Shown here: positions 1 to 35,774 of the stretch, piece after piece
Position numbering within the stretch: position 1 is the first letter of the stretch
How the letters are laid out: each line of letters starts with the position of its first letter
Source of the DNA: Ignavibacteriales bacterium
GTDB taxonomy: Bacteria > Bacteroidota > Ignavibacteria > Ignavibacteriales > Ignavibacteriaceae
Reading direction: 5' to 3'
Assembly: GCA_012517155.1 (NCBI GenBank)
Contig: JAAYVN010000052.1
Location: 1-35,774, forward strand
DNA: 35,774 nt
Made by a program: the position numbers and the translations under genes
Notes under the pieces: generated by a model
The model's input: only the letters and a program-made list of their open reading frames with translations
What the model was told of the DNA's origin: nothing
The model's database searches: none

Positions 1-449
1 GCTCTAAGATTTTTTTCATTGTATTCTCTAACTATATTTAAGATATCCAGATCTGATTCTCTTGAATGAATAATCGTAGGCAGCCCAAGTCTGGCCGCTA
101 AATCCAGTTGAGCTCTGAATGCTCTTACTTGAAGATCCTTTGGGGAGAAATCATAATAATAATCTAATCCGATTTCTCCAATTCCTATCACTTTTGGATG
201 TTTTGTAAGTTCTTCAATCTTTTCAACAAATTCATCCTTCCATTCTTTCGTGTCATGTGGATGAAAGCCTATTGTTGCGTATATCATCGAGTATGTTTCA
301 GCAAGTTCTATAGCTTGAACCGCTGATGCTAAGTCAGTTGCTGGTACAATAATATATTCAACACCATTCTCTTGAGCTCTCCCAATTACTTCTGGAAGAT
401 CATCTTTATAGTTAGGATAAAATAAATGTGCGTGGGTATCGGTAAACAT
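1..449 (-). CDS. tatD: TatD family metal-dependent deoxyribonuclease, C-terminus cut off by the window edge
   Basis: The ATG is at 449 and about 149 codons are present out of the roughly 255 usual for the family; the C-terminus lies outside the window. The N-terminus reads MFTDTHAHLF, giving the HxH metal ligands of the TatD/amidohydrolase TIM barrel. It is followed by IGFHPHD, GEIGLDYYYD (metal-binding Glu) and IIHSRESD (metal-binding His). TatD proteins are 3'-5' exonucleases or hydrolases acting in the cytoplasm on DNA; this role comes from family knowledge. The gene starts 10 bases after the stop of the TPR lipoprotein gene, so it is probably the last gene of the purM operon. A purine-rich stretch (GCGAGAAA) just before the ATG is a plausible but weak ribosome binding site. 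Confidence 0.93.
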   Translation of the reverse strand, partial: MFTDTHAHLFYPNYKDDLPEVIGRAQENGVEYIIVPATDLASAVQAIELAETYSMIYATIGFHPHDTKEWKDEFVEKIEELTKHPKVIGIGEIGLDYYYDFSPKDLQVRAFRAQLDLAARLGLPTIIHSRESDLDILNIVREYNEKNLR

Positions 450-459
450 TTTTTTCTCG

Positions 460-2934
460 CTAAATTTTTACAAAATTATATAACACTGTGTCCCCTGATA
501 TTTTCTTCGTCTTAAGTTTCGTATTCTTCAAAACATTTCCGTTTAACTCAGATACTATTTCTTCTTTTATAGTCTGTGATATGTTAAAAAGAATAAATGA
601 GACATTATGTATATAGGGAGAGATGTATGAAAACATCCTCATTGACGAAGAATTATTATCAATATTAGACATCAGATACAATGCATTAACAGAGTATTTG
701 TTAATATCACTTAATCGAATATCCTTTTCAGTATCATTTCCCTGACTTATTTTTAAGTATGAAACGCTTGGTTCGGTCATATTAATATATGCCTCAGAAA
801 AAAGAAACAATTTCCGAATCCTTTTGTTTCTCAATAAAGACTTATTACTGTCTGAGCATTTCAAGATTTCAAGCTTGGGAAATTTGGTTTTGACAGTAAG
901 CGAATCAAAAATCAGTATATCACTTCCGGTACGATTATCCTCCATTGTGCGATTTTTCATTCCTCCAAAATAGTACGTCTCGAACCTTTTGCTTATCGCA
1001 ATATTATTAGAATTCCTAAGAGCGTGCAATGGTATATAATTTAGATCAGTAACCCCATCATTAAGGTTAAGGAAATAAATCTTTTTATACTGGGTTAGAT
1101 TCTTTTCAATACTCGCAAAAATATTCTGATACAATCCTTTTAATATCAAATCCAAATTATCCGTATCATTCTTTTGAATGCTTTGCACCATCATTTTAAT
1201 CTGACCCGAGAGTATTGACTGATTTAATAAACCCCTGCTTTTCTTTATGTTGTTCCTATCAACAATAAAAATACTTAAAGAATCCTCTAACATCAGGAAA
1301 GCAATCAAAGCACTCCTATCGGCAAGTCTTTTTTGGATTTCAGGCAGATTATATTTATCCAATGAATACTCTTTTTTTATCATTTCTGCTAGTTTATTTG
1401 GAATTACCTTATCTTTGCTTTGCAGATTTTTCTGTAGATTTCCGATTTTTTCTTTATTTCTGAACTTGCTTTCCTTTGCTGATTCATTCATTAATTCCAT
1501 CTTTAGTAGTTCAACTTCTCTTCTATAAATTCTCAGAGAGTCTATCACCTTTTGTTGAATACTGTCACTGTATTCTGTGTGGTTCAACTTACCTATTAAA
1601 TCAGAGATCTGGTATTGTGTAAATTTAACAGCTTGGGTCATAATCTTTTTATTATCATTATCAAGCAACATTACTTTATAGAGTTCATCGTAATTAAAAA
1701 TCTGTGGGGAAACAATCATATTCTCGGTATACTTGTTTCTGAATTGGGGTGACAGGTTCTCTAGTTTACTTACTATCACTTCAAAAATTGAGTAAGCCCT
1801 TTTAAAATCTTTTAAAGAATAATTACAGATCATTAAACCGCATTCTGCGTTTATTATACCTGTTTCATCTCCAATTTCTTCAAATATGTCCAATAAATTA
1901 TTATAGATTTCTTTTGCACTCTCGATATACTTTTCATTATCATCCCAGATCCCCCGATTGTATATAGCTTTTGCAAGTTTTAGTTCCTGGTATAAATTTT
2001 CCACTCCCTTATCAGCATTGGAGCCTTTTTCAATTGCTTCGGAGTACTTTTTAATAGCAGTTGGATAATCAAACCTTAAAGCAAAGATATCGCCTAAGTT
2101 AGCCAACACAATCGATTCAAGTCCAGGATCTTCATTTTTCCTAGCTTGAAGAGATGCAGAATTAAGAAGCGTGAGTGCATCATCGTAATTTCCGGATTGT
2201 GCATATATCATCCCCATGAAGTTCAGGATCTCTGCTGCCAGACCTTTCTGCGAGATTTCCTCTGCCAGATCATAGCCCTGCTTGAAAGCATCCATAGCAT
2301 CATTCAGTGCACCGTACCTAAAAAATGACTCCCCAACTTTTAAAACAGCATTAAGTTCGCCATCAAGATTCCCAATTATTTGATAATTGTCATAAGCCCT
2401 GTTGAAATAATCAAAAGCTTTTTTGAACTCCTTATTCTCAAGATAAATGCTTCCCATATTCATTTGTGCAATTGCCTCCCCCTCCTTATCAGCTGACAAT
2501 TGCCCTGTCATTAGTGCAGTTTTATAATAGTCAAGAGCCTTATTGATATACCCTAAACTAGCGAAGATATTTCCAAGATTATTCTCAACCATTCCAACTC
2601 CTCTTCGGTCGAACTTTTTGCTGAAGAGTTCTTTTGCTTGGAGGTAGTATATTTCTGCATTCTTATAATCATAATTCTCTGAAGCAATCAAACCTAAATA
2701 AAGATAACAATCCGCTTGTTTATCACTAAGTTTAAGCTTTTTCTCGATTTCGATTATTTCTTTAAATAGTGTAGCGGCATTTTTTAAGTATCCACGAGCA
2801 TAATAATCCTGTGCATTAATATATAGTTTATCGGCTTTTTCTCTTAAATCCTTGGGCGATTCACTACACCCAAATAATAATAATGAGAAGATTAAAAAAC
2901 TAACGGTCTTTACAATATAATGGAATTCTTTCAT
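460..2934 (-). CDS. TPR-repeat lipoprotein with a degenerate CHAT (caspase-like) C-terminal domain
   Basis: The protein has 824 residues. The N-terminus is a lipoprotein signal with lipobox LLFGC (Cys about 23), predicting an envelope-anchored protein. Residues about 30-390 are roughly eight tetratricopeptide repeats (for example NLGNIFASLGYINKALDYY), followed by a charged helical stretch around 450-520. The final 290 residues resemble a CHAT domain: NYIPLHAL matches the conserved IPFEAL-like motif. The catalytic His of the usual ATHG motif falls in FSEAY (about 715), and the catalytic Cys of LSAC falls in LMSN (about 757), so both catalytic residues appear lost. The likely role is protein-protein scaffolding rather than proteolysis; this is inference. 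I chose the ATG at 2934; a TTG one codon upstream is possible. The gene overlaps the end of the beta-propeller gene by 35 bases, implying translational coupling. Confidence 0.8.
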   Translation of the reverse strand: MKEFHYIVKTVSFLIFSLLLFGCSESPKDLREKADKLYINAQDYYARGYLKNAATLFKEIIEIEKKLKLSDKQADCYLYLGLIASENYDYKNAEIYYLQAKELFSKKFDRRGVGMVENNLGNIFASLGYINKALDYYKTALMTGQLSADKEGEAIAQMNMGSIYLENKEFKKAFDYFNRAYDNYQIIGNLDGELNAVLKVGESFFRYGALNDAMDAFKQGYDLAEEISQKGLAAEILNFMGMIYAQSGNYDDALTLLNSASLQARKNEDPGLESIVLANLGDIFALRFDYPTAIKKYSEAIEKGSNADKGVENLYQELKLAKAIYNRGIWDDNEKYIESAKEIYNNLLDIFEEIGDETGIINAECGLMICNYSLKDFKRAYSIFEVIVSKLENLSPQFRNKYTENMIVSPQIFNYDELYKVMLLDNDNKKIMTQAVKFTQYQISDLIGKLNHTEYSDSIQQKVIDSLRIYRREVELLKMELMNESAKESKFRNKEKIGNLQKNLQSKDKVIPNKLAEMIKKEYSLDKYNLPEIQKRLADRSALIAFLMLEDSLSIFIVDRNNIKKSRGLLNQSILSGQIKMMVQSIQKNDTDNLDLILKGLYQNIFASIEKNLTQYKKIYFLNLNDGVTDLNYIPLHALRNSNNIAISKRFETYYFGGMKNRTMEDNRTGSDILIFDSLTVKTKFPKLEILKCSDSNKSLLRNKRIRKLFLFSEAYINMTEPSVSYLKISQGNDTEKDIRLSDINKYSVNALYLMSNIDNNSSSMRMFSYISPYIHNVSFILFNISQTIKEEIVSELNGNVLKNTKLKTKKISGDTVLYNFVKI

Positions 2935-3892
2935 CAATTAGTATGTTTTTTGAGATAATTTCTGTTTTTAGTGATTCTAGATTAACTTTCTTTATAATTC
3001 CTGTTCCCCTGTCGCTTAAAGATGTATAAAATATATTTTCATCTACATCGTCAAAAGAAAACTGGGGATATGCTTGATCAGTATAACCTGCATCTCTCAC
3101 AAGAATTTGGTATTTCCTTGTAACAAGATCATAAAGAATTAAGTCTGCTAATAGCATATCCGAATCAATTGTCTGAAGTGAGTCCTCTTTGATGCGTAAG
3201 TAAGCTATCTTATCAAAATTATTTGACCAAATTGGAACAAGGGCATTTTCTGATTCTGCAGTTAAGACTAAGTCCTTCTCACTAGGATTACTACTTTTGT
3301 TAAGGAAAATTGCAAAATTCCCATTATTAAGTACTTTATTATATATTATCTCTCTCGTTACTTTGCTCCAGACAGGATGAAAAATTTCTTTGCCGAAAGA
3401 ATACAAACTATCATTTTCAATATCAAAAAATATTGTGCTTTCCTTCTTAGGATCATAAAAAGATATGATTGAATCGTTTTTTATCCAGGTTACGCTAACA
3501 TCAGTCCATACATCAAGCACCAAATTCTTTTTGGCATTGTAGTTACTGTCAAACACTGCTATTCCATCTCTTGTATAGAATGAAAAATACTTTCCGGTTG
3601 TTGAACTGGATGCCCTGAATCCTTCACCGATCTTGGTAAAGTTTTCTCCGTTGCTTTCACATCTCCAGATGTAGTTTAGACTGTTTAACAACACTTTTCC
3701 GTTGAACCATACAGGCAGATAAGTTTTATTAAATCCTATGTCCATCTTGTTTTCTCCATTCTCATCACATATGGATGCTCTTACTTCTCCGTTCTCATGA
3801 TCCACGTATGTAAATAGTATCCTACCTTGCCCAAAAAGAGCTACGGACAATATTCCAAAGAGGACTATAATAAGTTTAATTGGAGCTGTCAA
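2900..3892 (-). CDS. Exported TolB-like beta-propeller (PD40/WD40-like) protein
   Basis: This 330-residue protein has an N-terminal hydrophobic signal (LIIVLFGILSVALFGQG) with a likely signal-peptidase cleavage near residue 22. The rest consists of repeated beta-strand blades of TolB/PD40 type, such as RILFTYVDHENGEVRASI, FHPVWSKVTREIIYN, LVPIWSNNFDKIAYLRIKED and AYPQFSFDDVDENIFYTS. The Px(W/F)S repeat is the usual blade signature. No enzyme motif is seen; the expected role is a periplasmic binding or scaffold protein. The start is a TTG at 3892 overlapping the TGA stop of purM; no other start would keep the signal peptide. It is sandwiched in purM - propeller - TPR/CHAT - tatD with overlaps at both ends, so it is probably expressed together with the TPR lipoprotein. 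Confidence 0.82.
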   Translation of the reverse strand: MTAPIKLIIVLFGILSVALFGQGRILFTYVDHENGEVRASICDENGENKMDIGFNKTYLPVWFNGKVLLNSLNYIWRCESNGENFTKIGEGFRASSSTTGKYFSFYTRDGIAVFDSNYNAKKNLVLDVWTDVSVTWIKNDSIISFYDPKKESTIFFDIENDSLYSFGKEIFHPVWSKVTREIIYNKVLNNGNFAIFLNKSSNPSEKDLVLTAESENALVPIWSNNFDKIAYLRIKEDSLQTIDSDMLLADLILYDLVTRKYQILVRDAGYTDQAYPQFSFDDVDENIFYTSLSDRGTGIIKKVNLESLKTEIISKNILIDERIPLYCKDR

Positions 3893-4890
3893 TCTTTTAT
3901 GACCTCTCCCATTTGAAAGTAATTTTCATTCTTTGAATCTAAATAACTAAAGATCTTACTTGCTTCTGCTTTATTAACGACAGCAATAAGTCCGATTCCC
4001 ATATTAAAAGCAGCTCTCATTTCTTCATCCACAATATTTCCTGTATTTTGTATTAACTGAAAAATTGGAGGAATATTCCAAGCGTTCCAGTATATTTTAA
4101 GTTTTAATCCTTTAGGAATTATTCTCATAGTGTTGCCTATAATTCCACCTCCGGTAATATGTGAGAAGCCATTGATTCTGAAATTGTTTTTTAGCTCCGA
4201 AATTATTCCCAGATATGATTTATGAATTTTCAGCAGCGAGTCTCCCAATGTCGAACCAAGGTCTTCAATTTTATCATCCACACTGAACTTCGAGAGTAAA
4301 ACCTTCCTGGCTAATGAATAACCATTAGTATGTAAGCCTGTTGAGGGAAATCCGAGAAGCACATCACCTTCCTGAATGTCTTTTCCGTTAATAATTTTGG
4401 ACTTTTCAACAATACCGACAATTGTTCCAGAAACATCATATTCATTTTCCTGATAAATTCCCGGCATCTCTGCAGTTTCACCTCCTATCAGAGCACAATC
4501 GTTTTCTTTGCAAGCTTTACCAAAACCTTGGATAATCTTCTCAGCTACATCCGGAACAAGTTTTCCAACAGCTAGATAATCAAGAAAAAAAAGAGGTTTA
4601 GCACCGCATACTGCAATATCATTAACACAATGATTAACAAGATCCTGTCCAATAGTTTCATGCTTGTTGGATAAAAAAGCAATCTTGAGTTTAGTACCTA
4701 CTCCATCAACACTGGATACGAGTACCGGTTTCTTATAGCTGTTTAGATCAAGTTCGTATAACCCTCCGAATAATCCAATATCTGAAACAACATTCCGATT
4801 GAAAGTTGCTTTTGCGATTCCTTTTATCCTTCTGACTGTTTCATCTCCGGCTTTTAAATTTACTCCGGCTGATCTATAAGTTTCACTCAT
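3889..4890 (-). CDS. purM: Phosphoribosylformylglycinamidine cyclo-ligase (AIR synthetase)
   Basis: PurM makes aminoimidazole ribonucleotide from formylglycinamidine ribonucleotide and ATP in de novo purine synthesis in the cytoplasm. The 333-residue length is normal. Family motifs in order are SSVDGVGTKLKIA, HCVNDIAVCGAKPLFFLDY, ALIGGETAEMPG, YDVSGTIVG, GFPSTGLHTNGYSLAR, HITGGGIIGNTMRIIPKG and FNMGIGLIAVV, covering the ATP-binding and dimer regions of the PurM/ThiL fold. The ATG at 4890 is the natural start. No other pur gene is nearby. It sits 42 bases after the amylase stop, and its own stop overlaps the following TTG start, so it is the only metabolic gene in an otherwise envelope-oriented operon. 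Confidence 0.96.
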   Translation of the reverse strand: MSETYRSAGVNLKAGDETVRRIKGIAKATFNRNVVSDIGLFGGLYELDLNSYKKPVLVSSVDGVGTKLKIAFLSNKHETIGQDLVNHCVNDIAVCGAKPLFFLDYLAVGKLVPDVAEKIIQGFGKACKENDCALIGGETAEMPGIYQENEYDVSGTIVGIVEKSKIINGKDIQEGDVLLGFPSTGLHTNGYSLARKVLLSKFSVDDKIEDLGSTLGDSLLKIHKSYLGIISELKNNFRINGFSHITGGGIIGNTMRIIPKGLKLKIYWNAWNIPPIFQLIQNTGNIVDEEMRAAFNMGIGLIAVVNKAEASKIFSYLDSKNENYFQMGEVIKD

Positions 4891-4932
4891 TTTCTGATTA
4901 TTGTTTTTATCTTAACTATTTTATCTTATCTT

Positions 4933-7900
4933 TTATTTAATAAGGAGCATTTTCTTAACTGATATCGTGTTACCTGTTTGAATTTTATAGTAATATACTC
5001 CGCTGGATAACCGGGTTGCGTTGAAAGTAACTTTATGCATACCGGCTTCTTTACTCTCATTAACCAGAACAGCAATTTCCTTTCCCAATACATCATAAAT
5101 TTTTAATGTAACGTAACCGGTGACCGGTATTTGATACGTAATATAAGTTGAAGGATTAAATGGATTCGGATAGTTCTGGTGAAGAATAAAATCAGGATGT
5201 ATATGTGCCTCTTTATTTTCGATAGCGGTAATTGTTATTGTCGGATCAGGAATTCCATCTCCATTTTCATCGGGATTAATTGTTGCCAGATATATCAAAC
5301 TGTCAGGTCCTGCGTCTCCATTAACATCCGGATTATCAGGTGCAGAATCCCCGCCTCCATAGTTTAATCCTCCGGCTACTATTGCCACCATTTTTAGAAC
5401 AACGTTATTTGGAATAATACCGCTTCCAAGATTATAAAGATCATTCCATGCAACTGCAACTTCCAGATCATTAGCATTATTTCCTCTCCTTCTATTTGCC
5501 AATTGAGAAATGTCTTCACTTGAGTTGGAAGTTGTCTTATAAAGTAAAGGTATATTTAGATAATAACATGCAATAAAGTAATCTATCGCGTCAGTTTGTC
5601 TGAACCTGAAATTTTTTGAATAATCTCCATTATAACCTTGATTAGAATTGAAATTCGTAATCCCCTCCGGTAAGCCTGCGTCCAGATAAAGCATCATTGT
5701 ATTATAATTATCATCAATTATATAGTCAATTCCAAGATATAATGAATCAGCATCCCAGGTCGTAAATATTCCAAAAATTTCATTATTGAGTGTATCAACA
5801 GGAGCCCAGTAGCTATCAGTATCAGAATCAGTCACAACTCTCCACTCCTCTAACCAGTCATCGCTCCCTATAATAATATTTCCGTCGATAAACGGTTTAC
5901 CATAGGTAAAAATAATACTATCTATGACATCCGTTACTGTCAGATAAAATGATGTTGAATCAATTCCTCCTTTACCATCATTAACCATGATCCTGATATT
6001 ATAATACCCGGTATCTGTTAATGTTGGAGTTGCACTTATCAGTCCGTTATTCCTTTCAATGTTTAGCCATGAAGGGGCTGATGAAAACGAAAAATACAAC
6101 GAATCCCAATCCGCATCACTTGCTATTGCTTGTATTTCAAATCTTTTGGTTGCTTGTACACTCGTATCATTTATTGATTGAATAACTGGACGGAAGTTTT
6201 TAATAATGTTTATATTAAATGTATCACTGTCAGCTAAATTATATTGATTTACCACGTTAACTACTAATGAAATTGATCCAGTATCCGCAAAAGAGGGGAC
6301 TCCTGATATTTCTCCTGTCACGCTCAAATTTAACCATGATGGTTTATTTATAATTGATATTACCGGAAGAATTGAACCAAGGTTGGCTACACTAATTTTA
6401 TATGAAAACTGAGAATTGGTATATGCTGTTAAATCCGGGACCTTGGTAATTACCGGTGGAAAATTCACATTTGAAGTTGTGTCCGGAACATAAATTGCAT
6501 ATCCTCTGGGAGGTGCCCAAAGTTCTACCCGTCCGTCCGCATATGATTGTTTATCAATGGCAACTCCTGTATAGTCTCTAAATACTTGATTCGGATGGTC
6601 TGTGTTAACATACACACCCCTCCATTCTGTTGGATGATCATTAAGTACTAAGAATACTTGTGGACTTCCGCTTCCCCCGTTTCTTCTTGCTACATAAAGA
6701 TCTCTGGATTGTGCTGCTTGGTCATCTCCAGGAACGTACCACGGATTAAGTCCGTTACGCTTTGTTGTTCCTCCGCTTATGAATCTTTGCCGAATCCAAT
6801 TAAGGGTATCAATCTTACCCGCAAATCCATAGTCGAAATAATCCTTAAAAAATACTGCGGGTCTTCCTTCGCTGAAAATAATGTAAGCATAAGCCATCTG
6901 TTTATCAGAGATGACCGGATCATGGCCGTTATCAATTTGTCCATCCCAACCAACTCTGTCAAAGTCATGGTTTTCAACAAAAGTCGCTACATCAAATCCG
7001 GACACACCGGCATTAACTAACCCTGCATTATCCAGATTATTCATGTCGTAAGTCCCCGCTGAATTATTGCACATATATTTGAGTTCATATCTCAGCGGGA
7101 AATCAAACATCGATACTGAACCGCCATTAATGTTCTTACAAACATTTAACCAGTTACCAATCTCAGAAATGCTGCCCCACAACTCTGCTACGGCATATCC
7201 CCCAACATTTGTATTCTTTAACCAATGAGCCATAAAAGCTGGATCAATTGCCTTAACAGCGTCTAATCTGAATCCGTCAAAACCCAGTGTGTTTCGCAAA
7301 TATTTGCCCCACTGAACCAGGCTGTCTCTTACTGAATCTTTATTATGATCCAACCACTCTCCGAAACGAAAGATAGGATCTATTTGCACAAATAGTGGGT
7401 CCACCCAACAATTCTGAGAATTTGGATAGAAAGTTGAAGCATCTTTCTTAAATCTGCCTGATCCGTTGGGATAATTGAATGTTAAGTAGGCGGAATCCGG
7501 AACAATATAATTTCCATTATGAAGTGGTCTGCATTCGTAATTTGTCTTTATTTCCCCTCCCATCATGTGCCTGACCACAGCATCAGCAAATACTTTTATA
7601 CCTACACTATGAAAAGCATTTATAGCATTAATCAATTCTGATCTACTTCCAAATCGGGTTTCTCGACTTCCCTTTTGATTGAATTCTCCGAAATCATAGT
7701 GGTCGTATGGATCATAACCCATGGAAAAACCGCCACCGGCACCTTTTACCGGAGATGGAAACCAAATTCCGCTAAATCCGCTTGCTGCTAGTCTTGCTGC
7801 TACTTGTGAAAGAGAATCGTACCAGTTTCCACCTGGAGGAGAATTCCAATAGAAGCCCTGCATAAAGATATCTGACTTCGGAGTTTCTTTTAGTTCTTCT

Positions 7901-7962
7901 AAATTCAATTGTGGATATGCAAAACCTGAAATCAGAATTATTAACGTTAGTATTTTTTTCAT
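4933..7962 (-). CDS. Secreted GH13 alpha-amylase with Ig-like and CBM-like domains and a T9SS sorting domain
   Basis: This multidomain enzyme of 1009 residues cleaves alpha-1,4-glucans. A signal peptide (MKKILTLIILISGFAYPQ) is followed by a GH13 barrel at about 30-500. Catalytic region I is DAVVRH (D127, H132; the usual Asn is Arg), region II GFRLDAVKA (nucleophile D234), region III VAELWG (acid/base E260) and region IV VENHD (D333), so the active-site triad is intact. Two putative Ig/cadherin-like domains follow (repeating PSWLN blades, about 505-690), then a beta-rich domain of carbohydrate-binding/DOMON look at about 695-900. The last ~80 residues are a type A T9SS sorting domain with NYPNPFNPS and a terminal KKMLLIK. 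The ATG at 7962 is preferred over GTG 7983, because the signal peptide begins there and a -7 box lies at 7989-7996. Confidence 0.92.
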   Translation of the reverse strand: MKKILTLIILISGFAYPQLNLEELKETPKSDIFMQGFYWNSPPGGNWYDSLSQVAARLAASGFSGIWFPSPVKGAGGGFSMGYDPYDHYDFGEFNQKGSRETRFGSRSELINAINAFHSVGIKVFADAVVRHMMGGEIKTNYECRPLHNGNYIVPDSAYLTFNYPNGSGRFKKDASTFYPNSQNCWVDPLFVQIDPIFRFGEWLDHNKDSVRDSLVQWGKYLRNTLGFDGFRLDAVKAIDPAFMAHWLKNTNVGGYAVAELWGSISEIGNWLNVCKNINGGSVSMFDFPLRYELKYMCNNSAGTYDMNNLDNAGLVNAGVSGFDVATFVENHDFDRVGWDGQIDNGHDPVISDKQMAYAYIIFSEGRPAVFFKDYFDYGFAGKIDTLNWIRQRFISGGTTKRNGLNPWYVPGDDQAAQSRDLYVARRNGGSGSPQVFLVLNDHPTEWRGVYVNTDHPNQVFRDYTGVAIDKQSYADGRVELWAPPRGYAIYVPDTTSNVNFPPVITKVPDLTAYTNSQFSYKISVANLGSILPVISIINKPSWLNLSVTGEISGVPSFADTGSISLVVNVVNQYNLADSDTFNINIIKNFRPVIQSINDTSVQATKRFEIQAIASDADWDSLYFSFSSAPSWLNIERNNGLISATPTLTDTGYYNIRIMVNDGKGGIDSTSFYLTVTDVIDSIIFTYGKPFIDGNIIIGSDDWLEEWRVVTDSDTDSYWAPVDTLNNEIFGIFTTWDADSLYLGIDYIIDDNYNTMMLYLDAGLPEGITNFNSNQGYNGDYSKNFRFRQTDAIDYFIACYYLNIPLLYKTTSNSSEDISQLANRRRGNNANDLEVAVAWNDLYNLGSGIIPNNVVLKMVAIVAGGLNYGGGDSAPDNPDVNGDAGPDSLIYLATINPDENGDGIPDPTITITAIENKEAHIHPDFILHQNYPNPFNPSTYITYQIPVTGYVTLKIYDVLGKEIAVLVNESKEAGMHKVTFNATRLSSGVYYYKIQTGNTISVKKMLLIK

Positions 7963-7988
7963 TTTGTACTTATATTTTTTCACTTTTA

Positions 7989-8019
7989 CAAAAATAACAC
8001 AATTTTACTAAGTAAACAC
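7989..8019 (-). promoter_or_regulatory. Candidate promoter for the amylase gene
   Basis: On the minus strand a perfect -7 box TATTTTTG (7996-7989; consensus TAnnTTTG) lies 20 bases from GTG (8019-8017), a one-mismatch version of the -33 TTG used in Bacteroidetes-type promoters. It would start transcription about 20 bases before the ATG at 7962. This is motif matching only. Confidence 0.4.
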
Positions 8020-8036
8020 TGTAAAGATGTTGCTTA

Positions 8037-8071
8037 AATAAAAAAAAAGCGAAACCTAAGTTTCGCTTTTT
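8037..8071 (-). terminator. Rho-independent terminator after frr
   Basis: The stem GCGAAAC (8049-8055) pairs perfectly with GTTTCGC (8060-8066) across a 4-base loop. The flanking A and T runs extend the stem and give a long U tract on the minus-strand transcript. It lies 16 bases after the frr stop and separates the pyrH-frr unit from the amylase promoter. T residues on the other side could allow bidirectional use. Confidence 0.88.
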
Positions 8072-8086
8072 GACAACTTTAAATTC

Positions 8087-8641
8087 CTAGACTTCCATAA
8101 TTTCTTTTTCTTTGTGTTTTAGGATATCATCAACTATACCGATATGTTCATTAGTTGCCTTTTGAATTATATCCTCTGCTTTCTTTAATTCATCTTCTGT
8201 CATTTTTTTATCTTTTTCTGCTTTTTTGAGATGTTCGTTAGCATCTCTGCGTATATTACGAATTGCAACTTTTGTATCCTCACCGAACTTTCTTGTTAGT
8301 TTTACAAAGTCTTTACGCCTCTCTTCAGTTAAAGGTGGAATTGGTACTTTTATGTTTGTTCCATCACTTATTGGATTAAGACCAAGGTCAGCTACCATAA
8401 TAGCCTTTTCAACTGAAGAGATAACTGTCTTATCCCATGGAGTAATAGCAAGTGTATGCACATCCAGTACGGTTACGTTTCCAAGTTGCTTCAATGGTGT
8501 TGAAGTTCCATAGTAGTCAACTTTAATCCCGTCCAGAATTGCTGTTGTAGCTTTTCCGGTCCTGACTTTAGATAATTCTCCTCTAAGATTATCTATGGAT
8601 TTTTCCATTCTTGTTTTAGCATCTTTAATAATTGTGTCCAT
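8087..8641 (-). CDS. frr: Ribosome recycling factor
   Basis: RRF, with EF-G, splits the post-termination ribosome so that subunits can be reused. The 184 residues match the family length (about 185). Characteristic segments include RGELSKVRTGKATTAILDGI, YYGTSTPLKQLGNVTV, ITPWDKTVISSVEKAI, LGLNPISDGTNIKVPIPPLT and RRDANEHLKKAEKDKKMTED, covering the coiled three-helix domain and the small beta domain. The ATG at 8641 is the natural start. It lies 41 bases after pyrH, the classical pyrH-frr pairing, and is followed by a strong terminator. Confidence 0.97.
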   Translation of the reverse strand: MDTIIKDAKTRMEKSIDNLRGELSKVRTGKATTAILDGIKVDYYGTSTPLKQLGNVTVLDVHTLAITPWDKTVISSVEKAIMVADLGLNPISDGTNIKVPIPPLTEERRKDFVKLTRKFGEDTKVAIRNIRRDANEHLKKAEKDKKMTEDELKKAEDIIQKATNEHIGIVDDILKHKEKEIMEV

Positions 8642-8682
8642 TTGGTTTCCTAAAATTTTTTTAATAAACTATTATAAAGATA

Positions 8683-9408
8683 TTAACTCTCTTGCTCATT
8701 TACAACAGTTCCTACATTTTCTCCTTTCACAACTGCCATAAGATTTCCGGGTTTATCCATATTGAAAACTACTAATGGTAGTTTATTTTCCTTACACAAA
8801 CTGACAGCAGTCATATCCATTACCCTTAGATTTTTGGTCAGGATGTCCTCATAAGAGATAGTTTCATATTTTGCAGCTTCGGGATTCTTTTCCGGATCAG
8901 AGTCGAACACCCCATCTACTCGGGTACCTTTAAGAATCACACCTGCATTTATTTCAACCGCTCTTAATGCTGCTGCTGTATCCGTACTAAAGTAAGGATG
9001 TCCTGTACCTGCACCAAAAATTACCACCCTCCCTTTTTCAAGGTGACGTATGGCTCTTCGTCTTATGTAAGGCTCAGCAATTGCTTCCATAGGTATTGCT
9101 GTCATTAGTCGCGTAAAAATCTCTTTTTTTTCAATGGCATTCTGAAGAGCTAGTGAATTTATCATAGTTGCCAGCATACCCATCTGATCTCCCGTAACTC
9201 TGTCAATACCTTGATCTCCTGCACTAAGTCCACGGAATATATTTCCGCCTCCGATAACTATACCTGTTTGAACTCCTATTTTATGTAGTGATTTTATTTC
9301 ATCTGCAAAAAAATCCAGCACTTTAGGATCAATTCCAAATCCTTTTTTCCCCATTAAGGATTCCCCACTTAGTTTTAACAGAATTCTTTTGTATTTTAAT
9401 TGAGTCAT
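8683..9408 (-). CDS. pyrH: Uridylate kinase (UMP kinase)
   Basis: PyrH phosphorylates UMP to UDP with ATP in the cytoplasm and belongs to the amino-acid-kinase fold (hexamer, usually GTP-activated and UTP-inhibited). The 241 residues are normal. Motifs include [61 protein letters not shown] (phosphate and UMP binding), [19 protein letters not shown] and a C-terminal NMDKPGNL segment. It follows tsf across a terminator hairpin and precedes frr, so it may be expressed from tsf read-through or from a promoter inside tsf; no clear promoter is seen in the 56-base gap. Confidence 0.97.
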
Positions 9409-9421
9409 GCTTTTCCTTTAA

Positions 9422-9452
9422 TAAAAAAAAGGTCTTAATTGCTTAAGACCTT
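9422..9452 (-). terminator. Rho-independent terminator between tsf and pyrH
   Basis: A perfect 10-bp stem is formed by AAGGTCTTAA (9429-9438) and TTAAGACCTT (9443-9452) around the loop TTGC. It is followed on the minus strand by an uninterrupted U tract encoded by the A run at 9423-9430. It sits 12 bases after the tsf stop and 14 bases before the pyrH start, so it either ends the rplM-rpsI-rpsB-tsf transcript or attenuates read-through into pyrH-frr. Confidence 0.9.
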
Positions 9453-9464
9453 GTGAATATTATT

Positions 9465-10316
9465 TTACTTTTCGCCTAACTGATATCGAATGAATGTCTT
9501 TATCTTGACTTCCGTTCCGTGCTTGGTATTAAATTCCTTAATCAAGTCAGAAACAGATTTAGCTGGATCCTTAATGAATGCCTGCTCTGAGAGACAGTTT
9601 TCCTGATAATACTTATTAAGTTTACCCTGAGCAATTTTTTCCAATATCTGCTCCGGTTTCCCTTCTCTCTTAGCAATTTCTTTATAGATCTCGATTTCTT
9701 TTTCGATTACATCTCGTGATACTTCTTCGCGGTAGGTTGATATGGGTTTCATTGCCGCAACCTGCATAGCAATGTCTTTTGCTAATGCGTTAAACTCATC
9801 AAACTTATCAGCACTTATTTTATCGAATAATACTAATACACCAAGCTTTGACCCAGTGTGTGTGTAATTAATTATCATTCCTTCCGGGGTTTCAACATTT
9901 AGCACTCTGCTGATAACAATTTTCTCGCCTATCTTTCCAACTAACTCGTCCAGGCTGACTTTAATGTCAGCATCGTTAAGTGCTGTTTCAGTTGATGATA
10001 TTGCACCTGAAAAAGCTTTATCTTGAATAAGATTTGCAAAAGCAAGAAAGTCATCCGACTTTGCAACGAAATCTGTTTCACAGTTAATCTCCACAATTGA
10101 AGCTTTTTTACTATCGTCTGAAAGTTTGTTCAGAACAATACCTTCGTTAGTATCTCTGTCGGCTCTTTTTGCTGCTACTGCAGCGCCCTTTTTTCGCAAT
10201 ATTTCAATTGCTTTGTCAAAATCGCCATCTGCTTCGGTAAGGGCTTTTTTGCAGTCCATCATACCGGCACCGGTCTTTTGTCTTAATTCATTTACTTGTT
10301 GAGCAGTAATTGCCAT
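9465..10316 (-). CDS. tsf: Translation elongation factor Ts
   Basis: EF-Ts is the guanine-nucleotide exchange factor for EF-Tu. The 283 residues match the family. The N-terminal UBA-like module reads VNELRQKTGAGMMDCKKALT, followed by AIEILRKKGAAVAAKRADRD, and the core carries the signature EINCETDFVAKSDDFLAF, with HTGSKLGVLV further on. The C-terminal part includes GKLNKYYQENCLSEQ and FIKDP. The start ATG at 10316 has a GAGG ribosome binding site just upstream. It lies 14 bases after rpsB, the standard rpsB-tsf pair, and is followed by a strong terminator. Confidence 0.97.
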   Translation of the reverse strand: MAITAQQVNELRQKTGAGMMDCKKALTEADGDFDKAIEILRKKGAAVAAKRADRDTNEGIVLNKLSDDSKKASIVEINCETDFVAKSDDFLAFANLIQDKAFSGAISSTETALNDADIKVSLDELVGKIGEKIVISRVLNVETPEGMIINYTHTGSKLGVLVLFDKISADKFDEFNALAKDIAMQVAAMKPISTYREEVSRDVIEKEIEIYKEIAKREGKPEQILEKIAQGKLNKYYQENCLSEQAFIKDPAKSVSDLIKEFNTKHGTEVKIKTFIRYQLGEK

Positions 10317-10330
10317 TAATAACCTCTTCT

Positions 10331-11098
10331 CTATTTCTCTACTTCTTTGTTTTCAGTTTCAGTTTCTTTTTCTACCCTCTCAGCTTCCGATGCTTGTTCA
10401 GCCTCAAGTTCTTTTGCCTGAGCCATTCCCTCAATTACGGCATCAGCCATAACCTTGGTTATCAGTTCAATCGTTTTAACTGCATCATCATTAGCCGGAA
10501 TAAGTTGATCAATCAGATCTGGATCACAGTTTGTGTCCACTATTGCAAAAACAGGGATCTTTAATTTTTTTGCTTCAAGAACAGCAATATCTTCTTTTTT
10601 AATATCAACAACAAAAATTACACCAGGTAATTTTGCCATATGTTCTATACCTTCAAGAACTTTTTTTAGCTTGTCCTTTTCTCTCGATAGGAATAGTCTT
10701 TCTTTCTTTGTTATCTTGTCAAAGGTTCCGTCGTTTTCTTGCTTTTCAATGTTGTGAAGTCTTTTAACGCTTTTTCTGATTGTTGAATAATTCGTGAGCA
10801 TACCGCCGAGCCATCTTTCTGTTACCCAATACTGTTCACATCTTCTGGCTTCGGTTTCTATAATATTCTTCGCTTGTTTTTTTGTTCCTACAAATAGTAC
10901 TTTTTTACCCTCTGCAACTGCTTTTGTTAAAGCATCTGCTGCTTCATAGATAAGTACTTGTGTTTTTCTTAAGTCAAGAATGTGAATCCCGTTTTTTTCC
11001 ATAAATATATATGGCTTCATTTTAGGATTCCAACGGCGTGTCAAATGCCCAAAGTGAGCACCTGCTTCAATTAATTGGGGAATATCGATTTTTTTCAA
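10331..11098 (-). CDS. rpsB: 30S ribosomal protein S2
   Basis: S2 is a late-assembling protein of the small subunit that binds near S1. The 255 residues include the hallmark IEAGAHFGHLTRRWNPKMKPYIF, cited here only as the block at residues 11-32, then VLFVGTKKQAKNII, RWLGGMLTNYSTIRKSVKRL, LPGVIFVVDIKKEDIAVLEA and IPVFAIVDTNCDPDLIDQLI. The C-terminus is an acidic Glu-rich tail of about 25 residues. The start codon is TTG at 11098, placed 7 bases after a good AGGAG; no ATG exists in frame before the conserved HFGH block. A foldable leader (11121-11185) lies directly upstream, suggesting autoregulation of rpsB-tsf. Confidence 0.97.
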   Translation of the reverse strand: MKKIDIPQLIEAGAHFGHLTRRWNPKMKPYIFMEKNGIHILDLRKTQVLIYEAADALTKAVAEGKKVLFVGTKKQAKNIIETEARRCEQYWVTERWLGGMLTNYSTIRKSVKRLHNIEKQENDGTFDKITKKERLFLSREKDKLKKVLEGIEHMAKLPGVIFVVDIKKEDIAVLEAKKLKIPVFAIVDTNCDPDLIDQLIPANDDAVKTIELITKVMADAVIEGMAQAKELEAEQASEAERVEKETETENKEVEK

Positions 11099-11120
11099 TG
11101 TATTACTCCTGTTGTTCGAT

Positions 11121-11185
11121 TACTTTCTATAGCTTTACCTCAAATCCTCATAGGACACAGGTGGTAAAATCCGGATAAGAAAGTA
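11121..11185 (-). promoter_or_regulatory. Candidate structured mRNA leader of rpsB-tsf
   Basis: Three nested stems can be drawn. P1 pairs 11121-11128 with 11178-11185 (8 bp, perfect). P2 pairs 11134-11139 with 11163-11168 (6 bp, perfect). P3 pairs 11145-11148 with 11152-11155 (4 bp, 3-base loop). The element ends 10 bases before the rpsB Shine-Dalgarno sequence. S2 is known to repress rpsB-tsf through its leader in proteobacteria; whether this fold is related is unknown. Covariation has not been tested. Confidence 0.45.
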
Positions 11186-11214
11186 TATTATTAAATAAGT
11201 TAATTAAAAAATTT

Positions 11215-11601
11215 TTATCTCTTGGAAAACTGGAATCTTTTTCTTGCTTTTGGTCGTCCGTATTTTTTTCGCTCAACCATTCTTGGATCACGTGTCAGTA
11301 ATCCTTTAGTTTTTAGTTTTGTCCTGAACTCAGGATCAATAGAAATTAGCGACCTGGCAATACCTAATCGTATTGCTTGTGCTTGACCCGTTAATCCTCC
11401 GCCTACAACATTTACAGTTACATCATACTTCCCTTCGGTATCAGTTACCTTAAACGGAAGTAAAATGTCATCCTGCGAGGTGCTTAATGGAAAGGCAACT
11501 GTCAAATCTCTTCCATTGACAGAAATCTTCCCATTCCCGTTTTTAAGTATAACTCTTGCTACTGCTGTTTTTCTTCTTCCAATAAATATTTGATCTACCA
11601 T
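11215..11601 (-). CDS. rpsI: 30S ribosomal protein S9
   Basis: S9 reaches into the small-subunit decoding region with a basic tail that contacts P-site tRNA. The 128 residues show [20 protein letters not shown] at the N-terminus, [20 protein letters not shown] in the middle and the conserved C-terminal [22 protein letters not shown] block (positions 107-128), ending in the expected KR. It follows rplM after 10 bases, the universal rplM-rpsI pair, and precedes rpsB after a 116-base gap that holds the leader element. Confidence 0.97.
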
Positions 11602-11611
11602 TCTTACTCCA

Positions 11612-12052
11612 TTATAAAGAAATTACTTCCGGCTTTTGAGCAGCATGCGGATGCTCTGTGCCTTTGTATACTTTAAGCTTTTTGATTAATTTACGACCGA
11701 GTTTTGTTTTGGGCAACATTCCCTTAACTGCATTATGGATAATGAACTCAGGATTCTTCTCTTTAAGTTCCTGGTAAGTTCTTGTCTTCAACCCACCCGG
11801 ATACATTGAGTGATGAATATACGTTTTCATTGTCTCTCTTTTACCGGTAACTTGTACTTTTTCTGCATTCAGAACAATCACGAAATCCCCAGTATCCATG
11901 TTGGGTGTAAAAATAGCTTTTTCTTTACCCCTTATGACTCGAGCGATTTTTGTTGCAAGCCTACCGAGTACTTGATCCGAAGCGTCGACCACATACCACT
12001 TTCTGTCGGCATCCTCAGTCTTTATGAATCTTGTTATTTTTTCTTGCTTCAC
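11612..12052 (-). CDS. rplM: 50S ribosomal protein L13
   Basis: L13 is an early-assembling large-subunit protein. The 146 residues include [49 protein letters not shown]-type sequence (here [19 protein letters not shown]) and [20 protein letters not shown] with the terminal [14 protein letters not shown]. The start codon is GTG at 12052, 10 bases after a GGAGG Shine-Dalgarno sequence. A well-matched promoter lies at 12091-12121, so this is the first gene of rplM-rpsI-rpsB-tsf. Confidence 0.97.
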
Positions 12053-12090
12053 GTTTAATTTTCCTCCAAAAACATTTTTTACAAAGAATA

Positions 12091-12121
12091 CAAAAATACG
12101 CCTAATTCTTTAAAAAGACAA
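12091..12121 (-). promoter_or_regulatory. Promoter for rplM-rpsI-rpsB-tsf
   Basis: On the minus strand TTG (12121-12119) is followed after 20 bases by TATTTTTG (12098-12091), a full match to the Bacteroidetes-type consensus TTG-N19/21-TAnnTTTG. Transcription would begin about 30 bases before the rplM GTG start. This is a motif match, not measured. Confidence 0.6.
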
Positions 12122-12325
12122 ATTTTTATCTTATATTTTTATAACTTTTTCCAATATTATCCGGTAAGCTAATCTTTAATCAAATTAATAGCCTGATTTT
12201 GAACGGACTGATATTGTCGATTGTATACACAAGGCTACTCAGATCGAACTTAGGGGCTCTTTTCGAACTAAGATTTCCCTTATAAAAGCATACATTGCCC
12301 CGATTTGTGGGTCCGAATATTCGAA
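12122..12325. other. Intergenic stretch between the rplM promoter and the TauE gene
   Basis: No gene is supported here. It holds an imperfect direct repeat TCGAACTTA / TCGAACTAA (12244-12252 and 12263-12271), a palindrome CGAATATTCG (12314-12323), and a distant GGGGC/GCCCC pair (12253-12257, 12297-12301). A plus-strand frame of about 45 codons is open but has no start codon or ribosome binding site. Confidence 0.4.
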
Positions 12326-12685
12326 TTAATCGAAAAATAACTTTCCGGCGTATAAAAGTAGGAAAGTCGCAAATATTTTTTTTAAGATCCCCTCCGGGAG
12401 CGAAATTGCAAATTTAGATGATAAGTAACTTCCTACCACAAAAGTCAGACACATTAGAGCGACTGCTTTCACATTAACCAAGTCAGCCTTGTAGTAATTA
12501 ATTACGGCAAAAATTCCAATTGGTAGAAGAAGCAACCCCAGGGATGTTCCTTGTGCTTGTTTCTGAGTAAATCCAACAAAAGCAACCAGTGCTGGTACTA
12601 TAATCAAGCCGCCTCCAATTCCCAAAAGTCCGCTTATGAGTCCAGCCATCAATCCGATTCCTAAGAAAATTAATATTTCAGACAT
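12326..12685 (-). CDS. Half-size TauE/SafE-family membrane permease
   Basis: The 119-residue protein has four hydrophobic segments. The N-terminal GLMAGLISGLLGIGGGLIIVP block is the TauE/SafE (DUF81) signature (glycine-rich GLLGIGGG, residues about 20-27), followed by QAQGTSLGLLLLPIG. Family members move sulfonates, sulfite or other organic anions and are usually about 250 residues with two such repeats; here only one half is present. Single-repeat members are known to occur and presumably dimerise, so this is not necessarily a truncation. Substrate is unknown. It stands alone between two terminated units; the closest promoter is not evident. Confidence 0.8.
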   Translation of the reverse strand: MSEILIFLGIGLMAGLISGLLGIGGGLIIVPALVAFVGFTQKQAQGTSLGLLLLPIGIFAVINYYKADLVNVKAVALMCLTFVVGSYLSSKFAISLPEGILKKIFATFLLLYAGKLFFD

Positions 12686-12751
12686 CTTAATCCTTATGGT
12701 TTCTAAATTACTATATTGTTCAAGTGCAATTTACTTTCAATTGACATATAA

Positions 12752-12780
12752 AAAAAATCCTCTCTTTTTCAGAGAGGATT
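12752..12780 (-). terminator. Rho-independent terminator of the three-gene envelope operon
   Basis: A perfect 10-bp stem AATCCTCTCT (12756-12765) with AGAGAGGATT (12771-12780) encloses a 5-base loop and is followed on the minus strand by a U tract. It begins 6 bases after the stop of the PorE-like gene. Confidence 0.9.
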
Positions 12781-12786
12781 CAGTGT

Positions 12787-14838
12787 TTATCTTTCGAGAA
12801 AGAATATTCTTACGTGTCTCCGCAGCTCGTAAGGTTTATTAGGGGTTGTATCAACGTTCTTTCCTTCAATAACTAATTTTACTCTGTCCTTTACTAATTT
12901 ATATTTTTCTGACTTTTGATTTAAAAGATTTTCAATATTCTTCATTGTATAGAAAGCCCGAAGTTCTGAAAGAACCTGGTTGTTCATAACTGCACCTTTT
13001 TGCACATTTATATTTGGATGAACAACGCTCCCTTCAACATAATTTCCTAATATTTCTCTTGGATCTGCAAATCCCCAGATACGGATTTCTAATTTAGAAT
13101 CTATTCCCTGTTCACTAAGCATTAATTTGAATGTTTTTTCATCTAGCGATCGGATCATCTCATCAAGGTTCTTTTCAATTCCGGGAGCTCGTTTTCTGTA
13201 ATCTTCATAATATTTATTCTTACTTTCTGGGATTTCTATATATGTACATTTTTCCAATTTCCCCTTTAAAAGGTTTTCAAGTTCACGCAAATTCTTTTGA
13301 GTGTTAATCCGGTAATAGCCCGTTACAAAATAAGCGACAGACTCTAATGGATATTCAAATGGGACAACCTGGTGCACTATTTGTTCATTCGTTAAAGAAA
13401 CTGAAACCTTTTCCCACTTTGTCCAATACCCTATTATCTCATTTGGATTGACTAGTGGAGCATTCGGGAACGAAATCTTTACATCATATTCACCTGGCAT
13501 TATGTCACTGATTGTATAATCACTAGCGGGCAGTGAAGATTCCGAGCTATATTTAATCACTCCATCCTTATAGTATTCAATTTTCGCTTGCATAAGGATT
13601 GGTTTGCCGGAAATTGAATCTATTACTACTCCTGAAATCATTTGACTTTGAGGAACGAGTTTTATTACTAGATCCCGATTACATAATGTTATTTTTTGTA
13701 TATTGTTAACTTCCTGAAATTTTTCAGATGTAATAGTCAGGCGGTAATCTCCATTGCATATGTTCCTGAACTCGGTCTTACTTTCCGGAATTTTTGTAGT
13801 TTGTGTTAATCGTTCACTGGTTTTTGTGTTAGAAAGAGTAATGTTAGCTTCAAAATTGATTGGTTTGTTATCTGTATCGTCAATTAGAGTAATTTGAAGA
13901 GAAATACATGGAGGTTCTATCTTGACTGTTTTTGCATATAAATCGTATCCGCCCAATCCACCTTTTTGTTCAGAAGCAAAATAAAGTTTTTTATCTTTAT
14001 CAATAAAAGGGAATGCCTCATTCTCAGTTGTATTAATATTTTCATTAAAATGCTGGACGTCATACCAACCACTTTCATCATAACCAGCACCACATTTGTG
14101 ATATGTATAATAAATATCTAATTCTCCAAATGAATCATTTCTTCCGTTTGACGCAAAAAATAATATAGTATCCTCTGCCATATATACGAAGGGAGAATAT
14201 TCATCACCGGGTGTATTAAATTTTTTACCTAAAGACTTTGGTTTGCTCCATGTATTCCCTTCTTTGTAGGATATCAGCAAATCAACTCCCCCTGTTCCAC
14301 CCGGTCTGTCTGAACTGAAAATTAGCACATTTCCATTTCCCAGAAGTGCTGGGTGAGCTTCCCAGTATTTGGTATTAATATTCTGTCCCAGGTTTTTAAG
14401 ATTTTCGATCTCTCTTGTAGCTGAATTATACTTACCTGAGTATAGATCGGACCCTCCAAAACCTTTTTCATCATATGCTCTTCCAACTACTATTTCCCCG
14501 GATTTCAAAATTGAGACAACTCCCTCATTTAAACCACTTGTAGGATAATCAGTTGGAAAAATTTTCCCATCTTGCCATTGGTTGTCGTAAAAAGAAGAAA
14601 TGAACAAATCCTCTCCCTTTTTACTCTCTTTGTCTATGTATCCTGCAAAGCAAGCTTTATTAGAAGTAAAGAGTAACTGGTTATCTCCAACTAAAATGGG
14701 GGCAAAGTCGTCATATTTTGAATTAATTTCCCTGTCCAGATTCCCTTCAGGCAGGGAACCTCTACAACCTGAAATAGTAATAATCACTGTTAAGATTACT
14801 ATTAGAAGGGCAATAATTTTTAAACTAATAAATTTCAT
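12787..14838 (-). CDS. PorE-like outer-membrane lipoprotein: beta-propeller, CarboxypepD-like and OmpA-like domains
   Basis: The 683 residues begin with a lipoprotein signal whose lipobox is ISGC (Cys 25). Residues about 40-310 contain five PD40 propeller blades, with motifs such as LIFSSDRPGGTGGVDLLIS, FFASNGRNDSFGELDIYYT and LYFASEQKGGLGGYDLYA. Residues about 313-480 are beta-sandwich carboxypeptidase-regulatory-like repeats (SGVVIDSISGKPILMQAKIE). The C-terminal 180 residues resemble an OmpA-type peptidoglycan-binding domain (YFVTGYYRINTQKNLRELE, WGFADPRE, LSELRAFYTMKNIENLL, ending RRHVRIFFLER). The order matches the T9SS protein PorE, except that the N-terminal TPR is absent. A role linking outer membrane and peptidoglycan is inference. 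It is the last gene of a three-gene operon ending in a terminator. Confidence 0.82.
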   Translation of the reverse strand: MKFISLKIIALLIVILTVIITISGCRGSLPEGNLDREINSKYDDFAPILVGDNQLLFTSNKACFAGYIDKESKKGEDLFISSFYDNQWQDGKIFPTDYPTSGLNEGVVSILKSGEIVVGRAYDEKGFGGSDLYSGKYNSATREIENLKNLGQNINTKYWEAHPALLGNGNVLIFSSDRPGGTGGVDLLISYKEGNTWSKPKSLGKKFNTPGDEYSPFVYMAEDTILFFASNGRNDSFGELDIYYTYHKCGAGYDESGWYDVQHFNENINTTENEAFPFIDKDKKLYFASEQKGGLGGYDLYAKTVKIEPPCISLQITLIDDTDNKPINFEANITLSNTKTSERLTQTTKIPESKTEFRNICNGDYRLTITSEKFQEVNNIQKITLCNRDLVIKLVPQSQMISGVVIDSISGKPILMQAKIEYYKDGVIKYSSESSLPASDYTISDIMPGEYDVKISFPNAPLVNPNEIIGYWTKWEKVSVSLTNEQIVHQVVPFEYPLESVAYFVTGYYRINTQKNLRELENLLKGKLEKCTYIEIPESKNKYYEDYRKRAPGIEKNLDEMIRSLDEKTFKLMLSEQGIDSKLEIRIWGFADPREILGNYVEGSVVHPNINVQKGAVMNNQVLSELRAFYTMKNIENLLNQKSEKYKLVKDRVKLVIEGKNVDTTPNKPYELRRHVRIFFLER

Positions 14839-14856
14839 ATGTTCTCCTAAAAGGAA

Positions 14857-16431
14857 CTAATTTATTCTGATAAATGAAAAGTCCAACTGCTCAAAGTTTT
14901 CGGGTGTAAACCATATCCTATCAATTCTTATAAGCCCATAAGTTGAGAAATCTCTAAACCTTACCGCTATTATATCACCTTCTTTATAAAGTGAGTTTCC
15001 GCAGCCGTTATCCCACACAAAAGATGGATTAAGATTCACTCGTGGCATCCATATACTTTTCTCAAAATAGTAACCCTGGTCTGGTCCACCGGGTGCTACA
15101 TTACCTAATAATTGTATTCCAGCATAAGATTTTAATTTGGCGAAATATTCATTACCTTGAATTACAATTCCGTCAAATCGAAAATCAGTCGTTCCAAGTT
15201 GGACAGGATAGGAATCTCCTGAGCAAATACCGTTTTTATCATCTTTTAATGTTGAATCCTGAAAATCAAAACCCTTATATACACCAAAAGGATTTGTAAC
15301 TACTCCCTGTTGTTCAGACCATCGGTATAAAGTCCCGGGAGAATAACCTGGTTCATAAAACTGTACCCACAAAGGAAGGTCAATTATACATCCACCAGGT
15401 GAAGTAGTTAGCGAAAACAAGGCGAAAACATCACCTACTACTATTGAACTAACAGTAATAACAATATTTCTAGATTGCCCTGAAGGAATAGTTACAGGAG
15501 AGGATGGACTCACAGTAAGAACATTCGAAGTATCTAAAAGTATTTGTGTTGTAGGAGGTTGCGCTATCAACGAGTAAGTTGCTAACATACTTACTTGACC
15601 GGTTGTATCATTATTGAAAACGGTAACAGTACATGTTTTATTTACAAAGTAATCCATTATTCTTCTTGGTGGATTTCCCAACATTTTATTAGTCGTATCA
15701 CTTAACACGATTGCACAAGGTGCGGTTATAGCATTTCCAACAAGGTATATTATATTTTCTGAATTACTAGAACAATCAGTTTTTATTTTCATCTCACCAT
15801 AAACAGTTCCAAGACTTGTAGGTGTATACTCAACTTCAATAGTGCTTGTCTGCAAACCCTTTAATACAAAAGTAGGTTGCTGTGATTTTGAGGAAAGCTT
15901 AAAATGTGGATTGCTGAATTCTATACCTGTTATTGATACCGGAATCAAGAAATTATTTTTTATAGTTGCAACAGAATTTCTGTATGCCCCTAGTGTTGTA
16001 TTAATAAAATAAAGTGTATCAGGTGAGCAGGTTATACCACAAACTGAAAAACTTAAAGGTATTAATTTAAGATCATAAATATCACATGCACAGTAAATTG
16101 TTGTATCTGCTGTTTTATACCCTGGTTTATCAATCGTTACCCGGAATGGTGTCTTTTCAGGAAGAACTGGTATAGGTACTATAAAATTGCCAAGTTTATC
16201 TGTTTTAGTAGTGTATTTTTCATTTGTACCAATACGATATATCCGAATAATAGCATCAGGAATAGAATCTAAAGTGGTTTTGTCAATCACTGTACCTGTT
16301 ACTCTTCCAGACATCGAAAGTACCGGATCAATTGGTAAATCATCCTGACATGAATTAAATACTACAAATGAAATTACCGCTAGTATAAATAATGTTATTA
16401 GTTCTGATTTAATTATAAAAATCTTTTTCAT
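14857..16431 (-). CDS. Envelope lipoprotein with carboxypeptidase-regulatory-like and ASPM/Hydin-like domains
   Basis: The 524-residue protein has a lipoprotein-type signal ending FNSC (Cys 28), which is followed by QDD. Residues about 40-130 form a carboxypeptidase-regulatory-like domain (GRVTGTVIDKTTLDSIPDA, KTDKLGNFIVPIPV, KPGYKTADTTIYC). Residues about 140-230 look like a choice-of-anchor/ASPM-SPD2-Hydin beta-sandwich (NSVATIKNNFLIPVSITGIE, EVEYTPTSLGTVYGEMKI). The C-terminal 250 residues are beta-rich and Cys-containing but unrecognised. No catalytic motif is seen. It sits 12 bases after the outer-membrane protein gene and 18 before the PorE-like gene, so the three are surely co-transcribed and probably act together in the envelope. 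Confidence 0.75.
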   Translation of the reverse strand: MKKIFIIKSELITLFILAVISFVVFNSCQDDLPIDPVLSMSGRVTGTVIDKTTLDSIPDAIIRIYRIGTNEKYTTKTDKLGNFIVPIPVLPEKTPFRVTIDKPGYKTADTTIYCACDIYDLKLIPLSFSVCGITCSPDTLYFINTTLGAYRNSVATIKNNFLIPVSITGIEFSNPHFKLSSKSQQPTFVLKGLQTSTIEVEYTPTSLGTVYGEMKIKTDCSSNSENIIYLVGNAITAPCAIVLSDTTNKMLGNPPRRIMDYFVNKTCTVTVFNNDTTGQVSMLATYSLIAQPPTTQILLDTSNVLTVSPSSPVTIPSGQSRNIVITVSSIVVGDVFALFSLTTSPGGCIIDLPLWVQFYEPGYSPGTLYRWSEQQGVVTNPFGVYKGFDFQDSTLKDDKNGICSGDSYPVQLGTTDFRFDGIVIQGNEYFAKLKSYAGIQLLGNVAPGGPDQGYYFEKSIWMPRVNLNPSFVWDNGCGNSLYKEGDIIAVRFRDFSTYGLIRIDRIWFTPENFEQLDFSFIRIN

Positions 16432-16443
16432 CTTATCCTCTAA

Positions 16444-17253
16444 CTAAAAAGTTACGCCTATTCTTATATATCCCATATAGTATTCCGTATAAGTTATACT
16501 ATAAATCAAAGGATCACATGATGGGGCTTGTCTCTCATTCGCCACAACAACATATCTAACTCCTCCATCCAGAGAGAAATCCATTGTTTTTGAAACCGGA
16601 ATATCAAATCCCAAACCTATTCCTGCGAATTTGGGTCCCGGTTCCATTAGATGTTTAATGGATGGCATAATTTTATATTCATCGTAAATTATTCCAAAAT
16701 CTGTATAAACAAATGGTCGTATACATTCATCAAGGAGATCGACCTTAATATGTACGAAAACCGGAATCCTTGGGATATCACTAATATTCCACAATCCCGC
16801 TCCAAAACCGAAATTAAACATTCCAAGTCTAAGGCCAATAGCCGATTCAATTCCAATATATATACTATCAGCATACATACCGACCCCTCTCAATTCGAAA
16901 AAGTAGAAATCTGTTAGCCTGCAGGTATCTATGCCAAATGGAATCTCTTTAAGTCTGTAAGGTGCTTTTCTGGTCTGCTCATAGATATTAATAAAAGGAC
17001 CTAAATTGTCGCTATAAACTGATTCATAAGGAAATCTGATAACTTCCCCCTCTGGAGTCTCCATTACAATCCTGCTTTTTAATGTATCAAGAAATGGATT
17101 GTAACCGAATAATTCTGTACCGTCCTTTAAGCGAAATGTATAACGTTCTTGTGAGAAGGTGTGTGTGGAAGAAAGAAATAGAACACTTACTATAATTAAT
17201 AGCAGGTTAGAAAAAGGCATTGATATATGCAATAGTCGTTTTTTTTGTCCCAT
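16444..17253 (-). CDS. Exported, probably outer-membrane beta-barrel protein
   Basis: I set the start at the ATG at 17253 (269 residues), because the following sequence gives a signal peptide (LLIIVSVLFLSSTHTFSQ, cleavage after SQ) and an upstream promoter candidate (17347-17376) would leave the earlier in-frame ATG at 17349 untranscribed. The mature N-terminal 60 residues read like a small beta domain (RFLKDG-type: YTFRLKDGTELFGYNP, VIRFPYESVY). The second half has alternating strands rich in Tyr and Gly, with the strand-like ending YYMGYIRIGVTF, typical of a small outer-membrane barrel. Function is unknown. It is the first gene of the operon with the two lipoproteins at 14857 and 12787. Confidence 0.7.
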   Translation of the reverse strand: MGQKKRLLHISMPFSNLLLIIVSVLFLSSTHTFSQERYTFRLKDGTELFGYNPFLDTLKSRIVMETPEGEVIRFPYESVYSDNLGPFINIYEQTRKAPYRLKEIPFGIDTCRLTDFYFFELRGVGMYADSIYIGIESAIGLRLGMFNFGFGAGLWNISDIPRIPVFVHIKVDLLDECIRPFVYTDFGIIYDEYKIMPSIKHLMEPGPKFAGIGLGFDIPVSKTMDFSLDGGVRYVVVANERQAPSCDPLIYSITYTEYYMGYIRIGVTF

Positions 17254-17346
17254 AATACGCTCTTTAGTTTGTATTAGCCAAATTCCATTAATGGCAGTAA
17301 AAAGTAATTCGTACAGTCCTAAACTACAAAAAAGTATAAATAAAAT

Positions 17347-17376
17347 CACAACTAATTATTATTTATTTTTAACCAA
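17347..17376 (-). promoter_or_regulatory. Candidate promoter for the three-gene envelope operon
   Basis: On the minus strand TTG (17376-17374) is followed after 19 bases by TAGTTGTG (17354-17347), one mismatch from TAnnTTTG. It falls between the rplI terminator and the first gene of the operon, about 85 bases before the chosen ATG. Confidence 0.35.
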
Positions 17377-17424
17377 TTTAATTTTATTTTAAAGGCTTTT
17401 TTTGTACCTTGCATTTAACCCTTT

Positions 17425-17463
17425 AAAACAAAAATGCCGCTTCGTTTTATGAATGCGGCATTT
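17425..17463 (-). terminator. Rho-independent terminator after rplI
   Basis: The 9-bp stem AAATGCCGC (17432-17440) and GCGGCATTT (17455-17463) is extended inward by TTC/GAA with one bulged base. A short U tract follows on the minus strand. It ends the prs-to-rplI gene run 21 bases after the rplI stop. Confidence 0.85.
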
Positions 17464-17483
17464 GCTTAAGTTTAATAGAACTT

Positions 17484-17927
17484 CTACTCGCGAACAACCC
17501 AGACTTTGATTTTTGCTGATACTTTTGAATGCAATTTGATATTTACATCAAATATACCAAGGGTTTTAATTTGATCTTCCAACTCGATCTTTCTTTTATC
17601 GATATCAAAATTCTTCTCTTTTAATGCATCGGCAATCATCTGACTGGTTACTGAACCGAATAGTCTATCTTCTTCTCCGACTTGTACCGGAATGTTTATT
17701 GAAATTTTTTCGAGTTCTTCGGCAAGTTTTTGTGAATCAGAAATTTCTTTCTGCTCTTTCTTCTCAAGACTTACTCGCTCTACTTCAACTGCCCTTAAAT
17801 TACCCTTCGATGCCAGATAAGCATATCCTCGTGGAATAAGATAATTCAGTGCAAATCCATTTTTTACTTCAACCACGTCTCCGGTTTTTCCTAATGTTTC
17901 AAGATTTTGTCTTAATATTACTTTCAT
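17484..17927 (-). CDS. rplI: 50S ribosomal protein L9
   Basis: L9 is an elongated large-subunit protein with two domains joined by a long helix. The start is the ATG at 17927 (147 residues), reading MKVILRQNLETLGKTGDVVE and VKNGFALNYLIPRGYAYLAS; a GAGAGGTG ribosome binding site lies just upstream, within the possible TTG extension at 17942, which I reject. The linker helix is KEQKEISDSQKLAEELEK, and the C-terminal domain has DRLFGSVTSQMIADALKE and IELEDQIKTLGIFDVNIKLH. It follows rpsR by 18 bases and is the last gene before the terminator. Confidence 0.96.
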   Translation of the reverse strand: MKVILRQNLETLGKTGDVVEVKNGFALNYLIPRGYAYLASKGNLRAVEVERVSLEKKEQKEISDSQKLAEELEKISINIPVQVGEEDRLFGSVTSQMIADALKEKNFDIDKRKIELEDQIKTLGIFDVNIKLHSKVSAKIKVWVVRE

Positions 17928-17945
17928 TTTTTCACCTCTCAACTT

Positions 17946-18167
17946 TTATTTAATTGTATCGGAAACGTATGCTAATAATCCCATATGTCGGGCTCTTTTT
18001 ATTGCTTTAGTAAGTTCCCTCTGATAAATTGCCGATGTTCCGGTAATTCTCTTCGGAATAATCCTTCCCTGTTCGGAAGTATATCTCTGCAGGAACTTAA
18101 CTTCTTTGTAATCTATATATACTACTTTGTTCTCAGTGAACTTGCATATTTTTTTTGATTTAATCAT
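17946..18167 (-). CDS. rpsR: 30S ribosomal protein S18
   Basis: S18 is a small platform protein that forms a heterodimer with S6. The 73 residues show [40 protein letters not shown] and [13 protein letters not shown], which is the full family core. Only one Cys (about residue 8) remains, so the zinc-binding version of S18 is not present. It lies in the classical rpsF-ssb-rpsR-rplI order. Confidence 0.97.
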
Positions 18168-18208
18168 TGTAAACTCTTCTTTTTATTAATTAATTTTAAT
18201 TTAATTTC

Positions 18209-18661
18209 CTATAACTTTCCTGAGTTGAAGGAATCATCTGATAATTCGGTTGTTTCAAAGTTTAGATTCCCTTCAGTTTCTTCACTAAAATACGAATTTT
18301 CTTCTGAGACCTTGCCTCTTTTGTTTAGGAATTGAATTCTCCTTGCTTTGATTTCTATAACAGATCTTAAAATCCCGTCATCTGACTTCCACGTCCGGCT
18401 TTGTAATTCTCCGTCAATTAATACTGCCATCCCTTTTTTAATGTTATCTTTGCAACTCGTAGCTAACTTATCCCAGGCCACTATACCTACATAGCACACA
18501 TCGTCCTGCCATGTTTCTGATGAATCTCTGAAGCGTCTGTTAGCAGCTATTGTAAAATTGATAACTGGTGTATTATTCGCTGTTTTTCTATACACTGGAT
18601 CTTTTGTCAGGTTTCCGCTAATAATTACGTTATTAATTTCGGGCATCTTTAAGTCTGCCAT
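18209..18661 (-). CDS. ssb: Single-stranded DNA-binding protein
   Basis: SSB coats single-stranded DNA in replication, recombination and repair. The 150 residues contain an OB fold: NNVIISGNLTKDPVYRKTAN, PVINFTIAANRRFRD, CYVGIVAWDKLATSCKDNIK and KGMAVLIDGELQSRTWKSDD. The C-terminal tail ends in DDSFNSGKL and lacks the usual acidic DDDIPF-type tip that recruits partner proteins; the acidic residues sit some 10 residues earlier. It is between rpsF and rpsR as in many bacteria. A second SSB elsewhere in the genome is possible but cannot be seen here. Confidence 0.93.
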   Translation of the reverse strand: MADLKMPEINNVIISGNLTKDPVYRKTANNTPVINFTIAANRRFRDSSETWQDDVCYVGIVAWDKLATSCKDNIKKGMAVLIDGELQSRTWKSDDGILRSVIEIKARRIQFLNKRGKVSEENSYFSEETEGNLNFETTELSDDSFNSGKL

Positions 18662-18701
18662 ATAACTTCTCTGCTAATTTTAATTTATAATACCCGACTA
18701 T

Positions 18702-19118
18702 TTAGACCGTCTCTTTTACAGCTTTTTCCCCCTCATTCTCAGGTTTTTCTACAAGTTGCTCCTGCACTGGCTCTGTCTTGGTTTCTTGTGTTGCATTTGC
18801 TCTTTCTGAGAAATACTTCAATGCGTTTTTATCAAGAGTAATTGTTAAATATCTGATAACGCTTTCTTCAAATTTAAGAAATCTCTCAAACTTGGTTATT
18901 GTATCAGATGGAGCGGTATAACGGAAGAAAATGTAATAGCCAACTTTTTGCTTTGCAATTATATATGCTAATCGCTTTCTTCCCCAGTTGTCTATATTGT
19001 TTATCTCACCACCCATGGTGGTAAGTGTTGTTTTTATTTTCTCAATCAAAGTTTCAATGACTGAGTCTTCTAAAGTGGCGTTTATTATAATGCCACTTTC
19101 ATAGTGATTTACTTTCAA
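18702..19118 (-). CDS. rpsF: 30S ribosomal protein S6
   Basis: S6 forms the platform heterodimer with S18. The 138 residues carry the ferredoxin-like core: NNIDNWGRKRLAYIIAKQKV, GYYIFFRYTAPSDTITKFER and FLKFEESVIRYLTITLDK. The last ~35 residues are an acidic, Gln/Glu-rich tail extending beyond the usual 95-110. The start codon is TTG at 19118, 6 bases after a strong GGGAGG Shine-Dalgarno sequence; no ATG lies before the conserved core. A hairpin leader lies directly upstream. Confidence 0.95.
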   Translation of the reverse strand: MKVNHYESGIIINATLEDSVIETLIEKIKTTLTTMGGEINNIDNWGRKRLAYIIAKQKVGYYIFFRYTAPSDTITKFERFLKFEESVIRYLTITLDKNALKYFSERANATQETKTEPVQEQLVEKPENEGEKAVKETV

Positions 19119-19126
19119 GTATGCCT

Positions 19127-19167
19127 CCCTATGGACATTTGGCTCTCACTTTTCAGTGAGGGCAGGG
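19127..19167 (-). promoter_or_regulatory. Candidate hairpin leader of rpsF that includes the Shine-Dalgarno sequence
   Basis: On the minus strand CTCACT (19160-19155) pairs with AGTGAG (19150-19145) around a GAAA tetraloop. An outer CCCT (19167-19164) can pair with AGGG (19130-19127), which is part of the Shine-Dalgarno sequence. S6:S18 complexes autoregulate through an rpsF leader in many bacteria (the rpsF motif). I do not see its conserved CCG bulge clearly, so the assignment is tentative. Confidence 0.4.
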
Positions 19168-19202
19168 TTAATGTATTAGTTAATTAAAAATCTTCTTAAA
19201 AT

Positions 19203-21383
19203 CTATTTTAATAATGGTGCAATTACAAGTGCGACAACTGACATTAGCTTAATTAGTATATTTAGGGATGGTCCGCTTGTATCTTTAAATGGATCACCTA
19301 CTGTATCTCCTACTACCGCTGCCTTATGGGGAAATGATCCCTTATAGTATTTTACTCCGTGAATCTCGTAACCTGCTTCAATCATTTTCTTTGCATTATC
19401 CCATGCTCCTCCTGCATTTGATTGGAATATTGCCATTAGCACTCCGGTTACTGTCACGCCTGCTAATAATCCTCCGAGCATTTCTTTGCCTCCGGCAAAG
19501 CCTGTTAAAATCGGGAAAATTACCGCTATTAATCCCGGAATTACCATTTGCTTGATTGCAGAATTCGTTGATATCTCAACGCATTTACCGTACTCTGCAG
19601 CACCATGCGCCTGATTAAATTCTTCTATATCTTCCTTTGACCAATCTTCTTTCTCAACCCCGGCATTCCTCTTCATTACTTCAAGGGCTGCTTTTAATCT
19701 GGGTATTGATGCAAACTGCCTTCTTACTTCCTCTATCATTGACATTGCAGCACTACCAACCGCTCGCATAGCTAAAGCAGAGAATAAAAATGGAATCATG
19801 GCACCTATAAATAATCCCGCCATTACTTTTGCCTGCGAAATATCAATCACTCTGAGATCTGAAGACGCCATGTAAGCACCAAATAATGCCAGAGCCGTTA
19901 ACGCTGCAGATCCTATAGCAAAACCTTTTCCGATTGCTGCAGTTGTGTTCCCTACCGCATCAAGTTTATCTGTTCTTTGTCTTACTTCTTTTGGTAATTC
20001 CGACATCTCGGCTATTCCACCCGCATTATCAGATATGGGTCCGTATGCATCTACAGCAAGTTGCATTCCAAGATTTGACAACATTCCTACTGCTGATAGG
20101 GCAATACCATATAAACCACCAAAATGAAATGATAGTATTATCGAAAACGCAATTATAATTATTGGTACCGCTGTTGAAAGCATTCCGGCACTTAATCCTG
20201 CGATAATATTAGTTGCAGTTCCAGTGATTGACTGCTCAACAATCTGGCGAACCGGAAGATACCCAGTCCCTGTATGGAACTCAGTTACTAAACCTATGAG
20301 TACTCCTGCTATCAGCCCAACTGCAGCCGCTATGAAAATTCCTGTACTGGTTAAATAAAAATCGGTATTGTATAATGGATCATGATAAGTCCATGATTCA
20401 GGTAGAAAACTTTTAATTATAAACCAAAGTGCAATTACCATTAAAACCGCTGATCCGAATTCCCCAAAATTCAACGCTTTTTGTGGATTTTCCGGATTAA
20501 CTAATTTAATTAAAAAAGTACCAATAATTGACATTATTATACCTACCGCAGATATTATCAGCGGTAAAATAACTGCAGATAGTATAAAATTCGACTCTCT
20601 GAATTCAGGTACATCTAGCATTACTGTTATACCTAAAACCATTGAACTTATTATCGCCCCTACATATGATTCAAATAGATCTGCTCCCATCCCCGCTACG
20701 TCCCCTACATTATCTCCAACGTTATCTGCAATAACCGCGGGATTTAATGGATGATCCTCGGGTATACCAGCTTCCACCTTCCCCACTAGATCTGCTCCAA
20801 CGTCGGCTGCTTTTGTATAAATCCCTCCTCCAACTCTGGCAAATAGCGCAATTGAAGAAGCACCAAAACTAAACCCTGTTAGTACAGTGATAACCCTTAC
20901 AATATCCGATGCCCCCCACATTGCTAAATATACTGAGAATAATAGTCCTAAACCTAAAACACCCAAACCAACAACTCCCATACCCATAATGGAACCACCG
21001 GTAAAAGCAATGAATAAGGCTTTGCCAATACTTTCCCTGGCTGCTTGAGTTGTTCTTACGTTTGCTTTGGTTGCAGCTTTCATTCCTATTAATCCTGCCA
21101 GAGCACTACTAATTGCTCCTAATAAAAAAGATACTGCTACTAATGGGTGGGATGCTTGCGAGTCTGCTGTTAACGCTAATAAGATTGCCACAGCTATAAT
21201 AAATATTACAAGTACTCTGTATTCTGCTTTTAGAAAAGCCATCGCTCCCTCAGCGATAAATTTGGAAATCCGAATCATCTCCTCATTACCGGAATCTTGC
21301 TTCTTTATCCAGTAAGATCTCCATAACGTGTATAATAATCCTATAACGCCAAAAGCCGGTATTAGATATATAATAAGGTCCAT
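19203..21383 (-). CDS. hppA: Membrane-bound ion-translocating pyrophosphatase, K+-dependent type
   Basis: This 726-residue integral membrane pump hydrolyses pyrophosphate and moves H+ or Na+ across the inner membrane. It shows many (about 16) hydrophobic segments. The catalytic loops are intact: [40 protein letters not shown] and [20 protein letters not shown], plus [20 protein letters not shown] near the C-terminus. The [20 protein letters not shown] block has Ala and Gly where K+-independent enzymes have Lys and Thr, which is known to mark the K+-dependent class. Whether the ion is Na+ or H+ cannot be settled by eye. It follows pth by 21 bases and precedes rpsF. Confidence 0.94.
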
Positions 21384-21404
21384 CTAGATCTCCTAAAATG
21401 TTAT

Positions 21405-21989
21405 TTATAATGGTCTTTTCTTTTGATTAATAAAGCTATTATAGTCTAGCATTTTCTGAATTCCACCTTCAATAAATATTTCTGCCATTTTCAGACAGTA
21501 TTCGTAAGAGGATGTTAATATTTCAAATTCGGTTTTTGTAAAATCACTTAATACGTAATTAGCCATTTTGCCCGGAACAAAGTTGTTTCCAATACCTATT
21601 CTTACTCTTGGGAACTTATCAGTTATTAACTCATATATCACAGAGGCTATGCCATTGTGCCCCCCATCCCCTCCGCCTAATTTTAGTTTGCATGTCCCTA
21701 TTGGTATATTGACTTCATCATGAAAAATTAGGATCTGCTCAACATTCAATTTGAAATCAGCCATTATGGACTTCACTGCCTTTCCGGATACATTCATAAA
21801 AATGGCAGGCTTAACAATTAGGTAGGGAGTTCCGTTAAATTCACCCTTAGAATAAATATAGTTTTCTCCGAAAAGCTCTAAATCTTTATCCCATTCCCCT
21901 GCAATATAATCAATAACATTAAACCCTATGTTATGCCGATTGAATTTGTATGATGCTCCCGGATTTCCAATTCCAATTATTGCTTTCAA
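21405..21989 (-). CDS. pth: Peptidyl-tRNA hydrolase
   Basis: Pth cleaves the ester bond of peptidyl-tRNA released prematurely from ribosomes. The 194 residues match the family. N-terminal IIGIGNPGASYKFNRHNIGF supplies the catalytic His near residue 20; FMNVSGKAVKSI and HDEVNIPIGTCKLKLGGGDG then GGHNGIASV supply the second motif with its Asp and Asn; FPRVRIGIGN and MANYVLSDF follow. The order prs-rplY-pth is common in bacteria. It lies 24 bases after rplY. Confidence 0.96.
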   Translation of the reverse strand: MKAIIGIGNPGASYKFNRHNIGFNVIDYIAGEWDKDLELFGENYIYSKGEFNGTPYLIVKPAIFMNVSGKAVKSIMADFKLNVEQILIFHDEVNIPIGTCKLKLGGGDGGHNGIASVIYELITDKFPRVRIGIGNNFVPGKMANYVLSDFTKTEFEILTSSYEYCLKMAEIFIEGGIQKMLDYNSFINQKKRPL

Positions 21990-22013
21990 TTGATCTTCTG
22001 TTTATTGTATTAA

Positions 22014-22649
22014 TTATTCTTCTTCTTTATCTTTTTCTTTTCCTTTTGCTATTACTTCAGGTTGTGTAACCTCTGTAGCTTCAGTTTCAGCTTCCTTTAC
22101 TGCTTTTGGTGCATTCACACTCACAATAATTGACTCTGGACTGTTTAGGATTTCCATATCTTTAAGTTCAAGATCCCTTACGTGTACAGATTTCGCAACT
22201 CCTAAGTCTTCAATATTAATCTCAATGTGTGAAAGTATGTTTGCCGGAACACATTTGATCTTTAGTCTGTGATGGAATATCTGTAGAACCCCTCCTTCTT
22301 TTACTCCAATTGGGCTACCAAGAAACTGTATTGGAACTTCAAGTTCAATTTTTTCTCCCTTTACTATTCCCAATAAATCAAAATGAACCACTCTGTCTGT
22401 TACTGGATCAAATTGAATATCCTTTATAATGCAGTCCGATGTTTCCTGACCATCAACATTGAGGTTGATTATGTGTGTATCAGCTGTAAAAACAAACGGA
22501 TTAATTTCTTTTTCCAGCACTTCTATTGCTATTGGTTCACTATTCTTTACATAGAATACACCCGGAACTTTCCCTTCTTTTCTGAGTCTGTTTAGGTATC
22601 CCTTACTTGATATTGTTCTTTTTCCGGCGTTTAGTTTCACTCTTTCCAT
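22014..22649 (-). CDS. rplY: 50S ribosomal protein L25 / general stress protein Ctc
   Basis: The 211-residue form has an N-terminal L25 5S-rRNA-binding domain (VKLNAGKRTISSKGYLNRLR, KEGKVPGVFYVKNSEPIAIE, QFDPVTDRVVHFDLLGIVKG) and a C-terminal Ctc/TL5-type beta domain (PIGVKEGGVLQIFHHRLKIK, CVPANILSHIEINIEDL, and MEILNSPESIIVSV). A charged Lys/Glu tail ends the protein. The start ATG follows a GGAGAAA site. It sits between prs and pth. Confidence 0.95.
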   Translation of the reverse strand: MERVKLNAGKRTISSKGYLNRLRKEGKVPGVFYVKNSEPIAIEVLEKEINPFVFTADTHIINLNVDGQETSDCIIKDIQFDPVTDRVVHFDLLGIVKGEKIELEVPIQFLGSPIGVKEGGVLQIFHHRLKIKCVPANILSHIEINIEDLGVAKSVHVRDLELKDMEILNSPESIIVSVNAPKAVKEAETEATEVTQPEVIAKGKEKDKEEE

Positions 22650-22673
22650 TATTTCTCCTTGATATCTCTTAAT

Positions 22674-23618
22674 TTAACCTTTGTCCACATCAAACAATGA
22701 ACTTATTGATTCGTTTTTATAAGTCCTGATTATCGCTTCAGCAAATATACCTGCTGAGGTAACCACCTCCAATTTAGGTGAATACCGCGATTCTGTTATT
22801 TCAATTGTATCCGATACATATAATTTTTCTAAATTACAACCGTTTAATCTCTCAACCGCCGGACCGGATAACAACGGGTGAGTCACAGCTCCATATATTT
22901 TGTTTGCCCCTTTTGATTTCAATGCCTCCGCTGCCCCAACAAATGTTCCTGCAGTATCTATCAAATCATCAACTAAAAGAATGTCTTTACCTTCAACATC
23001 CCCTATAATGTTTACTACCTCAGCATAATTATGTTTTGTTCGCCTTTTGTCAATCACTACCAGATTTGCATGTAATCTTTTGCCATATGCTCTGGCTATT
23101 TTAATACCTCCAACATCAGGACATACAACTGCTAAATTATCGCTTAGTTTCGACACTTCACTCAAAAAAAACGATGAACCGTATAAGTGATCCAATGGTA
23201 TATCAAAAAAACCTTGTATCTGCGCTGCATGCAGATCCATTGTCATCACTCTGTCTGCACCCGCTGTTGTTACCAGATTAGCTATTAACTTTGCAGTTAT
23301 AGACACTCTCGGTTGATCTTTCCTGTCCTGCCTCGCATACCCAAAATATGGGATAACTGCGGTTATCCTCTTTGCCGATGCTCTCTTAGCTGCATCTATC
23401 ATGATAAGAAGTTCCATTATGTTCTCAGCTGGAGGATTAGTGGATTGGATTATGAAAACTTCCGATCCTCTTATATTTTCTCCAAACTTAACCCAGATCT
23501 CCCCATCGCTGAATTTCTGTATATCTACCGCACCCAACTCTAAGCCAATTATTTCAGCTATTTTTCTGGATAATGGCTTATTAGAACTTCCTGAAAATAT
23601 CTTAAATGGGTACTTCAT
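22674..23618 (-). CDS. prs: Ribose-phosphate pyrophosphokinase
   Basis: Prs makes PRPP from ribose-5-phosphate and ATP, feeding purine, pyrimidine, His, Trp and NAD synthesis. The 314 residues show FSGSSNKPLSRKIAEIIG, VFIIQSTNPPAENIMELLIM, RITAVIPYFGYARQDRKDQP (ATP loop), MDLHAAQIQGFFDIPLDHLY and the PRPP-binding ILLVDDLIDTAGTFVGAAEA block. All catalytic segments are intact. It has its own well-matched promoter (23650-23679) and is the first of eight genes spaced 18-84 bases apart through rplI. Confidence 0.97.
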   Translation of the reverse strand: MKYPFKIFSGSSNKPLSRKIAEIIGLELGAVDIQKFSDGEIWVKFGENIRGSEVFIIQSTNPPAENIMELLIMIDAAKRASAKRITAVIPYFGYARQDRKDQPRVSITAKLIANLVTTAGADRVMTMDLHAAQIQGFFDIPLDHLYGSSFFLSEVSKLSDNLAVVCPDVGGIKIARAYGKRLHANLVVIDKRRTKHNYAEVVNIIGDVEGKDILLVDDLIDTAGTFVGAAEALKSKGANKIYGAVTHPLLSGPAVERLNGCNLEKLYVSDTIEITESRYSPKLEVVTSAGIFAEAIIRTYKNESISSLFDVDKG

Positions 23619-23649
23619 TGTTTTTCAAACTTTATTTTAAAATAACTTG

Positions 23650-23679
23650 CAAATATAACTAAAATGCTACTTAAATCAA
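23650..23679 (-). promoter_or_regulatory. Promoter for prs and the downstream gene run
   Basis: On the minus strand TTG (23679-23677) is followed after exactly 19 bases by TATATTTG (23657-23650), a full match to the Bacteroidetes-type consensus TTG-N19-TAnnTTTG. Transcription would start about 25 bases before the prs ATG. Confidence 0.65.
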
Positions 23680-23835
23680 ATATTTTTCCGTTTTTACTAT
23701 AATTTTAACTTAGTAAGTTCAAATTTACAAATTTTATTTAAATTTTTACTCCACTCCATTAAAATGCATTTTATTTTTTTCTTAAAAAAGAGTATTTTTA
23801 ACAATTCCATTAATTAAAATCGATTGTTTGGTTTT

Positions 23836-24348
23836 ATGACCTATTCTAATAAACTCCCCCATATAATTATTGGGGCTTTCATTCTGTTTTTTCTCCTGCG
23901 TCTGACTGGTCTGATCAGTCTTTCTGTCTTCGATCTGCTGATCTACATTCAAATAATTGGAGGTTTTGGCTTTTCTCTCTTTTTTATTGGTAAAGGTAAA
24001 CCTCTCTTTCTTTTCTTCTCTGCCTTTTTTTTTCTAACTGGGATCACCTTTTTTCTCTTTGAATCCTTCATTTTTACCAGTGAGTCAAAAGCCTTTTTAC
24101 CAGCAGTTTTGTTTATTCTTGGAAGTGGATTTTTGATCCTTTTTGCTGATAATAGCCAAAAAAGATGGTATTTATTGATCTCATTTTTACTTATTTGTAC
24201 TTCCCTTATTATCCTGATAATATACAGGGCTGTCTCACTTCCCGCAATATTGTTTTCATTCTGGATGCTGCTTTCTGAACAATGGGTTATTTTTATCCTG
24301 ATTCCAGCTGCAATTCTATTTATTACTATCTGGAAAAGATCAACTTAA
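23836..24348 (+). CDS. Unrecognised six-segment integral membrane protein
   Basis: The 170-residue protein is almost entirely hydrophobic, with about six membrane segments (for example IIGAFILFFLLRLTGLISL, ILFSFWMLLSEQWVIFILI) and a short Lys/Arg-rich end (WKRST). I start at the ATG at 23836; a TTG four codons earlier is possible. No family was recognised and no active-site or ligand motif is visible. It is one of only two minor plus-strand genes in the window, and its TAA stop is followed immediately by the ATG of the next gene at 24349, so the two form one operon. Confidence 0.6.
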   Translation: MTYSNKLPHIIIGAFILFFLLRLTGLISLSVFDLLIYIQIIGGFGFSLFFIGKGKPLFLFFSAFFFLTGITFFLFESFIFTSESKAFLPAVLFILGSGFLILFADNSQKRWYLLISFLLICTSLIILIIYRAVSLPAILFSFWMLLSEQWVIFILIPAAILFITIWKRST

Positions 24349-24858
24349 ATGAGACGTTTCAGAACTTTGGGCATATTGTTTTTCCTCATTCTGGTTTTCT
24401 CGGTCTCCTATTCAGAATCACCTATGCCCATATTTTACCGCTATTATGTTTCAGGTTCAATCACTGGAGATACTTTGAAAGATTTTACTAACTTCTCAAT
24501 TACGCTTTGGGGAAAGAATATATATGTGGATTCTGCTTTTGTAAGACTTTATGGATCAAAAAACGGGGTTGATTCTTCTCTTTCTTTTCCCGATACATCT
24601 GGAAAATACCTGCTTATTATTACAAATTCTTATAAACTGGATAGCTTAAAAGCAGTTCTTATGAAAAACGACTCCTTGGAATCGTCAAGTGAAATAAAAG
24701 CTCCTCTGGAATCACTCTATAAACCAATTATCTCAAATTACTTTATCCCGGACAGAAACTCGGGTTGTGGTAGTTGTAGTGTGGAACATAGCCGCTCTTC
24801 GCGGATTATTCGATATGAGTACATCATTTCCGGCTTGAATATTAACCTGCCTTGGTAG
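24349..24858 (+). CDS. Unrecognised exported protein with a GCGSC motif
   Basis: The 169-residue protein begins with a signal-like stretch (MRRFRTLGILFFLILVFSVS, cleavage near SYSES). The mature part is beta-rich, with SITGDTLKDFTNFSITLWG and FPDTSGKYLLIITNSYK, resembling a small beta-sandwich or transthyretin-like fold. Near the C-terminus GCGSCSVEHS gives a CxxC pair that could form a disulfide or bind a metal. No family was recognised. It is directly joined to the membrane protein upstream and ends 22 bases before the end of the convergent sigma/anti-sigma gene. Confidence 0.55.
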   Translation: MRRFRTLGILFFLILVFSVSYSESPMPIFYRYYVSGSITGDTLKDFTNFSITLWGKNIYVDSAFVRLYGSKNGVDSSLSFPDTSGKYLLIITNSYKLDSLKAVLMKNDSLESSSEIKAPLESLYKPIISNYFIPDRNSGCGSCSVEHSRSSRIIRYEYIISGLNINLPW

Positions 24859-24880
24859 AATATTGCTATCGTTTTGTAAT

Positions 24881-26803
24881 TTATCTCGCCCCGGAAAAAT
24901 ATACTTCCTCTGAATTAGTCGGGTTATTTGAACCCATATCCTCTCTTGAAATTAACACACTTACCGGTTCCACATTACTGAACTGTGGTAAGTCAATAGC
25001 TTCAAAAAATGAATCATTTCCATCGCTTTGTCTTAAATCAATTCCTTTAGTTTCATTAGAAGTCTTGATCCAAAGTCTGAAAACTTTGCCCTGATTCGCT
25101 AAGGGTAGTCCTTTTAATATTAAAAAACCCGTCCTGTTCTCTATATCCATCAGAAGTTTACCGTTGTTTAAACCGGGTGTCTGTTCATTCTTAAGTTCAA
25201 TAATTAGAGTGGTTTCAGATAATAATAAGTTGTCCAGTATTTTCCTGTTGTACACATATTCTCGAACTGATGTTATAACACTTTCGTACTTTTCGTATGC
25301 TCTGTCTGGCAGATAATTAATCTTTTGAGAAATGTCGGACAAGCTGGATTGCAAAATAAAAAACAGCCCGATAATCATTATAAGTAATAATGCAATTCCC
25401 CCCCCAATTAAATAATCGATGTTCCTAATCCCTGTATTTGTTTTGTATACAACCTTTTGGTGATCTTTCTTTTTTTGATTTTCTGTCACATTATTTATTC
25501 TCTCCCCCGGGAACATACTATCTATATCCTCTGGATCTTTGTAGTCTAAAATAAATTGCGATTTATCTTCTTTTGCAAAAAGTTCAAGTTGTCCCTCATA
25601 GTATTTTTGGGACTCCAGCATTATATCTTCCTCTTCCTTGCTTAACTCCTCACGCGTATCTTGAATTTTTTTATCGAATACTCCTACTTCTTCTAATGGT
25701 TTTTCCAATTCTCCTTCTTCATCTTTTTGCTCCTCTTCTATCGGTTTTAATTCTTCTGATGTAGTTTCCTCCCCATTACCATTTGAATCTTCTGTTTCTG
25801 GAGCTTCTTCAAGTTGCTTCTCGCTTAAAACTTCTTCAACTTCCTCCTCTTTCTTTATAATGTCTTCAGGTTCTTCATTTTTCCGACTGACATCAGTGGA
25901 TACCTCGACTTCAGTCTCCTCCCCCTTATCTACTTCCTCTTTCGTGTAACCCTCTGTTCCGCTTTGTTCACTTACTACTGTCTTGTATATCCGGGCCAAT
26001 TTTTTCGCAATTCTTATCTTCACTTCCCTTGTTGGTTCTGCAACTTCAATTATTACACTTAATAAGGCTATCAATCTCTGATATTCTGCAAGGCATCTTA
26101 AATCCTCATGTGAGAGATCTGTCAAACTTAGCTTTATTTCTGTTTGCTCTTCTCGGTTTAGTGATCCAATGGCAAATGAAGGAAGTAAATCCGAGTACTT
26201 GCTCTCTTCAGTTCTCTCAATCCCTTCCGGTGTCCCCTTGAAATTTTCCTCTAGCTTTTCAATCGCATTTTTTATTTTACCCCGGACTGTCTCAACTGGA
26301 ATTTTTAGAGATTCTGCTATTTCATCATTTGTTAACCCCCCATAGAAAGCCAGCAATAATACATGCCCCTGTGCTTCTGTTAAATTATTTATTGCTTCTA
26401 AAACTTTTTCTTTATAATCAATTGCTTGCTGGTACTCCATGCTCTCGGAATTCTCAAGTATGGAGGGTAATATGTATTTTTTTTCATATTCATCGTCATA
26501 TGGCACTTTGTTATATTCTTCTGATCTGTAACGCCTTACAAAATCAATCGAGAGTAACCGTGTTAACGACACCAGATAAACAAAAGGATTGATTTTGTCT
26601 GTATTAATGATCTGAGCATTTTTCCAGATTATAATGAAGATATCTGCTAACAGTCTTTCCGAAGTTGAAATGTCATTCAACACTTTTTGGATAACCGAAA
26701 ATAACAATGGTGAATATCTGTTATATATCACCTCCAACGCTCTTTTATCGTAGTTTGCTATTAATCCAAATAGTTCTTTGTCTTTTAGTCCTGATATACT
26801 CAT
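24881..26803 (-). CDS. ECF sigma factor fused to an RskA-type anti-sigma factor in one membrane-spanning protein
   Basis: The 640-residue open frame is uninterrupted. Residues about 10-95 match sigma-70 region 2 (LLADIFIIIWKNAQI; PFVYLVSLTRLLSIDFVRRY). Residues 130-190 match region 4 with its helix-turn-helix (LTEAQGHVLLLAFYGGLTND, IAESLKIPVETVRGKIKNAI). Residues 200-265 resemble the cytoplasmic anti-sigma domain of RskA (LLPSFAIGSLNREEQTEIKL). A Glu-rich linker (about 280-440) leads to one membrane segment (463-485, GGGIALLLIMIIGLFFIL) and a periplasmic RskA C-terminal domain (GLPLANQGKVFRLWIKTS; SVLISREDMGSNNPTNSEEV). The ATG at 26803 is preferred over GTG 26827. It is last in an operon after GH18, 40 bases away. 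Normally sigma and anti-sigma are separate proteins; what signal it senses is unknown. Confidence 0.88.
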   Translation of the reverse strand: MSISGLKDKELFGLIANYDKRALEVIYNRYSPLLFSVIQKVLNDISTSERLLADIFIIIWKNAQIINTDKINPFVYLVSLTRLLSIDFVRRYRSEEYNKVPYDDEYEKKYILPSILENSESMEYQQAIDYKEKVLEAINNLTEAQGHVLLLAFYGGLTNDEIAESLKIPVETVRGKIKNAIEKLEENFKGTPEGIERTEESKYSDLLPSFAIGSLNREEQTEIKLSLTDLSHEDLRCLAEYQRLIALLSVIIEVAEPTREVKIRIAKKLARIYKTVVSEQSGTEGYTKEEVDKGEETEVEVSTDVSRKNEEPEDIIKKEEEVEEVLSEKQLEEAPETEDSNGNGEETTSEELKPIEEEQKDEEGELEKPLEEVGVFDKKIQDTREELSKEEEDIMLESQKYYEGQLELFAKEDKSQFILDYKDPEDIDSMFPGERINNVTENQKKKDHQKVVYKTNTGIRNIDYLIGGGIALLLIMIIGLFFILQSSLSDISQKINYLPDRAYEKYESVITSVREYVYNRKILDNLLLSETTLIIELKNEQTPGLNNGKLLMDIENRTGFLILKGLPLANQGKVFRLWIKTSNETKGIDLRQSDGNDSFFEAIDLPQFSNVEPVSVLISREDMGSNNPTNSEEVYFSGAR

Positions 26804-26843
26804 TATAGTTATCTTTTTAAATCTCACTTGCAGCAGAATTAAT

Positions 26844-28328
26844 CTACTTCAATATAAGCATTTTTTTCTGACTCGAATAACTTTCAGTTGTAAGCTGATA
26901 GATATATAATCCTGACGGAAGGTCTCCTGAATTGAATACTTTGTTATACTTTCCGGGAATTTGTCTCTCATTTACAATTGTCTCAATCAGTCTCCCGGCT
27001 ATATCGTAAATGCGTAACTTGACATTACTTTCCTTAATAATCGTATATGAAATTCTTGTCTCTGGATTAAATGGATTGGGATAATTTTGATATAATCCAT
27101 ATTCCTGATTGTTTATTTCCAACTCACCTTTTTCCACACTGGTAACTGGCGTATAAAACCTTCTGTAGAGTTCATTCCATAGTTCATTCCTCCCCTTGTC
27201 ATATCCTAATGCCCACATTCCAACCCCCTTGTAGTTCTTAGACTGGGCTAAACCATATTTCACTCCCAAACTTGAATCATTATCAAACCAGACCTGATAC
27301 CAACTTGTGTCATTATTTTGCCACCTGTACCATGGTACTTGGTAATTAGTTGCCCACAGTAATCCGTAAGTCTGGGAATTTGGTTGATCAGTAGTAAATC
27401 TCGTTGAACTTACATATTGTATTACGGAAGAGTTTATCCCATTTGTTCTGGTAAGCCATTTGCATCCGAAATATGGCACTCCTAATATCAGTTTATGAGG
27501 CATAGTAGATGTTGGACTTGCATACTGCGTGTTTACTGTATTATATATGTTATAACTGCCCCCCAAATAAGGTGCAGATGGCCCTGAATTAGTGCTCCAG
27601 CTGCCGTAAAAATCATAACCCATAATAAACACATAATCACATGCATCCACCAAACCCTGAAGTTTCCAGCTACTCCAGTTAACTGCCGGTCCGGCAAATG
27701 AAATCTCTGCCGTTGGAACCGTTGCTTTTATAAAAGTTGATAAATCCGTCATAAAACCGTTTATCACATCGCCTCTGTCAGAAGTCAGAAGAGATTCAAA
27801 ATCAATATTAATTCCATCAAGCGAATACTGTTGCATCCTGGACAGTACATTATTGAAAAAAGTCTGCTTCACACTTGGGTTTGTTAGTATTGTGTGGATT
27901 TCACTCCCGGTAAAGTTCACAACTGTTAATATTACCTTTACTCCGTTCGTATGAGCAGTGTTGATAACATCTGTCCATGGCCAGTAACTCGGATTGGATA
28001 AAACCCCACTTTCATTTACAGTAAAATCAAATGCAGCTATATGAGTTAATATATCATATCTAAGATATGCTTTGGCAGTCTGATACTCCCAGTCGGGAAG
28101 ATATCCAAATACTGAAGCTCCTACTTTTTTACTTTTGTCAAACTGCAGCGGTATAATATCTCTTCCCTCAATATCAAACTCGCTGGGCTCTTTTGAGAAC
28201 CGGGAATGTTCTTCGTACTCCATTGCATGTATAGATTTATACTCTTGTCCGCATACCAGAATATTTAATACTATTACCATTACGATACTCAGGTACTTTT
28301 CCATTCCTGCCATCTTTTTCTTTTTCAT
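26844..28328 (-). CDS. T9SS-secreted GH18 family glycoside hydrolase (chitinase/SleL-like)
   Basis: The 494-residue protein has an N-terminal hydrophobic signal (SIVMVIVLNILVCGQ). A GH18 barrel occupies about 68-390, with YLPDW (strand 1), ILTVVNFTG, the catalytic DGINIDFES (acid E178; Asn at the middle Asp as in SleL/YaaH spore-cortex and peptidoglycan-type members), FIMGYDFYGSW and VWFDNDSSLGVKYGLAQSK. The C-terminal 80 residues form a T9SS type A sorting domain (YQNYPNPFNPETRISYTI, ending KKMLILK), so it is exported to the cell surface or medium. The substrate could be chitin or other GlcNAc polymers. It starts 2 bases after the BtuF-like stop; an alternative start is the internal ATG at 28313. 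Confidence 0.88.
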   Translation of the reverse strand: MKKKKMAGMEKYLSIVMVIVLNILVCGQEYKSIHAMEYEEHSRFSKEPSEFDIEGRDIIPLQFDKSKKVGASVFGYLPDWEYQTAKAYLRYDILTHIAAFDFTVNESGVLSNPSYWPWTDVINTAHTNGVKVILTVVNFTGSEIHTILTNPSVKQTFFNNVLSRMQQYSLDGINIDFESLLTSDRGDVINGFMTDLSTFIKATVPTAEISFAGPAVNWSSWKLQGLVDACDYVFIMGYDFYGSWSTNSGPSAPYLGGSYNIYNTVNTQYASPTSTMPHKLILGVPYFGCKWLTRTNGINSSVIQYVSSTRFTTDQPNSQTYGLLWATNYQVPWYRWQNNDTSWYQVWFDNDSSLGVKYGLAQSKNYKGVGMWALGYDKGRNELWNELYRRFYTPVTSVEKGELEINNQEYGLYQNYPNPFNPETRISYTIIKESNVKLRIYDIAGRLIETIVNERQIPGKYNKVFNSGDLPSGLYIYQLTTESYSSQKKMLILK

Positions 28329-28330
28329 TA

Positions 28331-29119
28331 TTACTTAAAATCAGACATTATTATTTTCAGCTGATCTAGTCCCTCAGTTAAAGCTGCAATTCCGGGTTGT
28401 AAAATAACAGATGAATCAATATCATATACTCTCCCGGCTTTCCCTGCATTTGTGTTTAGCCAGTCATTCTTCTTCATATATGTATCCATGTTGTTTTCTT
28501 CTCCACACCAGGAAACAATAATAATATCAGGATTTCTTACTAATATCTCCCCCATATCTGCAACTCTGTCTTTGGCTTTCCGCTGCCCCTTGAATTCAGG
28601 GAATATGTCATCTCCTCCGGCTATTTCTATAAGCTCGCTGATAAATGTATTCCCTACAACTTTAGGTTCGTCCCACTCTTCAAAATAAACTTTTGGTCTG
28701 TTTTTCGATTTGGCAGTTTTTGATCTTACACCTTCCATCTTCTTTTCAATTGAAGCGATAAGTTTTGTTACCTCTTTATTCCTGCCTACAATATTCCCTA
28801 CTAAAAGCATAGCATTAAGTATCTCTCTTATTGAATGCTGATTGTTGGCTACTACATTGTAACCGGCTTGTATTAACTTTTTTGTAAGATTGGCTTGTAC
28901 GTCCGAAAATGTGAATATCAAATCCGGATTTAACTCGGCTATCATTTCAAAATTCGCATCAAGAAAAGTACCAACTACCGGTTTTGTTTCTTTTGCTATA
29001 CCCGGTCGCTTAGTGTATTCACTTATTCCTACTATTCTCTCGTCTTCTTCAAGAGCATAAAGTAGTTCCGTTGTCTCTTCAGTTAAGCAAATGATTCTTT
29101 CAGGATATGTGTTTTTCAT
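28331..29119 (-). CDS. BtuF-like substrate-binding protein without a signal peptide
   Basis: This 262-residue protein has the two-lobe helical-backbone binding-protein fold of the BtuF/FepB family (PERIICLTEETTELLYALEE, RIVGISEYTKRPGIAKETK, MIAELNPDLIFTFSDVQAN, VYFEEWDEPKVVGNTFISEL and PDIIIVSWCGEENN). Family members bind vitamin B12, heme or Fe-siderophores for ABC importers in the periplasm. Here the N-terminus (MKNTYPERIICL) has no hydrophobic signal, so it appears cytoplasmic, and no permease or ATPase gene is adjacent. The ligand is therefore unknown; signal-less cobalamin-binding relatives are annotated in other genomes. Its ATG overlaps the stop of the preceding NYN gene. Confidence 0.82.
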   Translation of the reverse strand: MKNTYPERIICLTEETTELLYALEEDERIVGISEYTKRPGIAKETKPVVGTFLDANFEMIAELNPDLIFTFSDVQANLTKKLIQAGYNVVANNQHSIREILNAMLLVGNIVGRNKEVTKLIASIEKKMEGVRSKTAKSKNRPKVYFEEWDEPKVVGNTFISELIEIAGGDDIFPEFKGQRKAKDRVADMGEILVRNPDIIIVSWCGEENNMDTYMKKNDWLNTNAGKAGRVYDIDSSVILQPGIAALTEGLDQLKIIMSDFK

Positions 29120-29592
29120 TTTTTTTCTCCAAATAACTTTTCAAACTCATTCTTGTAATTATTCAATTCGTTAATCTTAATATTCTCATCATTCTTCAAA
29201 TTCTTAGAGTTAATTTTACTCCCCTCAACTCGTCTGTAAAACTCTTCGGATAAAAGAACTTCACACGAACATACCTTCGCAAATCCTGTAACCTCATTAT
29301 CCGATGATATCACAACTAAATTTCGTGGGTTTCTGGATTCACTGATGTCCCTTTTAATAATCTCGTCAGCAGGTCGCGCATCAGAGTATTTAATCATTAT
29401 TCTGGCCGATCTTACTCCCTCACCTCTAAAACCGTCCAAATATAACGTAACCTTTCCTCTGTTTCCGGTAAAATAGTTCTCCAGGTATCTTACTATTCCC
29501 GCCCTGGCTTCCGATTTCTCATTCTTTTGCAATAATTTTAGTTTCGGAATTTTCCCTATTAAGTTATTACCGTCTATTAAGTACTCTTTCAT
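29116..29592 (-). CDS. YacP/Rae1-like NYN (PIN-fold) ribonuclease
   Basis: The 158-residue protein has the NYN/YacP pattern of acidic residues: YLIDGNNLIGKIPKLK (Asp at about residue 7), KVTLYLDGFRGEGV, IKYSDARPADEIIKRDISE and LVVISSDNEVTGFAKVCSCE. In Bacillus the YacP relative Rae1 is a ribosome-associated endoribonuclease that cuts mRNA in the A site; this role is from family knowledge. The last 40 residues are Asn/Lys/Glu-rich and probably flexible. It is the first gene of NYN - BtuF-like - GH18 - sigma/anti-sigma; no promoter matching the group consensus is visible upstream. Confidence 0.8.
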   Translation of the reverse strand: MKEYLIDGNNLIGKIPKLKLLQKNEKSEARAGIVRYLENYFTGNRGKVTLYLDGFRGEGVRSARIMIKYSDARPADEIIKRDISESRNPRNLVVISSDNEVTGFAKVCSCEVLLSEEFYRRVEGSKINSKNLKNDENIKINELNNYKNEFEKLFGEKK

Positions 29593-29687
29593 TCCTGCTC
29601 AAGTATTTTTCCACTTCAATTAAGTGCGGATTGTAAAAATGAATTTTGTAATTATGTTAAAAATATTAACTTATAAAAATAACTTTT

Positions 29688-29774
29688 TTAATTCGAAATT
29701 AATAATCTTTTTACCAGTTTATTCAGGGTATTCTGCAATCTTCGGATTTTGTTGTCGACGTAAACTCTATCCAT
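29688..29774 (-). CDS. Possible 28-residue basic small protein downstream of the LptD-like gene
   Basis: An ATG at 29774, 13 bases after the LptD-like stop, opens a frame reading MDRVYVDNKIRRLQNTLNKL followed by VKRLLISN and a stop. It is amphipathic and basic, with a coiled-coil-like leucine spacing. There is no good Shine-Dalgarno sequence. It may be chance; the rest of the 195-base gap has no visible gene. Confidence 0.2.
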   Translation of the reverse strand: MDRVYVDNKIRRLQNTLNKLVKRLLISN

Positions 29775-29787
29775 AAAATTCAGTTTA

Positions 29788-32328
29788 CTACCTTCCGCTG
29801 AAGAATTGATCAGACTTTGTCAGCTTTAAATCCTGAAGGTGTGGCGCTTTGACTTTGATTTCAAACCTGTAGCCCGTATACATTCCAAGTGGATTCCATG
29901 TAAAACTCATCGTCCAGCAGTGCAAATCCCTTGTTACCATTACTTGTGGTGCGGAAAACTGCTTGTTTTCTATATCATAACTACCTGTCACACTAAACTT
30001 CCAACTCTTCGTTAAATTAAAATTTAAGTTCCCGCTTATATTGGAATACTTGCTTGTCATATCAGGAGTCGGTTTGCTCAGATTATAATTGTAATTCAGT
30101 GCTATTGACCATGGTATTGAGAAATCAGCTTCTTCTGTTTCATATAATCCCCTGTATGAACTGCTGCTCACCACATATTCATCCTCAAATTCTTCTGCTG
30201 TTTCTTCCCCCTCTCTTTCCTCTGGTTTTAGCTTCTCCCCCGATATCGAAGTTGAGATTGCAAAATTAAAGTTCTTTAACCTAAGCCAGCCTTGCCCCCC
30301 CACGTGTGCTAATCTGTTTACCTCCCCTACTCCCTTAACATACTCATAAAGTGAATAAGTTGATGAACCTGAAAAACTCAGATACTCCCCTATCTGCGTA
30401 TTGTATCCTATATTCAAATCCGAAAATTTCAAACTGTCTGCGGCAAAATTGTAATTCATTGATGCCCGCAGGTTTAGTAACTGTATTTTCTTCTCCTTTG
30501 ATGTCGTATCAGTTGGATCCGCTTTAGTCTTCATTTCAAATGTATTCTGTAAACTCAAATTCATACTCTGCGATTCATATGAGGAAGCTCCGCCAAATAA
30601 TTCTCTCTCAAACTTGTTATACATTATTCGCTCTCCCTTCGAATTAGTATAATAATCGTAGTAACCCCACCCTTCCTTCGAAAAATCAGGTTGAAAACTA
30701 TATGAAATTGTTGGTTGTAATATATGCCGGAATGCTGCTATTCCCATAGTATTCGGTTGAACTATTCCGTAAATCTTTGTCGAAGCACTTAATCCGGTTG
30801 TAAAAGTCCTTACAAAATTAATTTCATTCTTATCATTTGTTATCAACGAATCTGTGTTACTGTTCGGATTGTACCTCGACTCTCTCGTTATCCGCTTATT
30901 ATACCATAACTCCTGATAACTGAAATTTGGTGTTATGTTTATAAAACCGATTTTTGGAGATGCACTTAAAGACACATTGTGCCTCACTCCTCCCCTTATC
31001 GTCAAATCCCCTTCTCTTTTTAATCGCCTGTTTGAAAATTGTCCGTTATAACTTAAACCAATAGCTTCGTACCACTTCTCTTCAGATACCGTTCCTTTCG
31101 ACTTGAAAGGATAAAAATGCGACTTGCTGAATGTTATATTTGGTAAGTATTCATCAATAACATCATCTTCCAGATTCTGGTTCCTTCTGTAATTAACTGA
31201 TAAAGACGTTCCGGATTCTTCCCAGTTCTTGTAATATGTAGCACTCGAATTTATATCCTTGTTCATTAATTCATCTATATTCGTACTGGTATTCTGAAAG
31301 TAACTCCCCGTTACAAATTGTAAATTAGCATCAAATCTTGAAGTGGGTGTTATTGTCTGATTATGAACCAGATAAAGCCTCCAGTTCTTTGTCTCATTAT
31401 AATCTGGATCTGTCTTCTCTCCCTGATGCAAATCCGAAAAACTCCCCTCAAATGTACCACTGTATGAATACCTTTTTGAGTATCTGAAACGTGAATCTAA
31501 ATTATATCCCCCCTTTAGAAAATAATCCGCCGTAAGACTTAAATCCATATAATCATTTATCGCCCAAAAATACCCGAATCTCGAAAAGTACCTCCCATAT
31601 CCTGCTCTGTCACCAAATGCCGGGGTGATTATTCCCGACCGCCTCCCCGACTGTATCGGAAATACCGCAAAAGGTATTGGGATTGGAAATGGTACATCTC
31701 CGAACGCAAGAAATATCCATTTCCCTATTACCTGTTCCTTTTGCACCATCTTCATTTGCTGACCAAAAAAATAATAATGAGGATGATCAAGCGTACACGT
31801 CGAATAAACTCCTTTCTCAATAAAAAATGTTTCTTTATCCACCTTTTTTATCTTTGCACCTGAGTATGCTGCTTCATCTTCTTTTGTCTTTGCATATGTA
31901 ATATAACCCCTTTGCGTTTTGAAATTATATCTCATCATATTCCCCTTGTACTCATCCCCCTTATCTAACATAACCGGCAATTCATCCAACTTCCCCTCAG
32001 TCGTATCACTCTCCCTGCCAAAAGCCTCTATGCTGCTCGTTCCAAAATCTACATTGATAATTCCGCTCTTAAGTTCCGTATCCTTGTACTTTAAATATCC
32101 GCTTCGGTATATATCCATCTTTTTATTATTTATAAAGAATATAATAGAATCAACTGAAGACGCATAAATTACCGAATCAATATCACTCTTTTCCTCAACA
32201 CTATCCGCCATTACGGTTAGACTGTCTCCTGGCATAACAGTTGCACTCAACAACGTATCCGTTGCCTCTTGAGCAGAAATCGATCCCGCTAAAACCAATA
32301 CAAATACAACTATTACTTTTCGGAACAT
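29788..32328 (-). CDS. lptD: LptD-like LPS-assembly outer-membrane protein
   Basis: The 846 residues have a signal peptide (MFRKVIVVFVLVLAGSISAQ), a periplasmic OstA-like N-terminal region (about 45-205, TCTLDHPHYYFFGQQMKMVQ) and a large beta-barrel with the family signature FPIPIPFAVFPIQSGRRSGI, ITPAFGDRAGYGRYFSRFGY and FLKGGYNLDSRFRYSKRYSY. LptD inserts lipopolysaccharide into the outer leaflet of the outer membrane; known Ignavibacteria/Chlorobi homologs share this pattern. The second half is Tyr/Ser/Asn-rich strands. No LptE is adjacent. It lies 8 bases after the ROK kinase gene, so they share a transcript. Confidence 0.85.
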   Translation of the reverse strand: MFRKVIVVFVLVLAGSISAQEATDTLLSATVMPGDSLTVMADSVEEKSDIDSVIYASSVDSIIFFINNKKMDIYRSGYLKYKDTELKSGIINVDFGTSSIEAFGRESDTTEGKLDELPVMLDKGDEYKGNMMRYNFKTQRGYITYAKTKEDEAAYSGAKIKKVDKETFFIEKGVYSTCTLDHPHYYFFGQQMKMVQKEQVIGKWIFLAFGDVPFPIPIPFAVFPIQSGRRSGIITPAFGDRAGYGRYFSRFGYFWAINDYMDLSLTADYFLKGGYNLDSRFRYSKRYSYSGTFEGSFSDLHQGEKTDPDYNETKNWRLYLVHNQTITPTSRFDANLQFVTGSYFQNTSTNIDELMNKDINSSATYYKNWEESGTSLSVNYRRNQNLEDDVIDEYLPNITFSKSHFYPFKSKGTVSEEKWYEAIGLSYNGQFSNRRLKREGDLTIRGGVRHNVSLSASPKIGFINITPNFSYQELWYNKRITRESRYNPNSNTDSLITNDKNEINFVRTFTTGLSASTKIYGIVQPNTMGIAAFRHILQPTISYSFQPDFSKEGWGYYDYYTNSKGERIMYNKFERELFGGASSYESQSMNLSLQNTFEMKTKADPTDTTSKEKKIQLLNLRASMNYNFAADSLKFSDLNIGYNTQIGEYLSFSGSSTYSLYEYVKGVGEVNRLAHVGGQGWLRLKNFNFAISTSISGEKLKPEEREGEETAEEFEDEYVVSSSSYRGLYETEEADFSIPWSIALNYNYNLSKPTPDMTSKYSNISGNLNFNLTKSWKFSVTGSYDIENKQFSAPQVMVTRDLHCWTMSFTWNPLGMYTGYRFEIKVKAPHLQDLKLTKSDQFFSGR

Positions 32329-32336
32329 CGGAAAAA

Positions 32337-33299
32337 TTATTTCTTATAAAACACGAGTGCGGAAGCTCCCTTTATTCCCGCATCATTCTTAAGTTTAGCT
32401 GGCATTACCCTAACTCTTGGTGCTAACGATTTTAACACCCTTTCCCTTGCCGTTTTTTCAATCGCTTCAAACAACCGTTTTCCAAAACCAGCCACCCCTC
32501 CCCCAATAATAATTGTTGTTACATCAAGAATATTACATACCGTAGCTAATGCACATCCTAAATTATTTCCTACATCATTAATTACACTTATCGCAAACTC
32601 ATCTTCTGACTCTGCAGCCATGCTTATGATCTTTGGCGTCAATAAATCCAGATCATTCTCCAAAATCTCATAAATCTTTGATTCCTTCCTGCTCCCCAAT
32701 AACTCCCTTACATCATCAATTAAATAATTAATCCCCGTATATGCCTCTATGCATCCGTACGAACCACAATTACATCTCTTTCCATTCATATTAATCGTAA
32801 CATGTCCGATCTCTCCGGCACCACCAGTCTCACCTCGATACAGCTTCCTGTCAAAAATTAATCCTCCCCCAACCCCGGTCCCCAATGTAACCATTACAAA
32901 TGAGTTGAACAATTTCCCTGTACCAAAAATTAATTCCCCAAGCGCTGCCGTATTTGCATCGTTCTCAACAAAAGTCTTTATCCCTGTCTCTTTTTCAATA
33001 ATCCTTCCCAGATGTACCTTTCCCCATCCCCGGATATTTGGCGGATTTTCAACCGTCCCCTTTTTTATCGATATGATTCCGGGCGATCCCACTCCAATTC
33101 CCGATATTTTATACTTCTCATCCTTCGAAAGTTCTCTTATTCCCTTTAAAATTTGCTTTATCACAGCTTTTGGACCTTCGTCAGCTTTTGTCTCCAAAGC
33201 CATCTTTCTGACGATTTTCCCGGCTTGTGATACAATCCCAAATTTAATGCTGGTCCCCCCAAAATCTACCCCGATTGCATACTTCTTTTTATCCGGCAT
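32337..33299 (-). CDS. ROK-family sugar kinase (glucokinase-like)
   Basis: The 320 residues begin with the phosphate-binding AIGVDFGGTSIKFGIV. The catalytic Asp lies in VENDANTAALGEL (D114). The ROK signature GGAGEIGHVTINMNGK is followed by CNCGSYGCIE, giving the CxCGxxGC zinc ligands (C176, C178, C183) and the substrate-binding His/Glu. TLGTGVGGGLI and IIIGGGVAGFG complete the ATP-binding region. The substrate is probably glucose (or N-acetyl sugars/fructose), feeding glycolysis and consistent with the amylase elsewhere in the window. It is the first gene before lptD. Confidence 0.92.
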   Translation of the reverse strand: MPDKKKYAIGVDFGGTSIKFGIVSQAGKIVRKMALETKADEGPKAVIKQILKGIRELSKDEKYKISGIGVGSPGIISIKKGTVENPPNIRGWGKVHLGRIIEKETGIKTFVENDANTAALGELIFGTGKLFNSFVMVTLGTGVGGGLIFDRKLYRGETGGAGEIGHVTINMNGKRCNCGSYGCIEAYTGINYLIDDVRELLGSRKESKIYEILENDLDLLTPKIISMAAESEDEFAISVINDVGNNLGCALATVCNILDVTTIIIGGGVAGFGKRLFEAIEKTARERVLKSLAPRVRVMPAKLKNDAGIKGASALVFYKK

Positions 33300-33330
33300 A
33301 CTATTCCTATAATTAAATAATCATAATTTA

Positions 33331-33371
33331 CAAAAATACAAATTTACTAACTTATATTAACTAAATAACAA
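33331..33371 (-). promoter_or_regulatory. Candidate promoter of the ROK kinase-lptD unit
   Basis: Two overlapping minus-strand -7 boxes, TAAATTTG (33346-33339) and TATTTTTG (33338-33331), match TAnnTTTG. The first is preceded by TTG (33371-33369) at 22 bases, slightly longer than usual. Transcription would start 30-40 bases before the ATG. Confidence 0.35.
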
Positions 33372-33629
33372 CCTCTTTTAGCCAAATTCACTCCTAAACA
33401 CCCCTGAATTCTCATAATTCTCCCTCTTTCCCCCTTTTCCACCCCTCTCCCTTCGATATGAATACGTAGTGAATACGTGGTGAATACGTGGTGAATACGT
33501 ACTAAAGCCGTGGTGAATACGTACTGAATACGTACTAATTTCGATTACCATTCGATTTTACTCCTCCCTTAACCAATATTGAACCTAAAAATCATGCATA
33601 ATAAATATCTCGACCTCTATATGCGATAG
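33372..33629. other. Intergenic stretch between ROK kinase and nuclease
   Basis: It holds a pyrimidine-rich run (33410-33455), the 11-bp tandem repeat array at 33460-33536, and an AT-rich stretch up to the nuclease stop codon. No open frame with a start codon and ribosome binding site was found. Confidence 0.55.
33460..33536. repeat. Seven tandem 11-bp repeats
   Basis: Units start at 33460, 33471, 33482, 33493, 33504, 33515 and 33526. Six read GAATACGTNST (GAATACGTAGT, two GAATACGTGGT, three GAATACGTACT), and the fifth is degenerate (AAAGCCGTGGT). Several contain the palindrome TACGTA or the core ACGT. The unit length of 11 bp is near one helical turn and is not a multiple of three, so it is not coding. 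Total length is 77 bases. Confidence 0.95.
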
Positions 33630-34469
33630 CTATTTTTTTTCCTTTTTTCTCTTAATTCCTGTCCTTTCCTCCAATTTCCATTTACTAATCTCAATCATTC
33701 CTTCAATCTTTTCCTCTAATGTATCAGGCAACGATGGAAAAAAGTCCAAACCCGTAATCCATTCAACACTATCAATACTGACAATATAATTTGTAACACT
33801 CTGTTTACTTCCTTTATTGGGAATTAAAAACCCTAATCCCTTCATTTCTCTCATGCTGGTATCAAGAATAACCTTATAAAAGTACTCTGGAACAGAGACT
33901 TTATTCTTACCGATTGTTTTAAGTCCCTCCTTTAACACTGGTCCTGTCACAATAAGAAGAGACTTATATATCACCGCCCATTCCCTTATCTGTTCTTCGA
34001 GCTTCTTCCAGATCCCCCGGTTAAAACTTGGATTTTGTGGACTCATATTACTTAGATAAAAACATTCCTTCATCGTAATAGTTGAATAACCCATATCCGC
34101 CGCAGGTGCTAAATGTCCCTTATCATACCCGCTCCTCCGATAATCCCCATTTTCAGCACTTCCAGTCAGCACCTTCGGATCCGGAACAAACTTATCACTT
34201 CGCTTTATCACCGACACTGTCCTCTCTTCAGTAAGCTTGTATGCCACCCATTTTGCTTGCTCATGATCTTCACTATAAACAAGCGAAAAACCGGTATGGG
34301 AAACAACTTCCTCCCCTTCATTTACATAAGGGAATTCCATAGGATAATAACTCGGTTGTTGTTTCTTGGTTATTTCCTTATAAAATCCCTTTAATTCAGC
34401 TTTTTCCGCTCTCTGCGGAAATAAACCAACAGCCCAAAAAACCAATAGCAATAATGCGTATTTTAACAT
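33630..34469 (-). CDS. Exported DNA/RNA non-specific endonuclease (NucA/EndoG-like)
   Basis: The 279-residue protein has a signal peptide (MLKYALLLLVFWAVGLFPQ). The catalytic motif is DKGHLAPAADMGY (general base His119 in the DRGH-like motif), with the metal ligand Asn in NPSFNRGIWKKLE (about residue 150), both characteristic of the beta-beta-alpha metal nucleases (EndoG, Serratia nuclease). It cleaves single- and double-stranded DNA and RNA, and export suggests use of extracellular nucleic acids or defence; this is family knowledge and inference. No inhibitor gene is adjacent. The last 40 residues are Lys-rich. Confidence 0.9.
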   Translation of the reverse strand: MLKYALLLLVFWAVGLFPQRAEKAELKGFYKEITKKQQPSYYPMEFPYVNEGEEVVSHTGFSLVYSEDHEQAKWVAYKLTEERTVSVIKRSDKFVPDPKVLTGSAENGDYRRSGYDKGHLAPAADMGYSTITMKECFYLSNMSPQNPSFNRGIWKKLEEQIREWAVIYKSLLIVTGPVLKEGLKTIGKNKVSVPEYFYKVILDTSMREMKGLGFLIPNKGSKQSVTNYIVSIDSVEWITGLDFFPSLPDTLEEKIEGMIEISKWKLEERTGIKRKKEKK

Positions 34470-34492
34470 ATATCTTTAAATTTTCTAAAAAT

Positions 34493-34500
34493 CAAAAATA
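34493..34500 (-). promoter_or_regulatory. Possible -7 element of the nuclease gene
   Basis: Minus-strand TATTTTTG matches TAnnTTTG fully and sits 23 bases before the nuclease ATG. No clear TTG lies at the expected -33 distance, so support is weak. Confidence 0.25.

Positions 34501-35774
<1,274 letters not shown>

Follow-up and report, generated by a model that had tools for sequence, protein, structure and literature searches.

The window analysed here is a stretch of 35,774 nucleotides from an Ignavibacteriales genome, the assembly of which has 3.29 Mb in 160 contigs and is 99.65% complete. On its reverse strand, a single stop-free reading frame joins an ECF sigma factor to an RskA-type anti-sigma factor, and three further genes of the same strand lie upstream. 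The frame is read below from the ATG at 26803, while the alternative start, a GTG at 26827, would give an ORF at 24881-26827 (-) of 648 aa. The genes and the parts of the fused protein are as follows.

24881..26803 (-): fused ECF sigma / RskA-type anti-sigma protein, 640 aa from the ATG at 26803, stop-free ORF
26525..26728 (-): sigma region 2, residues 26-93 (Pfam PF04542, E 1.9e-5)
26252..26410 (-): sigma region 4, residues 132-184 (Pfam PF08281, E 5.6e-10)
26186..26236 (-): junction, residues 190-206, about where the sigma stop and the anti-sigma start sit in split relatives; low model confidence
25964..26185 (-): class I (RskA-like, zinc-less) anti-sigma domain, residues 207-280 (family profile and AlphaFold2)
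25409..25963 (-): acidic linker, residues 281-465, i.e. 185 residues with 60 D/E and 25 K/R
25352..25408 (-): single transmembrane helix, residues 466-484 (hydropathy)
24884..25351 (-): periplasmic RskA_C-like part, residues 485-640, a helix and an eight-strand domain (profile comparison, relatives and model)
26844..28328 (-): upstream GH18 protein that carries a type IX secretion tail; 40 bases separate its gene from the sigma ATG; putative member of the system
28331..29119 (-): BtuF-like protein of the periplasmic binding protein family (Pfam); putative member of the system
29116..29592 (-): YacP-like NYN protein (Pfam); putative member of the system
29788-32328: LptD, a large ORF identified near the fusion gene

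The sigma part of the protein occupies residues 1-190. In addition to the two Pfam families listed, PF04545 also matches over the Pfam cut-off in this part and TIGR02937 over its own cut-off in NCBIfam, while sigma region 3 is not matched in Pfam; with regions 2 and 4 and without region 3, the protein is an ECF sigma factor. Its best NCBIfam match is PRK09646 (SigK), which at 89/226 bits stays far under the cut-off, and the nearest PDB sequence is again SigK (4nqw_A, phmmer E 1.3e-12). The other matches to the protein in its own genome are two further ECF sigma genes only.

Behind the junction, the anti-sigma domain is modelled as four helices (207-212, 217-225, 232-251 and 259-280). Residues 200-275 match a profile of the relatives' anti-sigma domains at E 1e-26 with 21-32% identities, an E-value which is not independent, as the window protein is one of the ten seed rows of that profile. 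The same profile is common to the window protein and the RskA-type proteins L132 and L140, and against PDB sequences it places 3hug_B (RslA) first at an E-value of only 0.25. By reading, the HxxxCxxC zinc motif is absent from the domain, which contains a single Cys and a single His. Among the Pfam matches of the protein at E 1, no zinc-finger family appears. On the whole, the first-pass annotation, which had seen here one polypeptide carrying sigma and its own anti-sigma factor, stands with respect to the single stop-free frame and all of its parts, but the linker is 185 residues long rather than about 160. Its assignment of an RskA-like periplasmic domain is supported at the level of the family but not by the score of the protein itself. 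The periplasmic part alone reaches E 0.2 against RskA_C, under the cut-off, and a search of the own genome with PF10099 (RskA_C) found nothing. However, the profile of the periplasmic family compares with two RskA_C proteins from outside the order at an hhalign probability of 98.9%, split relatives score over the RskA_C cut-off, and the window's periplasmic part is 29% identical to the matching stretch of L087, a protein which passes that cut-off. We therefore call this end RskA_C-like because of the profile comparison and the relatives, and not because of its own Pfam score.

The AlphaFold2 model of residues 1-290, built with 25 alignment rows, has a pLDDT of 91.5 and a pTM of 0.89 and supports the earlier proposal of an anti-sigma fold joined to sigma in cis; the blocks under 80 pLDDT are the junction (61, residues 191-200) and the final ten residues (55). 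In comparison with known structures, 4nqw_A, the RskA-bound SigK, ranked first by phmmer, Foldseek and VIA-align. The VIA-align superposition, which probes the sigma part and does not reach the placement of the inhibitor domain, covers 148/148 residues at 1.9 A with Z 15.6, while ChrR-bound SigE chains fit moderately (4.2-4.4 A over 121-144 residues) and the rmsd exceeds 10 A for full-length sigmaE and AlgU chains. In the model, which may owe something to recall of 4nqw from the training of AlphaFold2, the window sigma is in the sigma2-sigma4 arrangement of SigK held by RskA, and since the sigma part models in this arrangement, the inhibitor domain is suggested to work in cis on sigma. A second model, of residues 460-640, has a pLDDT of 85.4 and a pTM of 0.65 and consists of two helices, the first of them long, and eight strands; a PDB search with this periplasmic model gave no match at E <=0.001.

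The GH18, BtuF-like and NYN genes had been suggested as targets or accessories of the fused protein. This link proves to be weak, because the context is not kept in the relatives: across 37 of their loci, each with no more than about 2 to 6 kb of flank, BtuF-like matches are absent, the sole GH18 match is the C-terminal secretion tail in L093, and L094 alone has an NYN match. The latter (L094:8440-8787, Pyrinomonas) lies about 2 kb from a SigK-type sigma gene and is probably a coincidence. By eye, the BtuF-like protein of the window (28331-29119) seemingly starts without a signal peptide, and the convergent neighbour at 24349-24858, which has no Pfam match at E 1, has a likely one. No TonB-dependent receptor is found among the identified ORFs neighbouring the fusion.

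An anti-sigma inhibitor is normally encoded by a separate adjacent gene. Most relatives of the window protein have two closely coupled genes rather than one frame, and in all 38 of the split pairs examined (38/38), the distance between the end of the sigma stop codon and the anti-sigma start is within -3 to +16 bases. A first contig scan with the single window protein found no relative; at E <=0.001, 58 of 59 genomes (own included) have a match, many of them to the sigma part only, and a profile search of the order gives matches at 1e-20 in 138 of 164 genomes (own included). A stop-free frame with both domains is verified in at least 15 of these 164 genomes, the window's included, which is a minimum, since only the loci of the best matches were retrieved. 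Two more fusions (G225 and G408) come from another order, in a class search of 391 genomes drawn evenly from the larger group, where the best matches were listed and the fusion count is likewise a minimum. The same fused architecture is thus present in related genomes, as the first-pass annotation proposed to look for. Chance read-through of neighbouring genes was set aside, as a gene was counted as fused only where a stop-free frame holds both domains. In L002-L006, L009 and L017, the two domains share one frame but are separated by a stop codon (two stops in L009); their long frames in the search results merely reflect translation across stops. Programmed stop read-through as a general theme was also rejected, since in-frame split pairs are not in excess: phases 0, 1 and 2 are represented by 9, 7 and 22 of the 38 pairs.

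Six of the 15 fusions are not TonB-ended, namely those of the window (G000), G014, G097, G129, G002 and G098. Like the window protein, three of them match RskA_C below the family cut-off (G014, 8.9e-4; G097, 1.3e-3; G129, 5.2e-4); G002 has no RskA_C match in Pfam, and the frame of G098 leaves its contig ahead of the periplasmic part. In the other order, RskA_C is matched at 4.3e-6 in G225 (below the cut-off) and at 5.4e-7 in G408 (over the cut-off), and His/Cys residues in the inhibitor domains of these two (L183 and L182, respectively) resemble a zinc motif by eye. Named records with fusions are Ignavibacteria bacterium RBG_16_34_14 (L089), Ignavibacteria bacterium GWC2_36_12 (L090), uncultured Ignavibacterium sp. 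(L092, leaving its contig) and Bacteroidetes bacterium UR.bin72 (L093). The median linker is 298 residues in 13 fused entries vs 122 in 45 split ones, a difference driven by the TonB-ended clade, as L033, L066 and L080 have only 76-99.

The remaining nine of the 15 fused genomes, in two genera, form this TonB-ended clade, which has full support in the tree. TonB_C is matched over the Pfam cut-off in seven of them (G018, G085, G086, G087, G025, G088 and G090), with E-values from 2.2e-21 to 1.4e-17; in G089 most of the TonB domain can be read before the fetched stretch ends, and G093, which leaves its contig, is assigned by kinship. Sigma region 4 is just below the Pfam cut-off in G025 and G088. 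All nine genomes have a second profile match elsewhere, mostly a sigma frame of ordinary length. The order of parts at L034, L036, L057, L059, L063, L067 and L093, and partly at L062 and L061, is sigma, anti-sigma, linker, transmembrane helix and TonB_C (PF03544); these proteins have about 830 to more than 1000 residues, with a K/E/P-rich linker of 288-565 residues.

The tree contains 61 sigma plus anti-sigma rows, 46 split and 15 fused; L039 was left out, since no anti-sigma domain was found in its row. On this tree the fused label requires 5 changes, of which the starred branches force at least 4, counts which cannot separate gains from losses. A single origin of all 15 fusions is rejected as one clade (p 3e-6), and so is that of the 14 without G129 (p 0.005), a grouping picked after inspection of the tree. 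The test does not reject a clade uniting the window with the three genus-g15 genomes (p 0.60), and the tree constrained to it scores 2.6 log units better; the TonB-ended fusions with g15 (p 0.075) and the window with both (p 0.065) are not rejected either. Because one clade of 15 is rejected, the sequences suggest more than one origin of fusion within the order, unless some fused genes have separated again. The fusion of the window, whose row has a long branch (1.92) and an unsure placement, may be old and inherited. As to the location, 15 of 29 relatives' loci, fetched with short flanks, have the pair in divergent orientation next to alaS, and the adjacency to alaS is found also in all nine TonB-ended loci and three g15 loci, while alaS is not beside the fusion in the fetched stretches of the window, G002 and G129. 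Since in the own genome the place next to alaS that relatives use (L191:3958-4723, G000:C18) has no sigma gene, the window gene has probably moved to its present place behind the GH18, BtuF-like and NYN genes. The next ORF of at least 100 aa on that side of the own-genome alaS looks by eye like an alpha/beta hydrolase.

Fusion of sigma to anti-sigma is, as a kind, already known: the cited parts of PMC8999054 list IutY (ECF243), ECF48, ECF52, ECF53 and some members of ECF36, besides extensions in no fewer than 26 ECF groups. Among the closest known systems, SigK-RskA (4nqw; Mycobacterium, Yersinia) shares the sigma fold, the sigma2-sigma4 arrangement (in the model), the zinc-less class I domain, the single transmembrane helix and, at the family level, an RskA_C-like periplasmic part. 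There, however, two genes are found, whereas the window has one polypeptide with a long acidic linker before the transmembrane helix; as sigma and anti-sigma share one frame, the window protein is a fused homologue and not a canonical SigK/RskA pair. IutY, as portrayed in passages of PMC9249621 and PMC5411451, is likewise one polypeptide with a cytosolic sigma, one transmembrane helix and a periplasmic anti-sigma part, but that part is FecR-like, and IutY answers an outer-membrane aerobactin receptor (PMC9249621, same passages). Unlike IutY, the window protein carries its class I inhibitor as a separate domain, a folded one that would stay on sigma after release from the membrane, and has an RskA_C-like end; no FecR family is among its Pfam matches at E 1. 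The actinobacterial ECF48, ECF52 and ECF53 (e.g. SCO4117), which the cited section of PMC8999054 presents as predicted C-terminal anti-sigma fusions, share an anti-sigma-like domain at the C-terminal side plus a transmembrane helix (PMC8999054, PMC5826349, in the parts cited). Their domain is a zinc finger, and ECF52 carries in addition a proline-rich and carbohydrate-binding end, while the window protein has no HxxxCxxC motif and ends RskA_C-like. The split Ignavibacteriales pairs have related domains throughout and differ by the stop and start codons between them. A full-text literature search of limited reach found neither an RskA-type fusion nor a sigma factor with a TonB domain; what thus seems to be new is the SigK/RskA-type fusion, the fact that it recurs where split forms also exist, and the variant with a TonB end.

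For the way in which such a protein works, our preferred reading, held with a probability of roughly one half and drawn by analogy, is that an ancestral SigK/RskA-type gene pair was fused into one gene and that inhibition in cis is relieved by stepwise proteolysis. The inhibitor domain would clasp sigma regions 2 and 4 in cis, and the transmembrane helix would anchor the whole protein to the inner membrane. Upon a periplasmic signal, a first cut would fall within the RskA_C-like part, an RseP-type site-2 protease would then cleave in the membrane, and a sigma-inhibitor fragment with the acidic tail would be released, from which tail and inhibitor domain would be trimmed or loosened from the C-terminal side to give active sigma, much like IutY. 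In favour of this reading are the prediction of sigma and the inhibitor domain as a single unit, the SigK-RskA arrangement of the sigma part and the recurrence of fusions among relatives which are otherwise split. In fact, the first-pass annotation is borne out in that sigma, being part of one polypeptide, cannot be set free by two chains coming apart, but its suggestion that the activation mechanism may be novel has to be given up, as precedent exists in IutY and in the predicted ECF48/52/53 fusions. IutY of Pseudomonas putida is described as a natural sigma/anti-sigma fusion in the relevant parts of PMC9249621, PMC8999054 and PMC5411451, and the first and last of these report its cleavage by Prc and then by RseP, freeing active sigma. 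The cited part of PMC7509140 reports that RskA of M. tuberculosis is a substrate of the site-2 protease Rip1 and, for RskA, that the cytoplasmic part by itself inhibits SigK; because an attached domain of this type is alone inhibitory, trimming or a conformational change must follow the release from the membrane. Two site-2 protease candidates over the Pfam cut-off are present in the own genome, which is weak evidence, since a match is found in all 14 control genomes (14/14).

The first rival, clearly less probable than stepwise proteolysis and still a serious one because RskA is reported also to activate SigK, is a switch in which the two parts never separate: a change in the periplasmic part, or loss of that part, would turn the inhibitor domain from a block into a support of sigma, with the protein whole or membrane-bound and the long linker reaching the chromosome. 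In the portion of PMC7509140 cited, RskA of both M. tuberculosis and Yersinia enterocolitica activates as well as inhibits SigK, and while Yersinia RskA 1-85 inhibits, RskA 1-179, which by our own reading of that portion retains the membrane segment, leaves SigK fully active, above SigK alone. Fusion would be harmless in such a system, so its tolerance would be explained, in line with the rejection of a single clade of 15 fusions and with the longer fused linkers (298 vs 122, the TonB-ended clade again driving the difference). On the other hand, no tested RskA-type fusion was found in the literature search, proteolysis is needed by IutY, which is the only tested fusion in the cited review passages, and RskA itself is a site-2 protease substrate. 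A broader idea, to which we give slightly less credence again, is that these sigma factors are switched without leaving the inhibitor and that in one clade a TonB C-terminal domain has taken the place of the sensor end, whereby a single protein would span the distance from an outer-membrane transporter, across periplasm and inner membrane, to a promoter and bind sigma directly to TonB-type coupling.

A cut at the junction (about 190-206) shortly after translation, yielding separate sigma and anti-sigma that would act like those of the relatives, is rather unlikely. The junction is indeed the least ordered part of the model save the C-terminal end (mean pLDDT 61 at residues 191-200), and fusion would then alter little, explaining its recurrence; however, no conserved cleavage signature is seen by eye and the junction sequences vary among fusions. 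We consider it improbable that the window protein is a sigma factor in decay, or one inhibited for good, that lacks a functional route of activation: its row has a long branch, it is absent from the alaS location used by many relatives and it has no known targets, but the models show well-formed sigma and inhibitor domains and a fairly well-formed periplasmic part, and the frame is kept in several fused lineages, one clade spanning nine genomes of two genera. Around the junction, frames 1 and 2 are closed by several stops and frame 0 has none, and in-frame ATG, GTG or TTG is absent from residue 151 to 226, so that a hidden gene pair would need at least two sequence errors; since the starts of split relatives adjoin the sigma stop, one error would have to affect a stop codon or the frame, and the other a start codon. 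No further genome of the window's genus surfaced in the searches for relatives. A sequence or assembly error concealing two genes, though favoured by this lack of a second genome, by the long branch (1.92) and by the split form in most relatives, is thus very improbable, given the errors required and the shared origin, not rejected, with three fused g15 genomes, two of which are named records from separate assemblies.

The fused frame means that the switch must work without two proteins simply separating, and the recurrent fusions are hence a natural test of how much release the control of sigma needs. If the fused proteins are cut, they will reveal which cleavages are enough; if they work whole, the textbook picture, in which an anti-sigma factor has to let go, is incomplete, which would agree with the activation reported for RskA. 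In the TonB-ended form, sigma could be coupled to outer-membrane transport within a single chain. In addition, split, fused and TonB-ended forms occur at the alaS locus of related genomes, so that the transition can be traced step by step. In Ignavibacteriaceae bacterium Prado070, a stand-alone ORF beside alaS (L088:4612-5835, 407 aa) has anti-sigma, transmembrane helix and TonB_C (E 7e-20), and it is followed at L088:5989-7256 by a sigma frame of 191 aa and a short anti-sigma frame stopping just past its transmembrane helix, an arrangement which is a possible intermediate.
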